Below are positions 1-64,000 of a stretch of DNA of 64,000 nucleotides, one piece after another. How positions within the stretch are numbered: the stretch's first letter is position 1; each line of letters starts with the position of its first letter. The translations under genes were made by a program, and so were the position numbers. The stretch covers positions 62,001 through 126,000 of the forward strand of contig NZ_VRMG01000003.1 in assembly GCF_008040105.1 (NCBI RefSeq). The letters run 5' to 3'. The stretch comes from Lacisediminihabitans profunda. Its GTDB lineage: Bacteria; Actinomycetota; Actinomycetes; Actinomycetales; Microbacteriaceae. The notes beneath the pieces are model-generated. The model worked only from the letters and a program-made list of their open reading frames with translations, was not told the DNA's origin and searched no databases.

Positions 1-1782
1 ATCCGGGTGGACCTGGCGAACGCGAGCGCCTCACCGCCGCCGTGGTTCTCACACAAATACCCCCAGTCGCTGCCGGTGACAGCCACGGGGGTGCGCCTCG
101 GCTACGGGTCGCGCCAGGCGTTCTGCGCCTCCAGCCCCGAATACCGGGCGGCGGCCGCGGCGCTGACCACCGAGATCGCCAGACGGTACGCCGAGCACCC
201 TGCCGTGATCATGTGGCACGTGCACAACGAGTACGGCTGCCACAATCAGCCCTGCTACTGCGACGTCTCCGGTGCTGCCTTCCAACGCTGGCTGGAAAAG
301 AAGTACGTCACCGTCGACGCGCTCAACGAGGCCTGGGGCACCGCATTCTGGTCGCAGCACTACTACCACTTCGACGAGATCACCCCGCCCCGCCAGTCCG
401 GCACCTTCATCAACCCCACCCAGGTTCTGGACTTCGCCCGGTTCTCCTCGGACGAGCTCCTCGAGTGCTACGACGCGGAGGCGCGCATCCTGCGTGAACA
501 CTCGCCGCATCCGGTCACGACGAACTTCATGGGATTCATGATGGGACTCGACAAGCCCATCGACTACTGGAAGTGGGCCGACCACCTCGATGTGGTGTCG
601 AACGATCACTATCTCATCGCCGAAGACCCGCGCAACTTCCAAGAGCTGGCGATGACCGCCGACTTCATCCGGAGCCTGGCCTCCGGGGCACCGTGGCTGC
701 TCATGGAGCACTCGACCTCCGCCGTGAACTGGCAACCCCGCAACATCGCGAAGGCCCCGGGGGAGATGCTGCGCAACTCGCTGCAGCACGTGGCCCGGGG
801 GGCGGATGCCGCCCTGTTCTTCCAATGGCGAGCCGCGAAGGCCGGTTCGGAGAAGTTCCACTCGGCGATGCTGCCGCACGCCGGCACCGACTCGAAGGTC
901 TGGCGGGAGGTGGTCGGGCTCGGCTCGGCGCTGAAGAAGATCGCCGAGGTGGTGGGCTCGCGCGTCGTGGGAGCCGATGTCGCGATCATCCACGACACAG
1001 ACGCCCGCTGGGCGAGCGAGCTCGACGCGCATCCGAGCGTCGACACGAACGCGATGGCGGAGACGCGACTCTGGCATGACGCGTTCTACCGCCTGGGCCT
1101 CACCACCGACTTCCGGCGCTCCACCGACGACCTCGCGGGCTATCGCCTGGTGGTCGTGCCGATGCAATACCTCATGACGGATGACGGCGCACGCAACCTG
1201 CGCGCCTTCGCCGAGTCCGGCGGCACGGTCGTGGTGACCTACCTGTCCGGCATCGTGGACGAGGACGACCACATTCGTCTCGGTGGTTACCCCGGCGCCT
1301 TCGTCGACCTGATCGGGATTCGCATCGAGGAGTTCTTCCCGCTTCGGGCGGATGAGAAGGTGCCGCTCAGCCGGTACGGCCCGGGTCTCCGGTTCAGCGA
1401 GCTCGGCCGTGCCACCGGCGCGGAGGTGCTTGCGGAGTATGCAGGCGGACCGACCGCCGGTTCCCCGGCGGTCAGCCGCAACCGCCTCGGCAGCGGCTCG
1501 GCCTACTACGTGGGAACCTCGCTCACCGAGGCGGGGGTGCTGCAACTCATCTCCGACATCGTCGGCGAGGCTGGCGTCACGCCGGCCCACACCGTGACGG
1601 GAGAGGTCGAGGTCGTGCGCCGCTCGGACGGCGAACACACCTGGACCTTCGCCATCAACCACGGAGACTCCGTCGGCGTCGTGCACGTCGACGGCATCGA
1701 CCTGCTGACCGACACCATCACCGACGGGCGGCTCACCGTCGCCGCCGGGGGCGTCGCGGTGGTGCGGGAGTCCGCGCGGTGA
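1..1782 (+). CDS. Beta-galactosidase, GH42 family (5' end outside window)
   Basis: Hydrolyses terminal beta-galactosides, probably in the cytoplasm. The visible part begins inside the catalytic barrel: the first residues match the usual GH42 segment before the catalytic HNEYG motif (Glu near visible residue 77), so the GTG at position 7 is internal and the true start lies upstream. A Cys-rich CxxxxCYCD stretch, typical of the GH42 zinc site, follows directly. The nucleophile is the Glu of LLMEHS near residue 236. The trimerisation-like middle domain and small C-terminal beta domain are complete. The stop overlaps the GTG of the GH36 gene by four bases, so the two are co-translated for galactoside breakdown. 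Confidence 0.93.
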   Translation: MRVDLANASASPPPWFSHKYPQSLPVTATGVRLGYGSRQAFCASSPEYRAAAAALTTEIARRYAEHPAVIMWHVHNEYGCHNQPCYCDVSGAAFQRWLEKKYVTVDALNEAWGTAFWSQHYYHFDEITPPRQSGTFINPTQVLDFARFSSDELLECYDAEARILREHSPHPVTTNFMGFMMGLDKPIDYWKWADHLDVVSNDHYLIAEDPRNFQELAMTADFIRSLASGAPWLLMEHSTSAVNWQPRNIAKAPGEMLRNSLQHVARGADAALFFQWRAAKAGSEKFHSAMLPHAGTDSKVWREVVGLGSALKKIAEVVGSRVVGADVAIIHDTDARWASELDAHPSVDTNAMAETRLWHDAFYRLGLTTDFRRSTDDLAGYRLVVVPMQYLMTDDGARNLRAFAESGGTVVVTYLSGIVDEDDHIRLGGYPGAFVDLIGIRIEEFFPLRADEKVPLSRYGPGLRFSELGRATGAEVLAEYAGGPTAGSPAVSRNRLGSGSAYYVGTSLTEAGVLQLISDIVGEAGVTPAHTVTGEVEVVRRSDGEHTWTFAINHGDSVGVVHVDGIDLLTDTITDGRLTVAAGGVAVVRESAR

Positions 1783-3884
1783 ACGACCTCGTCACTCTGC
1801 GCGGGGGAGACTCCGCGTTCATCATCGACCTGTCCCGCGCGACGCCCGAGGTGGTGCACTGGGGGTCTGACCTGGGGGAGCCTGCACGCCTCGCCGTCTC
1901 GAGTCATCCGGTGCCTCCCTCGTCGGTGGGCAGCCCATACCGGCGGGAACTGGTGCCCCAGGCCTCGAGCGGATGGCGCGGCCGGCCGGCCGTCGAGGGC
2001 CACCGGCCGGACGGCCGGGCGTTCTCTCCGTCGCTGGTGACCACGGGTTCACGGGCCCTCGGCGAACACGGGCACGAAATCACGATGTCGGATGACGCCG
2101 CGGCGATCGAGCTGATCATCGAGATCCATCTCACGGCTGAGGGGATGCTGCGCCTGCGGAGCACCCTGCAGAACCTCGGCGACACCTCCTATTCACTGCT
2201 GTCGCTGACCAACTCGGTGCCCACCGGGCTCGGAGCCGCGGAGATCCTCGACCTCTCCGGCCGCTGGTGCCGGGAACAGCATCCCCAGCGTCAGTCCCTC
2301 AGACAGGGAACCTGGCTGCGCGAGTACCGCCACGGTCGCACCGGGCACGACTCCTCGCTCTTCACCGCGGTCGGCACGGCCGGCTTCGGCAACCGGTCCG
2401 GCGCGGTCTGGGCCACCCACTTCGGCTTCAGCGGCAATCGGGCGACGACCGTGGAGAAGACGCCATCCGGTCCCGCCCTGATCGGCAACTCCGAGCTCTT
2501 CTCCCCCGGCGAGGTCGTGCTCGCGCCCGGCGAGTCGCACGCCACGCCGTGGACCTACGCCGCCCACTCCGCGCGCGGGCTCGACGGGGTCACGGAGACC
2601 TTCCACCGGTGGCTGCGGTCGAGGCCGAGCCATCCGGCGTCCCCGCGGCCGGTCGTGCTCAACACCTGGGAGGCGGTGTACTTCCACCACGACATCGGCA
2701 ACCTGCTCGAGCTCTCCGAGGCCGCGCAGCGAATCGGCGTCGAACGCTTCGTGCTCGACGACGGCTGGTTCAGGCACCGTCGCAACGACACCGCCGGGCT
2801 CGGCGACTGGTATGTGGACGAGGACGTCTGGCCGAACGGCCTGACCGCGCTCATCGACGATGTGCGCTCCCGCGGCATGGACTTCGGACTCTGGGTCGAG
2901 CCCGAGATGGTGAACGAGGACTCGGATGTGATCCGGGCGCATCCGGACTGGCTGAGCGGGCCCGGCCTCGGCCGCACCCCGGTCGAGTGGCGCCACCAGC
3001 AGGTGATCGACCTCGTGAACCCCGACGCGTGGGACTACGTTTTCTCCCGCCTCGACGCGCTTCTGTCCGAGAACGAGATCTCCTACCTCAAGTGGGACCA
3101 GAACCGTGACCTCACCGAGATGGGGCACGCCGGGGCGGCATCGACGCACGAACAGACGCTCGCCGCCTACCGTCTCATGGACGAGCTGAGGCTGGCGCAT
3201 CCCTCCGTGGAGATCGAGAGCTGCTCCTCCGGGGGCGCGCGGGTCGACCTGGGGGTGCTCGAACGCACGGACCGGGTCTGGGCGTCGGACTGCAACGATG
3301 CGCTCGAGCGCCAGACCATCCAGCGCTGGACGGAGGCGATCCTGCCGCCGGAGCTCGTGGGAACGCACGTGGGGCCGACGACGGCACACACGACGCACCG
3401 CACGCATTCCCTGTCGTTCCGGGCCGTCACGGCGATGTTCGGCCACTTCGGCATCGAGTGGGACGTGCGAGGCCTGGACGACGCGGAGTTCTCGGAGCTG
3501 AGCCAGGCGGTCGACCTCTACAAGACCCACCGCGGTCTCATCCACTCGGGAACGGCGGTTCACGCCGACCTCGCGGACCCGGCCTACTCGCTCAGCGGTG
3601 TGGTGGCGTCGGACCGCTCGGAGGCGCTCTTTGCCTTCGTGAGTGTCGCGACCTCGTTCGACGAGATCCCCGGCCAGGTAGGTTTCCCCGGCCTCGACCC
3701 TCTGGCGGACTACGAGGCGACGGTGATCTTCCCCACTCTGAGCTCGCCGTACCGGGCGATCACGAATGTGGGCTGGATTCCGGACGGGATCACCGCCTCG
3801 GGCCTCTTCCTCGCGGAGGTCGGCCTTCCGATGCCCGTGCTGAACCCGGAGCACGGCATCCTCATCCGGCTGGTGCGACGCTGA
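1779..3884 (+). CDS. Alpha-galactosidase, GH36 family
   Basis: Releases alpha-linked galactose from melibiose- or raffinose-type sugars. The 701-residue protein has the GH36 order: N-terminal beta-sandwich, central barrel and C-terminal beta domain. The nucleophile is the Asp of KWDQNRD (about residue 440) and the acid/base is the Asp of the WASDCND motif (about residue 504); the CSSGGARVDLG motif lies between them. No signal peptide is visible, so it should act in the cytoplasm on imported oligosaccharides. GTG start at 1779 overlaps the upstream stop as GTGA. It converges with the GH27 gene, whose stop abuts it with no gap. Confidence 0.94.
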   Translation: MNDLVTLRGGDSAFIIDLSRATPEVVHWGSDLGEPARLAVSSHPVPPSSVGSPYRRELVPQASSGWRGRPAVEGHRPDGRAFSPSLVTTGSRALGEHGHEITMSDDAAAIELIIEIHLTAEGMLRLRSTLQNLGDTSYSLLSLTNSVPTGLGAAEILDLSGRWCREQHPQRQSLRQGTWLREYRHGRTGHDSSLFTAVGTAGFGNRSGAVWATHFGFSGNRATTVEKTPSGPALIGNSELFSPGEVVLAPGESHATPWTYAAHSARGLDGVTETFHRWLRSRPSHPASPRPVVLNTWEAVYFHHDIGNLLELSEAAQRIGVERFVLDDGWFRHRRNDTAGLGDWYVDEDVWPNGLTALIDDVRSRGMDFGLWVEPEMVNEDSDVIRAHPDWLSGPGLGRTPVEWRHQQVIDLVNPDAWDYVFSRLDALLSENEISYLKWDQNRDLTEMGHAGAASTHEQTLAAYRLMDELRLAHPSVEIESCSSGGARVDLGVLERTDRVWASDCNDALERQTIQRWTEAILPPELVGTHVGPTTAHTTHRTHSLSFRAVTAMFGHFGIEWDVRGLDDAEFSELSQAVDLYKTHRGLIHSGTAVHADLADPAYSLSGVVASDRSEALFAFVSVATSFDEIPGQVGFPGLDPLADYEATVIFPTLSSPYRAITNVGWIPDGITASGLFLAEVGLPMPVLNPEHGILIRLVRR

Positions 3885-5111
3885 TCAGGGGCTGATCGGC
3901 GAGAGCCTCAGCAGCACCAGCCCGTGCGCCGGCACGACGGCGGCGAGACGTCCGGAGCCGTTCGACGTCTCGGCGCCGGACCACAGGTCGCGCACGAGCC
4001 ACCGGCCAGGGGGCAGCCCGACGGCCGACACGGTGGTGCGAATTGTCGCCGCGTCGGCGGTGGTGTTGAGCAGCGCGATGGCGAGGTCGCCGTGCACGAG
4101 CGACTTCGCCCAGACCTCGTGCCCGCCCGCCCGACTGACGCGGAAGGCCTGCCGGCCCAGGCGGTCCTGGTCGAGGGCGAGCACGCCCGCGTTGCGGAGT
4201 ACGCCGACGGTCGATCGGGGGAGCGCGCCGATGTCGGTGCCCAGGATCAGCGGCGCGGACAGCATGCACCACATGCCGAAGTGGGTCTTCGTCTCCGCCT
4301 CGGTGAGCCCGGCATTGCCGATCTCGAGCATGTCCGGATCGTTCCACGCGCCGGGTCGCGAGTAGTGAGCCAGGGGGGCCTGGGCGTCGATGCGGTCGGC
4401 GATCGACTTCCAGGTGGGGTGGATGTCATGGCTGGTACGCCACAGGTTCGCGAGCCCCGGCGCCCACAGCCACGGCTTCTGCACCCCGTACTCGGAGATC
4501 GAGTACACGATCTTACGACCGGTCGCCCGGAGCGCGTCGCCCATCTTCGCGAAGGCGGGCCGCTCGCGCAGGCCGTCGGTGAGGTCGGCGCGGCACCAGT
4601 CGTACTTGAGAAAGTCCACGCCCCAGCGTGCGAATGTCGCGGCATCCTGCGTCTCGTGCCCGAGGCTCCCGATGCCCCGCACCGGGTACTGCGCGTAGTA
4701 GTTGGCGCAGGTCTGGCTGCCGGGCACCGCGTACAGACCGAACTTCAGGCCCCGGGCGTGCACGTAGGCGGCGAGGGCGGGGATGCCGGAGGGGAATCGC
4801 GACGCGTCGGCGGTGAGGGTGCCCGCCGTGTCACGCGGCCCCTGCCAACAGTCGTCGACCACCACGTACCGGTAACCGGACCGGGCCAGCCCCGAGACGA
4901 CGAGTCCGTCGGCGGCGGCCTTGACCACCTTCTCGTCGAGACCGGAGCAGCCGACCTGGTTCCAGCTGTTCCAACCCATGGGCGGGGTCGGGGCGAGCGC
5001 CGCCCCGGGGGACAGCACTCCTGATGTCGCCGCAGGCACGAGCAACACGAGGAGGGCGACGAGGAGCCACGCGACGACGACCCGCCCTGCCCGCCTCGCG
5101 CCCGACCTCAC
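3885..5111 (-). CDS. Exported alpha-galactosidase, GH27 family
   Basis: A 408-residue protein with an Arg-rich start, a hydrophobic segment at about residues 11-30 and a likely signal-peptide cleavage region before residue 40, so it is probably secreted. It then has the family hallmark PPMGWNSWN, a VVDDCWQ strand, the nucleophile Asp in FLKYDWC (residue 171) and the probable acid/base Asp in TSHDIHPTW. It would cleave alpha-galactosides outside the membrane, complementing the cytoplasmic GH36 enzyme that ends next to it on the opposite strand. There is no carbohydrate-binding or sorting domain, and the length is normal for a catalytic domain plus a short C-terminal sandwich. Confidence 0.92.
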   Translation of the reverse strand: MRSGARRAGRVVVAWLLVALLVLLVPAATSGVLSPGAALAPTPPMGWNSWNQVGCSGLDEKVVKAAADGLVVSGLARSGYRYVVVDDCWQGPRDTAGTLTADASRFPSGIPALAAYVHARGLKFGLYAVPGSQTCANYYAQYPVRGIGSLGHETQDAATFARWGVDFLKYDWCRADLTDGLRERPAFAKMGDALRATGRKIVYSISEYGVQKPWLWAPGLANLWRTSHDIHPTWKSIADRIDAQAPLAHYSRPGAWNDPDMLEIGNAGLTEAETKTHFGMWCMLSAPLILGTDIGALPRSTVGVLRNAGVLALDQDRLGRQAFRVSRAGGHEVWAKSLVHGDLAIALLNTTADAATIRTTVSAVGLPPGRWLVRDLWSGAETSNGSGRLAAVVPAHGLVLLRLSPISP

Positions 5112-5168
5112 AGCGCCATCCTCGCACGGCGGTGATCCGCGCGAGAGTGCGCGGGGAGTGCGGCGCGA

Positions 5169-7589
5169 TCAGAGGCCGTCCGCCACGGCCGCTCCGGCCG
5201 CGAGCCAGGCATCCTGGGTGGCGCGGTTCAGGGAATCGAAGCGAAGCGCACCGCCGTGCAGCGCTCGGTCGAAGGGGATGGTAACGACCGCCCTGGCGAT
5301 GGTCGCGAAACCCTCGGCAATGCGCTGGGCTGCGGCCATGCCTCCGTTCCGCTCGGATTGCAGCACCACTACCACCGCGTTCTCCGCGAGTCTCGCCGAG
5401 TGCTCATCCCGATCCTGAAGCGCCTCGAGGAGCAGCGCACCGGACTCCGCCGCCTCGCCGAGCGCGGTGGTGGCCACCACGAGCTGGTCGGTGTGGTCGA
5501 TCATCCGCAGCCAGCGCGGGGCCGACTCGTCATTCCCCGAGTCGAAGAAGACCATGCGGTAGTACTTCGTGACCACCACCTGCAGCGCGTCGAAGTCCGC
5601 CTGGGTGATTCTCTGCCCGGTGGCGAGAAGCTCGGGATTCGATCGCAGCACGTCGTACTTGTCGCTGGTCTGGTGGTGCACGAAGGGAGCGAGATCCGAC
5701 ACCCTCGCATCCGGCAGGAGGAGACGTTCCGTCTCGGGCAGCAGATCATGCACCGTCGCGTCGTGGTCGCTCTTCTCGGTGCGCCAGCCCAGCGTGCCCC
5801 GAGTGTCGTTGTTGTCCCAGGCCAACACGCCGGAGCCCCCGTTCCGGGCGAACACGGCGGCGAGCATCGCGTTGGTCACGGTCTTGCCCACGCCGCCCTT
5901 GCCGTTGACGACGGCGATCCCCCGGGGTCCTGACCAGTGCCGGCTCACCGCCTGCACGCGGCGGCGATGCTCGAGTTCCGACTCCGTGGGCGGAACCTGG
6001 AGTCCGGTCGCTCGGGCCACCAGCCCGCGCCAGCCGTCCACGGCCGGTGGCTCCACGTCCAACTCGGTGAGGAACGATACACGGGCGGGCCGAAGCGTCG
6101 AGGGGGGCTCGTCGCGCACCGGCTCGTCCGACTTTCGGGCGGGCGCCATCAGCCAGGGAGCGGGCGATGGCCGGGGCATGAGGGTCGCGACCGGTCGTAC
6201 CTCTGTGGGGTCGGTGCCCGCGGACGGTTCGTCGGGGGTGGGTTGTGGTGCGTTCTCGTTCACGATGGATGTCCTCTCGGGTCGTTCGGACGGCCCGGAG
6301 TGAACCGGGCCGATTCGGTGGGCGGCGGCCCCGGCCGCCGCGACGAGGCTGCGCCCCAGCACGAGCGCGAGCCCGGCGAGGGGAAGCACAAGAAGGATCA
6401 CGGACAGCGCGCCGAGAGCTGCCTCGGGCGCCCGCCCGGCGGCGAAGGCCGCGCCGGTCGCCGCCGTGTGGGAGGCGATCGCCCCCACCGTCTGCGCGAT
6501 GATGGCCGGCAGGTTCCAGAGCAACCAGCCGAACGCCACGACGAGGAGCGGGATCACCGTGAGCACCCACACGGTGACGATTCGCCGGGCCGCCGGTCGA
6601 AGCTCGGTCACCCGGGGATCCGGCTCGCGGCCGGGCAGCAGGCTGCGCAGCACGGGACCCACCCGGGAGAACAGGTCCGGAATCCCGGCGAGGTCGGCGA
6701 GCACGAAATAGCCGTCGAGCCTGATCGTGGGCGGGAGTTGCTGCAGCATCTGGAATTGCGTGGCGATCACGAAGAGGAAGAAGATGCCGTCGCGGGTGAT
6801 GAGGTAACCCGCCCCGGCCAGCAGAACGCACCACACGTTGAAGTAGAGCCCGCCGAGGTCGGTGCGCACGCGGCCCGCCCGGCCGAGGCGGTACGAGTCG
6901 GTCACATTCGTGAAGAACGCCGGGAAGACCAGATAGAGCCCGAAGCCGACCACCCCGGGTTCGGCGCCGCCGAAACGGCACGCCGTCGCATGCCCCAGTT
7001 CGTGGATGAGCCCACCGAGGGTCAGCAGCGCGAAGAGGGCGAGCAGCAGGGTCGGGGTGATCAGAATCTGCCGCACCGCGTTCTGGAAGTCCCCGGTCGC
7101 CAGCAGCACGGCATCCAGAACGATCAGTGCGAGCACCGCGACCACCACGACGGGTGCGAGATAGAGGGGGGAGAGCCACCCCGCGATCCGACGCACGACG
7201 GACGCGGGGAGGATCGTGCCGCGAAGGCTCAGGCTGAGCAGGGGGCGCGCGGTCGCCGGATGCTCGGGCGCCGGCGCCCGGCCGGTCACGTCCTCGATGA
7301 GTCCCAGGGGGCCGAGTTTCGTCTCGATGAGGTGATGCAGGCCGTCCACGGTGAGTTCCTTGCCGAAGGTCGCGCTCACGGCGGTGGCGAGTTCGGGAGC
7401 GGCCCGACCGTTGCCCGCCTTCTCGAGCACGAGGTTCAGCAGTTCGGAGAGCTGCACCACCTGTTCGTCGCGGCGCTGCACGAGATAGGTCGGCTTCGTC
7501 AGTCCGGATCCGGACACCAGACCGAGCGAGTGCACGCCGGGGGCGCGACGCCAGATTGCCCGGTCGATGTCTTTCGTGTCTGATGTCAT
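5169..7589 (-). CDS. Membrane M50 zinc metallopeptidase fused to MinD/ParA-like ATPase
   Basis: An 806-residue two-part protein. Residues about 15-105 form a small helical N-terminal region like those before 'putative peptide zinc metalloproteases'. Residues about 140-420 are a multi-pass membrane site-2-type protease with the zinc motif HELGH (196-200) and third-ligand motif RLDGYF (Asp 292). A Pro-rich linker (about 440-545) leads to a MinD/ParA-like ATPase with the deviant Walker A GKGGVGKT (563-570) and a later FFDSGND. There is no stop between the parts, but a GTG at 6263 (residue 443) preceded by AGAGG could start the ATPase separately. ATG at 7589 was preferred to ATG 7622 because tandem repeats occupy the region between. 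Last gene of the SARP-peptide locus; a likely role is cleaving or exporting the two small peptides (inference). Confidence 0.85.
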   Translation of the reverse strand: MTSDTKDIDRAIWRRAPGVHSLGLVSGSGLTKPTYLVQRRDEQVVQLSELLNLVLEKAGNGRAAPELATAVSATFGKELTVDGLHHLIETKLGPLGLIEDVTGRAPAPEHPATARPLLSLSLRGTILPASVVRRIAGWLSPLYLAPVVVVAVLALIVLDAVLLATGDFQNAVRQILITPTLLLALFALLTLGGLIHELGHATACRFGGAEPGVVGFGLYLVFPAFFTNVTDSYRLGRAGRVRTDLGGLYFNVWCVLLAGAGYLITRDGIFFLFVIATQFQMLQQLPPTIRLDGYFVLADLAGIPDLFSRVGPVLRSLLPGREPDPRVTELRPAARRIVTVWVLTVIPLLVVAFGWLLWNLPAIIAQTVGAIASHTAATGAAFAAGRAPEAALGALSVILLVLPLAGLALVLGRSLVAAAGAAAHRIGPVHSGPSERPERTSIVNENAPQPTPDEPSAGTDPTEVRPVATLMPRPSPAPWLMAPARKSDEPVRDEPPSTLRPARVSFLTELDVEPPAVDGWRGLVARATGLQVPPTESELEHRRRVQAVSRHWSGPRGIAVVNGKGGVGKTVTNAMLAAVFARNGGSGVLAWDNNDTRGTLGWRTEKSDHDATVHDLLPETERLLLPDARVSDLAPFVHHQTSDKYDVLRSNPELLATGQRITQADFDALQVVVTKYYRMVFFDSGNDESAPRWLRMIDHTDQLVVATTALGEAAESGALLLEALQDRDEHSARLAENAVVVVLQSERNGGMAAAQRIAEGFATIARAVVTIPFDRALHGGALRFDSLNRATQDAWLAAGAAVADGL

Positions 7590-7600
7590 GGTGCACGTCT

Positions 7601-7642
7601 CTGTGCATTCGTGTCTATGCATTCGTGTCTGTGCGTTCGTGC
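7601..7642 (-). repeat. Three 14-nt tandem repeats before the M50-ATPase gene
   Basis: Three back-to-back units on the plus strand, CTGTGCATTCGTGT, CTATGCATTCGTGT and CTGTGCGTTCGTGC, differing by one to three bases. On the coding (minus) strand they read as ACACGAATG-type cores 14 bp apart, ending 11 bases upstream of the chosen ATG. They may be a regulator site or a leader feature. The period differs from the 11 bp expected of SARP boxes. Confidence 0.8.
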
Positions 7643-7650
7643 GTCAACGA

Positions 7651-7676
7651 CGGGCACGCCCGGTAGAACGTGCCCG
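7651..7676 (-). promoter_or_regulatory. Intercistronic hairpin between peptide gene and protease gene
   Basis: Perfect 8-bp arms CGGGCACG / CGTGCCCG with a 10-base loop, lying 22 bases beyond the peptide stop codon and just before the 14-nt repeats. No T tract follows on the minus strand, so it is more likely a partial attenuator or an mRNA 3'-end stabiliser than a full terminator. That would favour peptide over protease synthesis (inference). Confidence 0.55.
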
Positions 7677-7698
7677 CCGAGTAGACGAACCGGTGAGG

Positions 7699-7905
7699 CT
7701 ACGGATGGACCAACGCGAGGTGCTGCAACGCGTTCGCGCTCGCAGTCGAGGCCATCGTCGCGGCGTTGATCGCCAGGGCGAGGTTCACTGCGATGACGGG
7801 GGAGACGTTGATGTTGAAATCAAGGAACAGCGTCTCGCGAGCAGGCAATAGTTCCGCGGTCTCGAGATCGAGAACGTCGGGGCTGAGGGCGGTTGTTGCC
7901 TTCAT
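7699..7905 (-). CDS. Small exported-peptide candidate B (68 aa, ELLPxRETLF family)
   Basis: A 68-residue Cys-free peptide. Its first 27 residues are acidic and polar and end in ELLPARETLF (18-27). The rest is a low-complexity Ala/Asn-rich tail with alternating hydrophobic residues (NIN, VNLALAINAAT, Gln 61). It aligns without gaps to peptide A over at least 43 positions: ELLPxRETLF, NxN, Asn, AINAAT and Gln fall at identical offsets. ATG 7905 was chosen over the in-frame GTG at 7914 because GGAAGGG then sits at good spacing. The arrangement, a conserved N-terminal recognition-like segment, a variable tail and a membrane protease downstream, is what precursor peptides look like. No known RiPP class is recognised. 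Confidence 0.75.
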   Translation of the reverse strand: MKATTALSPDVLDLETAELLPARETLFLDFNINVSPVIAVNLALAINAATMASTASANALQHLALVHP

Positions 7906-7964
7906 GACTTTCACCCTTCCGTCGTGCCCGGCGCCGCGCGGGCGACGCCAGGCGCGACTCAGAA

Positions 7965-8162
7965 TCAGTGTTGCGAGACGCTAATGGCCTGCATTGCCGC
8001 GCTGTTGGCCTGGGACCACAATGTCGCCGCGTTGATCGCCATCGAGGAGTTCGAAGCGTAGACGGCTGCCCAGTTGAGGTTGGAGTTCCAGAAGAGCGTT
8101 TCTCTCGTCGGCAGCAACTCCACCGACTGGCCTTCGAGTTCCCTGATCGTGAGTTTTTCCAT
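7965..8162 (-). CDS. Small exported-peptide candidate A (65 aa, ELLPxRETLF family)
   Basis: A 65-residue Cys-free peptide starting MEKLTIRELEG and carrying ELLPTRETLF at 15-24, then an Asn/Ala/Ser-rich tail with NLN (28-30), Asn 38, AINAAT (42-47), Gln 58 and Gln 64. It is a clear paralogue of peptide B, 59 bases upstream of it. ATG 8162 was chosen over a longer in-frame start at 8198 because it is preceded by a near-perfect Shine-Dalgarno and lies downstream of the putative SARP-controlled promoter. Strong translation is expected. With no Cys, thioether-bridged peptide classes are unlikely; the beta-strand-like alternation could suit a fibre or pore-forming peptide (inference). Confidence 0.77.
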   Translation of the reverse strand: MEKLTIRELEGQSVELLPTRETLFWNSNLNWAAVYASNSSMAINAATLWSQANSAAMQAISVSQH

Positions 8163-8166
8163 TTCA

Positions 8167-8178
8167 ATCACCCCCTTT
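8167..8178 (-). promoter_or_regulatory. Near-perfect ribosome binding site of peptide A
   Basis: The minus strand reads AAAGGGGGTGAT, one base off the full anti-16S complement AAAGGAGGTGAT, four bases before the ATG at 8162. Most genes in the window have only four to six matching bases. It fixes the start of peptide A and predicts high expression. Confidence 0.8.
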
Positions 8179-8231
8179 GCGGGCTCGGGCGATTCCAATT
8201 CGAATCGGGTGAGGCCAGTGAACTCCCGCCG

Positions 8232-8272
8232 AAGGTACGGCCGCGTTATCGCGCCGTTACCTCTCCGTTACC
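8232..8272 (-). promoter_or_regulatory. Putative SARP boxes and -10 element of the peptide genes
   Basis: On the minus strand, heptamers GGTAACG (8272-8266), GGTAACG (8261-8255) and GATAACG (8250-8244) recur at exactly 11-bp spacing with 4-bp spacers, the classical layout of SARP/AfsR-family binding sites. A TANNNT-type hexamer TACCTT (8237-8232) follows 6 bp further on, close to the 8 bp typical of SARP promoters. The first heptamer overlaps the stop codon of the CxxC-protein gene. A SARP gene lies in the same locus, which makes this assignment attractive; binding itself is inferred. Confidence 0.65.
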
Positions 8273-9014
8273 CGCCGAGTTTGAGGTCGATGCTTCGCTG
8301 GACGCTCGCGGCGCCGGTGCCAGACACGATGATCTTCTGAAGTCGGTCGGCGGCCTGGGTGGCGAGACTCTCAAGTTGTGGTGCGGCCAGGCGTCGCGAA
8401 TTCGACTGCGGAGCGGGGGCGAGACTGGCGGCCAGTTCGGTCTGGATCTGGTCGATCAGCGCGTGAGCCTGGGCGGAGAGCTCTCGGCGGGTGCCCCCCG
8501 CGATCACGAACTGGATGGCCGCCGCCGACGTGGAACACCCGGTGCAGGCCACGTTGAGGGCGAGGGCACGGTTGTTCACGGTGATGGGCTGGGCTCGGCG
8601 AACCACAACGAGCTGCACCGACACCGACGAGGCACCGCAGCTGGCGCAACTCGACCAGGCGGTGGCCGTGTTGTCGGCGAGAGCCGGACCCGAACCGTCG
8701 AAGTAGACGACCTGGAAGGTGGTGGCTGTGCCCTGGCAGCCGTCGCAATTGCTCGTCGCGACCGCCGATGCCACCGATTTCGGCGCGTTCCGGCCGGCGT
8801 GCGCCGTGGCATCGACCCGATCGGCCGCCGTCGGCTGGGCCGCGGTGGGAATCGCGGACGACGCGGTGTCGAAGCGGCCAACCCCCACGAGGCGGTCGAC
8901 ATCGGTGTGACCCGAGCCCTCGGCGGCGGTGGGGCCCGCGATCATCCCCACCAGAAGCGCGCCGGTCAGGAGAGAAACCATGCCGGCGGTGGTGATCAGT
9001 TTCCTGGGAAGCAT
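8268..9014 (-). CDS. Exported protein with three CxxC repeats
   Basis: A 248-residue protein with an N-terminal signal peptide (hydrophobic residues 10-26, likely cleavage near AAEG at 30-33). Residues 88-172 hold three repeats with CxxC pairs at 90/93, 123/126 and 157/160, each followed by a Gln exactly 11 residues after the first Cys, giving a 33-34-residue period. Two repeats end in NxAxA strands (NTATAW, NRALALN), echoing the NLALAIN and NSSMAIN strands of the neighbouring peptides. The C-terminus is helical and Ala-rich. The Cys pairs could bind metal, form disulfides or take part in cross-links. Function unknown; it may be the surface partner or scaffold of the small peptides (inference). 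Confidence 0.8.
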   Translation of the reverse strand: MLPRKLITTAGMVSLLTGALLVGMIAGPTAAEGSGHTDVDRLVGVGRFDTASSAIPTAAQPTAADRVDATAHAGRNAPKSVASAVATSNCDGCQGTATTFQVVYFDGSGPALADNTATAWSSCASCGASSVSVQLVVVRRAQPITVNNRALALNVACTGCSTSAAAIQFVIAGGTRRELSAQAHALIDQIQTELAASLAPAPQSNSRRLAAPQLESLATQAADRLQKIIVSGTGAASVQRSIDLKLGG

Positions 9015-9080
9015 TCCTGTGCCTCAATTCCTGTTCGGTCGTGCCTGGATCGTGCGATGGGACTGATGCGCGGGGGCGCC

Positions 9081-9803
9081 TCAGCGCCGGGCGTGCCGAC
9101 TGGTGAGGACGCCGTCGAGGAGCTCCGCGAACCGCGGGGATGGCGCGATGCTCATCTCCTCGAGGAGTCGCTCCTCGAGCGAATGGTAGAGGCGCATGGC
9201 GGCGGCGCTGTTGCCCAGGGCCAGGTGGCAGCGCGCCAGGAGCAGGTGGGAACTCTCGCGGAGCGGTTCGATCTCGACGGCTGCGCTCGCCGCATCCAGC
9301 GCCCGGCCGATGTCTGCGATGGCGAGGTAGTGCTCCGCGAGGGTCTCGAGCGCGAGGAGCCGCTGGGAGTCCAGCCGCTCTCGTTCGAACAGCACCCAGT
9401 CCTCGTACCAGTCCGGCAGGAGGTCGGCACCCCGGAGATCGTGGATGGCATCGACGCCAACGGAGTGGAGCCTGTCGATCTCGGCGATGGTCCGGCGCAC
9501 CCGGTTCACATCGACGACGACGGACGGATCCAGGGCCAGCGGGTTGGATGAGGGGTGGAGGAGCCCGGGCTGCTGGTGGGTGATCGCGTGCAGGCTGGCC
9601 CGGAGGCTACCGGCCGCCTGCGACTCGGAGCAATCCGGCCAGAGGAGGTTGGCGAAGTAGGTTCTGGAGCGGGTGCCGGCCAGTGCGAGCGCGGTGATGA
9701 GGCGTTGTTGCCGGCTGCTCACGCTGGCGGCCTCGCCGTCGAGACTCAACTGCCAGCAGTTGAGTAGGGTGAGCTCCCAACTCGGTGCAGCACGTGCTAT
9801 CAC
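9081..9803 (-). CDS. SARP-type regulator (winged helix plus BTAD domain)
   Basis: A 240-residue protein of the AfsR/DnrI (SARP) family. An OmpR-like winged helix occupies about residues 8-95, with the family-like segment YFANLLWPDCSESQAAGSLRASLHAI reduced here to key features: LLWPD, then a Ser-Leu-Arg helix. A helical bacterial transcriptional activation (BTAD) domain follows at about 100-235. It has no NTPase or TPR extension, like pathway-specific activators of secondary metabolism. First gene of the locus, with its own promoter at 9889-9917. Heptamers with 11-bp spacing upstream of the peptide genes are the expected target. No other biosynthetic cluster lies nearby, so its regulon is probably this locus. 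Confidence 0.85.
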   Translation of the reverse strand: MIARAAPSWELTLLNCWQLSLDGEAASVSSRQQRLITALALAGTRSRTYFANLLWPDCSESQAAGSLRASLHAITHQQPGLLHPSSNPLALDPSVVVDVNRVRRTIAEIDRLHSVGVDAIHDLRGADLLPDWYEDWVLFERERLDSQRLLALETLAEHYLAIADIGRALDAASAAVEIEPLRESSHLLLARCHLALGNSAAAMRLYHSLEERLLEEMSIAPSPRFAELLDGVLTSRHARR

Positions 9804-9888
9804 AGCCAGTCTCCTTCGCTACCGCGAATGACGGACGGGGCACAGAGTCGGCGCTGTCGGGTTGGCAGACTGTTCTGCGCACGGCAAC

Positions 9889-9917
9889 ACTATGGCTAGA
9901 TCGCCTCAGTTTGTCAA
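9889..9917 (-). promoter_or_regulatory. Sigma-70-like promoter of the SARP gene
   Basis: The minus strand carries a perfect -35 TTGACA (9917-9912), a 17-bp spacer and a -10 CATAGT (9894-9889, four of six consensus bases). Transcription would start near 9882, leaving a leader of roughly 80 bases before the ATG at 9803. Such a consensus -35 is uncommon in this GC-rich sequence. Confidence 0.65.
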
Positions 9918-9925
9918 TGGTGAAA

Positions 9926-10165
9926 CTAGTCGCGCGCGCGCTCCGGCTTGGCCGTGGCCGGTTCCGCGGGGTGGGAAAGCCAGTCACGGACGGCATTCAG
10001 AACCTGTTCGGGGTCCGTGGCGAAGACGACCGAGGGCTCGATGTTGGGCAGCTCTTCCATCGTCACCCTCGCCCGGAAGCCATGGTCGCTGTGAGGTTCC
10101 GACCACACGCGAACGACCATCGTGCGCCAGGACGAACCGTCGTCCCCACCATTCCTGCTGTCCAT
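9926..10165 (-). CDS. Small hypothetical protein (79 aa)
   Basis: A 79-residue soluble protein without a signal peptide. After a polar, Gly/Ser-rich start the core reads as a beta-rich segment (MVVRVWSEP, FRARVTMEEL) followed by an amphipathic helix (ATDPEQVLNAVRDWL), and the tail is Ala/Pro/Arg-rich. Codon use matches the neighbours, and the ATG at 10165 is preceded by a GGGGCG run. An internal ATG at 10120 would give a 64-residue form. I recognise no family. It ends 9 bases before the -35 of the SARP promoter and does not look functionally tied to that locus. Confidence 0.6.
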   Translation of the reverse strand: MDSRNGGDDGSSWRTMVVRVWSEPHSDHGFRARVTMEELPNIEPSVVFATDPEQVLNAVRDWLSHPAEPATAKPERARD

Positions 10166-10347
10166 TCGGTCACGCCCCGCTGTGTCGTGGCATCAAATCT
10201 ACGGCGGAGGGCCTCCACCGCCTATGCCCCCGAAGAAGCGCCCCTCGGTCGGGTGCCACGGGTCGACGGGCTGCGCAGCGACGAATCATGCCCACCGCCC
10301 GACTCGGATCGTTGAGGGAGTCGCCCATCCCGCGTACTGTGGCAAAC

Positions 10348-11181
10348 ATGGCCGGGTCAAAGAAGACGAAGAAGAAGCCCTCGGCTCGGCGAGTGGCGAG
10401 GCAGGCCTACGAGGCCGAGCTCGAGCGACTGCAGATCGAGCTCGTGAGCATGCAGCAGTGGGTCAACGCCACGGGCGCGCGCGTGGTCGTGGTGTTCGAG
10501 GGCCGCGACGCCGCGGGCAAGGGCGGCGCCATCAAGCGCATCATGCAGTACCTCAACCCGCGGACTGCCCGGGTCGTGGCGCTCCCCATGCCGAGTGAGC
10601 GGGAACGCGGACAGTGGTACTTCCAGCGCTACATCGAGCGGCTTCCGACGGCCGGTGAGATCGTGCTCTACGACCGGTCCTGGTACAACCGAGCGGGTGT
10701 CGAGCACGTCATGGGCTACTGCACTCCGCAGCAGTACGAGCTCTTCCTCCAGCAGGCGCCGGACTTCGAACGAATGATCGTCGCCGACGGGATCATCCTG
10801 ATCAAGTACTGGTTCTCGGTCTCAGACGCAGAGCAGGAGGCGAGATTCAAGTCGCGGCTCAACGACCCGATGCGGCGTTGGAAGCTCTCCGAAACAGACC
10901 TGCTGTCGATCAGCCGGTGGGAGGACTACTCCCGGGCGAAGGACGAGATGTTCGCGTACACCGACATCCCGGAGGCACCGTGGTGGACGATCGAGAGCGA
11001 CGACAAGCGATCGGCGCGGCTCAACGCCATCAACCATCTCCTCGGCCAGGTGCCGTACGAGTCGCTGGAGCCGGAGAGCGTGGAGATCCCGCCTCGACCA
11101 CGCGCCGACGACTACGAGCGTCCGCCCCGTGAGCTGCACCGGCACGTTCCGGATCACGCGGAGACTCTGCGCGCCACCTGA
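10348..11181 (+). CDS. ppk2: Polyphosphate kinase 2 (PPK2 family)
   Basis: Transfers phosphate between polyphosphate and nucleoside diphosphates. The 277-residue protein has a Lys-rich start, the PPK2 Walker A EGRDAAGKGGAIKR (about residues 51-64), the Walker B-like VLYDRSWYNRAGVE and a lid region with RFKSRLNDPMRRWKLS. The motif set resembles the one-domain class that phosphorylates ADP or GDP. ATG 10348 was chosen because upstream in-frame codons lack family character. A different PPK2 subtype occurs at 48439. The last 28 bases overlap the convergent membrane-protein gene. Confidence 0.93.
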   Translation: MAGSKKTKKKPSARRVARQAYEAELERLQIELVSMQQWVNATGARVVVVFEGRDAAGKGGAIKRIMQYLNPRTARVVALPMPSERERGQWYFQRYIERLPTAGEIVLYDRSWYNRAGVEHVMGYCTPQQYELFLQQAPDFERMIVADGIILIKYWFSVSDAEQEARFKSRLNDPMRRWKLSETDLLSISRWEDYSRAKDEMFAYTDIPEAPWWTIESDDKRSARLNAINHLLGQVPYESLEPESVEIPPRPRADDYERPPRELHRHVPDHAETLRAT

Positions 11182-11621
11182 CCGGGGTCCTGGCTCGTTC
11201 GGCGAGCGCCCGGCCGGCCGACGATCAGCCCGACGAGAGCGAGAACGGCCCCCACCCCCTCGACGACGGTCGTGAGAGTCTTCTCGAAGAACCAGATCGG
11301 CTCGTACATCGAGGGGATCGGGCCGATCGCCGGCAGTCGAACCAGGCTCGAGATCAGCACGGCGGCGAGGGCGCTGGCCGTGACGACCAGGGCGAGGAAG
11401 TAGGCCGGGCGGCTGCCCCGGATCAGCACGTACAGGGCGACCAGCACGGCGGCGGCCGACTCCAGATAGAACAGGTTCCCCTGCCCGATCCCGCCCGGAT
11501 TCGCGAGCTGGTAACCCGGCGCCAGCAGGATGTGCACCGCCGCGTCGGTGACTAGTGCGGCGGCGACCAGCAGGCGGAGCACGCCATCCGCGACCCGCGA
11601 TCCCGCGCCGCGCCCGCTCAC
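11154..11621 (-). CDS. Four-helix integral membrane protein
   Basis: A 155-residue protein with about four hydrophobic helices: near residues 9-28 (VLRLLVAAALVTDAAVHI), 40-60, 64-88 and 110-130. A short Arg-rich tail follows. GTG start at 11621 overlaps the stop of the cupredoxin gene as GTGA, so the two are translationally coupled and probably act together at the membrane. It resembles small uncharacterised actinobacterial membrane proteins with a His in the first helix and Tyr/Phe near the second. Function unknown; its partner suggests a link to copper or redox chemistry (inference). Confidence 0.7.
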   Translation of the reverse strand: MSGRGAGSRVADGVLRLLVAAALVTDAAVHILLAPGYQLANPGGIGQGNLFYLESAAAVLVALYVLIRGSRPAYFLALVVTASALAAVLISSLVRLPAIGPIPSMYEPIWFFEKTLTTVVEGVGAVLALVGLIVGRPGARRTSQDPGQVARRVSA

Positions 11622-12010
11622 TTCACGACCAGAGTGGCGTGCATGTTTCGGTGGAACGTGCAATGGAAGGCGAAGCTGCCCGGGGTCGACGGCGCGGTGA
11701 ACGTCGCCGTCGCACCGCCCTGGATAGTCACGTCGAATGACGCGCCGTCGTCCGAGGTGACCGTGTGCGCCTGGCTGTCCGTGTTCGTCACCGTCACGGT
11801 CGCGCCCGGCGCCACCGAGGCCGGCGCCATGAAGGTGAAGTCCTTGATGAGGATGGCGTCGGCCGACGTGGACGCCGACGCCGAAGCGCTCGCGGCGGGC
11901 GGCTGGCTGGTGCCCGACGACGGGCTCGTGCTGCCGCCGGACGAGCATCCGGCCACCAACAGCAGGATCGCCGCCGCTGCCGCAATGATCGCAGTCCTGT
12001 AGGTCTTCAT
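11618..12010 (-). CDS. Cupredoxin-like lipoprotein
   Basis: A 130-residue exported copper protein. It has a lipoprotein signal peptide ending LLVAGC (lipid Cys at 22), a Ser/Ala/Pro-rich linker to about residue 50 and a plastocyanin-like domain at 52-130. Type-1 copper ligands are visible: His in SQAHTVTS (82), Cys in FHCTF (117), His (120) and Met (123) in HRNMH. It would carry electrons or bind copper at the outer face of the membrane. The stop overlaps the GTG of the four-helix membrane protein. ATG 12010 was chosen for the clean MKTYRTAII signal start; longer upstream reading is a shadow. Confidence 0.9.
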   Translation of the reverse strand: MKTYRTAIIAAAAAILLLVAGCSSGGSTSPSSGTSQPPAASASASASTSADAILIKDFTFMAPASVAPGATVTVTNTDSQAHTVTSDDGASFDVTIQGGATATFTAPSTPGSFAFHCTFHRNMHATLVVK

Positions 12011-12093
12011 ATCCTTCGACTCCCAACCCGGGCGGTGAGGCACGCGCTCCCGATTGACTGTTAAACGACGGCCGGGGGCATCCGGTTCACCGG

Positions 12094-12123
12094 CACTATC
12101 CGTGCAGCACCCCGCCGATAGTG
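12094..12123. promoter_or_regulatory. Inverted repeat CACTATC / GATAGTG upstream of psuG
   Basis: Perfect 7-bp arms (12094-12100 and 12117-12123) separated by 16 bp, ending 8 bases before the psuG start. GATAGT could also serve as a weak -10. The same hexamer recurs inside the operon. A regulator site is possible; no regulator gene is adjacent. Confidence 0.45.
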
Positions 12124-12131
12124 TGGTGCCT

Positions 12132-13049
12132 ATGACCACGCCCTTCATCGTCTCGACCGAGGTCTCCGCGGCGCTCGCCGCCGGCTCCCCCGTCGTGGCC
12201 CTCGAGTCCACGATCATTTCGCACGGGCTGCCGCGTCCCCGCAACCACGAGGCGGCGAAGGAGTTCGAACGGATTCTGCGTGACGCCGGCGTGACGCCGG
12301 CGACGATTGCGGTGCTCGACGGCGTGCCGCGCATCGGGCTGGATGCGGACGGCGTCCGCCGCATCGCCGAGGAGGACCTGGCGAAGGCCAGCGTGCGCGA
12401 CCTGCCCGTGCTCGCCGCGACCGGAGCGTCCGGGGCCACCACGGTCGCGGCCACCGCCCACCTCGCCTCCCTCGCCGGCGTGCGGGTGTTCGCCACCGGC
12501 GGTCTCGGCGGTGTGCACCGGGGAGCCAGCCACACCTTCGATGAGTCCGCCGACCTGTCGACGCTCGCGGTGACCCCCGTCACGGTGGTGAGCGCCGGCG
12601 TCAAGTCGGTGCTCGACATCGCGGCGACGCTCGAGCGGCTCGAGACGCTCAGCGTGCCGGTCGTGGGCTTCCGCACCACCGTCTTCCCGAGCTTCTGGCT
12701 CACCGAATCCGCCCACGAGCTCGACTGGTCGGTGGACTCCGCCGCCCAGGTCGCGGCGATCATGCGCAGCCAGGACGCGCTCGGCCACGGCCAGGGGATC
12801 GTCGTGGCCAACCCCATCCCGCGTGAGCAGCAGTGGGATCCGACCGAGCACGACCGGGTGCTCTCCGAGGCCCTCGCCGCCGCGGACGCCGCGGGCATCC
12901 ACGGCAAGGCGGTGACGCCGTTCCTGCTCGGCTTCATCGTCACCGCCTCGGAGGGTCGGAGCCTCGAGGTCAACCTCGATCTGGCGCGCAACAACGTGCG
13001 GCTCGCCGCGGAGATCGCGATCGAATGGGCACTGGGCGCCCGTGCCTGA
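12132..13049 (+). CDS. psuG: Pseudouridine-5'-phosphate glycosidase
   Basis: Cleaves pseudouridine 5'-phosphate to uracil and ribose 5-phosphate (reversibly), the second step of pseudouridine breakdown. The 305-residue protein shows the family landmarks VALESTIISHGLPRP near residue 25, EEDLAKASVRDLP, the ATGGLGGVHRGA loop and VVSAGVKSVLDIAATLERLET with the catalytic Lys region. ATG 12132 was chosen; it gives the usual family N-terminus. Its last 8 bases overlap the kinase gene, so the pair forms an operon that feeds uracil to upp at 25402. Confidence 0.95.
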   Translation: MTTPFIVSTEVSAALAAGSPVVALESTIISHGLPRPRNHEAAKEFERILRDAGVTPATIAVLDGVPRIGLDADGVRRIAEEDLAKASVRDLPVLAATGASGATTVAATAHLASLAGVRVFATGGLGGVHRGASHTFDESADLSTLAVTPVTVVSAGVKSVLDIAATLERLETLSVPVVGFRTTVFPSFWLTESAHELDWSVDSAAQVAAIMRSQDALGHGQGIVVANPIPREQQWDPTEHDRVLSEALAAADAAGIHGKAVTPFLLGFIVTASEGRSLEVNLDLARNNVRLAAEIAIEWALGARA

Positions 13050-13944
13050 GCGACGGCGGATCGTCGTGTTCGGCGACGTGATCGACGACGTCGTGGTCGT
13101 GCCGCGCGGCCCCATCCGTGCGGACACCGACACCGCCTCCTCGATCCGCCGTCGCGCCGGCGGGTCGGCAGCCAACACCGCGGCCTGGCTGGGAAGGCTC
13201 GGCGCCGCCGTGGACTTCGTCGGGATGGTCGGCGTCGACGACCTCGAGCGCCACCGGGAGTTGCTCGCCCGCTCGGGCGTCACCCCGCACCTCACCGGCC
13301 ACCCCGACCTGCCGACCGGGTCGATAGTGGTGATCGTCGACGGGGAGCAGCGCACCATGCTCACCGAGACCGGGGCGAACGCCGCGATGACGCCGGATGC
13401 CGTCGCCGACGACCTGCTCGACGCCGCGGCGATAGTTCACTTCACCGGTTACAGCCTGTTCGGTAGACCGGACGACACCGCGCTGCGGTCCCTCATCGCG
13501 CGGGCGAAGGCTCGCGGGGTCCTCGTTTCCGTGGACCCCGGTTCGGCCGGATTCCTTGCCGACTTCGGCGCCCAGCGGTTTCTCTCCGCCGTCGCCGGGG
13601 CGGACGTGCTCTTCCCGAGCCTCGACGAGGGCCGCGCCCTGACCGGGCTGGCCACCCCGGAGGAGATCGTCGCCCGGCTCGCCGAGGACTTCGCGGTCGT
13701 GGTTCTCACCCTCGGCACCGACGGGGTGCTGGTCGCGCAGAACCCCGGCGAGAACATGGTCACCGAACCCATCAGGATCGACGCGATCGACACCGAGATA
13801 GTGGACCCGACGGGGGCCGGAGATGCGTTCGCGGCCGGCTTCCTCGACCAGTGGGTTCGCACGGGGGACGCCGCCGGCGCGGCCCGCGCCGGTGTGCTCG
13901 CCGGTGCGCGAGCGGTCGCGACTATCGGCGGTCGCCCCGCCTGA
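13042..13944 (+). CDS. psuK: PfkB-family sugar kinase, probably pseudouridine kinase
   Basis: A 300-residue ribokinase-like enzyme with an N-terminal GGSAANTAAWLGRLG substrate-side motif and the C-terminal PfkB signature DPTGAGDAFAAGF carrying the catalytic Asp. Overlap with psuG strongly suggests it phosphorylates pseudouridine to pseudouridine 5'-phosphate, the PsuG substrate; the sequence alone would also allow another nucleoside or sugar. GTG start at 13042. It uses the rare Ile codon ATA three times, each within GATAGT, unlike most genes here. Its end overlaps the convergent photolyase gene by 23 bases. Confidence 0.82.
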   Translation: MPERRRIVVFGDVIDDVVVVPRGPIRADTDTASSIRRRAGGSAANTAAWLGRLGAAVDFVGMVGVDDLERHRELLARSGVTPHLTGHPDLPTGSIVVIVDGEQRTMLTETGANAAMTPDAVADDLLDAAAIVHFTGYSLFGRPDDTALRSLIARAKARGVLVSVDPGSAGFLADFGAQRFLSAVAGADVLFPSLDEGRALTGLATPEEIVARLAEDFAVVVLTLGTDGVLVAQNPGENMVTEPIRIDAIDTEIVDPTGAGDAFAAGFLDQWVRTGDAAGAARAGVLAGARAVATIGGRPA

Positions 13945-15307
13945 CGAAGTCGTAGGCCTCGAGCGCCTCGGCCCGGGAGGCCTTCACGTCGACGATCGGA
14001 TCGGGATACGCGTCGGTGCCGAGTTCGGGAAGGTAGCGCCGCTGGTAGTCGCCGCGGGGATCGAATCTGGCGGCCTGCAGCACCGGGTTGAAGACGCGAA
14101 AGTAGGGGGCGGCATCCGCACCCGAGCCGGCCACCCACTGCCAGTTGCCGGGGTTGCTCGCCTCGTCGGCGTCGACGAGGGTGTCCCAAAACCACTTCTC
14201 GCCCACCCGCCAGTCCACCAGCAGATTCTTCACCAGGAAGGATGCCACCACCATGCGTGCCCGGTTGTGCATGTAGCCCGTCTGCCAGAGTTCCCGCATT
14301 CCCGCGTCGACCAGCGGCACCCCGGTGCGGCCCTGCCGCCAGGCCTGGAGCACGGGCGGAGCCGGCGTCTCCCACGGGAAGGCATCGAACTCGCTGCGGA
14401 AGTTGCGCTCGTGCAGGTCGGGAAAGTGGAAGAGGATGTTCCAGTTGAACTCGCGCCAGCCCAGCTCGCTGAGGAACTTGCCGACGTTGCCCTCGGCGTC
14501 GGCGCTCAGGTCGCCGCGCTGGGTGCGCTGCCAGACCTGGAACGGGCTGATCTCCCCGAATCGCAGGTGCGGTGAGAGGCGCGAGGTGGAGTCCGTTCCC
14601 GGCTCGTCCCGGCCCTTCGCATAGTCGTCGAGCCCGTCGGTGACGAAGGAGTCCAGGCGATAGTGCGCGCCGGCCTCCCCGGGCGCCCACGCCTCTCGCA
14701 GCCCGCCGGCCCAGTCCGGGTGGGAGGGCAGGAGGGCCCAGTCCTCCAGATCGTCGCCGGCCACGCCCCCGACCCCGGGGATCGAAGCCGGTGCTTCGAC
14801 CGGATCGCGGGGCGCACCCTTCGCGAGGCAGGCCCGCCAGAACGGGGTGAACACCCGGAACGGATTGCCCTCGCCCGTGGTGACGGTCCACGGCTCGACG
14901 AGCAGATTCGCCTGGAAGCTCTGTACCTCGAGGCCTGCCTCGCGCAGCGTCGACTCGAGGGCGGCATCCACCCGTCGTTGTGGTCCGCCATAGCGGCGGT
15001 TCCAGAGCACCGCCCCGGCCCCGAGTTCGTCGACGAGCCGCGGCAGTTCGGTCTCGGCCGCACCGCGGCGAAGGAGGAGGGTGCCGCCCCGCTCCGCGAT
15101 ATCGGCGCCGAGGGCGGCGAGGCTGTGGTGCAACCACCATCGGCTGGCAGCACCGAGGGGACGGATGCCGGGGCTCACCTCATCGAGAAGGTAGAGCAGC
15201 GCCACGGGACGGCCCCGATCAACCGCGGCCCGGAGCGCCGGGTTGTCGGCCACCCTCAGGTCGTCCCGCAACCAGACGATGGTGGGGTGCTCTGACGTGC
15301 CGGTCAC
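13922..15307 (-). CDS. phr: Deoxyribodipyrimidine photolyase (cryptochrome/photolyase family)
   Basis: Repairs UV-induced pyrimidine dimers using light and FADH. The 461-residue protein starts with the Rossmann antenna-binding domain (TIVWLRDDLRVADNPAL), then the helical FAD domain with the signatures WREFNWNILFHFP, GMRELWQTGYMHNRARMVVASF and DADEASNPGNWQWVAG, which include the dimer-binding and electron-transfer Trp residues. GTG at 15307 gives the family start directly; longer upstream reading has no family character. Length is typical for class I CPD photolyases. Confidence 0.95.
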   Translation of the reverse strand: MTGTSEHPTIVWLRDDLRVADNPALRAAVDRGRPVALLYLLDEVSPGIRPLGAASRWWLHHSLAALGADIAERGGTLLLRRGAAETELPRLVDELGAGAVLWNRRYGGPQRRVDAALESTLREAGLEVQSFQANLLVEPWTVTTGEGNPFRVFTPFWRACLAKGAPRDPVEAPASIPGVGGVAGDDLEDWALLPSHPDWAGGLREAWAPGEAGAHYRLDSFVTDGLDDYAKGRDEPGTDSTSRLSPHLRFGEISPFQVWQRTQRGDLSADAEGNVGKFLSELGWREFNWNILFHFPDLHERNFRSEFDAFPWETPAPPVLQAWRQGRTGVPLVDAGMRELWQTGYMHNRARMVVASFLVKNLLVDWRVGEKWFWDTLVDADEASNPGNWQWVAGSGADAAPYFRVFNPVLQAARFDPRGDYQRRYLPELGTDAYPDPIVDVKASRAEALEAYDFVRRGDRR

Positions 15308-15379
15308 GTCCTCCACAGTACGGCGTCTCCGCCGAGGAGCCTCCACTGGACTACGGTGGGGGCGGGGAGGGGCGAATCG

Positions 15380-16300
15380 ATGACAATTTCGGCAGTGCGG
15401 GAACCGGCAGGGCCGTCGAGCGTGTCCGACCAGGCGAGGCTCCGCGCCGACAAGGTGCGCGTCGCCGCGCTCATCGAGCTGATCTCGCGAGAGCACAACA
15501 TCCGTTGCCTGGCCGCCGGCGGACCGATCTTCGCCCAGCTCGGACTGATCTCGCCCCGAGTGTCGCCCACAGCGACAGTGATCGTGGACCCCATGCACCA
15601 GCTCCAGCTCGTTCTGGCGCTCGAGGGCGAGGGGTGGTCGCGAGTGACGCAGTCGAACACCGGCGGACTGTTGCCTCCCGTCTTCACCCGGGTCGTGCAC
15701 CCACGACTGGTCTGTCCGCTCGACATCTACGACATCTTTCCCGGGTTCTATGCGCCGCCGGCCGAGGTCTTCGAACGACTGTGGTCGCGTCGAGCGACAC
15801 TGACCCTCGGGCGCACCGCGGTGTCGTCCCTGGATCGGGTGAGCACCGTCCTCGTCGCCGGTCACGACCAGCTCGGCTCACTCGCCCGTAACGAGCGTTC
15901 CGTGTCGAACATCGACTACTTCGTGTCGATGTTCCGCACGAGCCTGACGCCCCGGGAGCAGGAGGCATTCGTGCGGCTCGTCTCGGAGGTGGAGGGGATC
16001 GAGCCGTTGCGGCCGTTTCTGATGGCGATCGGCGTTCGCGTCGGGGAGATCACTCTGCCGAGCGTGGTGTACTGCCAGGCGCGACTCGGAATCGCGCATG
16101 TGAGCGACTCGTTGATCTTCGCGGTGTCCCTGTTCGAGGCACCGCCCGGGCGACGGTTCGCGGGCTTCCGCAGCATCTTTCGACGGCATCCGAAGCGGGT
16201 GATGCTGGCGCTTCTCGCTTCACCGCGATCGTTCGCGGTGGTCGCCGGCTCGCGAGCCCGCCACCGACGACAGCAGCTGGCGGCGCCGCCACAAGCGTAA
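15380..16300 (+). CDS. Nucleotidyltransferase-like protein (uncharacterised)
   Basis: A 306-residue soluble protein resembling the uncharacterised nucleotidyltransferase group (Pfam NTP_transf_5-like). It has an LAAGGPIFAQLG element, a TATVIVDPMHQLQLVLAL strand-helix, a CPLDIYDIFPGFYAPP loop where the acidic residues would sit, and a DRVSTVLVAGHDQL helix. This matches the group only loosely, so the assignment is tentative. The C-terminus is basic. ATG 15380 is preceded by GGGGAGGGG, better than GTG 15356. It stands alone, convergent with a MarR gene. The substrate is unknown. Confidence 0.65.
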   Translation: MTISAVREPAGPSSVSDQARLRADKVRVAALIELISREHNIRCLAAGGPIFAQLGLISPRVSPTATVIVDPMHQLQLVLALEGEGWSRVTQSNTGGLLPPVFTRVVHPRLVCPLDIYDIFPGFYAPPAEVFERLWSRRATLTLGRTAVSSLDRVSTVLVAGHDQLGSLARNERSVSNIDYFVSMFRTSLTPREQEAFVRLVSEVEGIEPLRPFLMAIGVRVGEITLPSVVYCQARLGIAHVSDSLIFAVSLFEAPPGRRFAGFRSIFRRHPKRVMLALLASPRSFAVVAGSRARHRRQQLAAPPQA

Positions 16301-16328
16301 GGCGGGCATCGATCCCGCGCCGCGGTCC

Positions 16329-16766
16329 CTAGGTTCCGCTGAGGCGCAGCTTGTCGCAGAGGGTCTGGAGGGTCACGAGTTCCTCGTCGGAGAGCGCACC
16401 GCCCACCCGGGTGGCGATCGACTCGATGTGGCTGCGCGCGACGAGGCGGAACAGCTCGAAGCCCTCGTCGCTCAAGCGTACGATGATGCCGCGGGCGTCA
16501 TCCGGATCATGCAGCTTCGTCACGTACCCGCGCGCCGCGAGGCGGTCGACGAGCCGGCTCACACTCGGCTGGGTGAGCAGCAGGTGACGGTTGAGGTCCT
16601 TGAGGCGCAATTGCCGCTGCGGCTGGCGGGAGAGGTTGAAGAGCACGTCGTACTCGTTGAGCGACAGGTCGCCGTTCGGAAAGTCCGACTGCAGGTAGCG
16701 CATCACCGAGACCTGCGCCCGGAACAGCGCCTCCCAAGCGGAGACGGCATTTGTCGACTTGCTCAC
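16329..16766 (-). CDS. MarR-family transcriptional regulator
   Basis: A 145-residue winged-helix dimeric regulator. Helical dimerisation segments at both ends flank a wHTH with LRLKDLNRHLLLTQPSVSRLVDRLAARGYV as recognition region and the wing DPDDARGIIVRLSDEG. MarR proteins usually repress their own or adjacent genes and respond to small aromatic ligands. Upstream DNA on its side (16767-17226) holds a long palindrome that could be its operator. The target genes are not evident from context. Confidence 0.9.
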   Translation of the reverse strand: MSKSTNAVSAWEALFRAQVSVMRYLQSDFPNGDLSLNEYDVLFNLSRQPQRQLRLKDLNRHLLLTQPSVSRLVDRLAARGYVTKLHDPDDARGIIVRLSDEGFELFRLVARSHIESIATRVGGALSDEELVTLQTLCDKLRLSGT

Positions 16767-16856
16767 ACCACAACTCTACGGACCGGGGAGGCCGCCAGGC
16801 AGAAAGGCGGCGACGGACTGGGGCTCTAGGCGGGACCGGGGGCCTTAAACAGGATT

Positions 16857-16890
16857 GAGGGTCGGTTTCAGAGGCTAGAAACCGACCCTC
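16857..16890. repeat. Perfect 13-bp inverted repeat (hairpin)
   Basis: Arms GAGGGTCGGTTTC (16857-16869) and GAAACCGACCCTC (16878-16890) with an 8-base loop. No clear T tract follows on either strand, so it may be an operator or a structured leader of the MarR transcript rather than a terminator. Confidence 0.8.
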
Positions 16891-16966
16891 TCCCTTGCAC
16901 CAAGAGTGTCCTGCAATCACATTCCGCAGAAGCTGCCACAGCAAACAACTTCTGCTCTTGAACTAT

Positions 16967-17007
16967 ATAACGGTGAGATAACGGAGCGCTAGTTATCAAA
17001 CCGTTAT
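16967..17007. promoter_or_regulatory. 41-nt AT-rich palindrome, possible operator
   Basis: Left arm ATAACGGTGAGATAAC and right arm GTTATCAAACCGTTAT are 16 nt each, mismatched only at two central bases, around a 9-base centre. Each arm contains two sub-sites (ATAACGGT and GATAAC). It is followed by TTTT on the plus strand, so a terminator role cannot be excluded. An operator for the upstream MarR is a reasonable guess. Confidence 0.6.
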
Positions 17008-17090
17008 TTTCCTAAGAATCTTTGTGCGAGCCCAGGGCCCCTCCGCGCGCGACTGTTCCCCTTTGTCAGGTTTGGGCCTCGGCGCCCGTG

Positions 17091-17147
17091 CTCCAACGCG
17101 ACGAATGGGCTCCAACGCGACAAATGGGCTCCAACGCGACGAATGGG
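17091..17147. repeat. Three 19-nt tandem repeats related to the dispersed intergenic element
   Basis: Units starting at 17091, 17110 and 17129 read CTCCAACGCGACGAATGGG, the middle copy having A for G at one position; a degenerate fourth copy follows. The core CGCGACAAATGGGC resembles the CGCGACAAACGGGC arm of palindromic elements at 35.05 and 39.9 kb. Confidence 0.75.
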
Positions 17148-17226
17148 CACCAACGCGCGCAATCTCCGCAATCGCCGCGGTCGCTCCCGGTGCGACGACG
17201 GTGGGTGGCAGGCGAGGCGGAGGAGG

Positions 17227-18300
17227 TCAGGGATGGGCGTGCTCGACCAGCCGGTTGGCGGTGCCGAGGCCCAGGCGCGGGGACATCCCGCTCGGCCGTT
17301 CCGCGTCGTCGAGGTTGCGGTATTCCCGGGGCGTCATCCCCACCTCGGCGAGGAACTGCCGGTTGAAGTTGGCGAGGTTGCTGTACCCCACTTCGGTGCA
17401 GATTGTCGAGACTGGCAACTCCGAGGTCGCGAGCAGCCGGCAGGCGTTTGCGATGCGAAGCTTCTTGACCGTATCGCTGAAGGTGAGCCCGCTCGCCCGC
17501 TTGAAATACTTGGAGAACGTGGGTTCTGACATGTGGGCGAGGTGCGCCGCCTCCGACATCCGGATGCGGTCGTTCAGGTTCGCGAAGATGTACGCAAGGC
17601 CCGCCTCGACCGCCGCCTTGCCTTCCCGTCCCTCCGAGGCGGAGAACCAGGCCCGCGTCACGAGCATCTTCTCCTCCTTCGGGGCGTGAGTGAGGACGGC
17701 GAGCAGGGCGAACAGATGGGACAGCCGCCTGGAGCCCGAGGTGCGGCCGACGAGCTCTATCTGCTCGGCGGCGTCGAGCGCCGTTTGTCCCCCGAAAATG
17801 ATTCCCATCTGTGAGAGTTCGAGCAGCTCCCGAACGGCGCTCACCTCGGGCAGCACGCCGATGCAGCGCTCCAGCCATTCGGCGTCAAACTGTACGACGG
17901 CATCCCGTCCGATGATCACCTCGTCCGGCTCGAGATCGCTCATCCAGTCGTGGGGGAGCTCGGATCCGATCATCGCGACCTGGCCCGGCCCGAAGGCCCC
18001 GATCTGGTCGCCGATGATGTAACTCCCGGTCCCCTTCCTGATGAGGTGGATCTCGTATTCCGGGTGGTAGTTCCAGCGGGCGATCTCGCTCGGATAGTCG
18101 TGTTCGAGCCAGCGGAATGACTCGCCGGGAAGGAGCGGGATCACCTCCCGGGCGGCCGGGCGATCGATCCACCTGGTCACCCGGTTCGGCGCCTCGCGCG
18201 GGTTCGGTAACGGTTTTATCACGTCGTCGTGTCCTGTCCAAACGATGTGGCGAGCGGGGTTCCGCGGGCCACCGGTGGGAGTTTCCCGCCAATCCGGCAC
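17227..18300 (-). CDS. AraC-family transcriptional regulator of the sugar-alcohol operon
   Basis: A 357-residue regulator. A cupin-like sensing domain (about residues 60-150, including NYHPEYEIHLIRKGTG and a Gly/His-rich barrel) precedes a long helical linker and a C-terminal AraC double HTH (about 245-340; MSEPTFSKYFKRASGLT and VGYSNLANFNRQFLAEVGMTPREYR). It is divergent from the binding-protein gene at 18591 with a palindrome between, so it most likely activates that operon in response to a polyol or sugar. The GTG at 18222 is an alternative start giving a 331-residue form that begins VIKPLPN. Confidence 0.9.
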   Translation of the reverse strand: MPDWRETPTGGPRNPARHIVWTGHDDVIKPLPNPREAPNRVTRWIDRPAAREVIPLLPGESFRWLEHDYPSEIARWNYHPEYEIHLIRKGTGSYIIGDQIGAFGPGQVAMIGSELPHDWMSDLEPDEVIIGRDAVVQFDAEWLERCIGVLPEVSAVRELLELSQMGIIFGGQTALDAAEQIELVGRTSGSRRLSHLFALLAVLTHAPKEEKMLVTRAWFSASEGREGKAAVEAGLAYIFANLNDRIRMSEAAHLAHMSEPTFSKYFKRASGLTFSDTVKKLRIANACRLLATSELPVSTICTEVGYSNLANFNRQFLAEVGMTPREYRNLDDAERPSGMSPRLGLGTANRLVEHAHP

Positions 18301-18327
18301 TTATGGGGCCAGGACGGTGCGCGGCGG

Positions 18328-18348
18328 CGATGGCAATTGTTGCCATCG
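18328..18348. promoter_or_regulatory. Palindromic operator between AraC gene and sugar-alcohol operon
   Basis: Perfect 9-bp arms CGATGGCAA and TTGCCATCG around TTG, in the 290-bp divergent intergenic region. It sits 28 bases from the longer AraC start. A dimeric regulator site is likely. Whether the AraC protein, a LacI protein or a catabolite regulator binds it cannot be told. Confidence 0.6.
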
Positions 18349-18590
18349 TCCCCGGTAGTCGGCCCGGCTTGGAAAGAAAGTATCAGAAGCGCAGCGCGTA
18401 CGGACTGTTTCTCTCGATCCGTGGCGAATAGCTTTCAATCGCGGGGCAAAGCACGAACGCTCGAAACCCGCACCAAGCACACGCAGCTGGCCACTGCGCT
18501 CGCGCCGGACTCCGGCGCGTTTCTCCACCCCTTCCGTCGGGTCGACTCCGCACGGGGCACCACTTAAGCAACGAAGACAAAGGAGTTCCA

Positions 18591-19928
18591 ATGCTTGTCA
18601 AGAAACGCCTGTTGATCCTGGGGGCGGGCCTGGTGGTCACCACCCTCGCACTCAGCGGATGCGCGGGGGCCGGCGCGAAATCGCAGTCGGTCACGCTCAC
18701 CCTCGCCACGGTGAACAATCCGCAGATGAAGGACATGGAGCAGCTCAAGGGCACCTTCGAAAAGGAGAACCCGGGCATCAAGGTCAACTTCGTCCAGATG
18801 GAGGAGGGCGACCTCCGCGCCGCGGTCACCGCCGATGTGGCGTCGGGTGCCGGCCAATACGACGTGGTCACCGTCGGTGCATACGAGGTGCCGCAGTGGG
18901 GCGCCCAGGGCTGGTTGAAGGACCTCACCTCGACCCTGAAGAACGACAAGTCCTACGACGTGGGCGACATCCTGCCGCCGGTACGCGACGCCCTCTCGGT
19001 GGATGGCAAGCAGTACGCGGTGCCGTTCTACGGCGAGTCGTCCATCCTCATGTACAACAAGGAGATGTTCGCCAACGCCGGCCTCACCATCTCGGATCAC
19101 CCGACCTGGCAGGAGGTCGCGGCCGACGCGAAGATCCTCAACACGGCAGACCACGCGGGCATCTGCCTTCGCGGTAAGCCGGGCTGGGGCGACCTGTTCG
19201 CGCCGTTGACCACGGTCGTGCAGACCTTCGGTGGCGCCTGGTACGACTCCAAGTGGAAGGCACAGGTCAATTCGCCCGCGTTCGTCGAGGGGGTCAACTT
19301 CTATGTCGACCTGCTCAAGACGGCCGGCGAGAAGGACCCGGTCTCGAACAGCTTCACCGAGTGCCTCAACCAGTTGAGCGCCGGCAAGGTGGCCATGTGG
19401 TACGACGCCTCGGTGGCGGCCTCCATCCTCGAAGACCCGAAGACCTCGAAGGTGGCCGGCAAGATGGGCTACGTGCACGCGCCGGTCTACAAGACCAAGG
19501 AATCCGGATGGCTGTGGTCGTGGAACCTCGCCGTTCCGAAGACCTCGAAGAACGCCGACGCCGCGGAGAAGTTCGTGAAGTGGGCAACGAGCAAGGACTA
19601 CCAGCAGCTCGTGGGGAAGACCCTCGGCTGGACTCGGGTGCCGCCAGGGGCGCGCACCTCCACCTACTCGATCCCCGAGTACAAGGAGGCCGCCAAGGCC
19701 TTCGCGCCGATCACGCTCGATGTGATGAACTCTGTCAACCCGAAGCAGCCCGGCCTCAAGCCGCAGCCATGGGTGGGCATCCAGTACGTGACGATCCCCG
19801 AGTTCCAGGACGTGGGCAACCAGGTCGCGCAGCTCGTCGCCGACGCGATCGCGGGCCGCACCACGGTGAAGGAAGCCCTCGACAAGGGCCAGGTCATCGC
19901 CCAGGCCGCCGGCGACAAACAGAAATAA
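18591..19928 (+). CDS. Sugar/polyol ABC transporter substrate-binding lipoprotein
   Basis: A 445-residue extracellular solute-binding protein of family 1. The signal peptide ends LALSGC with the lipid Cys at 24. The mature part begins with the usual KSQSVTLTLATVNNPQMKDMEQLKG strand-helix, reduced here to the TLATVNN and AQGWLKDLT regions, and includes the hinge segment VPFYGESSILMYNKEMFANAG. It resembles SmoE-type sorbitol/mannitol binding proteins. AAAGGAG precedes the ATG. It heads an operon with two permeases and two polyol dehydrogenases, which indicates a hexitol or pentitol substrate. A GC-rich hairpin follows the stop. Confidence 0.92.
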   Translation: MLVKKRLLILGAGLVVTTLALSGCAGAGAKSQSVTLTLATVNNPQMKDMEQLKGTFEKENPGIKVNFVQMEEGDLRAAVTADVASGAGQYDVVTVGAYEVPQWGAQGWLKDLTSTLKNDKSYDVGDILPPVRDALSVDGKQYAVPFYGESSILMYNKEMFANAGLTISDHPTWQEVAADAKILNTADHAGICLRGKPGWGDLFAPLTTVVQTFGGAWYDSKWKAQVNSPAFVEGVNFYVDLLKTAGEKDPVSNSFTECLNQLSAGKVAMWYDASVAASILEDPKTSKVAGKMGYVHAPVYKTKESGWLWSWNLAVPKTSKNADAAEKFVKWATSKDYQQLVGKTLGWTRVPPGARTSTYSIPEYKEAAKAFAPITLDVMNSVNPKQPGLKPQPWVGIQYVTIPEFQDVGNQVAQLVADAIAGRTTVKEALDKGQVIAQAAGDKQK

Positions 19929-19947
19929 TCGCACCGCGATCGTGAGT

Positions 19948-19982
19948 CCCGGGGCCGGACGGATGAACCGGCCGGCCCCGGG
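19948..19982 (+). terminator. Attenuator-like hairpin between binding protein and permeases
   Basis: Perfect 11-bp arms CCCGGGGCCGG (19948-19958) and CCGGCCCCGGG (19972-19982) with a 13-base loop and no T tract, 20 bases after the binding-protein stop. Such structures usually protect or partly terminate the abundant binding-protein message, keeping permease levels lower. Confidence 0.65.
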
Positions 19983-20003
19983 CCCCACCTCAACGACGAG
20001 GGA

Positions 20004-20948
20004 ATGGCTATGACAACGACAATCGAAGTCCCCACCGCGACTCAGGTGCACCGGGCCACCCAGGCCGGGATCGCCCACAAGAAGAAGGCCAGGGCCTCCC
20101 GGGCGCTCGTGCTCCCGGCACTGGTCTTCTCCGTGATCCTCACCCAGGTGCCCTTCCTGGTCACCATCTACTTCTCGCTGCTCAACTGGAACCAGTTGCG
20201 GCCGAGCGAGATCAAGTTCGCCTGGTTCAAGAACTACGCCGTGGTCTTCACCGGTCCCGACTTCCTTCCGTCGCTGTTCGCGACCGTGGTGATCACCGGC
20301 TCGTCCGTGATCCTCTCGCTGCTGCTCGGCCTCTTCTTCGCGGTGCTGCTCGACCGCAAGTTCGTGGGCCGCGGCCTGGCCCGCACCCTCATGATCACCC
20401 CGTTCCTGGTGATGCCCGCCGCCGCCGCCCTCATCTGGAAGTGGTCATTGCTCGACGTCAACGTCGGCATGGTCAACTGGGCGCTGCACCTGGTCGGCCT
20501 TTCGGCGATCGCCTGGAACACCGACCTGCCGGTGGTCACCATCATCATGATGCTGACCTGGCAGTACACCCCGTTCATGATGCTCATCCTGCTCGCCGGG
20601 CTGCAGAGCCAGAGTCGCGAGGTGCTCGAGGCCGCCTCGGTCGACGGAGCCGGCCCGTGGCGCACCTTCCAGTGGATGACCCTCCCGCACCTGCGCCAGT
20701 ACATCGAGATCGCGACGCTCCTCGGCTCGATCATGCTCCTTCAGGCCTTCGACCCCATCGCCATCATGACGAAGGGCACCGGCGGCACGAAGACGTTGTC
20801 GTACCTGCTCTACGAGCGGGCCTTCATCGGCCTCGATGTCGGACAGGCCGCCGCGTTCGGCGTCGTGACCGTGGCCGTGACCATCGGGGTGGCGACGATC
20901 GCCCTCCGCACGCTGTTCAAGGTATTCATCAATGGAGGAGAGCGCTGA
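20004..20948 (+). CDS. Sugar/polyol ABC transporter permease (MalF/SmoF-like)
   Basis: A 314-residue inner-membrane permease with six predicted helices after a polar N-terminus (first helix near residues 33-53). The cytoplasmic EAA loop EAASVDGAGPWRTFQWMTLPHLR is at about 210-232; it contacts the ATPase. It pairs with the second permease, whose ATG overlaps this stop as TGATG. GAGGGA precedes ATG 20004. No ATP-binding subunit lies in the operon, so a shared MsmK/MalK-type ATPase elsewhere must power it. Confidence 0.93.
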   Translation: MAMTTTIEVPTATQVHRATQAGIAHKKKARASRALVLPALVFSVILTQVPFLVTIYFSLLNWNQLRPSEIKFAWFKNYAVVFTGPDFLPSLFATVVITGSSVILSLLLGLFFAVLLDRKFVGRGLARTLMITPFLVMPAAAALIWKWSLLDVNVGMVNWALHLVGLSAIAWNTDLPVVTIIMMLTWQYTPFMMLILLAGLQSQSREVLEAASVDGAGPWRTFQWMTLPHLRQYIEIATLLGSIMLLQAFDPIAIMTKGTGGTKTLSYLLYERAFIGLDVGQAAAFGVVTVAVTIGVATIALRTLFKVFINGGER

Positions 20949-21760
20949 TGCGCAAGATCCGTTCCACCCTCATCACCGCGGCCACCTGGGTGCTGGTGGC
21001 GATATTCTTCTTCCCGATCGCCTGGATGGTGTTCACGAGCCTCAAGACCGAGGGCGACGCGGCATCCATCCCACCCAAGTTCATCGCCGCGCTGAGCTTC
21101 GACCAGTACGCCATCGTGTTCAACCGAGGCATGGGTTCCTACCTGCTCAACTCGCTCACCGCGAGCGTCGGTTCGACCCTGCTCGTGCTGCTGCTGGCCA
21201 TTCCGGCGGCGTACGCGCTCAGCATCCGGCCGATCAAGAGGGTTCAGGATGTGCTGTTCTTCTTCATCTCCACTCGCTTCCTGCCGGCCGCGGCGTCGAT
21301 CCTCCCCGTGTTCTTCATCCTCAAGACCATCGGAGCGCTCGACAACATCACGGCACTCGGGCTGCTCTACGCCGCCATGAACCTGCCGATCGCGGTGTGG
21401 ATGATGAGGTCGTTCTTCAACGAGGTGCCCCTGGAAATCGTGGAGGCTGCCCAGATCGACGGTGCCAACCTGCGTACGGAGCTCGTGCGGGTTGTGCTGC
21501 CGATCCTGTTGCCCGGCATCGCCGCCGTCGCCCTGATCTGCTTCATCTTCTCGTGGAACGAGTACTTCCTGGCCACCCTGCTCACCACCTTCCAGGCGCG
21601 CACCACCCCGCCGTTCCTCGCGAGCTTCGTGGACGGGCGTGGGCAGTTCCTCGCCGTGCTGTCCGCGGCGTCGACACTCGCGGTGCTGCCGGTGATCATC
21701 GCCGGCTGGGTCGCCCAGAAGCAGCTCGTGCGCGGCCTCGCCATGGGCGCCGTCAAGTAA
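20948..21760 (+). CDS. Sugar/polyol ABC transporter permease (MalG/SmoG-like)
   Basis: A 270-residue permease. The first helix is at about 9-29 (ITAATWVLVAIFFFPIAWMVF) and the EAA loop EAAQIDGANLRTELVRVVLPILLPG at about 185-210. The periplasmic loop after helix 1 and the GMGSYLLNSL motif are typical of the MalG subfamily. Its ATG uses the last base of the upstream stop, and AGGAG precedes it. Forms the heterodimeric channel with the upstream permease for import of a sugar alcohol. Confidence 0.93.
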   Translation: MRKIRSTLITAATWVLVAIFFFPIAWMVFTSLKTEGDAASIPPKFIAALSFDQYAIVFNRGMGSYLLNSLTASVGSTLLVLLLAIPAAYALSIRPIKRVQDVLFFFISTRFLPAAASILPVFFILKTIGALDNITALGLLYAAMNLPIAVWMMRSFFNEVPLEIVEAAQIDGANLRTELVRVVLPILLPGIAAVALICFIFSWNEYFLATLLTTFQARTTPPFLASFVDGRGQFLAVLSAASTLAVLPVIIAGWVAQKQLVRGLAMGAVK

Positions 21761-21809
21761 GCCCGTCTCCCGGTCGACCATTCGCCCACAACAGGAAGCA
21801 CGCTCCTCC

Positions 21810-23279
21810 ATGACCAGACTCAGTGCCGAAACGCTGTCCAGCCTCACTCCGACCGTCGCCCGCCCCGGCTACGACAGGTCCCAGCTCACCGCGGGCATCG
21901 TGCACATCGGGGTCGGCGGCTTCCATCGCGCCCACCAGGCCGTCGCGCTCGACCGGCTGATGAACGCCGGCCTCGCCTTCGACTGGGCGATCTGCGGGGT
22001 CGGGCTGCTCGAGCCCGACCGGCGGATGAAGCAGGTGTTCGACGAGCAGGACTGCCTCTACACGGTGGTGCTGAAGCACGCGGATGGCCGCCGGGAGCCG
22101 CAGGTGATCGGCAGCATCGTGGACTACCTGTTCGCCCCCGACGATCCGGAGGCCGTGATCGAGAAGATGGCGAGCTCGGAGATCCGCATCGTCTCCCTCA
22201 CGATCACCGAGGGCGGCTACAACTTCGACCGGGTGACCGGCGAGTTCGACCAGACCACCCCGGGCATCGTGGCGGACCTGCGCGACGGCGCCCTGCCGAC
22301 GACCGCGTTCGGCTTCGTGACGGAGGCGCTGCGTCGCCGCCGGGACCGCGGCCAGCCGGCCTTCACCGTGCAGTCCTGCGACAACATCCAGTCCAACGGC
22401 GACATGGCCAAGCGCATGTTCACCGCCTACGCGCGACTGAAGGATGCCGAGCTCGGCGCCTGGATCGAGGCGAACGTGCACTTCCCCAACGCGATGGTCG
22501 ACCGGATCACCCCGGTCACCTCCGCCGAGGATATCGCCGAGACCGCGGAACTGATCGGCCTGGACGACGCGTGGCCGGTGGTCTGCGAACCGTTCTTCCA
22601 GTGGGTGATCGAGGACGACTTCAGCCTCGGCCGTCCGCCATACGAGAGGGTCGACGTGCAACTCGTGGACGACGTCGAGCCGTACGAGTACATGAAGCTG
22701 CGTCTGCTCAACTCGTGCCACCAGGGCATGTGCTACTTCGGTTTCCTGGGCGGCTATCGCTACGCCCACGAGGCGACCGCCGATCCGGCCATCGCTGCAT
22801 TCCTCACCAGGTATATGGACCGCGAGGCGACCCCGACCCTGCGGCCGGTGCCCGGCATCGACCTCGAGGCGTACAAGGTCTCCCTCATCGAGCGCTTCTC
22901 CAATCCGGAGGTGCGGGACACTCTCGCGCGGCTGTGCGCCGAGTCGTCCGACCGCATCCCGAAGTGGCTCGTTCCCGTGATTCGCGACCAGCTGGCGAGT
23001 GGCGGTGAGATCGTCTGCGGGGCGGCCATTATCGCCAGCTGGGCGCGTTATGCGGAGGGAGTCGACGAGCAGGGCGAACCCATCGACGTCGTCGACCCGC
23101 TGCGCAACGAACTCGTGGCGATCGCCCGGACCCAACGTGAGAACCCGCTCGCCTTCATCCAGAATCGTCAGCTGTTCGGCGACCTCGCGGATGACGAACG
23201 GTTCACCGCCGCCTACCTCGACGCGCTCACCTCCCTGTTCGAGCGCGGCGCACTCGCCACGGTGCGCTCGTACTCCTGA
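21810..23279 (+). CDS. Mannitol 2-dehydrogenase-family polyol dehydrogenase
   Basis: Oxidises a hexitol such as mannitol or arabitol to the ketose with NAD. The 489-residue long-chain dehydrogenase begins with the Rossmann motif GIVHIGVGGFHRAHQA (about residues 27-42). The C-terminal domain has the catalytic signature MKLRLLNSCHQG, where the Lys, Asn and His of the family are all present. It lies 49 bases after the permease genes and 20 bases before a zinc dehydrogenase. Which polyol it prefers cannot be decided from sequence; mannitol and arabitol are the main options. Confidence 0.9.
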   Translation: MTRLSAETLSSLTPTVARPGYDRSQLTAGIVHIGVGGFHRAHQAVALDRLMNAGLAFDWAICGVGLLEPDRRMKQVFDEQDCLYTVVLKHADGRREPQVIGSIVDYLFAPDDPEAVIEKMASSEIRIVSLTITEGGYNFDRVTGEFDQTTPGIVADLRDGALPTTAFGFVTEALRRRRDRGQPAFTVQSCDNIQSNGDMAKRMFTAYARLKDAELGAWIEANVHFPNAMVDRITPVTSAEDIAETAELIGLDDAWPVVCEPFFQWVIEDDFSLGRPPYERVDVQLVDDVEPYEYMKLRLLNSCHQGMCYFGFLGGYRYAHEATADPAIAAFLTRYMDREATPTLRPVPGIDLEAYKVSLIERFSNPEVRDTLARLCAESSDRIPKWLVPVIRDQLASGGEIVCGAAIIASWARYAEGVDEQGEPIDVVDPLRNELVAIARTQRENPLAFIQNRQLFGDLADDERFTAAYLDALTSLFERGALATVRSYS

Positions 23280-23299
23280 CTCCCCACACGAAAGGACCC

Positions 23300-24307
23300 A
23301 TGATGGCCAACCCGAGCGCGGTTCTGTACGCACAGGAAGACCTCCGGATCGAGGACCGCCCGGTGCCCGAACCGGCCGCCGGCCAGGTGCTGGTGGAGGT
23401 GGGTGCCGTGGGAATCTGCGGCTCGGACGTGCACTACTTCGAGCACGGCCGCATCGGCCGCTACGTGGTGGACGCCCCGATGGTGATCGGGCACGAGTCG
23501 GCCGGCGTGATCGTGGGGCTGGGGGATGGGGTGGATTCGGCCCGCCTCGGCGAGCAGGTCGCGATGGAGCCCGGCGTGCCCGACCGCACCTGCGAGCAGT
23601 GCCTGGCCGGTCGGTACAACCTGTGCCCGAACGTCGTCTTCTTCGCGACGCCTCCCTTCGACGGATCGATAAGCCGGTTCGTGGTGATCGACCAATTCTT
23701 CGCCCACCCGGCGCCCGCGCCGCTCACGGTGGAGCAGGCGGCCATGGCCGAACCGGTGTCTGTGGGGGTGTGGGCGGCTCGCAAGGCGCGGGTGGGCCCG
23801 GGCGACCGGGTGCTCGTCACCGGGGCCGGTCCCATCGGGCTGTTCGCCGCCCAGGTCGCCCGCGCCTTCGGCGCCCGGAGCGTGACCGTCACCGACGTCA
23901 GCGAGTTCCGGCTCGGGGTGGCCAGCGACCTCGGGCTTGGCGCGCTGTCCGCGAGTGCGGAGCTCGACGGGGAGTTCGATGTTCTGCTCGAGTGCTCCGG
24001 CGCACCGGCCGCCCTTCGCGGCGGCATGAACGCCCTCGCGCCTGCCGGCCGCGTGGTGCTGGTGGGGATGGGGGCGGACACGGTGAGCATCGATGTCCCT
24101 CTCGTGCAGGGCAGGGAGCTCACCATTTCCGGAATTTTCCGCTATGCGAACACCTATCCGCTCGCCCTGTCCCTGATCGCCTCGGGAGCCGTCGACACCG
24201 ACCGGGTGGTCACGCACCGCTTCGCCCTCGACCAGACCGAGCTCGCCCTGACGCTCGCCCGGCGCGACCCGAGGTCGCTCAAGGCCGTCGTGCTGCCGTC
24301 GGCCTGA
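23300..24307 (+). CDS. Medium-chain zinc alcohol dehydrogenase, sorbitol/xylitol type
   Basis: A 335-residue MDR dehydrogenase oxidising a polyol to a ketose. The catalytic zinc region is intact: CGSDVHYFEHG and GHESAGVIVGLG, with a further Glu in AEPVSVGVWA. The Rossmann motif VLVTGAGPIGLFAAQVAR follows. The structural-zinc loop reads PDRTCEQCLAGRYNLC: three Cys remain and the first usual Cys is Asp, so that site is altered or lost, as in some polyol dehydrogenases. Two adjacent ATGs (23300, 23303) are possible starts. Last gene of the sugar-alcohol operon. Confidence 0.9.
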   Translation: MMANPSAVLYAQEDLRIEDRPVPEPAAGQVLVEVGAVGICGSDVHYFEHGRIGRYVVDAPMVIGHESAGVIVGLGDGVDSARLGEQVAMEPGVPDRTCEQCLAGRYNLCPNVVFFATPPFDGSISRFVVIDQFFAHPAPAPLTVEQAAMAEPVSVGVWAARKARVGPGDRVLVTGAGPIGLFAAQVARAFGARSVTVTDVSEFRLGVASDLGLGALSASAELDGEFDVLLECSGAPAALRGGMNALAPAGRVVLVGMGADTVSIDVPLVQGRELTISGIFRYANTYPLALSLIASGAVDTDRVVTHRFALDQTELALTLARRDPRSLKAVVLPSA

Positions 24308-24333
24308 GCGGTGTCGTGGGCCGTGCGGCGGGC

Positions 24334-25074
24334 CTAGAAGATGTCCGGGCTCGGCGTGGAGGTGTGGCGGATCGACACGTCGGCGTGACGGTCGAAGCGG
24401 TAGCCGACCCCGCGCACCGTGCGCACGATGTCCTCGTATGCACCGAGCTTGGAGCGGAGTCGACGCACGTGCACGTCGATCGTGCGCTCGTTCGGGGCGT
24501 CGTCGTCGCCGACTGACCAGAGGGAGGCGATGAGCTCGGCGCGTTCGATCGTGCGGCCCTCGCGCAGCACGAGATACTGCAGCAGCTCGAACTCCTTATA
24601 GGTGAGGGCGGCGGTCTCGTCGTCGAGCACGAGGCGCTTGCGGGAGAGGTCGATGACGACGCCGCCGCGCTCCTTCTCGGTCGCCTCCGGCTGCTGGCGG
24701 TGCTTGGCCAGGGCCGACGGGTCCTGCAGGGCGAGGCGCACGACCTCGACATCCCGGCCCCCGGCGCCCTGGGGGGCGAGGGCGACCGCTGCGTAGGTTT
24801 CGGAGGTCGGCACGAGCTCCGCGGTGAGCTTGCGGAGGGCCTCGACGATCCGGCCGAGGTCGGTGCCGGCCTCGGCGGCCTTGAGCTCGTCCACCCCGAC
24901 GTAAAGCACGAAGCCGCGGGCCTCGGTTCCGTTCGGCACGGCGCGGATGCGGGCCGGAGACTCCGGGGCGGCCGGCGTGGCCGGTGTGGAGACGGGGCCC
25001 ACCGGGGTGAGCCGGCGCGAAGACGGCTGGGGGGCGGTGAGCGGGTGCGCGAGATCGAAAGTAGCAAGAGACAT
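24334..25074 (-). CDS. Winged-helix transcriptional regulator (OmpR-type output domain, no receiver)
   Basis: A 246-residue protein. Residues 1-45 are Pro/Ala/Ser-rich and disordered. Residues about 50-120 form an alpha/beta domain (ARGFVLYVGVDELKA, EALRKLTAELVP) with no phospho-acceptor Asp pattern. The C-terminal 90 residues are an OmpR/PhoB-type winged helix (LTYKEFELLQYLVLREGRTIERAEL, ERTIDVHVRRLRSKLG and VRGVGYRF). It is an orphan regulator of a type found in Actinobacteria. The signal and targets are unknown. It converges with the polyol operon. Confidence 0.88.
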   Translation of the reverse strand: MSLATFDLAHPLTAPQPSSRRLTPVGPVSTPATPAAPESPARIRAVPNGTEARGFVLYVGVDELKAAEAGTDLGRIVEALRKLTAELVPTSETYAAVALAPQGAGGRDVEVVRLALQDPSALAKHRQQPEATEKERGGVVIDLSRKRLVLDDETAALTYKEFELLQYLVLREGRTIERAELIASLWSVGDDDAPNERTIDVHVRRLRSKLGAYEDIVRTVRGVGYRFDRHADVSIRHTSTPSPDIF

Positions 25075-25401
25075 GGTCGAATTCCTTGGGAGTGGTGAAG
25101 GGCCTCTAATGATGAGGGTGTGATCCTTCGGGATACTTCAGGTGGTGCTGTAAGGACGTCGCCCGTTATGAGGAGCGGACATCCGGGAGTTCCTGCCCCG
25201 CTACGGGGCCGAACTCGACAAGGAGTGGCTGTTTAAGCACACATTCGACAACACATGACGACGCCGACCGGCATCATCATGCCGGCAGCCCTGGGAGCCG
25301 CGAGGGCAGTCAGGTCATGCGCGTTCATAGTCATATAGCAACTATCTTGCATGGGCCGCCGGAAAGTCAAGCTCGCCCCGGCCCCGGCGCGTGTTTCGCG
25401 C
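25075..25401. other. 327-bp region without a supported gene; possible coding relic
   Basis: It holds the promoter side of the winged-helix gene and the 3' side of upp. Between 25172 and 25257 a plus-strand frame reads a natural-looking C-terminus (EFLPRYGAELDKEW, then FDNT and TGA) with no start codon in frame after the preceding stop. This may be the remnant of a lost gene. A short hairpin CCGGCAT/ATGCCGG follows at about 25269. Otherwise nothing is recognised. Confidence 0.45.
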
Positions 25402-25402
25402 C
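25386..25402 (-). terminator. Terminator-like hairpin after upp
   Basis: Perfect 6-bp arms GGCGCG / CGCGCC with a 5-base loop, immediately after (and touching) the upp stop codon. The downstream minus strand is GC-rich without a T run, so termination strength is uncertain. Confidence 0.4.
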
Positions 25403-26034
25403 TAGACGGTGCCGTAAAGCCGATCTCCTGCGTCCCCGAGCCCAGGCACGATGTATCCCACCTCGTTGAGCCTCTCGTCGACGGCGCCGAGCACGATCGT
25501 GACGTCCCGGCCCTCCATCGCCTTCTCCACCGCGGCGAGGCCTTCCGGCGCCGCGATGAGGCAGACGGCCGTCACGTCCACCGCCCCGCGGGCGAGGAGG
25601 AAGTCGATGGCCGCGATGAGGGACCCGCCGGTGGCGAGCATCGGGTCGAGCACGAAGCACTGGCGGTTGGAGAGGTCCTCGGGCAACCGCTCCGCGTAGG
25701 TGGTGGGCTGCAGAGTCTCCTCGTCGCGCACCATGCCGAGGAAGCCGACCTCGGCGGTAGGGATGAGTTTGACCATGCCCTCGAGCATGCCAAGACCGGC
25801 GCGCAGGATCGGCACGACGAGCGGCCGGGGCTGGCTGATCGCGAGCCCGGTGGCGGTGGCGACCGGGGTCTCGACGGTGACGGCCTCGACCCGGACACCG
25901 CGCGTTGCCTCGTACGCGAGCAGGGTCATCAGCTCTTCGGCGAGTGCCCGGAACGTGGGCGACGGGGTGTTCTTGTCGCGCAGAACGGTGAGCTTGTGGG
26001 TGACGAGAGGGTGGTCGGCAACGTGGACTCGCAT
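25402..26034 (-). CDS. upp: Uracil phosphoribosyltransferase
   Basis: Converts uracil and PRPP to UMP (pyrimidine salvage, cytoplasm). The 210-residue protein has the family start [20 protein letters not shown], the PRPP-binding loop [11 protein letters not shown] at about residues 130-140 and the C-terminal uracil-binding [15 protein letters not shown]. It can use uracil released by the pseudouridine pathway at 12132-13944. Divergent from tadA with 53 bp between the starts. Confidence 0.97.
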
Positions 26035-26087
26035 AGGCTCAATCTAGCTTGTCGGCCCATGGCGTCGGCGTACGGTTCGGGAGGTTC

Positions 26088-26561
26088 GTGGTGGCGGTGC
26101 CCGTGCTGTACACCCGGCGGATGCTCGAGGCCGTGGCGAGCGCGAGGCTCGCCCTCGAGCACGGCGACGTTCCGGTCGCGGCCATCGTGCTCGACGCGGA
26201 CGGAACCCCGATCGGAGCCGGACGCAACGAGCGCGAACTGAGGCAGGATCCGACGGCCCACGCCGAGATCCTCGCCCTGCGGCAGGCGGCCGAGGCGAGG
26301 GGCGACTGGCATCTCACCGGCACGACGCTGGTCGTGACGCTCGAGCCCTGCCCGATGTGCGCCGGGGCGATTCTCGCCGCCCGCGTGCCCGTCGTGGTCT
26401 TCGGAGCCTGGGACGAGAAGGCTGGCGCGGCCGGTTCGGTCTACGACCTGCTGCGGGATCGCCGGCTTCCGCATCGCGCCGAGGTGTACGGCGGTGTGGA
26501 GGAAGAGGCCTGCGCCGAGTTGCTCACCGACTTCTTCCGGGCGGCACGCACGGAACTCTGA
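26088..26561 (+). CDS. tadA: tRNA-specific adenosine deaminase
   Basis: Deaminates A34 to inosine in tRNA-Arg(ACG). About 157 residues with the zinc-dependent deaminase motifs HAEILAL (His ligand and catalytic Glu) and EPCPMCAGA (two Cys ligands). The start is uncertain: GTG 26088 or 26091, both following GGGAGG; an in-frame ATG at 26121 would remove the first helix. Divergent from upp, a pairing seen in other Micrococcales. Confidence 0.92.
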   Translation: MVAVPVLYTRRMLEAVASARLALEHGDVPVAAIVLDADGTPIGAGRNERELRQDPTAHAEILALRQAAEARGDWHLTGTTLVVTLEPCPMCAGAILAARVPVVVFGAWDEKAGAAGSVYDLLRDRRLPHRAEVYGGVEEEACAELLTDFFRAARTEL

Positions 26562-26567
26562 CCGCGG

Positions 26568-27263
26568 TCAGGGCTGCAGGGCGAGCCACTCGCCGAACAT
26601 CGCGATCGACGCCTGCTCCATGGCAGCGCCGTGCAGGGCGGCCTGGGCCCGGAGGTCGTCCGGGTCGATGCCGTGGCGTTCGAGCTCCGGGAGCCCGTCG
26701 ACGATCCACTCCTCGTACATTGCGCCGGTGAGCTCTGGATGGAACTGCACGGCCAGCGCGCGGTCGCCGAGGCTCCACGCCTCGTTGCTGTACTCGGCCG
26801 AGCTGGCCAGCCGGGTGGCACCCGATGGCAGCGCGAAGGTGTCCCCGTGCCACTGCATCATCGGCACCCCGGCGACGTGGCGCAACGGCGAATCGAGACC
26901 GGCATCCGTCGGCCGCACCTCGCGGAATCCGATCTCCACGGTCTTGCCCTTGCGCACGGTCTCGCCCAGGGCCTCCGCCATCATCTGCGCGCCGAGGCAG
27001 ATGCCCAGGGTGGCGCGCTCGGAGCCGAGCCGCCGCTCGAGAAAGGCGAGCTCTCGGGCGATGAACGGATGGGCATCCTTCTCGTAGACGCCCATGTCGC
27101 CGCCGAGGACGACAACCAGCGGCGCCTCCGCCGCCTCGGCCGGCAGCTCCTCGCTGGTCACGTCGACGTAGTGCACCTCGTAGTCGTTCGCGAGCAGCAC
27201 GGGTTCGAGGTTGCCGAGATGGGCGATCGGCAGGTGCCGGATGACAAGCGCGACCCGGGCCAT
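26568..27263 (-). CDS. Class I glutamine amidotransferase-like protein
   Basis: A 231-residue triad-type amidotransferase. The nucleophile elbow is GICLGAQMMAEALG (Cys near residue 94), and the His/Glu pair is in QFHPELT (near 169). It resembles stand-alone GMP-synthase-like GATases that act on glutamine or gamma-glutamyl compounds. No synthetase partner is encoded nearby, so the physiological substrate is open. Its stop lies 6 bases beyond tadA (convergent), and its start lies 3 bases downstream of the CDF transporter stop, so those two may be cotranscribed. Confidence 0.88.
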   Translation of the reverse strand: MARVALVIRHLPIAHLGNLEPVLLANDYEVHYVDVTSEELPAEAAEAPLVVVLGGDMGVYEKDAHPFIARELAFLERRLGSERATLGICLGAQMMAEALGETVRKGKTVEIGFREVRPTDAGLDSPLRHVAGVPMMQWHGDTFALPSGATRLASSAEYSNEAWSLGDRALAVQFHPELTGAMYEEWIVDGLPELERHGIDPDDLRAQAALHGAAMEQASIAMFGEWLALQP

Positions 27264-27266
27264 CGT

Positions 27267-28229
27267 CTAGTCCGCCGCCTTGATGATGATCGCCTCGGTT
27301 GAGGGGTTGCCCGCGCCCGGAGCGACGTAGACGTCCGGTTCGATGTAGATCACCCGGGCGATGGGAACCGCCGCGCGCACTCTCGCCTCGAGCGCGTTGA
27401 TGGCCGTGGCGACATCCGCGAGCTTCTTCTTGCCGGAGAACGCGATCTTCGCCGCGACGAGCATCTCGTCCGGGCCGAGGTAGAGCGTCTTCATGTGGAT
27501 CAGCGACTCGACCTCGTCGTCGGCGTTGATGGCGTCCCTGATGCGCTCGACGTCGGCGGCGCTCGCACCCTCGCCCACGAGCAGGCTCTTGGTCTCCATG
27601 CCCAGAATGATAGCGACCAGCACGAGCAGCACGCCGATGGCCAGCGTGCCGATCGCGTCGAACAGCCCGTTACCCGTCACGATCGTGAGCACCACGCCGA
27701 GGAAGGCGAACACGAGCCCGGTGAGGGCCGCGACGTCTTCGAGCAGCACGACGGGAAGCTCCGGCGCCTTGGAGTGGCGGATGAAGGCGACCCAGCTCTG
27801 CGTGCCGCGGGTGTGGTTCGACTCGCGCACGGCGGTGCGCAGGGAGAATGACTCGGCGACCATCGCCACGATGAGCACCACCACCGGCAGCCAGGCGTTC
27901 TCGAGCGCGTGCGGGTGCTGCAGCTTGTCGAAGCCCTCGTAGAGCGAGAAGACACCGCCGACGCTGAACAGGATGATCGACACGACGAACGCGTAGACGT
28001 AGCGTTCGCGTCCGAAGCCGAACGGATGCTGCTGGTCGGCCTTCTTCATCGATCGTCGGCCGCCGCGCAGCAGCAGGATCTGGTTGCCGGTGTCGGCGAG
28101 GGAGTGCACTCCCTCGGCGAGCATCGAGCTCGAGCCGGAGAATGCCCACGCCGCGAACTTGGTCACGGCGATCGCGAGGTTGGCGAGCAAAGCCGCGATG
28201 ATCGCCCGGTTGCTGCCCTGTGTGCTCAT
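27267..28229 (-). CDS. Cation diffusion facilitator family exporter
   Basis: A 320-residue membrane transporter that exports divalent metal (Zn, Co, Fe or Mn) in exchange for protons. Five to six helices span about residues 8-200. Helix 2 carries EGVHSLADTGNQ with the His/Asp metal site, and helix 5 has the partner acidic residue near DVAALTGLVFAF. The cytoplasmic C-terminal domain (about 205-310) is the dimerisation fold. The sequence HPFGFGRERYVYAFV matches the subgroup with a longer loop. Specificity cannot be fixed by eye. Confidence 0.92.
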   Translation of the reverse strand: MSTQGSNRAIIAALLANLAIAVTKFAAWAFSGSSSMLAEGVHSLADTGNQILLLRGGRRSMKKADQQHPFGFGRERYVYAFVVSIILFSVGGVFSLYEGFDKLQHPHALENAWLPVVVLIVAMVAESFSLRTAVRESNHTRGTQSWVAFIRHSKAPELPVVLLEDVAALTGLVFAFLGVVLTIVTGNGLFDAIGTLAIGVLLVLVAIILGMETKSLLVGEGASAADVERIRDAINADDEVESLIHMKTLYLGPDEMLVAAKIAFSGKKKLADVATAINALEARVRAAVPIARVIYIEPDVYVAPGAGNPSTEAIIIKAAD

Positions 28230-28252
28230 GCGGTCAATCCTAGGATGGTGGG

Positions 28253-29077
28253 ATGAGTACCCTCCCGACCATCGCCATTCTCGGAGCCGGCTCGATGGGC
28301 GGGGCGATCCTCTCCGGACTTCTTGCGCCGTCCGTCACCGTGACCGGCGGCATCCGCGTCACCAACCGCACCGAGGCGAAGGCGGCCGCGCTGCGGACGC
28401 CCGGGGTCACGTCCATCGCCCTCGAGCGCGCCCCGGAGGGCAACCTCGAGGCCGTTCGCGACGCCCGGGTCGTGCTGGTGGGAGTGAAGCCGGCGATGGT
28501 GTCCGACCTCCTGCGCGAGATCGCGCCGGCCCTCGCTCCGGGCGCCATCGTGGTGAGCGTCGCCGCCGGCGTGACGACGGCCACGATGGAGGCGATCGTG
28601 CCGGGTGCGGTGCTGCGGGCGATGCCCAACACCCCGGCCGTCGTCGGACGCGGCGTGACCGGTCTCAGCGCGGGCTCACGGTCGACCGCGGACGACCTGG
28701 CGATCGCCCGAGCCGTCTTCGAGACCGTGGGCGAGGTGCTCGAAATCGACGAGAGCCGCATCGATGCGCTCAGCACCATCTCCGGATCCGGTCCGGCGTA
28801 CGTGTTCTATTTGATCGAGCAGCTCACCGCCACGGCGGTGGGGATGGGTTTCACCGAGGCGGAGGCCGCCACCATGGTGAACGGCACCTTCCTCGGCGCG
28901 GCCGAGTTGCTCGCGGCCTCCGGGGAGAAGCCCGCCGAACTGCGGAGGCGGGTCACGAGCCCCAAGGGGACCACCGAGCGCGCGATCGCCGAACTCGAGG
29001 CGGCCGACCTGCGTGCCGTCTTCGACCGCGCGACGGCCGCGGCCCTGGCGCGGGCTCGGGAGCTCGCCGCCGGGTAG
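28253..29077 (+). CDS. proC: Pyrroline-5-carboxylate reductase
   Basis: Last step of proline synthesis: reduces 1-pyrroline-5-carboxylate with NAD(P)H. The 274-residue protein has the N-terminal Rossmann motif IAILGAGSMGGAIL, the VLVGVKPAMV segment, RAMPNTPAVVGRGVTGL and the C-terminal signature ISGSGPAYVFYLIEQLTATAVGMGF followed by TSPKGTTERAI. Length is standard. Divergent from the CDF exporter (23 bp between starts). Confidence 0.96.
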   Translation: MSTLPTIAILGAGSMGGAILSGLLAPSVTVTGGIRVTNRTEAKAAALRTPGVTSIALERAPEGNLEAVRDARVVLVGVKPAMVSDLLREIAPALAPGAIVVSVAAGVTTATMEAIVPGAVLRAMPNTPAVVGRGVTGLSAGSRSTADDLAIARAVFETVGEVLEIDESRIDALSTISGSGPAYVFYLIEQLTATAVGMGFTEAEAATMVNGTFLGAAELLAASGEKPAELRRRVTSPKGTTERAIAELEAADLRAVFDRATAAALARARELAAG

Positions 29078-29092
29078 CGGGGGCAGGGGCGG

Positions 29093-29767
29093 TCAGTCCT
29101 TCTGCAGCTTGGCGAAGCTCTCGATGCTCGCCGAGTCGCCGCTCACGATGATCAGGTCGTGTTCGGCGACGATCGTCTCCGGGGACGCATAGGTGAACTC
29201 CTGGCCCGGCGACTTCACGCCAAGCACCGTGATTCCGTACTTTCGGCGCACCGCCGAGTCGGCGAGCGACACTCCGAAGAGCTGGCGCGGTGGGTGCATC
29301 TTCACGATGGCGAAGTCGTCGTCGAATTCGATGAAATCGAGCATGCGGCCGGACACGAGGTGGGCGACGCGCTCGCCGGCTTCCGCCTCCGGGTAGATGA
29401 CGTGGTTCGCGCCGATGCGAGTGAGGATCGTGCCGTGCGACTTGCTGATGGCCTTCGCCCAGATCTGCGGGATGCCGAGGTCCACCAGGTTCGCCGTGAT
29501 GAGCACGCTCGCCTCGATCGACGACCCGACCGCGACCACGGCGATGGAGAAGTCCTGGGCGCCGATCTGGCGCAACGCGTCGATGTTGCGGGCATCCGCC
29601 TGCACCGCATGGGTCGCGATCTCCGACCAGGCCTGAACGAGTTGCGCGTCGTCGTCGAGCACGAGAACGTCGCGACCGAGGCGGGTGAGCTCGCCCGCCG
29701 TCGCGGCGCCGAAGCGTCCGAGGCCGATCACGAGCACCGCAGCGTCGGCCGGAATGGTCTCAGCCAA
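29093..29767 (-). CDS. TrkA-type potassium uptake regulatory protein
   Basis: The cytoplasmic gating subunit of a Trk/Ktr potassium transporter. The 224-residue protein has an NAD(H)-binding RCK domain (VLVIGLGRFGAATAGEL near residue 11, then LVLDDD) and a C-terminal TrkA-C domain (about 140-224, with LFGVSLADSAVRRKYGITVLGVK). The start overlaps the stop of the TrkH-like gene by 8 bases, confirming the two-subunit operon. It binds nucleotides, possibly ATP/ADP or c-di-AMP, to open the channel (family knowledge). Confidence 0.94.
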   Translation of the reverse strand: MAETIPADAAVLVIGLGRFGAATAGELTRLGRDVLVLDDDAQLVQAWSEIATHAVQADARNIDALRQIGAQDFSIAVVAVGSSIEASVLITANLVDLGIPQIWAKAISKSHGTILTRIGANHVIYPEAEAGERVAHLVSGRMLDFIEFDDDFAIVKMHPPRQLFGVSLADSAVRRKYGITVLGVKSPGQEFTYASPETIVAEHDLIIVSGDSASIESFAKLQKD

Positions 29768-31184
29768 CGATGGGCCTCTCTTCTGCTCTGCGGAACAGCC
29801 GTCGCTGCGTTCGTGCCGCGAGCGCCGCGGCGAGAGTCACTGTACCAACGCGGCCGAGGAACATCGTGGTCGCGAGAACGTAGACGGCCGGGTCCGGCAG
29901 TTGCCCGATCAGTCCGGTGGAGAGACCGCAGGTGGCGAAGGCCGAGATCACGTCGAAGAGCACGAACTCCAGGGGCGCGCCGGTGACCTGCAGGATCACG
30001 GCCGTGGCGACCGCGACGGTGGTCGCGCCCCAGAGCGTCACGCTCACGGCGACGCGAAGCACGTCGGTGGGGATGCGGCGCTCGAAGGCCTCCATCTCGC
30101 TGTGTCCGCGCGCCTCGGCGACGGCGGCGAGGAACAGGATGGCGAGTGTCGTGACCTTGATGCCGCCGGCGGTGGACCCCGAGCCGCCACCGATGAACAT
30201 GAGCATGTCGGTGACGAGCAGGCTCGATCCGTTCAGCTGAGAGATGTCCACGGTCGAGAAGCCGCCCGACCTGGTCATCACGGAGAGGAAGATCGACTGG
30301 AGTACGCGCTGGCCGGCATCCATTCGCCCGAAGGTCGCCGGGTTGCCGAACTCGAGGGCGAAGTAGGCGATCGCGCCGAGCGCGAGGAGGATGCCCGTGG
30401 TCACGAGGGTCAGCTTGACGTGCAGGGACCACCGCTTCGGACGGCGCAGGTTGCGGGTCAGCACGTAGATCACGGGAAAGCCGATGCTTCCGAGCACGAC
30501 GCCCACCATGATCACCCCGAGAAACCAGACATCGCCCCTGAAGGGCGCGAGGCCGTTCGGACTGAGAACGAATCCGGTGTTGGTGAAGGCCATCGCCGAG
30601 AAGGAGACGGACTGCCAGAGGGCGTCAGGAAGCGCGATCCCCTGAAGCAGGATGCGGGGCAGAAGCAGCACGGCGATCGCCGCCTCGATCAGCACTGTGC
30701 TGATGGCGACCGTGGCCAGCAGGCCGCCGATCTCGCTCAGGCGAACGGCCTGCCCCTCCGCGACAGCCCCCCGTTGGATGCGCAGCGGGTTGCCGTCGCT
30801 CGCGGCCATGAGCTTGGCGCGCAGCCCGAGCTTGCGGGAGATGACCAGGCCGAGGATCGAGGCGAGGGTGAGCGCGCCGACGCCGCCGATCTCCACGCCG
30901 AGCAGGATGATGCCGTGGCCGACAGGGGACCAGAACGTCGCCATGTCGACGGTGGCCAGGCCGGTGACGCAGATCACCGAGACCGCGGTGAACACCGCGT
31001 CGGCCAGGGGGGTCGGCGAGGCCCCGGCTCGGGAGACGGGCAAGGAGAGCAGCAGCGTGAAGGCGACGATGAGCAGGAAGAAGACGCCGATGGCGAACCT
31101 GGCCGGAAAGGCTGACGCGAAATCGCCCACGACGTTGAGCGCGCGCTGCGCCAGACCGACCCGCGAAACGGACCTGGTGGCCAT
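29760..31184 (-). CDS. TrkH/KtrB-family potassium transporter, membrane subunit
   Basis: A 474-residue channel-like transporter with repeated M1-P-M2 units. Pore loops with TAVSVICVTGLATVD, MAFTNTGF and a later SGGFSTVD segment carry the filter Gly residues. ATG 31184 (MATRSVSRVG) was chosen because upstream in-frame sequence is Arg-rich shadow. It forms the ion path gated by the TrkA-like protein encoded just downstream. Imports potassium for turgor control. Confidence 0.93.
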   Translation of the reverse strand: MATRSVSRVGLAQRALNVVGDFASAFPARFAIGVFFLLIVAFTLLLSLPVSRAGASPTPLADAVFTAVSVICVTGLATVDMATFWSPVGHGIILLGVEIGGVGALTLASILGLVISRKLGLRAKLMAASDGNPLRIQRGAVAEGQAVRLSEIGGLLATVAISTVLIEAAIAVLLLPRILLQGIALPDALWQSVSFSAMAFTNTGFVLSPNGLAPFRGDVWFLGVIMVGVVLGSIGFPVIYVLTRNLRRPKRWSLHVKLTLVTTGILLALGAIAYFALEFGNPATFGRMDAGQRVLQSIFLSVMTRSGGFSTVDISQLNGSSLLVTDMLMFIGGGSGSTAGGIKVTTLAILFLAAVAEARGHSEMEAFERRIPTDVLRVAVSVTLWGATTVAVATAVILQVTGAPLEFVLFDVISAFATCGLSTGLIGQLPDPAVYVLATTMFLGRVGTVTLAAALAARTQRRLFRRAEERPIVG

Positions 31185-31271
31185 GTGGTCCCTCGCCCTC
31201 CGCGCCGCGCGCCGAGACCTGCGCAACGGATGTCATGGTACTACCCGCACGTCGCCCGGTAACCTGAGGGA

Positions 31272-31802
31272 ATGGCTGACATCTTTGACGTGGTTGCTGA
31301 CCCGACCCGACGCGACCTCCTTCAGGTGCTCCTCGACCGCTACGTCACCTCCGACTCGGATTCCGGCGAGATCAGCGTCGGCGAGATCGTGGAGAAGATG
31401 GGCCTCAGCCAGCCGACCGTGTCGAAGCACCTCAAGGTGCTGCGGGACCACGGGCTGGTGACGGTGCGCGAGGAGGGGCAGCACCGCTACTACAGCGTCG
31501 ACACGAGCCCGCTCGAAGAACTCGAGGACTGGCTGATCCCGTTTCTCAGCGCCGACTTCGACAACGAGTCGGAGGCCGCGGCTTCCACCGTATTCGCGGC
31601 GTGGTCCGGAGTGCCGGTGCCCGAGCCGCTCCGGCGCGCGGCAGAGACGCTGCAGCATCCGGCCGAGGCGGGAACCGCGGTGGGCCGTGCCGCCGCCGAC
31701 GCGTCGTTCCAGGCCAGGACTGCGCTGCAGGACGCCTCCCATGAGGTCGAACGACGGGTGATCGAGCCGATCAAGAAGAAGCTCGGTCGCAACGACAGGT
31801 AG
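31272..31802 (+). CDS. ArsR-family winged-helix regulator
   Basis: A 176-residue regulator that starts MADIFDVVADPTRRDLLQVLLDR, the usual ArsR helix 1-2, with the recognition segment VGEIVEKMGLSQPTVSKHLKVLRDHGLV and the wing REEGQHRYYSVD. The metal-binding Cys-box is absent, so it probably senses something other than arsenic. The C-terminal 80 residues are Ala-rich helices ending in a Lys/Arg cluster, longer than minimal ArsR proteins. Divergent from the potassium operon; the target is unknown. Confidence 0.88.
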   Translation: MADIFDVVADPTRRDLLQVLLDRYVTSDSDSGEISVGEIVEKMGLSQPTVSKHLKVLRDHGLVTVREEGQHRYYSVDTSPLEELEDWLIPFLSADFDNESEAAASTVFAAWSGVPVPEPLRRAAETLQHPAEAGTAVGRAAADASFQARTALQDASHEVERRVIEPIKKKLGRNDR

Positions 31803-31870
31803 TCGTCGCGCAACAATGACCGCCGGACTGTTGCCGCCGAGACCCAATAGCCCCTACAGTTACGATCTAG

Positions 31871-31896
31871 CACTCCAGTAACACCCGTTACGAGTG
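31871..31896. promoter_or_regulatory. Imperfect palindrome upstream of the BldC-like gene
   Basis: CACTC and GTAAC are mirrored by GTTAC and GAGTG around ACCC, with a 2-base asymmetry. It lies about 45 bases before the ATG and just past a TACAGT hexamer (possible -10 of a weak promoter with TTGCCG upstream). Possibly an operator or autoregulatory site. Confidence 0.4.
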
Positions 31897-31940
31897 CGCA
31901 CGTTCCCAATCTCGCTGGAACCTAAAGGGGCACAACCGAA

Positions 31941-32135
31941 ATGACACGCGATCTCTCCGAGGTGCGCTTTCTCACGGTTGCCGAGGTCGCCGACATGATG
32001 CGCGTCTCGAAGATGACCGTCTACCGTCTCGTGCACTCCGGTGAGCTCCCCGCCATCCGCTTCGGCCGGTCCTTCCGCGTGCCGGAGTCGGCGGTCGTCG
32101 CGGCGGTAGACTCGCACATCGCGGACGTGGGCTGA
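31941..32135 (+). CDS. BldC-like MerR-type helix-turn-helix protein
   Basis: A 64-residue DNA-binding protein. The whole length is a single winged HTH: LTVAEVADMMRVSKMTVYRLVHSGELPAIRFGRSFRVPE. This is the BldC/excisionase-like group common in Actinobacteria, where BldC binds head-to-tail on direct repeats and controls development genes (family knowledge). There is no adjacent integrase, so a phage excisionase is unlikely. AAAGGGG precedes the ATG. Followed by the bS22 gene on the same strand. Confidence 0.88.
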   Translation: MTRDLSEVRFLTVAEVADMMRVSKMTVYRLVHSGELPAIRFGRSFRVPESAVVAAVDSHIADVG

Positions 32136-32268
32136 GCCGCATCCACGGCAGCGGTTCGTCAGGGCCGCGGCATGCGGGTAGAATGGCCCGAGGCAATTTT
32201 TCCGCGGTTCTGAACGGGCGCGGGCGTCTGTTCGCGAAAAGTAGAAGCCAGAAATTTATGAGGTGCGT

Positions 32269-32367
32269 ATGGGTTCAGTAATCAAGAAGCGTCGCAAGCG
32301 CATGGCGAAGAAGAAGCATCGCAAGCTGCTTCGCAAGACTCGTCATCAGCGTCGCAACAAGAAGTAG
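32269..32367 (+). CDS. Small basic ribosomal protein bS22 (AURKAIP1/COX24-like)
   Basis: Only 32 residues. It starts MGSVIKKRRKRMAKKKHRKL and ends RRNKK, with over half Lys or Arg. This matches the actinobacterial 30S-subunit protein bS22, which sits near the decoding region (family knowledge). A TAGAAT -10-like hexamer lies at 32179 and leaves a leader of about 78 bases. A strong terminator follows at 32400, so it is a single-gene transcript. Too short for many gene finders, but unmistakable. Confidence 0.93.
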   Translation: MGSVIKKRRKRMAKKKHRKLLRKTRHQRRNKK

Positions 32368-32399
32368 AGCACTCCAGCGAGTGACCTGCACAACATGAG

Positions 32400-32428
32400 C
32401 GCCAGACCCGAGTGGTCTGGCGTTTCTT
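32400..32428 (+). terminator. Strong intrinsic terminator after bS22
   Basis: Perfect 9-bp arms CGCCAGACC / GGTCTGGCG with a 5-base loop, then TTTCTT. The best rho-independent terminator visible in the window, 33 bases beyond the bS22 stop. Confidence 0.88.
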
Positions 32429-32471
32429 GTGCGTGGCCAGCTTGTGTCGGTGGGCGCATTACTCTGGAGAC

Positions 32472-32738
32472 GTGTCCACCGCAGTCCTGACCCTCATCCG
32501 CAAACCGGGGTGCCACCTCTGCGACACGGCTCGCGAGGTGATCGACGCGGTCGTGCTCGAACTCGCCTCGAACGAGTCGGCTCCCGTCATCCAGGTCGAG
32601 GAGTTGTCGATCCTCGACGACCCGGACCTGCTTGCCCGGTACGCGGACGAGGTCCCGGTGCTGCTGCTCAACGGCCGCGTGCACAACATCTGGCGCGTCG
32701 ACCCCGACCGGCTTCGCGCCGCCCTAGTGGAGGCTTAG
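32472..32738 (+). CDS. Glutaredoxin-like (DUF836-type) small redox protein
   Basis: An 88-residue thioredoxin-fold protein with the redox motif KPGCHLCD (Cys at residues 13 and 16), the cis-Pro segment DEVPVLLLNGR and no extra domains. GTG 32472 (VSTAVLTLIRKPGC) was chosen; longer reading upstream overlaps the bS22 terminator. Proteins of this size form mixed disulfides with unknown partners. It is 3 bases ahead of the Dabb gene, so the two are probably cotranscribed. Confidence 0.87.
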   Translation: MSTAVLTLIRKPGCHLCDTAREVIDAVVLELASNESAPVIQVEELSILDDPDLLARYADEVPVLLLNGRVHNIWRVDPDRLRAALVEA

Positions 32739-32741
32739 CGA

Positions 32742-33041
32742 ATGCTCAAACACGTCGTGTGCTGGAAGATCGCGGATGCGGACAGCGTCGAGTCGCTCGA
32801 CGCGATCGGCCGCATCGAGGACGGCCTCCGCTCCCTCGTGGGAACGGTGCCGTCCATCCGCGCCCTCGACGTCGGCCCCAGCGTGCTGACCGGGCCCAAC
32901 CACTGGGATCTCGCGCTCATCGTCGACTTCGACAACGAGGCAGGGCTCGAGGAATACCAGGTGCATCCCGAGCACAAGAAGGTGGGGGCCTACATCCGCT
33001 CGGTGGTCAGCGAGCAGGCCACCGTGGACTTCGTCGTCTAG
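32742..33041 (+). CDS. Dabb-family (stress-responsive A/B barrel) protein
   Basis: A 99-residue ferredoxin-like A/B-barrel domain that starts with the diagnostic MLKHVVCWKI and ends YQVHPEHKKVGAYIRSVVSEQATVDFVV. Dabb proteins dimerise into a barrel; roles are varied and mostly unknown. It follows the glutaredoxin-like gene at 3 bases and overlaps the convergent hypothetical gene by 4 bases. Confidence 0.87.
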   Translation: MLKHVVCWKIADADSVESLDAIGRIEDGLRSLVGTVPSIRALDVGPSVLTGPNHWDLALIVDFDNEAGLEEYQVHPEHKKVGAYIRSVVSEQATVDFVV

Positions 33042-33613
33042 ACCTCGCGAAGCTTCGCGGCGGCCTCGGCCTCGGCGCGCGAGTCGTAGACCGGCTCGTC
33101 GAGCACGTAGGCGAGTGTCTCGTCCGGGTCGACGAGCAGCAGGTCGGTGGGCTCATCCGCCGCCTGGAAGTCCGCCGAGACGAGCGGTTCGTTGTTGAGG
33201 TGCACGGTGAGGATGCCGCTGCCGGTCTCGAGCGACGGCACCTCGAGGGCGCTGATCGGCCGGCCGCCTGCCCGCTCCAGCAAGGCGAACACGGCCTCGC
33301 CGACTCCCTTCCCGGCGGAAAGGAACGCCTTCTCGTCGATCACGGTGTAGTCGTAGCGCGTGCGCACGGTGAACGTGAGTTCGTCCGGCGCCTCGGACTC
33401 GGACTCGTCCTCGTCGTCGTAGAGCTCGTCGAGCGCATCGCCGTAGGCCGCGACGGCCTCCCAGAGCTGGCGGTCGACCTCGACCGCCGCGTCATCCTGG
33501 TCCTTCTCCGTCTCGAGAAGCTTGATGTGACGCTCGAGAATGGCGAGGAGCTCGAGGCCCGCCGCCACTGCCGTCTTCCTGCTGTCTGGTGATCCGTTTT
33601 CCATGATGGTCAC
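33038..33613 (-). CDS. Acidic hypothetical protein (191 aa)
   Basis: A soluble, very acidic protein. Residues 1-75 are helical and Glu/Asp-rich (LLAILERHIKLLETEKDQDD; DELYDDEDESESE). Residues 80-190 look alpha/beta (LTFTVRTRYDYTVIDEKAFL; ILTVHLNNEPLVSADF). There is no signal peptide, membrane segment or recognised catalytic motif. The start is GTG 33613 or ATG 33604. It ends 4 bases inside the Dabb gene (convergent) and its start is 13 bases past the AspRS stop, so it may be in the aspS transcript. No family is recognised. Confidence 0.7.
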   Translation of the reverse strand: MTIMENGSPDSRKTAVAAGLELLAILERHIKLLETEKDQDDAAVEVDRQLWEAVAAYGDALDELYDDEDESESEAPDELTFTVRTRYDYTVIDEKAFLSAGKGVGEAVFALLERAGGRPISALEVPSLETGSGILTVHLNNEPLVSADFQAADEPTDLLLVDPDETLAYVLDEPVYDSRAEAEAAAKLREV

Positions 33614-33626
33614 GGTACCAGTCCGG

Positions 33627-34955
33627 CTAAGGCAGAAGTCGCGTGGGACCCCGGAAGAGGTAGGTGACCTCGCGCAGGTTCGCCTGGTGCAGCAGGAGCA
33701 TCATCACGCGGCTGAGCCCCATGCCGAACCCGCCGTGCGGCGGCACGCCGTAGCGGAAGAAGTCGAGGTAGAAGCCGAGCTCCTCCGGGTCGAGCCCCTT
33801 GTCGCGGGCCTGCGCCTCGAGCACCTCGACGCGGTGCTCGCGCTGGGCGCCGGTGGAGATCTCCACCCCGTTGAAGATGAGGTCGTAGCTGCGGGTGAGG
33901 CCCGGGTCGTCGTCATGGCGCATGTGATAGAACGGCCGGATGCTCGAGGCGTAGTCGGTGAGGAAGACGAACTCGTGGCCGAACTTCTCGAGCACGTAGG
34001 CGGAGATCCGGCGCTCGCCTTCGGGGTCCATGTCGTCGTCGTGGCGGGGGACCTCGTAGCCGTGCTCGGCGACGATGCGCTTGGCCTCGGCGAGCGGGAT
34101 GCGGGGGAACGGCGTGGACGGAATCGTCACCTCCACATCGAAGAGGGCCTTGATGTCGTCGCCGTGCTTCTCCTTGACGGCGGTGAGACCGGCGACCAGC
34201 AGGTTCTCGTGCATGGTCATGACGTCCTCGTGGCTGTCGATCCAGCTGATCTCGGCATCGACGCTCGTGAACTCGGTGGCGTGGCGGCTCGTGAAGCTCG
34301 GGTCGGCGCGGAAGGCCGGTCCTACCTCGAAGACCTTGCCGAATCCGGCCGGCTGAGCCATCTGCTTGAAGAACTGGGGGCTCTGCGCGAGGAACGCCTT
34401 GCCCTCGAAATACTTGACCTCGAACAGCTCGGCCTTGGACTCGCTCGCGCTCGCCATGAGCTTCGGCGTGTGGATCTCGATGAAGTCGTTGTCGTTCCAG
34501 TAGCCGCGCAACGCGTGCTCGAAGGTGGTCTGCACGCGGGCGATCAGGTTCTGCTCCGGGCGACGCAGGTCGAGGAAGCGCCAGTCCATGCGCTTGTCGA
34601 TGCTCGAGTCGGCCGCGATGGGGGTCTCGGCGATCGCGACGGAGGCGATGGCGAGGGAGGCGAGCTTGACCTCCACACCGCCGAGCTTCACCCGCTCGTC
34701 GTGCTTGAGCTCGCCAGTCGCCGTGAGGAAGGTGCCCTGGCTGAGCCCGGAGATCGTGTCGGCCAGTTCATCGTCGAGGGGCGAGCCGTCTTCGCCGAAG
34801 GCGCGGGGATGCACGAGCTGAACGGCGCCGGACTCGTCGCGCAACACGACGAACTGCACCTTCTTCTGGTCCCTCACCGTCTCGACCCAGCCGGAGACAC
34901 TCACGGGGCCGTCATTTGCTGCGGCAAGGTTCTTGATCAGGGTGCGTTCGCTCAC
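33627..34955 (-). CDS. aspS: Aspartyl-tRNA synthetase, short archaeal-type (probably non-discriminating)
   Basis: A 442-residue class II synthetase charging tRNA-Asp. An OB-fold anticodon domain (VSVSGWVETVRDQKKVQFVVLRD) leads to the catalytic core with motif 2 (FRADPSFTSRHATEF), the amino-acid loop and motif 3 (GFGMGLSRVMMLLL). The bacterial GAD insertion (which makes usual bacterial AspRS about 590 residues) is absent, so this is the archaeal/eukaryotic type, often able to mischarge tRNA-Asn; amidation by GatCAB would then make Asn-tRNA. GTG 34955 was chosen, with GTG 34961 possible. Confidence 0.93.
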   Translation of the reverse strand: MSERTLIKNLAAANDGPVSVSGWVETVRDQKKVQFVVLRDESGAVQLVHPRAFGEDGSPLDDELADTISGLSQGTFLTATGELKHDERVKLGGVEVKLASLAIASVAIAETPIAADSSIDKRMDWRFLDLRRPEQNLIARVQTTFEHALRGYWNDNDFIEIHTPKLMASASESKAELFEVKYFEGKAFLAQSPQFFKQMAQPAGFGKVFEVGPAFRADPSFTSRHATEFTSVDAEISWIDSHEDVMTMHENLLVAGLTAVKEKHGDDIKALFDVEVTIPSTPFPRIPLAEAKRIVAEHGYEVPRHDDDMDPEGERRISAYVLEKFGHEFVFLTDYASSIRPFYHMRHDDDPGLTRSYDLIFNGVEISTGAQREHRVEVLEAQARDKGLDPEELGFYLDFFRYGVPPHGGFGMGLSRVMMLLLHQANLREVTYLFRGPTRLLP

Positions 34956-35032
34956 GGTCACCGAGTTTAGCCCGGATGCCAGAACGGCCGGTCGCGGGGT
35001 CGAGCCAGAGCCCCGCCGCCGCGGAAACCCGC

Positions 35033-35118
35033 CCCGCCCCGCGATCGTGCCCGTTTGTCGTGGATGGGTCGGGTCGACGTGGACCAATCGCGACAAACGG
35101 GCACGGAAGCGGGGCGGG
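35033..35118. repeat. Dispersed palindromic intergenic element, copy 1
   Basis: Outer arms CCCGCCCCGC (35033-35042) and GCGGGGCGGG (35109-35118) and inner arms GTGCCCGTTTGTCG (35047-35060) and CGACAAACGGGCAC (35091-35104) flank a partly paired centre. It fills the gap between aspS and the histidine-phosphatase gene. Family copies occur at 39884 and 61189. Confidence 0.85.
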
Positions 35119-35173
35119 TGACGCCGGCGCTCTCACGGGAATCTGGCAGCGAAGCAAAACGTAGACTGGGGCG

Positions 35174-35812
35174 GTGGCAGCAACCCAGATTCACCTCGTC
35201 CGTCACGGCGAGGTGTACAACCCCGAGGGCATCCTCTACGGGCGCCTCCCCGGCTACCACCTCTCGGAGCTCGGCAAGAAGATGGCCGCGGCTGCCGCGG
35301 CCGGCCTGAGCGGGCATCCGATCGTCGGGCTCTATGCGAGCCCCCTGCTCCGCGCCCAGGAATCCGCGAAGCCGTGGGCCGACGCGTTCGGGCTCGAGAT
35401 CGTCACCGACGAGCGGCTCATCGAGCCGTTCAACAGGTTCGAGGGCGGAAGCTTCGAGTTCGGCCCGGCCGTTCTCGGGAAGCCCCGGGTGTGGCCCTGG
35501 ATCGTCAACCCGTTCAAGCCGAGCTGGGGAGAGCCGTACACGAGCGTCGCCACGCGCATGCTCGCCGCGATGGACGACGCCTGGAACTCGGTGGAGGGCG
35601 GCGAGATCGTCATGGTGAGCCACCAGATGCCCATCGTGATGGTGCAGCGCACCCTCGCCGGCCAGAAGCTCTTCCACGACCCGCGCAAACGCCGCTGCCG
35701 CCTGTCGAGCATCACCACGGTGGAGAAGCACGGCGACCGTTTCGTGCAGGTGGGCTACCGGGACCCGGCCGCCGACCTGCTCGCCCGTTCGATCGACCTG
35801 GGAGCGGTATGA
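35174..35812 (+). CDS. Histidine phosphatase (phosphoglycerate mutase-like)
   Basis: A 212-residue phosphohistidine-type phosphatase. The N-terminal motif is HLVRHGEVYNPEGILYGRLPGYHLS with the catalytic RHG, and a second His lies in VMVSHQMPIV. It heads the cytochrome c maturation operon as in Mycobacterium, where a gpm-like gene precedes the ccs genes. A direct role in maturation is unproven. GTG start at 35174; the stop overlaps the TlpA-like ATG as ATGA. Confidence 0.9.
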   Translation: MAATQIHLVRHGEVYNPEGILYGRLPGYHLSELGKKMAAAAAAGLSGHPIVGLYASPLLRAQESAKPWADAFGLEIVTDERLIEPFNRFEGGSFEFGPAVLGKPRVWPWIVNPFKPSWGEPYTSVATRMLAAMDDAWNSVEGGEIVMVSHQMPIVMVQRTLAGQKLFHDPRKRRCRLSSITTVEKHGDRFVQVGYRDPAADLLARSIDLGAV

Positions 35813-36402
35813 GGCGCGCAGCCGTCGTCGCCCTCTCCGTCGCGGCGACGCTCCTCCTTGCGGGGTGCACGTCAACCGACAAGCTCGCCGTCGACTACGG
35901 CAGTGGAGCGGGAACCAGCTACACGGATGACTCCGGCGCCCCCGTGATCGTGAAGGCGTCCGACCGGGCGAAGGCCATCAGCTTCACGTCCAAGGACGAG
36001 ACGGGCACGACGGTGTCGATGGCCGGCTTCCTCGGCAAGGTCGTGGTGGTCAACTTCTGGTACGCCGGCTGCGCACCCTGCCGCGCCGAGGCCCCCATCC
36101 TCAACTCACTGCATTCGAAATACGCGTCGCAGGGGGTCGCCTTCCTCGGCGTCAACACCGTGGACCAGGCGGCCACCGCCCGATCGTTCGAGGAGCAGTA
36201 CAAGGTGCAGTACCCCTCGGCGATGGATGTCGACAGCGGCTCGGTGCGCATCGCCTTCGCCGGGGCGATCGCCCCGACGGCCACCCCCACCACCTACGTG
36301 ATCGACACGAAGGGACGCATCGCGGCCCGCATCGTGGGCCAGCTCGAGTCGGCCTCCATCCTCAACACCCTCATCTCCGACGCCCTGGCCGAGGGCAAGT
36401 AG
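35809..36402 (+). CDS. TlpA/ResA-like thioredoxin lipoprotein
   Basis: A 197-residue exported thioredoxin. The lipoprotein signal ends TLLLAGC, and the redox motif is WYAGCAPCRAE at about residues 83-93, with the usual central insertion and cis-Pro near IAPTATPTTYVID. It keeps apocytochrome c CxxCH cysteines reduced outside the membrane, using electrons passed by CcdA encoded next. Overlaps both neighbours by one to four bases. Confidence 0.94.
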   Translation: MRRAAVVALSVAATLLLAGCTSTDKLAVDYGSGAGTSYTDDSGAPVIVKASDRAKAISFTSKDETGTTVSMAGFLGKVVVVNFWYAGCAPCRAEAPILNSLHSKYASQGVAFLGVNTVDQAATARSFEEQYKVQYPSAMDVDSGSVRIAFAGAIAPTATPTTYVIDTKGRIAARIVGQLESASILNTLISDALAEGK

Positions 36403-37145
36403 TGCAGAACCCGATCTCACAGCTCGTCTTCGGCGGCAACCTCGCCTTCGCCTTGCCGATCGCTCTGCTCGCCGGCATCATCGCGTTCGCGTCGCCCTGC
36501 GTTCTTCCGCTCGTGCCCGGCTACCTCGCCTACATCGGCGGCTTCGCGGCCACGAAGGAGCGGAACGGTCGCGGGCGCCTGGTTCTCGGCGTCGGCCTGT
36601 TCGTGCTCGGCTTCAGCGTGGTGTTCATCGCGCTCAACGTGCTGTTCGCGGCCGCCGGAACCCTGCTCATCCCGTGGATCGATCTCATCACACGGGTCGC
36701 CGGGGTGCTGCTGATCGTGATGGGACTCGTCTTCATCGGGCAGTTCGGTTTTCTGCAACGCACCTTCAAGCCGGAGTGGCGCACCACGACCGGCCTGGGC
36801 GGGGCGCCGTTGCTCGGCGTGGTGTTCGGTCTCGGCTGGTCGCCGTGCCTCGGCCCGACGCTCGCCGCGGTGTCCCTGCTCAGCGCGGACAGCGGTAGTG
36901 TGTGGCGCGGTCTGCTGCTCGGCGTGTTCTACTGTCTTGGCCTGGGCATCCCATTCCTGCTCGTCGCGCTCGGACTCGACTGGGTCACCGGAAGCGTGGC
37001 CTGGCTCAAGCGCCACATCCGCCTGATCAACATCATCGGCGGCTCGCTCCTCATCGCGATCGGAACACTCATGGTCACCGGCGTCTGGCGCATTCTCGTC
37101 TCCGACCTGCAGGCGGTGATCTCGAGCTTTGTCCCGGCCCTCTGA
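36402..37145 (+). CDS. ccdA: CcdA-family thiol-disulfide membrane transporter
   Basis: A 247-residue integral membrane protein with six helices that carries reducing power from cytoplasmic thioredoxin to the extracellular TlpA-like protein. Two functional Cys are visible: SPCVLPLVPGYLAYIGG in helix 1 and GWSPCLGPTLAAV in helix 4, both with the expected Pro. GTG 36402 overlaps the upstream stop as TAGTG. Standard length for the family. Confidence 0.95.
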   Translation: MQNPISQLVFGGNLAFALPIALLAGIIAFASPCVLPLVPGYLAYIGGFAATKERNGRGRLVLGVGLFVLGFSVVFIALNVLFAAAGTLLIPWIDLITRVAGVLLIVMGLVFIGQFGFLQRTFKPEWRTTTGLGGAPLLGVVFGLGWSPCLGPTLAAVSLLSADSGSVWRGLLLGVFYCLGLGIPFLLVALGLDWVTGSVAWLKRHIRLINIIGGSLLIAIGTLMVTGVWRILVSDLQAVISSFVPAL

Positions 37146-38829
37146 TCACATCGACTCCCCGGCGCCGCGCCCCCGCGGCGACGACGTCGCGCAGCCCAGG
37201 CTCGGCCCGATCGGCTACCTGCGCTTCTTCTGGCGCCAGCTCACCAGCATGCGCACCGCGCTGTTCCTGCTGCTGCTGCTGGCCATCGCCGCGGTTCCCG
37301 GCTCCCTCTTTCCCCAGCGCAGCTCCGACCCCAATGGGGTGACGCTGTACTTCAGCACCAACAAGGCTCTCGCGCCGGTGCTCGACAAGCTCCAGCTCTT
37401 CGACGTGTACACCTCGGCGTGGTTCTCGGCGATCTACCTGCTGCTGTTCATCTCGCTCATCGGCTGCGTGATCCCGCGCACCATCTTCCATCTGAAGGCG
37501 CTCGCGTCCGCGCCGCCCAGGACCCCGGCCAGGCTCGACCGGCTCGGGGCGTTCCGGGCGTTCGAGGTCGCCTCCGACCAGTCGGATTCCGCCGGCGCGC
37601 CGATCACGGCGGCGTCGGCGACCGAGGCGGCGCGCGCGATGCTGCGGGGCTCCGGCTATCGCGTGCGGTTGTTCGACGGTCCGGCGTCCTCGGGCGGTGG
37701 CACCCTGTCCGTGTCGGCCGAGCGCGGCTACCTGCGGGAGACCGGCAACCTCGTCTTCCACATCGCGCTGATCGGAATCCTGCTCTCGGTGGGCATCGGA
37801 GGAGGATTCGGCTACACGGGGCAGAAGGTGCTCGTGACCGGGCAGGCGTTCGCCAACGTGCGGCTCACCTACGACTCGTTCAACCCCGGGCGCTTCTTCA
37901 CCGACTCGGCGCTCGTGCCGTACCGGCTCATCCTCAACAAGTTCTCCGCCAAGTACGAGGAGCAGAACCGGAACGCCTACGGGCAGCCGATCGATTACAC
38001 GGCGAACGTCACCACCTATGACGCGGCCGGCGCGGCCACGAAAGACGTGATCAAGGTCAACGACCCGCTGCGCATCGGCGGAAACGAGATCTACCTGCTC
38101 GGCAACGGCTACGCGCCGTCGATCACGGTTCGTGACCCGAACGGCAAGGTCGTGTTCTCCGAGTCGGTGCCGTTCCTGGCCCAGGACGCCAACCTCACCT
38201 CCATCGGCATCGTCAAGATCCCGGACGGGCTCTCCACCCAGGTGGGGATGCGCGGCTTCTTCTACCCGACCGCGGCCAAGAATGAGGCGGGCACCTTCTC
38301 GTCCACCCATCCTGACCTGCGGAATCCCATGCTCTCCCTGGTGCTCTACACCGGGGATCTCGGCATCAATCAGGGCGCACCGAAGTCGGTCTACTCGCTC
38401 GACAGCGACAAGATGACCGAGGTCGCCGGACCGGGGGCCGCCTCCCGAACTGGCGCACTGCGGCTCACCCCCGGGCAGACGGCCCAGATTCCGGGCGGAC
38501 TCGGCTCGATCACCTTCGACAACAAGGCGCCGAAGTCGGATGCCGCGGACCTCGAGAAGAGCGTGCCGCGGTTCGCCTCGTTCGACGTGCACCGCGACCC
38601 GACCCAGGGCTGGGTGCTGTTCTTCGCCATCTGCGTGCTGCTCGGACTGCTCACCTCGCTTTTCATTCCGCGTCGCCGCGTCTGGGTGAAGGTCATCGAG
38701 CAGGAGGACGGCCGACTGCGGCTCGAATACGCCGGCCTCGCCCGCGGGGAGGATCCCGGACTCGACGCGGCGGTGGCCGAGATCGCCGAGCGGCACTCCC
38801 AGCGCCTCGGGCTTAAGCTGACATCGTGA
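37129..38829 (+). CDS. resB: ResB-like cytochrome c maturation protein (Ccs1)
   Basis: One half of the system-II haem lyase. The 566-residue protein has four membrane helices: two near residues 40-125 (MRTALFLLLLLAIAAVPGSLFP, then AIYLLLFISLIGCVIP), one at about 200-215 and one at about 500-520. A large extracellular domain lies between the last two. No ATG or GTG exists in frame near the start; TTG 37129, 16 bases inside ccdA, is the only usable codon. The stop overlaps the ccsB GTG as GTGA. Confidence 0.93.
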   Translation: MSRPSDHIDSPAPRPRGDDVAQPRLGPIGYLRFFWRQLTSMRTALFLLLLLAIAAVPGSLFPQRSSDPNGVTLYFSTNKALAPVLDKLQLFDVYTSAWFSAIYLLLFISLIGCVIPRTIFHLKALASAPPRTPARLDRLGAFRAFEVASDQSDSAGAPITAASATEAARAMLRGSGYRVRLFDGPASSGGGTLSVSAERGYLRETGNLVFHIALIGILLSVGIGGGFGYTGQKVLVTGQAFANVRLTYDSFNPGRFFTDSALVPYRLILNKFSAKYEEQNRNAYGQPIDYTANVTTYDAAGAATKDVIKVNDPLRIGGNEIYLLGNGYAPSITVRDPNGKVVFSESVPFLAQDANLTSIGIVKIPDGLSTQVGMRGFFYPTAAKNEAGTFSSTHPDLRNPMLSLVLYTGDLGINQGAPKSVYSLDSDKMTEVAGPGAASRTGALRLTPGQTAQIPGGLGSITFDNKAPKSDAADLEKSVPRFASFDVHRDPTQGWVLFFAICVLLGLLTSLFIPRRRVWVKVIEQEDGRLRLEYAGLARGEDPGLDAAVAEIAERHSQRLGLKLTS

Positions 38830-39806
38830 CCGAACAACTGGCATCCTTCTCGCTCGTCGCGATCTACTCCGCGATGGCCGTCTATCTCTTCGCGTTCATC
38901 GCGTTCACGCTCGACCTGGCCAAGCGTTCGGCGGAGACTCCCGTCGCCGTGACGGCCGTGCCGGCGGCGCGGGTCGGCCAGCTGGCGAGCGCCGGAGGCA
39001 CCGCCACCCTCGAGCGCCCCGCGGCACCGGCCGCGCCCACGATCCAGCGCCGGTCCGGTCGTTTCGAGCGGGTCGCGTACGCGCTCACCATCCTCGGCTG
39101 GCTCCTGCACGTCGCGGGAACAGTGCTTCGCGGGGTTGCCGCCCACCGCGTGCCGTGGGCCAACATGTTCGAGTTCAGCCTCACCGCATCCGCCATCATC
39201 GTCGGCGTCTTCATCGTCGTGCAACTGTGGCAGGACCTGCGCTTCCTCGGCGCGTACATCACCGGCTTCGCGCTGATCGTGCTCGGCTTCGGCACGGTCG
39301 GCTTCTACGTGAGCGTCGTGCCGCTTCCGCCGGCGCTGCAGTCGTACTGGCTCGTGATCCACGTCTTCGTCGCCACCCTCGGCACCGCCTTCTTCGCGAT
39401 CGGCGCCGGCCTCTCGCTCGTGCAGCTGATCCAGTCCAGGCGCGAGGCGAACAGGTTCGCCGGCCTCAAGTTCCTCGACACGGTCCCGGGCTCGGTGGCC
39501 CTCGAGAACCTCGCCTATCGCGTGATCGTGGTGGGCTTCGTCTTCTGGACGTTCACCCTCATGGCCGGCGCGATCTGGGCCGAGCACGCCTGGGGCCGGT
39601 ACTGGGGCTGGGACACGAAGGAGGTCTGGACCTTCATCATCTGGACGATCTTCGCCGGCTACATCCACGCCAGGGCGACGCGCGGATGGCGCGGCTCACG
39701 CTCGGCCTGGCTCGCGATCATCGGCTTCTCCGCCGTGATGTTCAACTTCACGATCGTCAACCTCTTCTTCAAGGGACTGCACGCGTACAGCGGCCTGATG
39801 TCCTAG
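38826..39806 (+). CDS. ccsB: CcsA/ResC-like haem-handling cytochrome c synthase subunit
   Basis: A 326-residue membrane protein with about eight helices. The extracytoplasmic haem-presenting motif WGRYWGWDTKEVW (about 257-269) and flanking His residues (WANMFEF, VIHVFVA) are present. With ResB it ligates haem to apocytochrome c. An Ala/Pro-rich loop follows helix 1, as in other Actinobacteria. Last gene of the operon; a palindromic element lies downstream. Confidence 0.95.
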   Translation: MTEQLASFSLVAIYSAMAVYLFAFIAFTLDLAKRSAETPVAVTAVPAARVGQLASAGGTATLERPAAPAAPTIQRRSGRFERVAYALTILGWLLHVAGTVLRGVAAHRVPWANMFEFSLTASAIIVGVFIVVQLWQDLRFLGAYITGFALIVLGFGTVGFYVSVVPLPPALQSYWLVIHVFVATLGTAFFAIGAGLSLVQLIQSRREANRFAGLKFLDTVPGSVALENLAYRVIVVGFVFWTFTLMAGAIWAEHAWGRYWGWDTKEVWTFIIWTIFAGYIHARATRGWRGSRSAWLAIIGFSAVMFNFTIVNLFFKGLHAYSGLMS

Positions 39807-39883
39807 CGGACGCCCCTCGCCCGGCCGGGCTCCCGCCACGGGCCCCAGCACCGCATTTGGGCCCCACCACCACAGCCCCACCA

Positions 39884-39957
39884 CCGCAATTGTGCCCGTT
39901 CGACGCGATTGGGCCGGGTCGAGCAGGCCCGATCACGACAAACGGGCACAATTGCGG
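39884..39957. repeat. Dispersed palindromic intergenic element, copy 2
   Basis: Perfect 17-bp arms CCGCAATTGTGCCCGTT (39884-39900) and AACGGGCACAATTGCGG (39941-39957), with inner GGGCC/GGCCC. It lies between convergent ccsB and a MarR gene, where it could also act as a bidirectional terminator. Confidence 0.88.
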
Positions 39958-39994
39958 GATGCGCCGGGATGCGCCGGGTCGCGGCGGGATGCGC

Positions 39995-40447
39995 CTACCG
40001 GGCCGACGGCGCGATGGCGTCGGCGCAGGCGGCGAGGTCCTTGCGCAGCTTCACGCGCCGCTTCTCGGGGATGGCGGAGATCATCCGCTTCTCCACCTTG
40101 CGCACGGACTCTGCGGCGGCGTGCAGTTGCGCGCGCCCCTCTGGCGTGAGCTGGGTGGGTCTGGCCCAGCCGGTGGCCACCGTGTCCGGGCGGGTCACGA
40201 GCCCGCGCTGCTGCAGGCCGCGCAGCACGAGGTTCATCGACTGCCGGCTGACGAAGGCGCCGCGTCCCAGCTCGGCGTTGGACAGGCCAGGATGCCGACC
40301 GAGCAGCTCGAGGCAGGAGAACTGCGCGACGGTGAGGTCGAACGGGCGCAGCACCTCTTCGGTCGCGAGGTGTAGCGCCTTGGCCGACTGCTTGAGCACA
40401 TAGCCGAGCGACTCGGTGAGGTGGCCCACCCGATCTTGTTCCTTCAT
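39995..40447 (-). CDS. MarR-family transcriptional regulator
   Basis: A 150-residue regulator with the wHTH segment LSNAELGRGAFVSRQSMNLVLRGLQQRGLVTRPD and a basic, helical C-terminus. It is 60 bases downstream of the flavin oxidoreductase gene on the same strand, so it may control that gene and respond to its substrate (inference). The N-terminus KQSAKALHLATEEVLRPFDLTVAQFSCLEL is the family dimer helix followed by helix 2, abbreviated here to key positions. Confidence 0.9.
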   Translation of the reverse strand: MKEQDRVGHLTESLGYVLKQSAKALHLATEEVLRPFDLTVAQFSCLELLGRHPGLSNAELGRGAFVSRQSMNLVLRGLQQRGLVTRPDTVATGWARPTQLTPEGRAQLHAAAESVRKVEKRMISAIPEKRRVKLRKDLAACADAIAPSAR

Positions 40448-40507
40448 GTCAACATTCTGACACGTCGGGTTCCGGCGACCGGGATGCCGGCCTGCCGGTC
40501 GCGCCGG

Positions 40508-41539
40508 TCAGGCGAGCAGTTCGCGCACCCGGGGGGCGACAACGGTGCCGTAGAGCTCGATGCTCGACAGGAGTTTCTCGTGCGCGAGAGTGCCGTTCGA
40601 GTACTTGAGGTCGAACCGGTCGAGGCCGAGGGCCCTCGCGGTGCCGGCGATCTTCTGCGCGACGGTCTCCGGGGAGCCGACGTAGAGCGATCCGGTGTCC
40701 GCCTCCTGTTCGAAGGACTCGCGGGTCATCGGTCCCCAGCCCCGCTCCTTGCCGATGCGGCCGACCATCTCGGAGTGGTGGGGCCACAGCTCTTCGCGGG
40801 CCTGCTCGTCGGTCTCGGCGATGTGCCCGGGCGAGTGCACGCCGATCTTCGGGGTGGGTTGCCCGAACTGGGCGAGCGCGCGGTGGAACAGGTCGACGTA
40901 TGGTGCGAAGCGGGCGGGCTCTCCGCCGATGATGGCGAGCATGAGGTTGAAGCCGTAGCGGGCGGTGCGCACCACGGACTCCGGGCTGCCGCCCACGCCG
41001 ATCCAGGTCGGGAGAAGTCCGTTCTCCACGGTCGGGTACACCGACTTGTCGACGACGGGGGTGCGAACCGTGCCCGACCAATTCACCGGCTGCTGCTCGC
41101 GAACCGCGGCGAACAGCTCCAGTTTCTCTTCGAAGAGCTTCTCGTACTGGGCGAGGTCGAGTCCGAACAGCGGGAACGACTCCGTGAACGACCCGCGCCC
41201 GAGGATCACCTCGGCCCGGCCGCTCGAGATGCCGTCGAGGGTCGCAAACCGCTGGAACACCCGGATCGGGTCATCCGAACTCAGGACCGTGACGGCCGTG
41301 CCGACGTGGATCCGCTCGGTCTGTGCGGCGATGGCGGCGAGAACCACCTCGGGAGCGGAGACCGCGAAGTCCTTGCGGTGATGCTCCCCGACACCGATGA
41401 AATCGAGTCCGACCCGGTCGGCGAGCACGCCCTGGGCGACGAGGTTGCGCAGCACCTGCGCGTAGGGCACCGGGCTGCCGTCCACCCCATTGGTGACGTC
41501 CCCGAAGGTGTCGATGCCGAGTTCCAGCTGGTGCGCCAT
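40508..41539 (-). CDS. LLM-class flavin-dependent oxidoreductase
   Basis: A 343-residue luciferase-like (alpha/beta)8 barrel, FMN-linked. It starts MAHQLELGIDTFGD; the VGLDFIGVGEHH segment and the TAVTVLSSDDPIRVFQRFATLD strand-helix are typical of the family, and GRGSFTESFPLFG follows. The conserved C-terminal AGTARALGLDRFDLKYSNG is also present. ATG 41539 was chosen over an upstream start at 41617 that has no family character. The substrate is unknown, and its coupling to a MarR gene suggests a xenobiotic or redox-stress role (inference). Confidence 0.9.
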   Translation of the reverse strand: MAHQLELGIDTFGDVTNGVDGSPVPYAQVLRNLVAQGVLADRVGLDFIGVGEHHRKDFAVSAPEVVLAAIAAQTERIHVGTAVTVLSSDDPIRVFQRFATLDGISSGRAEVILGRGSFTESFPLFGLDLAQYEKLFEEKLELFAAVREQQPVNWSGTVRTPVVDKSVYPTVENGLLPTWIGVGGSPESVVRTARYGFNLMLAIIGGEPARFAPYVDLFHRALAQFGQPTPKIGVHSPGHIAETDEQAREELWPHHSEMVGRIGKERGWGPMTRESFEQEADTGSLYVGSPETVAQKIAGTARALGLDRFDLKYSNGTLAHEKLLSSIELYGTVVAPRVRELLA

Positions 41540-41629
41540 GGTGTTCTCCGAGGTCGTGTTGTATGCGAATGCATGGACGTGAACATCGTCATGGGCAACG
41601 CTATTCCCGGCGGGCATCCGCCGGCGAGC

Positions 41630-42610
41630 CTAGGCGGCCAGTAGCGCGTAGCAGCGTTCGAGTCTGGCGATCCACCAGGCGGTTCGAACGGGGTCGGCGG
41701 CGCGCGCGTCGAGCAGGGCTGCGCTCGGCACCACGCGGCGTACCTCGATCGAGCCGGCGACCGGGACGAGCGGGTCCTCGGTCACGTCCGAGGCCAGCAG
41801 ACTCACGGTCGCGAGCCCGCAGTCGTAGGCGAGTTCCGGCACGGCGGCCGCGAGGTACGCGCCCATCGAGATGCCCACGGAGGTCTCGAGGGCGCTCGAG
41901 ACGACGACGGGAAGGCCGGCCTGCGCCGCGATGTCGAGGGCGCGGCGAATGCCGCCGAGGGGTTGTGCCTTGATTACGAGCACATCGGCCGCCCTCGCCC
42001 GTGCCACCTCGAGCGGATCGCTCGACTTGCGCACGCTCTCGTCGGCGGCGATCGGCATCCCCATGTACTTGACCCGCGTGCGGATGTCGGCGAGCTCGTC
42101 GACCGTCGGGCAGGGCTGTTCGACGTACTCCAGGTCGTACGGCGCCAGGGCGTGGATGGCGTGCTCGGCCTCGTCCACGTTCCAGCCGCCGTTCGCGTCG
42201 AGCCGGATGCGGCCCTCCGGCCCCAGGTACTTGCGGGCCGCGGCGACGCGCGCGACGTCATCCGCGATCGTCTGGCCGGGCTCCGCCACCTTCACCTTGA
42301 TGGTTCGACAGCCGGGAAAGCGGTCGAGGACGGCGGCAACCTCCTCGGCGGCGACGGCGGGAAGCGTGGCATTCACTCGGATGCTGCTGCGGAAGATCGC
42401 CGGCGCCGGGGTCCAGCCGAAGTCGATCGCCGCCGCAAGCCAGACGCACGCCTCCTGGTCGTCGTACTCGAGGAACGGCGAGAACTCCGTCCACCCCTCC
42501 GGGCCCTCGAAGAGCATGACCTCCCTCGTGTCGATCCCGCGAAACCTCGAACTCAGCGGCAGGGAGACGACGCGCGCGGTGGAAAGGATGTCAGACAGCG
42601 TCGGCAGCAT
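41630..42610 (-). CDS. menC: o-Succinylbenzoate synthase
   Basis: Menaquinone step: dehydrates SHCHC to o-succinylbenzoate. The 326-residue enolase-superfamily enzyme has the catalytic Lys in TIKVKVAEP, metal ligands in RLDANGGWN, EYVEQP and AADESV, and the second Lys in VLVIKAQPLGG. ATG 42610 was chosen for MLPTLSDIL; the upstream frame is shadow. It is divergent from the short membrane-protein gene and menB, so the men genes flank a shared promoter region of 41 bases. Confidence 0.93.
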   Translation of the reverse strand: MLPTLSDILSTARVVSLPLSSRFRGIDTREVMLFEGPEGWTEFSPFLEYDDQEACVWLAAAIDFGWTPAPAIFRSSIRVNATLPAVAAEEVAAVLDRFPGCRTIKVKVAEPGQTIADDVARVAAARKYLGPEGRIRLDANGGWNVDEAEHAIHALAPYDLEYVEQPCPTVDELADIRTRVKYMGMPIAADESVRKSSDPLEVARARAADVLVIKAQPLGGIRRALDIAAQAGLPVVVSSALETSVGISMGAYLAAAVPELAYDCGLATVSLLASDVTEDPLVPVAGSIEVRRVVPSAALLDARAADPVRTAWWIARLERCYALLAA

Positions 42611-42651
42611 GTGCCCAGTCTGCACCCCTCGGCGTGCCTTAGTCTGGGCGC

Positions 42652-42954
42652 ATGTCGACCGAGTCGTTCCCGTGGGCCAGGCGGCAGTGGCCCGGGCTGG
42701 CCGCGCTCGCCCTCGCCGTGCTGCTCGTCGTGGTGGAGGCGGTGGCGGTGTCGATCGGGTCGACCGGCCACTGGGCGGCGGCAACCGTGCTCGCGTGGGC
42801 CGTCATCTCGCTGACGATCGTCTCCTTCCTCGGCGGGCTCGTGGGCGTCGCCCTGCGCCGCGGCCGTCGGTGGGGTGCGGCGGCGATGGTCGTGAGCGTC
42901 GTGGCGAACCCCCTCGTTCTCGTCTGGCTGTTCCGTGCCCTGGGCAACTCGTAG
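42652..42954 (+). CDS. Small two- to three-helix membrane protein (100 aa)
   Basis: A 100-residue protein with hydrophobic helices at about 14-36, 43-67 and 77-98, a WARRQWPG start and an Arg-rich loop RRGRRWG. It is the first gene of the menB strand, 9 bases ahead of menB. The family is not recognised; its place suggests a housekeeping membrane role in Microbacteriaceae, but nothing ties it to menaquinone chemistry. Confidence 0.7.
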   Translation: MSTESFPWARRQWPGLAALALAVLLVVVEAVAVSIGSTGHWAAATVLAWAVISLTIVSFLGGLVGVALRRGRRWGAAAMVVSVVANPLVLVWLFRALGNS

Positions 42955-42963
42955 GCTTGCCCC

Positions 42964-43851
42964 ATGCCTGAGGTCTCCGAACTGTTCGATCCGAGCGCGT
43001 GGAAGCCGGTGGCCGGTTTCGACTCGCTGACCGACATCACCTACCACCAGGACACGGCGGGCCGGGTGGCGCGCATCGCGTTCGATCGGCCGGAGGTGCG
43101 CAATGCGTTCCGGCCGCACACCGTCGACGAGCTGTATTCGGCCCTCGACGACGCCCGCCAGAACGCGCGGATCGGCGTGGTGCTGCTGACCGGAAACGGC
43201 CCGAGCGCGAGGGACGGCGGCTGGGCATTCTGCTCGGGCGGGGACCAGCGCATCCGGGGCAGGGACGGCTACCAGTACGCGGACGGCTCGACGAGCACCG
43301 GTCGCCTGCACGTCCTCGAGGTGCAGCGGCTGATCCGCTTCATGCCCAAGGTCGTCATCGCCGTGATCCCCGGCTGGGCCGCCGGCGGCGGTCACTCGCT
43401 GCACGTCGTCTGCGACCTCTCCATCGCGAGCGCGGAGCACGGCAAGTTCAAGCAGACGGATGCCGACGTCGGGTCGTTCGACGGCGGCTACGGCAGCGCC
43501 TACTTCGCCCGTCAGGTCGGCCAGAAGGCCGCGCGGGAGGTGTTCTTCCTCGCCCGGGAGTACGACGCGAAGCGCGCGCTCGAGATGGGCGCGATCAACG
43601 CGGTGGTGCCGCACGCCGACCTCGAAAGGGTGGCGCTCGAGTGGGCGAACGAGATTCTCGGCAAGTCGCCGACGGCGATCCGCATGCTCAAGTTCGCCTT
43701 CAACGCCGTCGACGACGGAATGGTCGGCCAGCAGGTGTTCGCCGGGGAGGCCACCCGACTCGCCTACGGCACGGACGAGGCGGTGGAGGGCAGGGACGCC
43801 TTCCTGGAGAAGCGCGAACCGGACTGGTCGCCGTTCCCCTGGCAGTTCTAG
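42964..43851 (+). CDS. menB: 1,4-Dihydroxy-2-naphthoyl-CoA synthase
   Basis: Crotonase-fold enzyme that closes the second ring of menaquinone from o-succinylbenzoyl-CoA. The 295-residue protein has the family insert GDQRIRGRDGYQYADG, the oxyanion-hole segment IPGWAAGGGHSLHVVCDLSIAS, the TDADVGSFDGGYGSAYFARQVG catalytic region (shown only in part) and the C-terminal helix. Length and motifs match MenB closely. Followed at 33 bases by menE. Confidence 0.96.
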   Translation: MPEVSELFDPSAWKPVAGFDSLTDITYHQDTAGRVARIAFDRPEVRNAFRPHTVDELYSALDDARQNARIGVVLLTGNGPSARDGGWAFCSGGDQRIRGRDGYQYADGSTSTGRLHVLEVQRLIRFMPKVVIAVIPGWAAGGGHSLHVVCDLSIASAEHGKFKQTDADVGSFDGGYGSAYFARQVGQKAAREVFFLAREYDAKRALEMGAINAVVPHADLERVALEWANEILGKSPTAIRMLKFAFNAVDDGMVGQQVFAGEATRLAYGTDEAVEGRDAFLEKREPDWSPFPWQF

Positions 43852-43884
43852 TGCGCGGGGGCTTCTAGTGCGCGCGGTGCTGCG

Positions 43885-45027
43885 GTGAGCAGGCCGCTCC
43901 GGGTGGTGCCGGCCGACGACGCCGCGGTGGTGCTCGAGGCGCTGCGCGACGCGCTCGCCGGAGGGCCGGCGGTGCTCCCCGGGGCGCCGAGCTCCGGACT
44001 GCCGGCGACGGTCGAACAGCGCGTGGCCCTTGTCGTGGAGACGAGTGGCTCGACGGGCGCCCCGAAGCGGGTCGCGCTCGCGGCGAACGCCATCCTCGCG
44101 AGCGCCGCGGCCTCGGAGGCCGCGCTCGGCGGGCCCGGCCAGTGGCTGCTCGCCCTGCCCGCGCACTACATCGCGGGAATCAACGTGCTCGTGCGGTCGA
44201 TCGCCGCCCAGACCCAGCCCGTGATCATGCCGTCCGGGCACTTCGACGCCGTCGCCTTCGCCGCGGCGAGCGGACGACTCGACGGCGAGCTGCGGTTCAC
44301 CTCGCTCGTGCCGGCACAGCTCGCCCGGCTCGTCGAGGCCGCCGAGGACGACCTCGGTGTGCTCGAGGCGCTCCGGCGCTTCGACCGGATGCTCGTGGGC
44401 GGCCAGGCCACACCGCCGCAGCTCGTGGGGCGGGCGCTCGAACTGGGGTTCAACGTCACCCGCACCTATGGCTCGAGCGAGACCTCCGGGGGCTGCGTGT
44501 ACGACGGTGTGCCGATCGGCACTGCCCAGGCCAGGATCGAGAACGGGCAGGTGGAGCTCGCCGGACCGATGCTCGCCGAGGGCTACCTCGGTGACCCGGA
44601 GCGAACGGCGGCGGCCTTCTGCGAGGCGGACGGCATCCGCTGGTACCGCACGGGAGACACCGGCGAGATCGTCGACGGCGTGCTGACCGTGACCGGGCGG
44701 ATCGACGGCATCCTCATCTCCGGCGGGGTCAAGGTGTCGCTCGAGGCGATCGAACGAGTCGTGCGCGGGCTGGACGGGCTCGCGGATGCCGTGGCCGTCC
44801 GAGCGCCGAGTGTCACCTGGGGCGAGGTGCCGGTGGTCTTCAGCACGGGAGCGCTGCCGCTCGCCGAACTCCGCTCGATCGTGTCCGGGACGCTCGGTGC
44901 GGCCTCCGCCCCGGCCGCCATCGTGCGAGTCGAGGCCATTCCGCTGCTGTCGAGCGGCAAGCCGGACCGCGTGGTCCTGGCCGAACTCGCGGCGGCCTCG
45001 GCCGGAGTCGACGTGGGGCGTCAGTAG
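43885..45027 (+). CDS. menE: o-Succinylbenzoate-CoA ligase
   Basis: Adenylates o-succinylbenzoate and joins it to CoA, the step before MenB. The 380-residue protein is shorter than usual acyl-CoA ligases, as for other actinobacterial MenE. It shows the P-loop-like ETSGSTGAPKRV, the RTYGSSETSGG motif and the TGRIDGILISGGVKVSLEAIE hinge. The C-terminal Lys is in LSSGKPDRVV. GTG start at 43885, preceded by a direct repeat of the menB 3' end (CTTCTAGTGCGCG...), apparently a short local duplication. Confidence 0.93.
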   Translation: MSRPLRVVPADDAAVVLEALRDALAGGPAVLPGAPSSGLPATVEQRVALVVETSGSTGAPKRVALAANAILASAAASEAALGGPGQWLLALPAHYIAGINVLVRSIAAQTQPVIMPSGHFDAVAFAAASGRLDGELRFTSLVPAQLARLVEAAEDDLGVLEALRRFDRMLVGGQATPPQLVGRALELGFNVTRTYGSSETSGGCVYDGVPIGTAQARIENGQVELAGPMLAEGYLGDPERTAAAFCEADGIRWYRTGDTGEIVDGVLTVTGRIDGILISGGVKVSLEAIERVVRGLDGLADAVAVRAPSVTWGEVPVVFSTGALPLAELRSIVSGTLGAASAPAAIVRVEAIPLLSSGKPDRVVLAELAAASAGVDVGRQ

Positions 45028-45036
45028 GATTTGTGC

Positions 45037-46038
45037 GTGGCTAACGCGAGCAGACCCGTCCAGAAACGCATCGACCCGGCGAAGGTTCCGCGCGCCGGGC
45101 GGGGCGGCACGAGCGGAAAGAGCGGCAAGCCCGGCGGCCAGCCGCCCCGCGTCGTCGTGCGCAAGGCGAGCGCCTCCGATTGGATCGGCGGGGCGAGGCT
45201 GCGCACCCTTCCCCTCGCGGTGTCCCCGGTCGCTCTGGGCACCGCATCCGCGTTCCTTCTCTCCACCCCGGGCTGGCACTGGGTGCGGGCGCTTCTCGCC
45301 CTCGTGGTGGCCGTGGCGCTGCAGGTCGGCGTCAACTACGCGAACGACTACTCCGACGGCATCCGCGGCACCGATCGCTACCGAGTCGGTCCGTCGCGGC
45401 TGACCGGGAGCGGAGCGGCCAAACCGCGGACCGTGCTGGCCGTCGCGCTCGCCTTCTTCGCGCTCGGCGGTGTCGCCGGCGTCGTTCTCGTGGTGCTGTC
45501 GGGCTTCTACTGGCTGCTCGCGGTGGGCGCGGCCTGCATCGTCGCCGCCTACTTCTACACCGGAGGCAAGCACCCCTACGGCTATTACGGGCTCGGCGAG
45601 GTCTTCGTCTTCGTGTTCTTCGGCATCGTCGCCACCGCCGGCACCACCTACACCCAGGTCGGCACGGTCAACACCGAGAGTTGGCTCGCCGGCGCGGCCG
45701 CCGGTCTGCTCGCCTGCGCGGTGCTCATGGTCAACAACCTGCGGGACCTCGAACAGGACAGGCTGGCCAAGAAGCGCACCCTCGCGGTGCTCGTCGGCAA
45801 CCGCGCCTCGCGCGTGCTGTTCACCGTGTTCGTGGCGATCCCGTTCGTGATCCTGGTGTTCTTCGCCGTGTTCTACGAGAAGGCGCCCTACGTCTTCTTC
45901 ACCCTGCTCGTGGCGATCCCCGCCGTGATCATCACGCTCACCGGCAAGACGGCGCCGGAGTTCATCCTCGCGCTCAAACTCACGAGCCTCACCGCGCTGC
46001 TCTTCGGGCTAGGCCTGGCGGCTGCCATTGCCTTCTAG
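45037..46038 (+). CDS. menA: 1,4-Dihydroxy-2-naphthoate polyprenyltransferase
   Basis: Attaches the isoprenoid tail to DHNA at the membrane. The 333-residue UbiA-superfamily enzyme has a 45-residue basic/Gly-rich N-terminus, then eight to nine helices with the two Asp-rich motifs NYANDYSDGIRGTD and NNLRDLEQDRLAKKRT that bind Mg-pyrophosphate. GTG 45037 was chosen over TTG 45031 (TAGGA spacing). Its 3' end overlaps the convergent DUF4229 gene by 30 bases. Confidence 0.95.
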   Translation: MANASRPVQKRIDPAKVPRAGRGGTSGKSGKPGGQPPRVVVRKASASDWIGGARLRTLPLAVSPVALGTASAFLLSTPGWHWVRALLALVVAVALQVGVNYANDYSDGIRGTDRYRVGPSRLTGSGAAKPRTVLAVALAFFALGGVAGVVLVVLSGFYWLLAVGAACIVAAYFYTGGKHPYGYYGLGEVFVFVFFGIVATAGTTYTQVGTVNTESWLAGAAAGLLACAVLMVNNLRDLEQDRLAKKRTLAVLVGNRASRVLFTVFVAIPFVILVFFAVFYEKAPYVFFTLLVAIPAVIITLTGKTAPEFILALKLTSLTALLFGLGLAAAIAF

Positions 46039-46308
46039 GCGGTCGAGCATCTCGTTCTCGAGCTCGTTGTCGGCGTCCCGGTCCTTGGCCGCGCGGATCT
46101 CGACGATGCTCTTCGCAACGGCGTCCCGCTGGGGGCGAAAGAAGATGTACGACACGCACAGTCCGATCACCGCGGCCACGATCGCTGCGATCCAACCGGT
46201 GACGCCGATCACGAGCAGCACGGCGAGCGCGAGGGCGAAGATGCCGACCCTGATCGCGGTGTAGACCAGCCACTGGCGAGACGATTTCACGCCTTCCAGT
46301 CTAGGCAC
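46009..46308 (-). CDS. DUF4229-type small membrane protein
   Basis: A 99-residue protein with two transmembrane helices (about 18-38 and 41-58) and a charged helical C-terminus (FFRPQRDAVAKSIVEIRAAKDRD). It resembles DUF4229 proteins that sit beside menA in Actinobacteria. Start GTG 46308 or GTG 46290 (VKSSRQW). Function unknown; it may be an assembly or stability factor in this neighbourhood (inference). Confidence 0.78.
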   Translation of the reverse strand: MPRLEGVKSSRQWLVYTAIRVGIFALALAVLLVIGVTGWIAAIVAAVIGLCVSYIFFRPQRDAVAKSIVEIRAAKDRDADNELENEMLDRLEGNGSRQA

Positions 46309-46362
46309 CGTGACTGTACGATTTGCGCTGCAGCAATCAGGATCGCGGCTTACAATCTGGGC

Positions 46363-46713
46363 ATGACCCGGCTCGCACTAATCCTCCTGATTGCCTATCT
46401 GGCGTTCACGATCTTCGCCCTGATCGATGTGATCATGACGATCGGGACTCGCGTGCGCGCACTGCCGAAGTATCTCTGGGCCGCGATCGTGGTGCTCGTC
46501 CCGGTGATCGGCGCCGTCCTGTGGTTCACCATCGGCAAGGACCGTTCGTCGCGCAGCCCGGCCCAACGCCAGCCGCGCGGGCCGATCGCCCCGGACGACG
46601 ACCCGGAATTCCTGCGCAGGCTGGGCGAGGACAAGCAGCGCGAGGAGCGCATCCGCCAGCTCGAGGAGCGCCTCGCCGAGCTCGACGACGACCAGAACAA
46701 CAGCAAAGACTAG
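46363..46713 (+). CDS. PLDc_N-type small membrane protein
   Basis: A 116-residue protein. Two helices (about 2-24 and 42-60) match the N-terminal membrane region of cardiolipin synthases (KYLWAAIVVLVPVIGAVLWFTIGK), and a charged coiled-coil-like tail follows (EDKQREERIRQLEERLAELDDD). The HKD catalytic domain is absent, so it is not an enzyme by itself. Its stop overlaps the menD GTG as TAGTG, implying coupled translation. Confidence 0.85.
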   Translation: MTRLALILLIAYLAFTIFALIDVIMTIGTRVRALPKYLWAAIVVLVPVIGAVLWFTIGKDRSSRSPAQRQPRGPIAPDDDPEFLRRLGEDKQREERIRQLEERLAELDDDQNNSKD

Positions 46714-48422
46714 TGGCGCTGCCGGAGCGGCCGGGCGCGAACCCGGCAACGGAGTTCGCGGTTGCGATTCTCGGCGAGCTGATTCGTCGCGGCGTGAGAG
46801 ACGTTGTGCTGTGCCCGGGATCCCGGTCGCAGGCGCTCGCCCTCGCCGCCGCGGCGTTCGAGCAGGCCGGCCTGATTCGGCTTCGGGTGCGCATCGACGA
46901 GCGGGTCGCCGGCTTTCTCGCGCTCGGACTCGCCGTCGAGACCCGCACTCCGGTGCTCGTGATCACGACGTCGGGCACCGCGGTGGCGAACCTGCATCCT
47001 GCGGTCCTGGAGGCGCACCACTCCGGCGTTCCGCTCATCCTCTTCACCGCGGACCGGCCGCTCGAGTTGCGCGGGATCGGCTCCAATCAGACCACCGAGC
47101 AAGTGGGGATCTTCGGGCCGGCGGTCACTTGGGTACGCGATGTCGAGGCGCCGAGCCACACCGGGTTCGATCCGGACTACCCGGGCGAGGTGGCGCACGA
47201 GGCGTATTCCGCGGCAGCCGGCCACTCCTCCACGCCGGGGCCGGTGCAACTGAACCTTGCCTTCCGCGAGCCGCTCTCGGGCCCGGTCGCCCGGCTGCCC
47301 CAGCTCGACGAGCACCAGTGGCCCGAGCGAACGCTGCGGCGCGGGCTCGAGGTGGAGCACGCTCCGAACACGGTGGTCATCGCCGGGCACGGCGCCGGGC
47401 CGCAGGCGGAGGCGCTCGCCCGATCGATCGGGGTGCCGCTGATCGCGGAGGTCTCGAGCGGTTCCCGGTTCGGCCCGAACCTGGTGGGCTCCTACCGCGA
47501 TCTGCTCTCCGACCCAGAATTCGGCGGTCGGGTGGAGCGGGCGATCGTGTTCGGGCATCCCACCCTCAGCCGGGAGGTGCCGGCCCTGCTCGAGCGAGAC
47601 GGCGTGACCGTGCAGGTGATTCGGGCGCCGGGGGCGGAGCCGTACAACCCGGGCCGCCGGGCGAGCAGCGTGCACGACTTCGCCACCCACGAGGGCGGCC
47701 CTGACGAGTCGCTCGGCGCACGCCGCTGGCTCGGCACCTGGGTGCAGGCGGGCCGCGAGCGGCTGCCCGAGCGCGCGGCGCAACCGGAGCCCGCGGCGGC
47801 CGAGGAACGTGCAGGCGACTTCGCGCGGGAGCAGCTGGCCGCCTTCCGGGAGCCCATCACCCGGCGTCTCCTCGTCGAGACGGTGTGGCGACTCACCTGG
47901 CCGCACGACCGGCTCGTGCTCGGCGCGTCCAGGCTCATCCGAGTGGCGGATGCCGAGGTGCAGGGCAAGAAGATCTCCGTGCACGCCAACCGCGGCCTCG
48001 CCGGCATCGACGGGACCGTCTCGACCGGCCTCGGCATCGCCCTGGCGAGCCAGGAGCCGGGCCTCGACTCGGGTGGGGCATCCCGCGGCACGCTCGGCCT
48101 GACCAGGGTGTTGCTCGGCGATCTCGCGGTTCTGCACGACGCCGGAGCCCTGCTCTTCGGGCTGGGCGAGGTTCGGCCGCGCATCCAGGTGGTGGTGGGT
48201 AACGACGGTGGCGGCACGATCTTCGACGGGCTCGAGGTCGCCTCGACGGCCCCCCGGGACGCGCTGGACCGGGTGCTCTACACCCCGCAGTCGGTCGACC
48301 TGCGCGCCCTGGCCGCGGCCTACGGCTGGGAATACCGCACCGCGACCAGCCGCGGTGAACTCGACGTGGCGCTCGCGGCATCCGACTCCCCGACCATCGT
48401 CGAGGTGCCGCTGGTTCGCTAG
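46713..48422 (+). CDS. menD: SEPHCHC synthase
   Basis: ThDP-dependent enzyme that condenses isochorismate with 2-oxoglutarate, the first committed menaquinone step. The 569-residue protein shows the N-terminal Glu/CPGSRSQALALAAA motif, TTSGTAVANLHPAVLEA, SNQTTEQVGIFG, and the C-terminal ThDP/Mg region GNDGGGTIFDGLE. GTG 46713 was chosen; it gives the family start NPATEFAVAILGELIRRGV. Isochorismate comes from MenF at 49307. Confidence 0.95.
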   Translation: MALPERPGANPATEFAVAILGELIRRGVRDVVLCPGSRSQALALAAAAFEQAGLIRLRVRIDERVAGFLALGLAVETRTPVLVITTSGTAVANLHPAVLEAHHSGVPLILFTADRPLELRGIGSNQTTEQVGIFGPAVTWVRDVEAPSHTGFDPDYPGEVAHEAYSAAAGHSSTPGPVQLNLAFREPLSGPVARLPQLDEHQWPERTLRRGLEVEHAPNTVVIAGHGAGPQAEALARSIGVPLIAEVSSGSRFGPNLVGSYRDLLSDPEFGGRVERAIVFGHPTLSREVPALLERDGVTVQVIRAPGAEPYNPGRRASSVHDFATHEGGPDESLGARRWLGTWVQAGRERLPERAAQPEPAAAEERAGDFAREQLAAFREPITRRLLVETVWRLTWPHDRLVLGASRLIRVADAEVQGKKISVHANRGLAGIDGTVSTGLGIALASQEPGLDSGGASRGTLGLTRVLLGDLAVLHDAGALLFGLGEVRPRIQVVVGNDGGGTIFDGLEVASTAPRDALDRVLYTPQSVDLRALAAAYGWEYRTATSRGELDVALAASDSPTIVEVPLVR

Positions 48423-48438
48423 CGGGTACCATCGGCGC

Positions 48439-49287
48439 ATGGAACTGACCTGGACCTCCGACCCCGCGCCGCTGCTGACCGTGAGGCCGGGATTCAGCCT
48501 GGCCGAGGTCGACACCTCATCCACACCGGGCATCTCGGCGTCCAAAAAGACCGGCGCCGCGATCCTCGAAGAGAACCGCGCCGAACTGGACGACCTGCAG
48601 GAGCGGCTGTGGGCCGAGAGCCGGTTCGAGGGCAAACGCTCCGTGCTGCTCGTGCTGCAGGCGATGGACACCGCGGGCAAGGGCGGCATCGTCAAACACG
48701 TGATCGGTGGCATCAGCCCCCAGGGCGTGCAGGACTACGGATTCAAGAAGCCCACGCCGGAGGAGCTCTCCCACGACTTCCTGTGGCGCGTTCGCAAGAG
48801 GCTGCCGACGCCCGGAATGATCGGGGTGTTCGACCGCTCGCACTACGAGGACGTGCTCGTCGCGCGGGTGCACAGCCTCGTCGAACCGGCGGTGATCGAG
48901 CAGCGTTACGAGCTGATCCGCGAGTTCGAGCGGGAGGTCGCGGCGAGTGGCACCACGATCGTCAAGGTCATGCTGCACATCAGCCAGCACGAGCAGAAGC
49001 AGAGGCTGCTCGAGCGCCTCGAGCGCGAGGACAAGCACTGGAAGTTCAACCCGGGCGACATCGACGAACGTGACCTCTGGCCGCAGTATATGGATGCCTA
49101 CCAGCGGGCTCTGGAGGAGACGTCCACCGAGACCGCCCCGTGGTTCGTGGTGCCGGCCGACCGCAAGTGGTACGCGCGCATCGCCGTGCAGCGGATCCTG
49201 CTCGATGCGACACGGGCGCTCCGTCCGCAGTGGCCGCTCGCCGACTTCGACGTCGACGCCGAGAAGGCGCGGCTGCTCGCCAGTTGA
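48439..49287 (+). CDS. ppk2: PPK2-family polyphosphate:nucleotide phosphotransferase
   Basis: A 282-residue one-domain PPK2. The Walker A is QAMDTAGKGGIVKHV (about residues 74-88), and the Walker B-like motif is VFDRSHYEDVLVARV, the form seen in PPK2 enzymes that phosphorylate nucleoside mono- or diphosphates from polyphosphate. The lid reads LLERLEREDKHWKFNPGDIDER. It differs from the gene at 10348 (DRSWYNRAGVE), so the two likely have different nucleotide preferences. It lies between menD and menF but seems unrelated to quinone synthesis. Confidence 0.92.
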   Translation: MELTWTSDPAPLLTVRPGFSLAEVDTSSTPGISASKKTGAAILEENRAELDDLQERLWAESRFEGKRSVLLVLQAMDTAGKGGIVKHVIGGISPQGVQDYGFKKPTPEELSHDFLWRVRKRLPTPGMIGVFDRSHYEDVLVARVHSLVEPAVIEQRYELIREFEREVAASGTTIVKVMLHISQHEQKQRLLERLEREDKHWKFNPGDIDERDLWPQYMDAYQRALEETSTETAPWFVVPADRKWYARIAVQRILLDATRALRPQWPLADFDVDAEKARLLAS

Positions 49288-49306
49288 CGGTTGGGCGGCG
49301 TCTCGG

Positions 49307-50566
49307 CTAGGCGAGGGCCTCGACGATCGGCCGGAACTTGAGCCTGGTCTCCACCAATTCGCGCTCCGGCACCGAGCCGGCCACGATGCCGGCGCCCGCG
49401 TAGGCGGTGACGGTGCCGTCCGGGTCGACCTGGGCGCTGCGCAGTGCGACCGCCCACTCGCCGTCGCCATCGGCACCGACCCAGCCGACCGGCCCGGCGA
49501 AGCGGCCCCGGTCGAAGGGCTCGAGCTCCTCGATCAGGCGGAGGGCCTCCGCGGTGGGGGTGCCCGCGACCGCGGCCGTCGGATGCAGCGCAGAGATGAG
49601 GTCGAGCGAGGTCGAGCCGTCGGTGAGCTCGCCCTCCACGTCGCTCGCCAGGTGCCAGAGGTTGGGGAGCTTGAGTGTGAACGGCATCTCGCTCGCCGTG
49701 ACGTTCGGGCTGTGACTGCGCAGGGACGCCAGCACGTTCTGCACGGCGAACTGGTGCTCGTCCTGGTCCTTGGGCGACGTCGCGAGAGCGGTGGCGGCAT
49801 CCTCGTCCGACCGCTCGTCGCTGCCGCGTGCCGCACTTCCCGCAAGCACCCGTGCCGAGACTGACCCGTCGTCGACGCTCACCAGGGTCTCCGGGCTCGA
49901 CCCGAAGAACCCGTCGATGCTGAAGGTCCAGCAGTCGCGGTAGCCGAGGGCGAGGGCCTCGATGGCGCGGCGGAGGTCGGCGCCGGGCGGCATCGAGCCC
50001 ACGAGCTCCCGCGCGATCACGACCTTGCTCAGGTCGCGGTTGCAGATTCGGTCGACGGCCGCGGCGACCGCGGCACGATAGCCGTCGGCGTCGAGAGTCC
50101 CGGGCCGCAGCGCCACCGTGAACGGTCCGCCGTATGGCTGCATGGGCGGCACGACAGGGTCGGGCAGGGCCCCGACACCGATGCGCGTCACCCAGCTCCG
50201 GTCGGTGTCCCGCCCGATCACGATCGACGGCACGATGAGCACGCTCGTGCGTCGAGACCGGTCGGAGAAGGCGAAGCTGCCCATGGCGATGAGTCCGGTG
50301 CCGGTGCGGGAGAGCGGGTCGTTCACGGTCGCGGCTGCGACCACCCGCTGCCAGGCCTCCGCGGCATCCAGCATGCGGCGCTTGCCCGTGAACTCGAGTC
50401 GCAGCGCCTCGCCGTGGCCGACGAGGCCGTAGCCGCGGCGCGTCCAGAGGAGGGGATTGCCGCGGTCGAGCAGGGGGACGAGGGGGCCGGGATCGTCGGT
50501 CTCGACGGTTTCGACGACGAGCGCCGGAACGGGCGGCTCAACGCTCGAGGGCTCGGAACCGGTCAC
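49307..50566 (-). CDS. menF: Isochorismate synthase
   Basis: Converts chorismate to isochorismate for MenD. The 419-residue chorismate-binding enzyme shows the catalytic Lys in DLSKVVIARELV, the SPETLVSVDDGSVSARVLAGSAARG segment (given in part), HPTAAVAGTP, FDRGRFAGPVGWVGADGDGEWAVALRSA and the C-terminal AGAGIVAGSVPERELVET. These fit menaquinone or siderophore isochorismate synthases; the men context decides. Divergent from menG. Confidence 0.92.
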   Translation of the reverse strand: MTGSEPSSVEPPVPALVVETVETDDPGPLVPLLDRGNPLLWTRRGYGLVGHGEALRLEFTGKRRMLDAAEAWQRVVAAATVNDPLSRTGTGLIAMGSFAFSDRSRRTSVLIVPSIVIGRDTDRSWVTRIGVGALPDPVVPPMQPYGGPFTVALRPGTLDADGYRAAVAAAVDRICNRDLSKVVIARELVGSMPPGADLRRAIEALALGYRDCWTFSIDGFFGSSPETLVSVDDGSVSARVLAGSAARGSDERSDEDAATALATSPKDQDEHQFAVQNVLASLRSHSPNVTASEMPFTLKLPNLWHLASDVEGELTDGSTSLDLISALHPTAAVAGTPTAEALRLIEELEPFDRGRFAGPVGWVGADGDGEWAVALRSAQVDPDGTVTAYAGAGIVAGSVPERELVETRLKFRPIVEALA

Positions 50567-50634
50567 ACGCCAAGACTATCCCGGCGAAACCGGGCGCCAG
50601 CGGGGCGCCGGAATCGCTGAACTAGACTGGGCGA

Positions 50635-51411
50635 GTGGCCAAGGCAGATTTGAGCAAGCAACCGGATGAGGTTGCCGCGATGTTCGACGGGGTCGCGAAA
50701 CACTACGACCGCACCAACTCGGTGCTGTCGATGGGCAATTCGCTCATCTGGCGCATCGCGACGGTGCGCGCGGTGGCCCCGCAGGCCGGTGAACGAGTGC
50801 TCGACATCGCCGCGGGCACCGGAACCAGCTCGGCCGCCCTCGCCAAGAGCGGCGCGGATGTCGTGGCCGCCGACTTCTCGCCGGGCATGATCGAGGTGGG
50901 CCGGGTGAAGCATCCCGGAATCACCTTCGTGCAGGCGGACGCCATGGCGCTGCCGTTCGGCGACAACGAGTTCGACGCGGTGACGATCTCCTTCGGCCTG
51001 CGCAACATCGAGGACCCGAAGCAGGCGCTCGCCGAGATGTACCGAGTGCTCAAGCCGGGCGGCCGGCTCGTGATCTGCGAGTTCTCGAAGCCTCCGAGGG
51101 CCATCTTCCGCGCCGGATACTCGGCCTACATGAAATACATAATGCCGGCGGTCGTCGACGCGGCAAGTTCCAACCCCGAGGCGTACACCTACCTCGCCGA
51201 CTCGATCAGGGAATGGCCAGACCAGGTCACCCTGAGCCAGTGGATCCGGGGTGCCGGTTTCACGCGCGTCGCCTACCGCAACCTCACGGTCGGCGTCGTC
51301 GCCCTTCATCGCGGTCGCAAGCCGGCCCGCGTCGTCAAGCCGCGGGCAAAGCGCACTAGTGCTCCGCGGGCGACGGCCAAACCGACAGATACCGGCACTC
51401 CGAAGCCCTAG
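50635..51411 (+). CDS. menG: Demethylmenaquinone methyltransferase
   Basis: Last step of menaquinone synthesis: SAM-dependent C-methylation of demethylmenaquinone. The 258-residue UbiE/MenG enzyme begins ADLSKQPDEVAAMFDGVAKHYDRTNSVLS, shown in brief, with SAM motif I VLDIAAGTGTSS, motif II VTISFGLRNIEDP and motif III RVLKPGGRLVICEFSKP. A basic Lys/Arg/Pro tail of 25 residues is extra. GTG 50635. Followed by the prenyl synthase that makes its substrate's side chain. Confidence 0.95.
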   Translation: MAKADLSKQPDEVAAMFDGVAKHYDRTNSVLSMGNSLIWRIATVRAVAPQAGERVLDIAAGTGTSSAALAKSGADVVAADFSPGMIEVGRVKHPGITFVQADAMALPFGDNEFDAVTISFGLRNIEDPKQALAEMYRVLKPGGRLVICEFSKPPRAIFRAGYSAYMKYIMPAVVDAASSNPEAYTYLADSIREWPDQVTLSQWIRGAGFTRVAYRNLTVGVVALHRGRKPARVVKPRAKRTSAPRATAKPTDTGTPKP

Positions 51412-51446
51412 GGGTTCTGGCGTAATGCGGACGGACAGGTGACACA

Positions 51447-52538
51447 GTGAATCCGAGCGTGCCCCACGGCCGCCGTGCGAACAGCCTCAACTCGGCCCTC
51501 GGCCTGGGCGAGAGGCTCTTCTCTTCGGCGAGCGAGCGCAGGTTCGCGGAGGCGATCGAGGCGGGCCTCGACGAGGTGGAGGCCGGGCTCCTGAGGGAGA
51601 TGTCCTTCGCCGACGACCTGGCAGATGTGACGAGCCGGTACCTGCTCGAGGCCGGCGGCAAGCGCGTGCGCCCCACGCTCACGCTGCTCACGGCCCAGCT
51701 CGGCACCGGCAACAACAGCAAGGTGATCAGTGCCGCCCAGGCGCTCGAGATCACGCACCTCGCCTCGCTCTATCACGACGACGTCATGGACGAGGCGAAC
51801 ATGCGCCGCGGGGTGGCCAGCGCCCAGAACGTCTGGGGTAACTCCGTCGCGATCCTCACCGGCGATCTGCTCTTCGCCCGGGCGTCGAAGCTCATGTCCG
51901 GGCTCGGCGAGCGGGCGATCAGCCTGCAGGCCGACACCTTCGAGCGGCTCTGCCTCGGCCAGTTGCACGAGACCATCGGACCGCGGGCCGGCGACGACCC
52001 GATCGAGCACTACCTTCGCGTGCTCGCCGACAAGACCGGGTCGCTCATCGCCGCCGCCGCCCAGATGGGCGTCATCTTCGGCGGGGCGCCGGAGGAGTAC
52101 CAGGCCCCGGTGATGGTCTTCGGCGAGAAGATCGGCGTCGCGTTCCAGCTCATCGACGACGTGATCGACCTCTCGCCGGCGGCGGACGGCACGGGAAAGA
52201 CGGCGGGCACCGACCTGCGTGCCGGTGTGTCCACCCTTCCCCTGCTCTACCTGCGCGACCTCGCCAGGAGCGACGTCGCCGCCGCCGACCTGCTCACCCG
52301 CATCGAGCGAGAGATCAACGCCGTGATCCATGCGGCGGGGAATGACGCGACGCCGGACGAGTCGGAGCTGTCCGCCGCGATCGGCGAGCTTCGCGACCAC
52401 GCCGTGACGCGCACGACCCTCGATGAGGCTCGTCGCTGGTCGCGCGAGGCAGTGGAGGCGCTTGCCCCGCTGCCGAACGGCCCGGTGAAGAAGGCGCTCA
52501 CTCGCTTCGCCGAGGGCATCGTCGAGCGGTCGCACTGA
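51447..52538 (+). CDS. Long-chain polyprenyl diphosphate synthase
   Basis: Makes the isoprenoid tail for menaquinone. The 363-residue trans-prenyltransferase has the first Asp-rich motif ASLYHDDVMDEANMRRG (DDxxD), the GGKRVRPTLTLL substrate motif, and the second Asp-rich FQLIDDVIDLS. Chain length (probably C40-C45) cannot be read safely by eye. GTG 51447 is 36 bases after menG. MenA upstream would transfer its product to DHNA. Confidence 0.93.
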   Translation: MNPSVPHGRRANSLNSALGLGERLFSSASERRFAEAIEAGLDEVEAGLLREMSFADDLADVTSRYLLEAGGKRVRPTLTLLTAQLGTGNNSKVISAAQALEITHLASLYHDDVMDEANMRRGVASAQNVWGNSVAILTGDLLFARASKLMSGLGERAISLQADTFERLCLGQLHETIGPRAGDDPIEHYLRVLADKTGSLIAAAAQMGVIFGGAPEEYQAPVMVFGEKIGVAFQLIDDVIDLSPAADGTGKTAGTDLRAGVSTLPLLYLRDLARSDVAAADLLTRIEREINAVIHAAGNDATPDESELSAAIGELRDHAVTRTTLDEARRWSREAVEALAPLPNGPVKKALTRFAEGIVERSH

Positions 52539-52576
52539 TCGACATCCCCACCCCAACCGATGGAGCAGTAGACAGA

Positions 52577-53929
52577 ATGACGAAACTGAGGCTCGCCATT
52601 GTCGGGGCAGGACCGGCCGGAATCTACGCCGCGGACATCCTGCTCAAGACCGAGCGCAACTTCGATGTGTCGATCGATCTCTTCGAACAGCTTCCGGCGC
52701 CCTACGGCCTCGTGCGCTACGGAGTGGCGCCCGATCACCCGCGGATCAAGGGCATCATCACCGCCCTGCGCGAGGTGCTGGACACGGGCAGGATCCGGCT
52801 GTTCGGCAACGTGCTCTACGGCCGGGACATCACCCTCGACGACCTCAAGAAGCACTACAACGCCGTGATCTTCTCGACCGGGGCGGTGCGCGACGCCGAC
52901 CTCGACATCCCGGGCATCGACCTGCCGGGCAGCTACGGCGCCGCCGACTTCGTCAGCTGGTACGACGGGCACCCGGACGTCTCGCGCGAGTGGCCGCTCA
53001 CCGCGAAGGAGGTGGCGGTCGTCGGCAACGGGAACGTTGCCCTCGACGTGGCACGAATGCTCGCCAAGCACGCCGATGACCTGCTGCCGACCGAGATCCC
53101 TGACAACGTCTATCAGGCGCTCAAGGGCTCCGCCGTCACCGACGTGCACGTGTTCGGCCGACGCGGACCGATGCAGGTGAAGTTCACGCCGCTCGAGCTT
53201 CGGGAGCTCGGCGAGCTCCCCGATGTGGACATGGTGGTCTACGAGGAGGACTTCGACTACGACGAGGCCTCCCGCGCCGCGATCGCGACCAACAAGCAGG
53301 TCTTCGTGATCGACAAGGTCTTCACGAAGTGGCGTGCGCGGGAGGCGGGTACCGCGTCCCGCCGGCTGCACCTGCACTTCTACGCCAAGCCCGTCGAGAT
53401 CGTCGGCCACGACGCCGTCGAGGCGTTCCGTTACGAGCGCACGGCGCCGGATGCCGAGGGCGGCGTGCGCGGCACGGGGGAGATCCGCGAGGTGGCCGTG
53501 CAGGCCGTCTATCGGGCCGTCGGTTACTTCGGTTCCCCGCTCGACGGCATCCCGTTCGACGAGAAGCGCGGGGTGATCCCCAACCGCGAGGGACAGGTTC
53601 TCGACGACCACGACCAGCTGGTGCACGGCGTCTACGCCACCGGCTGGATCAAGCGCGGTCCGGTGGGCCTCATCGGACACACCAAGAGCGACGCAATGGA
53701 GACCGTCCGGCACCTGGTCAACGACCAGGCCGACTGGTGGACACCCGCCCACCCCGACGAGGCGTCGATCGTTGCCCTGCTGGAGAGCCGCGGCATCGAG
53801 TACACCAACCTCGGCGGCTGGCACTCCCTCGACGAGTTCGAGAAGGCCCTCGGCGAGCCCCTCGGGCGCGCGCGGGTGAAGGTGGTGCCCAGGGACGAGA
53901 TGGTCGCGGTCTCGCGCGGCACGGACTAG
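52577..53929 (+). CDS. Ferredoxin/adrenodoxin-type NADP reductase (FprA-like)
   Basis: A 450-residue FAD enzyme that passes electrons between NADPH and ferredoxin. The FAD motif is LAIVGAGPAGIYAADILL, followed by the family QLPAPYGLVRYGVAPDHPRIKGI and the NADP-binding VAVVGNGNVALDVARML. The C-terminal FAD contact GWIKRGPVGLIGHTKSDA is complete. It resembles mycobacterial FprA without an added ferredoxin domain. 38 bases after the prenyl synthase; cotranscription is possible. Confidence 0.93.
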   Translation: MTKLRLAIVGAGPAGIYAADILLKTERNFDVSIDLFEQLPAPYGLVRYGVAPDHPRIKGIITALREVLDTGRIRLFGNVLYGRDITLDDLKKHYNAVIFSTGAVRDADLDIPGIDLPGSYGAADFVSWYDGHPDVSREWPLTAKEVAVVGNGNVALDVARMLAKHADDLLPTEIPDNVYQALKGSAVTDVHVFGRRGPMQVKFTPLELRELGELPDVDMVVYEEDFDYDEASRAAIATNKQVFVIDKVFTKWRAREAGTASRRLHLHFYAKPVEIVGHDAVEAFRYERTAPDAEGGVRGTGEIREVAVQAVYRAVGYFGSPLDGIPFDEKRGVIPNREGQVLDDHDQLVHGVYATGWIKRGPVGLIGHTKSDAMETVRHLVNDQADWWTPAHPDEASIVALLESRGIEYTNLGGWHSLDEFEKALGEPLGRARVKVVPRDEMVAVSRGTD

Positions 53930-54013
53930 CCCCGACATCCTGGGGCGCGGCTTCGAACGCCTGACCTCCCGCTGACTCCGGGCGGCTACCTCCGACGCTG
54001 ACCTGGCGCCGCC

Positions 54014-55489
54014 CTACTGCACGGCGGCGGTGAGCCTCGCCGTGTCGTCGAGCACCTTCGAGCGCAGCGGTCGGTCGAGCCATTCCTCGAGCGTCAGCTC
54101 GCGGCACTCTTCGCGGTAGGACTCCTCGACCTCGCGCATCTGCCGCACGATCTCGGCGCCTTGCATCATCACCGAGATCTCCAGGTTGAGTGTGAAGGAG
54201 CGCATGTCCATGTTGCTCGAGCCGATCACAGCGACCTGGTCGTCGATCGTGACGTGCTTGGCGTGCAGGATGATGGGCGCCTTGAACAGCCAGATGCGCA
54301 CCCCTGCCCGGAGCAGCGCCTCGTAGTAACTTCGCTGCGCGTGGAATACGAGTGGCTGGTCGCCGATCTCCGAGACGAAGAGTTGAACGTCGAGCCCCCG
54401 GTAGGCGGCATTGGTGATCGCGTAGAGCATGGAGTCGTCCGGCACGAAGTACGGGCTCGTCACGATCACCTTCTCCTGGGCGCTGTAGAGCAGCACGTTG
54501 AAGAGACGCAGATTGTTCTCGAGATCGAATCCCGGGCCGCTCGGCACGACCTGGGCATCCATCGTCTGGCCGGCCCTGGGCCTCGGCACCCCCGGCGCCT
54601 CGCGCAGCAGAAGCTCGTCGGTCTCGCTGTACCAGTCGGTGACGAAGAGGGCGTTGATGCCGGCCACGATCGGTCCCTCGTAACGCACCATGAAGTCCTT
54701 CCATTTCAGGCCGCGTCGCAGGTTGCCCGGCTTGTTGTACGTGCGATCGATGAGGTTCTGCGAGCCGGTGAACGCGACCCGTCCGTCGACGACGAGGAGC
54801 TTGCGGTGATTGCGCAGGTCGGGCCGCAGGTAGGGTCCGCGGAACGGTTGCACGGGAAGCATGAGGTGCCACTCGACCCCGATCCTCTTCAGCTGGCGGA
54901 TCGTGCGGCGATACCCGGGCGAGCGGAAGGACGCGACGTGGTCGAGCAGCACGCGCACCTTCACCCCGCGTGTGACGGCCGCCTCGAGGGCCTCGAAGAA
55001 CGGGGTTGTCGACGCGTCGTAGCTCACGATGTAGAACTCCACGTGGATGAACCGGGTCGCCTCACGAAGTTCCGCGGTCATCGCCGCGAGGGACTTCGAG
55101 TATTCGGTGAAGAGGTCGGCAGTGTTGCCCCCCACGAGCGGCATCGACCCGAGGGTGCGGTTGAGTTCGACGATCGGGTCGAGCCAGGGCGGGAACGGCG
55201 GGTCGCGCACGACGTCGTCCATGCCCTCGGTGGTTTCGAGAATGTAGGTGTTGATCTCCTCCTGCTTGTCGCGACGGTTCCGGGGCAGGCGGGTGCTGCC
55301 GAACAGGAGGAACAACACGATGCCGACGGGAGGAAGGATGAAGATCGCGAGCAACCAGGCCATCGCCGTCTGCGGTTTGCGGTTCTGCGGCACGACGATC
55401 ACCGCGATCACGCGGATCGAGATGTCGATGATCAGCGCGATCGTGGTGAAGGCGGGACTCGTGAAGAAGGCGACGAGGGCGGCGAGCAC
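54014..55489 (-). CDS. cls: Cardiolipin synthase (phospholipase D family)
   Basis: Joins two phosphatidylglycerols to cardiolipin at the membrane. The 491-residue protein has two N-terminal helices (about 4-30 and 38-60), then two HKD motifs: NHRKLLVVDGRVAFTGSQN and HAKHVTIDDQVAVIGSSNMD. The second motif's Lys and Asp are present as expected (HxKxxxxD). GTG 55489. 19 bases downstream of the YajQ gene on the same strand. Confidence 0.94.
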   Translation of the reverse strand: MLAALVAFFTSPAFTTIALIIDISIRVIAVIVVPQNRKPQTAMAWLLAIFILPPVGIVLFLLFGSTRLPRNRRDKQEEINTYILETTEGMDDVVRDPPFPPWLDPIVELNRTLGSMPLVGGNTADLFTEYSKSLAAMTAELREATRFIHVEFYIVSYDASTTPFFEALEAAVTRGVKVRVLLDHVASFRSPGYRRTIRQLKRIGVEWHLMLPVQPFRGPYLRPDLRNHRKLLVVDGRVAFTGSQNLIDRTYNKPGNLRRGLKWKDFMVRYEGPIVAGINALFVTDWYSETDELLLREAPGVPRPRAGQTMDAQVVPSGPGFDLENNLRLFNVLLYSAQEKVIVTSPYFVPDDSMLYAITNAAYRGLDVQLFVSEIGDQPLVFHAQRSYYEALLRAGVRIWLFKAPIILHAKHVTIDDQVAVIGSSNMDMRSFTLNLEISVMMQGAEIVRQMREVEESYREECRELTLEEWLDRPLRSKVLDDTARLTAAVQ

Positions 55490-55508
55490 GGGGTCGGGGT
55501 GGGGCGGC

Positions 55509-55997
55509 TCAGCGGAAGTTGACGAATTGCAGGTCGATGTCGAGGTCGGCGCCCTTGAGCATGGCCATCGTCGTCTGGAGGTCGTCGCGGCTCTTCGAGG
55601 TGACGCGCAGCTCGTCGCCCTGGATCTGGGCCTTGACGCTCTTGGGCCCTTCGTCGCGGATGAGCTTGGACACCTTCTTGGCGTCCTCGGACGAGATGCC
55701 GTTCTTGAGCGAGACCTCGATGCGGTACTCCTTGCCCGAGGGGTACGGGTCGCCGGCGTCGAGGCTGCGGAGGCTGATGCCGCGCTTGATGAACTTCGCC
55801 TCGAGTACCTCGAGCACGGCCTTCACTCGATCCTCCGACGACGCCTTGAGTAGGAGCTTCTCGCCGCTCCAGTCGACCTCGGCGCCCACGTTCTTGAAGT
55901 CGTACCGCTGCGCGATCTCCTTCTGCGCCTGGTGGAGGGCGTTGTCGGCCTCCATCTTGTCGACCTTGCTCACGATGTCAAACGTTGGATCAGCCAT
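55509..55997 (-). CDS. YajQ-family nucleotide-binding protein
   Basis: A 162-residue protein with two RRM-like ferredoxin folds. The start SFDIVSKVD is here TFDIVSKVDKMEADNALHQAQKEIAQRYDFKN in abbreviated form, and the RDEGPKSVKAQIQGDELRV strand set follows. YajQ proteins bind c-di-GMP or RNA in some species. ATG 55997. Cotranscribed with cls by spacing. Confidence 0.95.
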   Translation of the reverse strand: MADPTFDIVSKVDKMEADNALHQAQKEIAQRYDFKNVGAEVDWSGEKLLLKASSEDRVKAVLEVLEAKFIKRGISLRSLDAGDPYPSGKEYRIEVSLKNGISSEDAKKVSKLIRDEGPKSVKAQIQGDELRVTSKSRDDLQTTMAMLKGADLDIDLQFVNFR

Positions 55998-56039
55998 GGC
56001 AGCAGTTTAACGGGCGCCGCCCGGCATGATGGGAGCACA

Positions 56040-56810
56040 ATGCGAATTCTGTGGTCGGTGCTGCTCGCGGTCGGCGCCGTCGTGGTCGGCGTCGCGGTGA
56101 TCGCCGGCATCGTGATCCTCGGGGCGCCGCAGCCGCGCGCCGACGTCGCGGCGCCGGCCGGCCGGCCGCCGCGCTGGGCCGCGCCGGCTCCCGTCGCCCG
56201 CTCCGCCTCGCCGGCGGCGGTCGGCGTCGCCACGCTGCCGGCGGCGGACTGGATCACGAGGGTCTCCGCGGCATCCGGCATCCCGGCGAGGGCGCTCGAG
56301 TCCTACGCCGGGGTCGCCATCCAGATGAGCGGGGCCAACCCGGGCTGCGACATCGGCTGGAACACCCTCGCCGCCATCGGCGAGGTGGAGTCGCGCCACG
56401 GCACGATCTTCGGGGGATCGATCGACGCGAGCGGACTCGCCAGCCCGTCCATCTACGGCGTGCCACTCGACGGAGGGTCGTTCGCGAAGGTTCCCGACAC
56501 CGACAAGGGAGCGATCGACGGGGATGCGACGATCGATCGCGCGGTCGGACCGATGCAGCTGATCCCCGGCTCGTGGCGCAACTGGCACACCGATGCCAAC
56601 GGCGACGGGCGCGAGGACCCGCAGAATATCGACGACGCCACGATGGCGGCGGCGCACTACCTGTGCCGGGCGAGCCCGGCGATGGGCGCCGAGGAGGGTT
56701 GGCGCGCCGGGGTGCGCGCGTACAACGGGTCGGACCAGTACGTGGCAGACGTGGCACGCTACGCCGCGTCCTACGCCACCGTCGCCGCCAAGGCCGCGCC
56801 GGCCGGGTGA
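56040..56810 (+). CDS. Lytic murein transglycosylase-like protein
   Basis: A 256-residue exported protein. One N-terminal helix (about residues 4-28), a Pro/Ala-rich stalk to about 72, then a lysozyme-like domain: catalytic Glu in LAAIGEVESRHG, the GPMQLIPGSW motif and the AAHYLCRAS and VRAYNGSDQYVADVARYA segments of the MltB-type fold. It would cut peptidoglycan between MurNAc and GlcNAc. ATG 56040. Ends in a hairpin shared with the convergent LacI gene. Confidence 0.9.
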   Translation: MRILWSVLLAVGAVVVGVAVIAGIVILGAPQPRADVAAPAGRPPRWAAPAPVARSASPAAVGVATLPAADWITRVSAASGIPARALESYAGVAIQMSGANPGCDIGWNTLAAIGEVESRHGTIFGGSIDASGLASPSIYGVPLDGGSFAKVPDTDKGAIDGDATIDRAVGPMQLIPGSWRNWHTDANGDGREDPQNIDDATMAAAHYLCRASPAMGAEEGWRAGVRAYNGSDQYVADVARYAASYATVAAKAAPAG

Positions 56811-56812
56811 AT

Positions 56813-56832
56813 CGGCCGGGTGAACCCGGCCG
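56813..56832. terminator. GC hairpin between convergent transglycosylase and LacI genes
   Basis: Arms CGGCCGGGT and ACCCGGCCG separated by two bases, in the 28-bp gap between convergent genes. It may end transcription from both sides. No T tract. Confidence 0.45.
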
Positions 56833-56838
56833 TGCGTA

Positions 56839-57861
56839 TCAAGACGTGCGGGCCCGCATGGCGGTGCTCGACCGCACGATGAGTTCGTAGGGAAGCGCGG
56901 TGTTGAGCGTGCCCTGGGTGCGGCGGCTCGGGTGCAGCTGCTCCATGAGGATCTCCACCGCCTTTCTGCCCTGCAGTTGCGGAAACTGCGCGATCGTCGT
57001 GAGGCCGAAGAAGTCGCTCAGTTCGTGGTCGTCGATACCGATCACCGAGACGTCGTCCGGTACCCGCAGGCCGAGGTCGCGCGCGGCGAGGATCGTGCCG
57101 ATCGCCATCTCGTCCGAGGCGGCAAAGACCGCGCTCGGTCTCTTGCGGGGGATGCCCAAGAGCTGCTTGCCGGCCGCGTAGCCGCCGCGGATGGTGAAGT
57201 CGGCCGGCTGGAAGAGCTCGGGATCCGGGGAGATCCCCGCGGCCTGCAGCGCGGCCTCGTAGCCCACCCGCCGGTTGGTGGGCAGGTGGAAGTCTCGCTC
57301 GGACTGCTCATTGCCGCCGATGTGGCCGATCGAGGTGTGCCCGAGCGACAGAAGATGCTCGGTGGCGAGTCGCGCGACCGAGACGTCGTCGATGCTCAGG
57401 GTGCGCACCCCGGCGAGTGGTCCGCCGACGCCCACGATGGGCTTGTTGATGTTGAGCAGGCCGGTGAGCTCGGCAGGGGTGAGCTCGAGCGAGATCGCGA
57501 TCACCGCATCCACTCTCTTGCGCAGCAGGAAATGCTCGAAGACGCTTCGCCGCTCGTCGCCACCTCCGCCGAGGTTGTAGAGGGTCAGGTCGTAGCCGTT
57601 GGCGAGCAGCGCGCTCTCCGCGCCCTCGATCACCGAGCTGTAGAACCACTTGTTGAGGAACGGGATCACGACGCCGACGTTGCGGGTGCGTCCCGTGGCG
57701 AGGCTCGAGGCGTTCGAGCTCACGACGTAGCCCAGTGCCTCGGCGGCCTTGGCGACCCGCTCCCGAGTGGACAGTGACACGTGGCCGTTGCCGCTCAGAG
57801 CGCGCGACACCGTCGCGGTCGAGACTCCGGCGAGCTCGGCGACCTCCTGGATGCCGGCCAT
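56839..57861 (-). CDS. LacI-family transcriptional regulator
   Basis: A 340-residue regulator. The HTH plus hinge helix is IQEVAELAGVSTATVSRALSGNGHVS (the first 26 residues, shown in part), followed by a periplasmic-binding-protein-like sensor (about 60-335) with the sugar-contact segment VIPFLNKWFYSSVIEGAE. A degenerate palindrome TTGTACGCGCGCAA at 57876-57889, 15 bases upstream, may be an autoregulatory operator. It could also bind the TGNAANCGNTTGCA operators at 63.0-63.3 kb, 5 kb away (inference). Confidence 0.93.
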   Translation of the reverse strand: MAGIQEVAELAGVSTATVSRALSGNGHVSLSTRERVAKAAEALGYVVSSNASSLATGRTRNVGVVIPFLNKWFYSSVIEGAESALLANGYDLTLYNLGGGGDERRSVFEHFLLRKRVDAVIAISLELTPAELTGLLNINKPIVGVGGPLAGVRTLSIDDVSVARLATEHLLSLGHTSIGHIGGNEQSERDFHLPTNRRVGYEAALQAAGISPDPELFQPADFTIRGGYAAGKQLLGIPRKRPSAVFAASDEMAIGTILAARDLGLRVPDDVSVIGIDDHELSDFFGLTTIAQFPQLQGRKAVEILMEQLHPSRRTQGTLNTALPYELIVRSSTAMRARTS

Positions 57862-58003
57862 CGAAGCTCCTCTGCTTGTACGCGCGCAACAGCCAGAATT
57901 CTAGTGGTTGGCCGCGCAGCAGGTGATTTTCCTGCGGCGCGCTAGCCTGTATCCTTGTTAACGCGCGATCGAATCGAATCTCCGTGATTCGCGGGTCGCA
58001 CAT

Positions 58004-58085
58004 GGCAAGTTACCCAAGTGGCCAAAGGGATCTGACTGTAAATCAGCCGTCTTAGACTTCGTGAGTTCGAATCTCGCACTTGCCA
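58004..58085 (+). tRNA. tRNA-Tyr (anticodon GTA)
   Basis: An 82-base class II tRNA. Acceptor arms GGCAAGT and ACTTGCC pair fully with discriminator A. The anticodon stem-loop CTGACTGTAAATCAG displays GTA, and a long variable arm precedes the T loop TTCGAAT. 3' CCA is not encoded. A TATCCT hexamer at 57950 may be its -10. Confidence 0.95.
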
Positions 58086-58163
58086 CAGCAGCACCACAGG
58101 TAAACGGCCCGCGTCTGACGACCGGGCCGTTTGCCGTTTCGGCACCAACATCGAAGGGCGACC

Positions 58164-58976
58164 ATGACCGTCGAATCGACGAACGAGGTCCTCCTCGCCG
58201 TGGCCAGGGACATTGCGATCGAGGCCGGCGAGCTGGCCAGACGGCGTCGATCCGAGGGCGTGCAGGTGGCCGCCAGCAAGTCATCGCTCGAAGACGTGGT
58301 GACGCTCGCGGACCGCGAGACGGAGGCGCTGATCCGAGCCCGGCTGTCCGACGCACGAGGGGACGATGGATTCTTCGGCGAGGAGAGCGGAGCCGGTTCG
58401 GGTTCGAGCGGGCTCACCTGGATCGTCGACCCGATCGACGGCACCGTGAACTACCTCTACGGCATTCCGCACTACGCGGTCAGCATCGCCGTCGTCGAGG
58501 GCGAGCCGGATCCGGCGACCTGGCGGGCCCTGGCCGGCGTGGTCGTCAACCCGGCCACCGGCGAAGTGTTCAGCGCGACCGACGGAGGGGGCGCCCGCCT
58601 CGGCGACCGGCCGATCGCCGTCGCGCCGCCCGTGGAACTGTCCCAGGCCCTCGTGGGCACGGGTTTCGCCTACCTCGCCGCGATCCGGGCCGAGCAGGCG
58701 GCCGTGCTGGTGGGCCTCATCGACCAGGTGCGCGACATCCGCCGGATGGGCACCGCCTCGCTCGATCTCTGCGCGGTCGCCTGCGGCCGGCTCAATGCCT
58801 ACTACGAGCGCCAGCTGAGCCCGTGGGATCACGCCGCGGGCGCCCTCATCGCCCGGGAGGCCGGCGCGCGGGTGGGCGGCCTTCGCGGGGCTGCGGCGTC
58901 CCGGGAATTCGTGCTGGCGGGGGAACCCGCGCTCGCGGCCAGGCTCGAGGATGCCCTCATCCGACTCGGCGCCTAG
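58164..58976 (+). CDS. Inositol monophosphatase-family phosphatase
   Basis: A 270-residue lithium-sensitive phosphatase fold. Metal and catalytic motifs are complete: DVVTLADRETEALI, GEESGAGSG, WIVDPIDGTVNYLYG and the C-terminal SPWDHAAGALIAREAGA. In Actinobacteria such enzymes act on inositol-1-phosphate or histidinol-phosphate; the sequence does not decide. ATG 58164 follows GAAGGG. Stands alone after tRNA-Tyr. Confidence 0.92.
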   Translation: MTVESTNEVLLAVARDIAIEAGELARRRRSEGVQVAASKSSLEDVVTLADRETEALIRARLSDARGDDGFFGEESGAGSGSSGLTWIVDPIDGTVNYLYGIPHYAVSIAVVEGEPDPATWRALAGVVVNPATGEVFSATDGGGARLGDRPIAVAPPVELSQALVGTGFAYLAAIRAEQAAVLVGLIDQVRDIRRMGTASLDLCAVACGRLNAYYERQLSPWDHAAGALIAREAGARVGGLRGAAASREFVLAGEPALAARLEDALIRLGA

Positions 58977-59199
58977 CCCTCGGAGGATTGCTCAGAGTTG
59001 TCTGATGAGGGGTGGATGACTTACCCTTTATGAATTCGTTATAAAGCGGTCCGATTAGACCGCACAGATACTTTTTGCTGGTTGCGTGTGATTCAACGCG
59101 GATCCACCCATGGAGGAAAGCCCCGTTGTCACTGCTCGCCACACGCGCCGTCTCACTGCCGGGCGACCTCGCTCAGCGTGTGCTGGAATGTGGTGACCG

Positions 59200-60123
59200 A
59201 TGAGCGGAATCACTCCAGGCTCCGGCGATTCGCCGTTCCCCACCCGTCGTGAGCTACGCGAGCGGGCGGCCCGGCCGACCGGTCGAGCCGCGGCGACTGC
59301 GCCCACGAAGGCCGCACCCACGAACGTTCCGACGAGCGACTCCCGGCAGGCCCAGCCCAAGCGGCAGCCGTCCCGGGTGGCGCGCCAGGTCGCCGCATCC
59401 ACCGCACCACGCACGTCGCGTCGGCCAAAGGGGCGGCTGCTGAAGAGGCTCGTGAGCCTCGGAGCGATGCTCGGCGCCGGAGCCCTCCTCGTGGCCACCT
59501 CGCTCCCCGCGATGGCGCTGCAGGGCAGCGCCGCCGACGCCCTGGACGCCGTCTCCCAGGCGCCGGCGCACACGCAGACCCTCGCCGTCGACAAGAAGGT
59601 GCTCGTCCAGGCGCCGACCAGGGACGCCTACACCGTCGTGTCGCTCGCGCAGAAGATCCGCGTGTCGTACACCCACGGGAGCTTCGACTACACGAACGAC
59701 CCGAATGGCACCATCCAGTGGCCATTCCCGGTGGCCGTGCCGATCTCGAGCGGTTTCGGACCGCGGGTCGCGCCCTGTGGCGGATGCTCGAGCTTCCACG
59801 AGGGAGTCGACTTCACGCCCGGCTCCGGCGTGCCGATCGGCGCCATCGCCGACGGCGTGGTGAGCCTCGTCAGTTCCTCCGGAGCGTACGGAAATCATGT
59901 GATCATCGACCACGTGATCAACGGCCAGAAGGTGCAGAGTCTCTACGCGCACATGCAGAGCGGCTCGGTGGTGGTGGCCGTCGGCGACGTCGTGAAGGTC
60001 ACCCAGGTGATCGGCAAGGTCGGGAGCACCGGCGAATCGACCGGCGCTCACCTGCACCTCGAGATCCACCTCGACGGCACCCCGGTCGACCCCTTCGCCT
60101 GGCTCAAGGCGAACGCCAACTGA
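59200..60123 (+). CDS. M23-family peptidase, paralogue 1
   Basis: A 307-residue cell-wall endopeptidase. A cytoplasmic Arg/Pro-rich 80-residue head, a membrane helix (about 85-105, GAMLGAGALLVATSLPAMA) and a Thr/Ala stalk precede the M23 (LytM) domain. The zinc motifs are FHEGVDFTPG and TGAHLHLEIH. A CGGCSS pair sits directly before the first motif. It should cleave peptide bridges of peptidoglycan. The 223-bp region before it is AT-rich and has a small GCGGTC/GACCGC hairpin at 59046-59063. Confidence 0.92.
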   Translation: MSGITPGSGDSPFPTRRELRERAARPTGRAAATAPTKAAPTNVPTSDSRQAQPKRQPSRVARQVAASTAPRTSRRPKGRLLKRLVSLGAMLGAGALLVATSLPAMALQGSAADALDAVSQAPAHTQTLAVDKKVLVQAPTRDAYTVVSLAQKIRVSYTHGSFDYTNDPNGTIQWPFPVAVPISSGFGPRVAPCGGCSSFHEGVDFTPGSGVPIGAIADGVVSLVSSSGAYGNHVIIDHVINGQKVQSLYAHMQSGSVVVAVGDVVKVTQVIGKVGSTGESTGAHLHLEIHLDGTPVDPFAWLKANAN

Positions 60124-60290
60124 CCCAGAGGTGACTGGCGCCCCAACGGGGTACTGGTCATTCGGCTCTCGGTTGGATAGCCTTGCCGAATGTGAGCGCT
60201 GCCAGATTTTGGCGGCGATCGTCGAATTCACGACGATCACGGCTGACGCAGACTCACTCGCCGCCGAGCCGCCCCTGAGGAGTCCACGAC

Positions 60291-61100
60291 GTGTCCGAGC
60301 CGCTGCCGCAGTCCCGACGGGAACTGCGCGAGCGAGAGTCGGCGGGGCGGGAGCCCCAACGCGCGGTCGCACTGCCGGCCAGGGCGACCGCGGCCGCACG
60401 GCCGACGCGACGGCTTCTGCCCCGGCTTCTGAGCATCGGCGCGATGCTGGGTGCCGCGGCGCTGCTGGTGGCGACATCCCTTCCGGCGAACGCGTTCTAC
60501 CGCGGGCCGGTCGAGGCGAGCCTCACGGCGAAGTCGGCGCCCGCGCAGGTGTTCGAGGCGAAGAACGAGGTCGTGGTGACCGCGCCCGCTCGGGACGCCT
60601 ACAGCGTGGTGTCCCTCGCGCAGAAGGTCAAGGTCATGGCCGTGACCAAGTCGTTCTCCTACACGAACGACCCGAACGGCACCGTCCAGTGGCCCTTCGC
60701 CGTGGCGGTGCCGATCGCGAGCGGCTTTGGCGACCGGCTCGTCGCCAACTGCGGGTACTGCTCGACCTTCCATGAGGGACTCGACTTCACGCCGGGCGCC
60801 GGAGCTCCGATCCAGGCGATCGCGGATGGCGTGGTGAGCCTTGTGCAGGAGGATCGCGGCGGTCTCGGAAACCACGTGATCATCGACCACGTGATCAACG
60901 GCAAGAAGGTGCAGAGCGTCTACGCCCACATGCTCACCGGGTCGGTGCGGGTCACCCTCGGCCAGGCGGTCAAGGTGGCACAACAGGTGGGGCAGGTGGG
61001 AAGCACGGGCGCCTCCACGGGCGCCCACCTGCACCTCGAGATCCATCTCGACGGCACGCCCGTCGACCCGTTCGCGTGGCTCAAGGCCAACGCGAACTGA
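60291..61100 (+). CDS. M23-family peptidase, paralogue 2
   Basis: A 269-residue paralogue of the preceding gene. A shorter Arg-rich head, the same membrane helix (IGAMLGAAALLVATSLPANA), stalk and M23 domain with FHEGLDFTPG and TGAHLHLEIH. The last 150 residues are nearly identical in layout and end in the same VDPFAWLKANAN, so this is a tandem duplication that has diverged mainly in the head. The CGYCS pair is kept. GTG 60291 follows TGAGGAG. Confidence 0.93.
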   Translation: MSEPLPQSRRELRERESAGREPQRAVALPARATAAARPTRRLLPRLLSIGAMLGAAALLVATSLPANAFYRGPVEASLTAKSAPAQVFEAKNEVVVTAPARDAYSVVSLAQKVKVMAVTKSFSYTNDPNGTVQWPFAVAVPIASGFGDRLVANCGYCSTFHEGLDFTPGAGAPIQAIADGVVSLVQEDRGGLGNHVIIDHVINGKKVQSVYAHMLTGSVRVTLGQAVKVAQQVGQVGSTGASTGAHLHLEIHLDGTPVDPFAWLKANAN

Positions 61101-61131
61101 GGCGCGACGGGAGATCCCACGCGGGTGCGGC

Positions 61132-61169
61132 CCGGCGGCCATGCGCGTACCCGGCGGCCACGCGCGTAC
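61132..61169. repeat. Two 19-nt tandem repeats
   Basis: CCGGCGGCCATGCGCGTAC and CCGGCGGCCACGCGCGTAC (one mismatch), followed by a partial third unit CCGGCG. In the gap between the M23 and GH13 genes, next to the dispersed palindrome. Confidence 0.8.
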
Positions 61170-61188
61170 CCGGCGCCATCCCTGCGAA

Positions 61189-61248
61189 TGTGCCCCGACG
61201 TCGTGACTGTGCCGGGGCGAGAGGCCCCGATCACGACAAACGTGCACA
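61189..61248. repeat. Dispersed palindromic intergenic element, copy 3
   Basis: A diverged copy: TGTGC / GCACA outer arms, GTCGTGA / TCACGAC and GGGGC / GCCCC inner arms, and the segment CGATCACGACAAACGTGCAC shared with copy 2. It lies between convergent M23 and GH13 genes. Confidence 0.78.
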
Positions 61249-61297
61249 CACGGGGTCATGATGGCGGACTCGACGGCCGCGACGCCTGCGCTGCCGT

Positions 61298-62983
61298 CTA
61301 GACCCGCAGCCAGACTGCCGTGTCGTTCGGAACCGTGCGGCCGATGAACGGCTCGGAGGCGAGCACGACGACACCCTCCGGCAGGGTGGGCTCGGCGCCT
61401 CCGGTGTTCGCGATCACGACGATGTCGCCGTTGCGGAACGCGACGACCGTCTCGGGGTAGCCCGGCAGCCACTCGAGTTCGCCGAGACCGAGGTCGTGTT
61501 CGGCACGCACCGCGAGGGCGGTGCGGTAGAGCTCGAGGGTGGAACCGGGCACGCCGCTCTGCGCATCACGTGCATACGGGCCCCAGTCGGCCGGCTGCGG
61601 CAGCCAGCTCGCGCCGACCGTGCTGAAGCCGTACGACGGGCTGTCCGCCTCCCAGGGGATCGGCACGCGGCATCCGTCTCGCCCGTAGCGCTCGTGGTTG
61701 GTGCGGAACCAGGTGGGGTCCTGGCGCGCGGAGTCCGGCAGGTCGATGACCTCGGGCAGGCCGAGCTCCTCGCCCTGGTAGATGTACGCGCTGCCCGGCA
61801 GCGCGAGCATGAGGGCGGTGGCCGCGCGCGCGCGGGTGAGCCCGAGCGCGCGCACGGGCTGGCCCGGCGACTTGGGGCCGATGCCATGGCCCTGGGGGTT
61901 GGGGGCCGTGAGTGCCAGGCGGGAGGCGTGGCGTACCACGTCGTGGTTGGAGAGCACCCACGTGCTCGGCGCCCCCACCCCGGTGAACGCCTCGAGTGAG
62001 GCGTCGATCACGCGACGCATGGTCGGACCGCTCCACGGCGTCTCGAGGTAGGAGAAGTTGAAGGCCTGGTGCATCTCGTCCGGCCGCACCCAGCGGGCGA
62101 GCTTGGCGAGCGGCTCCACCCAGGCCTCGGCGCAGAGCACGCGGTCGCCCTCGTACTCCTCGAGCACGGTGTGCCAGTCCCGGTAGATCTCGTGCACCCG
62201 GTCCTGCGCCCAGTAGGGCGGCGTGGGCGGGTCGTAGTCCGCGTGGGCGAGAATCTCCGGTTCGAGACCCACCGCGCCGCCGCCCATGCTGCCACCGGAT
62301 TCCGGGGCCGTGTAGTCGGGGAGGCCGGACTCCTTGATCAGGCCGTGGGCGACATCCACCCGGAAGCCATCCACTCCTCGGTCGAGCCAGAAGCGAAGGA
62401 TGTCGCGGAACTGGTCGCGAACCCACGGGTTCTCCCAGTTGAGATCGGGCTGGGAGGTGTCGAAGATGTGCAGGTACCACTGGCCGGGAGTGCCGTCGGC
62501 ACGGGTGAGCCTGGTCCAGGCCGGCCCGCCGAAGACGGATTCCCAGTTGTTCGGCGGCAACTCGCCGTGCTCGCCCTTGCCCTCGCGGAAGAGGTAGCGG
62601 TCGCGTTCGGGGCTGCCCTCCTCGGCGGCCAGAGCCTCGACGAACCAGATGTGCTGGTCGGAGGTGTGGTTGGGTACGAGGTCCACGATCACCTTGAGAC
62701 CGAGCTCGTGGGCGCGGCGTTCCATCGCCTCGAAGTCCGCGATGGTGCCGAAGAGGGGGTCGACGTCGCAGTAGTCCGCGACGTCGTAGCCGCCGTCCTT
62801 CTGGGGCGACGTGAAGAAGGGCGACAACCAGATCGCGTCGACCCCGAGGTCGACGAGGGCGGGCAGGCGCTCGGCGATGCCGATGAGATCGCCGACGCCG
62901 TCATCCCCCTGCCCGTCGGCAAAGGAGCGCGGGTAGATCTGGTAGATGACGGCGGAACGCCACCATTCGTTGCCCATAGTCAT
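61298..62983 (-). CDS. Alpha-glucosidase / oligo-1,6-glucosidase, GH13 family
   Basis: Cleaves maltose-, isomaltose- or trehalose-type alpha-glucosides in the cytoplasm. The 561-residue protein has the GH13 regions: VIVDLVPNHTS (I), GFRVDVAHGL with the nucleophile Asp (II), the acid/base Glu in LCAEAWVEPL (III) and WVLSNHDVVRH (IV). Start ATG 62983 or 62977. It is divergent from a sugar-binding lipoprotein with three LacI-type operators between, so both are probably induced by the same sugar. Confidence 0.94.
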   Translation of the reverse strand: MTMGNEWWRSAVIYQIYPRSFADGQGDDGVGDLIGIAERLPALVDLGVDAIWLSPFFTSPQKDGGYDVADYCDVDPLFGTIADFEAMERRAHELGLKVIVDLVPNHTSDQHIWFVEALAAEEGSPERDRYLFREGKGEHGELPPNNWESVFGGPAWTRLTRADGTPGQWYLHIFDTSQPDLNWENPWVRDQFRDILRFWLDRGVDGFRVDVAHGLIKESGLPDYTAPESGGSMGGGAVGLEPEILAHADYDPPTPPYWAQDRVHEIYRDWHTVLEEYEGDRVLCAEAWVEPLAKLARWVRPDEMHQAFNFSYLETPWSGPTMRRVIDASLEAFTGVGAPSTWVLSNHDVVRHASRLALTAPNPQGHGIGPKSPGQPVRALGLTRARAATALMLALPGSAYIYQGEELGLPEVIDLPDSARQDPTWFRTNHERYGRDGCRVPIPWEADSPSYGFSTVGASWLPQPADWGPYARDAQSGVPGSTLELYRTALAVRAEHDLGLGELEWLPGYPETVVAFRNGDIVVIANTGGAEPTLPEGVVVLASEPFIGRTVPNDTAVWLRV

Positions 62984-63015
62984 GCGAAAACCCTAGGGCA
63001 TCCGGGCGGCAGCTA

Positions 63016-63029
63016 TGTAAGCGGTTGCA
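63016..63029. promoter_or_regulatory. LacI-type operator 1 in the 345-bp GH13/binding-protein intergenic region
   Basis: TGTAAGCGGTTGCA fits the LacI/CcpA-like consensus TGNAANCGNTTNCA with a partly symmetric CG centre. It is 33 bases upstream of the GH13 start, placed to repress that gene. The region 62984-63328 holds no gene; besides three such sites nothing else is recognised. Confidence 0.7.
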
Positions 63030-63077
63030 GCCGATCTCCGCGGCAGGCAGGCAATCGTCCGACGACGGCGTCGGCTG

Positions 63078-63091
63078 TGAAAGCGTTTGCA
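63078..63091. promoter_or_regulatory. LacI-type operator 2
   Basis: TGAAAGCGTTTGCA, a near-perfect match to the consensus, 62 bp from operator 1 (about six helical turns), which would allow looping or cooperative binding. Confidence 0.75.
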
Positions 63092-63236
63092 GCGATGTCG
63101 AGGAGGATTCGAAAAACCCCGGACTTCGTGGGAAATCTTCCGATTCTGACCTCGCGCCCACCGCAGGAGGGCATTGTTTACGGTCGTGCATCGATGCGGC
63201 CGTCCTGTTGCGAATGCCCCGTCGGCTTGCTATACA

Positions 63237-63250
63237 TGTAAACGCTTGCA
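63237..63250. promoter_or_regulatory. LacI-type operator 3
   Basis: TGTAAACGCTTGCA, a near-perfect match, 79 bases before the binding-protein start. It is preceded by TTGCTATACA and probably overlaps that gene's promoter. Confidence 0.75.
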
Positions 63251-63328
63251 CAAAGCCTCCGGGAGAACGCCCTCTCGCCACTGCGCGGAGGGGTTCATTT
63301 CCCACTCTCACAGAAGAAAGGCACACCA

Positions 63329-64000
63329 ATGAAGGTGACCAAACGATCCTGGCTGGGTATCGCCACGCTGACGATCGCGGCTCTCGCAGCCACGACGCTC
63401 GCGGGCTGCTCGTCCTCCTCGACCACGGGGAGCGATCTCTCCAAGAGCGGCGCGAGCACACTGACCCTGTGGGTCGACACCCAGCGGGCCCCGGCCCTCA
63501 AGGCCGTCGCGGCGCAGTTCAAGAAGGACACCGGCGTCACGGTGAAGCTCGTCGTGAAGGACTTCGCCACCGTCGACCAGGACTTCATCAGCCAGGTCCC
63601 CACCGGCAAGGGTCCGGACATGATCGTCAGCCCGCACGACAAGCTCGGCGCCTACGTCAAGAACGGTGTCGTCGCCCCGCTCGAACTCGGCGACAAGGCC
63701 GGGGACTTCGCCAAGGTCGCCATTCAGGCGGTCACCTACGACGGGACCGTCTACGGCCTGCCGTATTCGATCGAGAACGTGGCCCTGCTGCGCAACACCG
63801 CGCTCGCTCCCACCGCTGCGAAGACCTTCGACGAGGTCATCGCCAACGGCAAGGCGGCTATGGCCGCCAACGCGTCCACGGTGAAATACCCGTTCCTGCT
63901 CGGGCTCGACCCGAAGCAGGGCGACCCGTACCACATGTACCCGTTCCAGACCTCGTTCGGGTCGTCGGTCTTCGCCCAGAACGCCGATGGCACGTATGAC
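63329..64000 (+). CDS. Sugar ABC transporter substrate-binding lipoprotein (3' end outside window)
   Basis: The first 224 residues of a MalE-like extracellular binding protein. The signal peptide ends TLAGC (lipid Cys near 26). The mature part has TLTLWVDTQRAPALKAVAAQF, GPDMIVSPHDKLGAYVKNG and YGLPYSIENVALLRNT, typical of maltose/maltodextrin-type proteins of about 410 residues. AAAGG precedes ATG 63329. The frame stays open to the window end. Permease genes probably follow. Paired with the divergent GH13 enzyme for alpha-glucoside uptake and hydrolysis. Confidence 0.93.
   Translation, partial: MKVTKRSWLGIATLTIAALAATTLAGCSSSSTTGSDLSKSGASTLTLWVDTQRAPALKAVAAQFKKDTGVTVKLVVKDFATVDQDFISQVPTGKGPDMIVSPHDKLGAYVKNGVVAPLELGDKAGDFAKVAIQAVTYDGTVYGLPYSIENVALLRNTALAPTAAKTFDEVIANGKAAMAANASTVKYPFLLGLDPKQGDPYHMYPFQTSFGSSVFAQNADGTYD

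What the first reader, a model, noticed from the sequence alone, without database searches (positions are those of the whole stretch)
5169..9803. Candidate undescribed locus: SARP regulator, CxxC-repeat exported protein, two small peptides, M50 protease-ATPase fusion
Five same-strand genes with no metabolic function share regulation-like and sequence features: a SARP activator, an exported three-repeat CxxC protein, two paralogous Cys-free peptides with ELLPxRETLF, and a membrane zinc protease fused to a MinD/ParA ATPase. SARP proteins normally control secondary metabolite clusters, and M50 proteases of this RLDGY type are found with exported peptides. I know of no described system with this content. 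A reasonable model is a regulated peptide that is matured and exported by the protease and assembles with the CxxC protein at the surface.
Basis: partly seen in the sequence, partly recalled or inferred. Interest (0 to 1): 0.87.

Follow-up and report, generated by a model that had tools for sequence, protein, structure and literature searches.

The report
Peptide-export locus with self-similar surface protein
A conserved set of bacterial genes appears to make two tiny peptides, cut and release them with a membrane protease, and probably stack them onto an exported protein built from a similar repeat, which would be a new kind of surface-assembly system in soil bacteria.

Summary
In detail: SARP, secreted CxxC protein, peptides A and B, and one ORF joining an M50 protease to a MinD/ParA ATPase lie on one strand (9803-5169). 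A sixth small gene (10165-9926) belongs with them. In 55 loci chosen only by similarity to the protease, both peptides occur in 55, SARP in 52, CxxC in 38 and the protease-ATPase fusion in 39. A simpler core (peptide, protease, CxxC) is found in Acidimicrobiia, Thermoleophilia, Chloroflexi MAGs and a Streptomyces plasmid. In seven Microbacteriaceae protease and CxxC domain are one protein. Peptides and CxxC protein match no Pfam, NCBIfam, PHROGs or PADLOC family. New here: peptide cores and CxxC repeats share one N/Q-spaced unit; the CxxC protein is predicted as repeated strand-turn-strand units, three of the four turns holding a CxxC; the ATPase joined the protease more than once. Best model: an RRE-guided M50 protease removes the leaders and releases one-unit peptides that co-assemble on the CxxC protein, much as curli subunits do. 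Cutting, export and assembly are inferred, not shown. Defining features of daptides, epipeptides and curli that were tested are not met.

The parts
9926..10165 (-). Sixth gene, small conserved protein (79 codons from the first start), function unknown
   Evidence: Relatives beside SARP in 28 of 55 type-I loci; no family above cut-off
9081..9803 (-). SARP/BTAD transcription activator
   Evidence: PF03704 E 3.7e-17; relatives in 52 of 55 type-I and 0 of 24 type-II loci
8268..9014 (-). Secreted CxxC-repeat protein, predicted repeated strand-turn-strand fold
   Evidence: Model pLDDT 84.5, pTM 0.79; relatives in 38 of 55 type-I loci, 15 of 24 type-II loci; fused to the protease in 7 Microbacteriaceae
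7965..8162 (-). Peptide A precursor, 65 aa: leader ending ELLPTRETLF, then Asn/Ala/Ser/Gln-rich core
   Evidence: Relatives in 55 of 55 type-I loci
7699..7905 (-). Peptide B precursor, 68 aa: leader ending ELLPARETLF, then core
   Evidence: Relatives in 55 of 55 type-I loci, never more than one
6264..7622 (-). M50 membrane metalloprotease half, with an RRE/PqqD-like N-terminal domain (about residues 24-115)
   Evidence: NF041824 E 1.8e-27, below cut-off; H207 E208 H211 and the D303-G304 motif invariant in 8 aligned proteins; PqqD weak in 3 of 14 N-terminal domains, not in the window's own
5169..6263 (-). MinD/ParA-type ATPase half of the same ORF
   Evidence: PF13614 E 2.5e-8 for this half; fusion in 39 of 55 type-I loci

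Best explanation
A regulated peptide-maturation and surface-assembly system that works like curli but is fed by a RiPP-style protease. (1) SARP switches the block on (inferred from position and conservation). (2) Peptides A and B are made as leader-plus-core precursors (leader conservation shown). (3) The leader, L-x-x-E-L...ELLPxRETL, is bound by the RRE/PqqD-like N-terminal domain of the M50 protease (inferred; weak profile support). (4) The protease cuts after the leader and releases cores of about 40 residues outward (inferred from MpaP and EpeP). (5) Each core is one strand-turn-strand unit with fixed Asn/Ala/Gln spacing, and the exported CxxC protein holds several such units in tandem (spacing shown, fold predicted). 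(6) A and B therefore stack with each other and on the CxxC protein, which anchors or seeds a surface polymer (inferred). (7) The fused MinD/ParA ATPase places or drives the machine (inferred; repeated independent fusion is supported by the trees).
For: Co-occurrence in loci chosen on the protease alone: A and B 55 of 55, SARP 52, CxxC 38, fusion 39. Genome level: CxxC in 16 of 396, M50 in 25 of 396, both in 14, Fisher p 2.4e-17. M50-CxxC single proteins in 7 Microbacteriaceae, each with a leader-bearing repeat protein just upstream. Shared unit: N-x19-Q in 75/75 A, 55/55 B, 62/64 C, 30/30 CxxC proteins against shuffle means 11.9, 8.8, 18.2, 8.3; profile alignment of each core to the third CxxC repeat in one register, score reached by 0, 0 and 1 of 200 column shuffles. 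Predicted CxxC fold of strand pairs with a period of 32-33. Cores near neutral (mean net charge A -0.55, B -0.65). MpaP and EpeP precedents (passages).
Against: No experiment shows cutting, export or polymer. hhalign probabilities are low (17, 26, 6%) and the reversed B profile scores nearly as well (22.1 against 25.3). The related sequences are not independent. No significant fold match for the CxxC model (best E 0.14) or for the peptide model (none). CxxC is missing locally in 17 of 55 type-I loci; of the 12 of these whose genomes were searched, 2 (L071, L109) have none at all. The RRE assignment is weak: no PqqD hit for the window's own domain and no PDB match. Coordinates of the models could not be inspected.
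Confidence: 0.45

Rival explanations
1. A two-peptide antimicrobial: the protease releases A and B, which act together on competitors, as the daptides do; the CxxC protein is an accessory or protection factor and SARP is the usual antibiotic-type activator.
For: Paired paralogous peptides with exactly one B per locus; SARP; nearest protease families serve daptides (synergistic hemolysins, PMC10036551 passages) and epipeptides.
Against: Cores are neutral to slightly acidic; no further gene family in more than 16 of 56 loci, so no conserved immunity gene or transporter was seen (crude gene calls); cores and CxxC repeats share a unit; type II has up to four similar tandem peptides.
Confidence: 0.22
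2. A signalling-peptide system: the released peptides are sensed by neighbours or by the same cell, and the CxxC protein is a surface receptor or sink.
For: SARP nearby; membrane proteases release pheromones in other bacteria (recalled).
Against: Strongly conserved cores in nearly all positions over a whole phylum are unlike variable pheromones; no conserved sensor kinase was seen (crude).
Confidence: 0.1
3. An envelope-stress or spore/coat module in which the peptides are minor structural fillers and the CxxC protein works in thiol exchange.
For: Three CxxC motifs outside the membrane; core genes in many soil actinobacteria.
Against: CxxC motifs sit in turns of a repeat fold, not in a thioredoxin fold; the only thioredoxin hit is E 0.39 for one relative; several relatives have lost Cys pairs, e.g. 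L067.
Confidence: 0.1
4. The protease-ATPase fusion is an artefact or a chance read-through of a neighbouring plasmid-type ATPase gene, not one protein.
For: ATPase half 65% identical to a stand-alone plasmid ATPase, stand-alone in six congeners at 59-67%, own GTG with ribosome-binding site; draft assembly.
Against: The same in-frame fusion is found in 39 of 55 relatives, L063 of Mycetocola included.
Confidence: 0.05

Closest known systems
Daptide biosynthesis, protease MpaP/DapP (NF041824)
   Same: RRE-type intramembrane M50 protease beside several short leader-bearing peptides (PMC10036551 passages)
   Different: Protease is below the family cut-off (96 of 300 bits); no decarboxylase, aminotransferase or methyltransferase conserved; window peptides do not end in Thr
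Epipeptide maturation, protease EpeP/YydH/LiaK (NF058609)
   Same: M50 protease thought to cut and export one small peptide (PMC10885120 passages)
   Different: 45 of 225 bits; no radical-SAM epimerase recognised among conserved genes (crude)
Curli (CsgA/CsgB) and Fap functional amyloids
   Same: Strand-turn-strand repeats rich in Asn/Gln/Ser/Ala; seed protein resembles the subunit; CsgA repeats 19-23 and FapC repeats about 34 residues (PMC9268375 passages)
   Different: No sequence family match and no significant fold match; subunits are single-unit peptides with RiPP-like leaders; no outer-membrane pore, Gram-positive hosts
Plasmid transfer-region ParA/MinD-like ATPase (e.g. pA19BH1)
   Same: 65% identical to the window's ATPase half
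   Different: Stand-alone beside transfer genes there, fused to an M50 protease here

Membership tests
Daptide RiPPs | Protease above the NF041824 cut-off | tested here: not met
   96.4 bits against 300
Daptide RiPPs | C-terminal Thr on the precursor | tested here: not met
   Window peptides end in His and Pro
Daptide RiPPs | Oxidative decarboxylase, aminotransferase and methyltransferase in the cluster | tested here: not met
   No such family conserved: nothing further in more than 16 of 56 loci (crude gene calls that also under-counted CxxC, 21 there against 38 by profile)
Epipeptides | LiaK/YydH protease above cut-off | tested here: not met
   45.2 bits against 225
RiPPs in general | Leader-core precursor and RRE domain | tested here: inconclusive
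   Leader conserved in 75 A and 55 B sequences; RRE only weakly supported (PqqD in 3 of 14, best E 0.0058; no PDB match)
RiPPs in general | Post-translational modification of the core | not testable with these tools
   No modifying enzyme recognised; needs mass spectrometry
Curli / functional amyloid | Curlin repeat homology | tested here: not met
   No Pfam or NCBIfam family for peptides or CxxC protein
Curli / functional amyloid | Stacked strand-turn-strand fold | tested here: inconclusive
   Strand pairs with a 32-33 period predicted; no significant PDB match, FapC E 0.14, CsgA E 2.0
Curli / functional amyloid | Fibre formation | not testable with these tools
   Needs purified peptides
M50 metalloproteases | HExxH near a membrane segment and an LDG-type second motif | tested here: met
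   H207 E208 H211 and D303 G304 invariant in 8 proteins; segment 186-204 precedes
SARP regulators | BTAD domain | tested here: met
   PF03704 E 3.7e-17
SARP regulators | DNA-binding N-terminal domain and target sites | not tested
   Only the BTAD part was matched, residues 134-231

The most novel reading that the evidence does not exclude
A previously undescribed class of surface-polymer system. Single-unit peptides are released from leaders by an RRE-guided membrane protease and polymerise on an exported protein made of tandem copies of the same unit, with turns capped by CxxC. A MinD/ParA ATPase, fused to the protease more than once in evolution, places the machine in the cell.
Probability: 0.4. 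Interest if true: 0.92.

Novelty: categorically new. Interest (0 to 1): 0.82.

Why it matters
A gene set spread over much of the Actinomycetota, and seen in Chloroflexi MAGs, has peptides, a CxxC protein and a sixth gene without any curated family above cut-off. If the model is right it joins RiPP-style leader processing to functional-amyloid-like assembly, gives a very small self-assembling pair with its own seed protein, and shows how Gram-positive bacteria could release and place a surface polymer. It also offers a strict test case for why ParA/MinD ATPases become fused to membrane proteases.

Tried and rejected
Daptide, epipeptide and curli membership: tested features not met. Fusion as artefact: unlikely, because it recurs. 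Defence: no PADLOC hit. Phage origin: only a ParA-like PHROG for the ATPase half. Empty site: the polyphosphate-kinase-like neighbour (named by eye) is found in 7 of 12 other genomes of the genus; in the 5 regions fetched (2 cut short by contig ends) no window galactosidase gene lies near it, so no clean empty site was seen. Fold searches: CxxC model in PDB and BFVD and peptide model in PDB, nothing significant. Rows dropped: G184 and G209 of the first CxxC search (weak matches with in-frame stops; no M50 protease seen in the fetched 18 kb); L107 (4.3 kb contig, no complete M50 ORF) from both locus groups; 16 of 61 domains (near copies and fragments) before the ATPase tree and one more, alone_L031, before the clade tests; 14 near copies before the M50 tree. 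L117 was filed with type II and corrected. A crude hydropathy count hints at one more membrane segment before the CxxC domain in the M50-CxxC fusions than in the ATPase fusions, which would let the two C-terminal domains face opposite sides; it found only four segments in the window protein and is not relied on.
Full report
What is in the window. On the minus strand, in order: a small gene (10165-9926), a BTAD/SARP regulator (9803-9081), a secreted protein with three CxxC motifs (9014-8268), peptide A (8162-7965), peptide B (7905-7699) and one 817-codon ORF (7622-5169) joining an M50 membrane protease to a MinD/ParA-type ATPase. Read by eye (not searched), the block sits between galactosidase-like genes (1-5111) and a polyphosphate-kinase-like gene (10348-11181). 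The genome is a 4.0 Mb draft of 171 contigs; a search with peptide A found only A and B in it.

No known family. Peptides A and B and the CxxC protein have no match in Pfam or NCBIfam at E 1 or in PADLOC or PHROGs at E 0.01; the sixth gene has none above cut-off. The protease's nearest families are the daptide metalloprotease NF041824 (96 bits, cut-off 300) and YydH/LiaK NF058609 (45 bits, cut-off 225). The daptide profile aligns to residues 47-392, so it takes in the stretch before the protease. Of 14 isolated N-terminal domains, 3 hit PqqD weakly (best E 0.0058; the window's own does not), and the profile finds no RRE structure in the PDB. In daptides an RRE-dependent intramembrane peptidase removes the leader (PMC10036551, passages). 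EpeP is thought to cut and export its peptide (PMC10885120, passages).

First link: protease and CxxC domain are one protein elsewhere. A CxxC search of 299 Microbacteriaceae genomes matched 10, the window's included. In 7 of the 9 others the CxxC domain is the C-terminal part of an M50 protease. Just upstream of each of the seven lies a 213-275 residue protein (start chosen by rule) whose leader, with LPDKEVAS, aligns with the window's ELLPxRETLF and which has two longer repeats.

The locus is conserved. One scan of species genomes with the M50 alignment gave 323 relatives, of which the best 80 loci were kept, so they were chosen on the protease alone and lean to the nearest relatives. Fifty-five are type I (mainly Micrococcaceae and Nocardioidaceae): type-A peptide 55, type-B 55 (never more than one), SARP 52, M50-ATPase fusion 39, CxxC within the locus 38, sixth gene 28. 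SARP is missing in L060, L072 and L094; L060 and L094 begin at a contig end. Twenty-four are type II (Acidimicrobiia, Thermoleophilia, Frankiales, Chloroflexi MAGs and others): peptide type C in 23, M50 ORF in 22, CxxC in 15, SARP and ATPase in none. L107 was left out. Seventeen type-I loci lack a local CxxC gene. The genomes of 12 of them were searched: 10 have CxxC elsewhere, mostly in long frames like the M50-CxxC fusions, and 2 (L071, L109) have none. The other five (L060, L072, L073, L110, L117) were not searched. Clustering of crudely called genes in 56 loci (55 plus the window) found no further family in more than 16 loci. Those gene calls are rough: they found CxxC in only 21 loci.

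Genome-level test. In one sample of 396 genomes of the phylum CxxC matched 16 and the M50 domain 25; both matched in 14, CxxC alone in 2, M50 alone in 11, Fisher p 2.4e-17. In 13 of the 14 the two lie on one contig within about 5.3 kb; in G472 they lie on different contigs. A Streptomyces plasmid (NZ_CP107797.1) has peptide, protease and CxxC protein in a row, all three annotated 'hypothetical protein' (peptide and CxxC recognised by eye).

The small frames are genes. Consensus: A (75) 'lT..EL..e.vELLP.RETL.fn.NwA.v.A.NsS.AlNaat..S.AnSaA.Q.i.V.Q'; B (55) 'l..aeLdaE.aelLP.ReTL.cqf.iNVapVvgVNLA.A.NAAtIgS.AnA.A.Q.l.s.q'; C (64) 'eELeaq.gE.LPdRE.MSLiNAN.AaPvNaAvAaNvLSD.s.AyAnA.Q...I.Qsn'. The counts include the window's A and B; the C set held two Georgenia (L117) peptides that belong to A and B. 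Median dN/dS is 0.36 for A and for B (pairs not independent; one close A pair at 1.68). Mean net charge after the leader is -0.55 (A), -0.65 (B) and -2.59 (C).

A shared unit. Counting from an Asn, A, B and C cores have A4, N6, S12, A14, A18 and Q20, each in 80% or more, and Q26 in 98, 74 and 98% (N0 and Q20 are fixed by the search pattern). CxxC units (38 in 30 proteins) have A4 86%, N6 68%, C9 94%, C12 94%, A18 89%. N-x19-Q occurs in 75/75 A, 55/55 B, 62/64 C and 30/30 CxxC proteins against shuffle means of 11.9, 8.8, 18.2 and 8.3; as the sequences are related this is no probability. In profile-profile alignment each core lands on the third CxxC repeat in one register (P 0.0015, 0.00075, 0.0064, but hhalign probabilities of only 17, 26 and 6%). 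With columns shuffled 200 times the real score is reached 0, 0 and 1 times; the reversed B profile scores 22.1 against 25.3. I read this as suggestive of common origin or strong convergence, not proof.

Structure. The CxxC protein (30 sequences) is predicted with pLDDT 84.5 and pTM 0.79: strand pairs 47-54/62-73, 79-88/94-105, 111-121/127-138, 144-154/161-172, a period of 32-33; the last three turns hold the CxxC motifs; two helices and a strand follow. Coordinates could not be inspected, so stacking is inferred from the strand pattern. Foldseek against the PDB gives nothing significant; the first hit is the functional amyloid FapC (E 0.14) and CsgA is at E 2.0, among many unrelated folds; BFVD gives none. 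Peptide A (128 sequences) has pLDDT about 90 in its core with neither helix nor strand there (pTM 0.40), as a lone strand-turn-strand without a partner might look; it has no PDB match at E 10. Curli, from passages of PMC9268375: repeats form strand-turn-strand hairpins that stack, Ser/Gln/Asn ladders flank a hydrophobic core, and the nucleator CsgB is homologous to the subunit CsgA.

The ATPase. The window's ATPase half is 65% identical to a stand-alone ATPase in a plasmid transfer region, and six congeners have stand-alone copies at 59-67%. In a tree of 45 domains the fused ones lie in three places: a Nocardioides/Georgenia/Intrasporangium group; an Arthrobacter/Pseudarthrobacter group next to a stand-alone ATPase of the window's own genome; and the window and Mycetocola L063 among plasmid-type ATPases, where their being one group is itself unsure (31% of bootstraps). 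Holding all 30 fused domains together is rejected (AU p 3.8e-9), as is joining the last two groups (p 7.9e-9). The groups were named after a first tree had been seen, stand-alone sampling was small (14) and branches are long. On the M50 tree fused and unfused proteases are mixed (5 changes, at least 2 forced; quick tree). Repeated fusion speaks for a working link. By analogy with MinD-like localisers of pili (recalled; one search was seen as a listing only) the ATPase may place the machine.

Near the window. Matches in the 12 other genomes of the genus touch only the ATPase half (11 genomes) or are absent (1), at E 1e-10; several of these genomes are incomplete. In 349 genomes of the family the M50 half matches 9: the window's; G284, with a 64% copy and a 39% copy; and seven at 39-42%, six of them among the fusions and one, G746, not examined. 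The 64% copy has the same order as the window but no CxxC gene beside it. The locus is sporadic here and may have moved horizontally, but no empty site was found.

In print. Paper searches of the open-access library (listings seen, capped) and passages of PMC10036551, PMC12338566, PMC10885120, PMC7470986 and PMC12710340 showed no description of this gene set. Subscription papers were not searched.

Judgement. The gene set, its conservation and the reality of the peptides are shown. Leader recognition and cutting by the protease rest on analogy. Assembly of the peptides with the CxxC protein is the most likely function, inferred from the shared unit and from prediction.

Noticed in passing
L036 (G000:C85:96484-97578): The window's genome has a second ParA/MinD-like ATPase (37% identical to the fused half) that is the tree neighbour of the Arthrobacter fused ATPases.
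   Followed up: partly
L125:7608-7820, L138:7522-7761: Two Streptosporangiales loci keep the ELLPxRETL leader and the protease but have a quite different core after it.
   Followed up: no
L145:2833-3375: A peptide-like protein of 180 residues whose unit is followed by repeated Asp/Asn/Phe-rich segments such as EQNNFIEQNN.
   Followed up: no
Nocardioides loci such as L074, L081, L090: Type-B peptides there have two Cys just after the leader (C-x-x-x-C), absent in the window's peptide B.
   Followed up: no
L067, L068, L084 and other Sinomonas loci: 13 of 55 type-I loci carry more than one type-A peptide but always one type-B, which suggests unequal stoichiometry.
   Followed up: no
L203 (G303:C245): A congener has the stand-alone plasmid-type ATPase about 6 kb from its polyphosphate-kinase-like gene, the same gene that flanks the window's locus.
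   Followed up: no
window 1-5111: Neighbouring group of galactosidase-like genes, one of them secreted, named by eye only.
   Followed up: no
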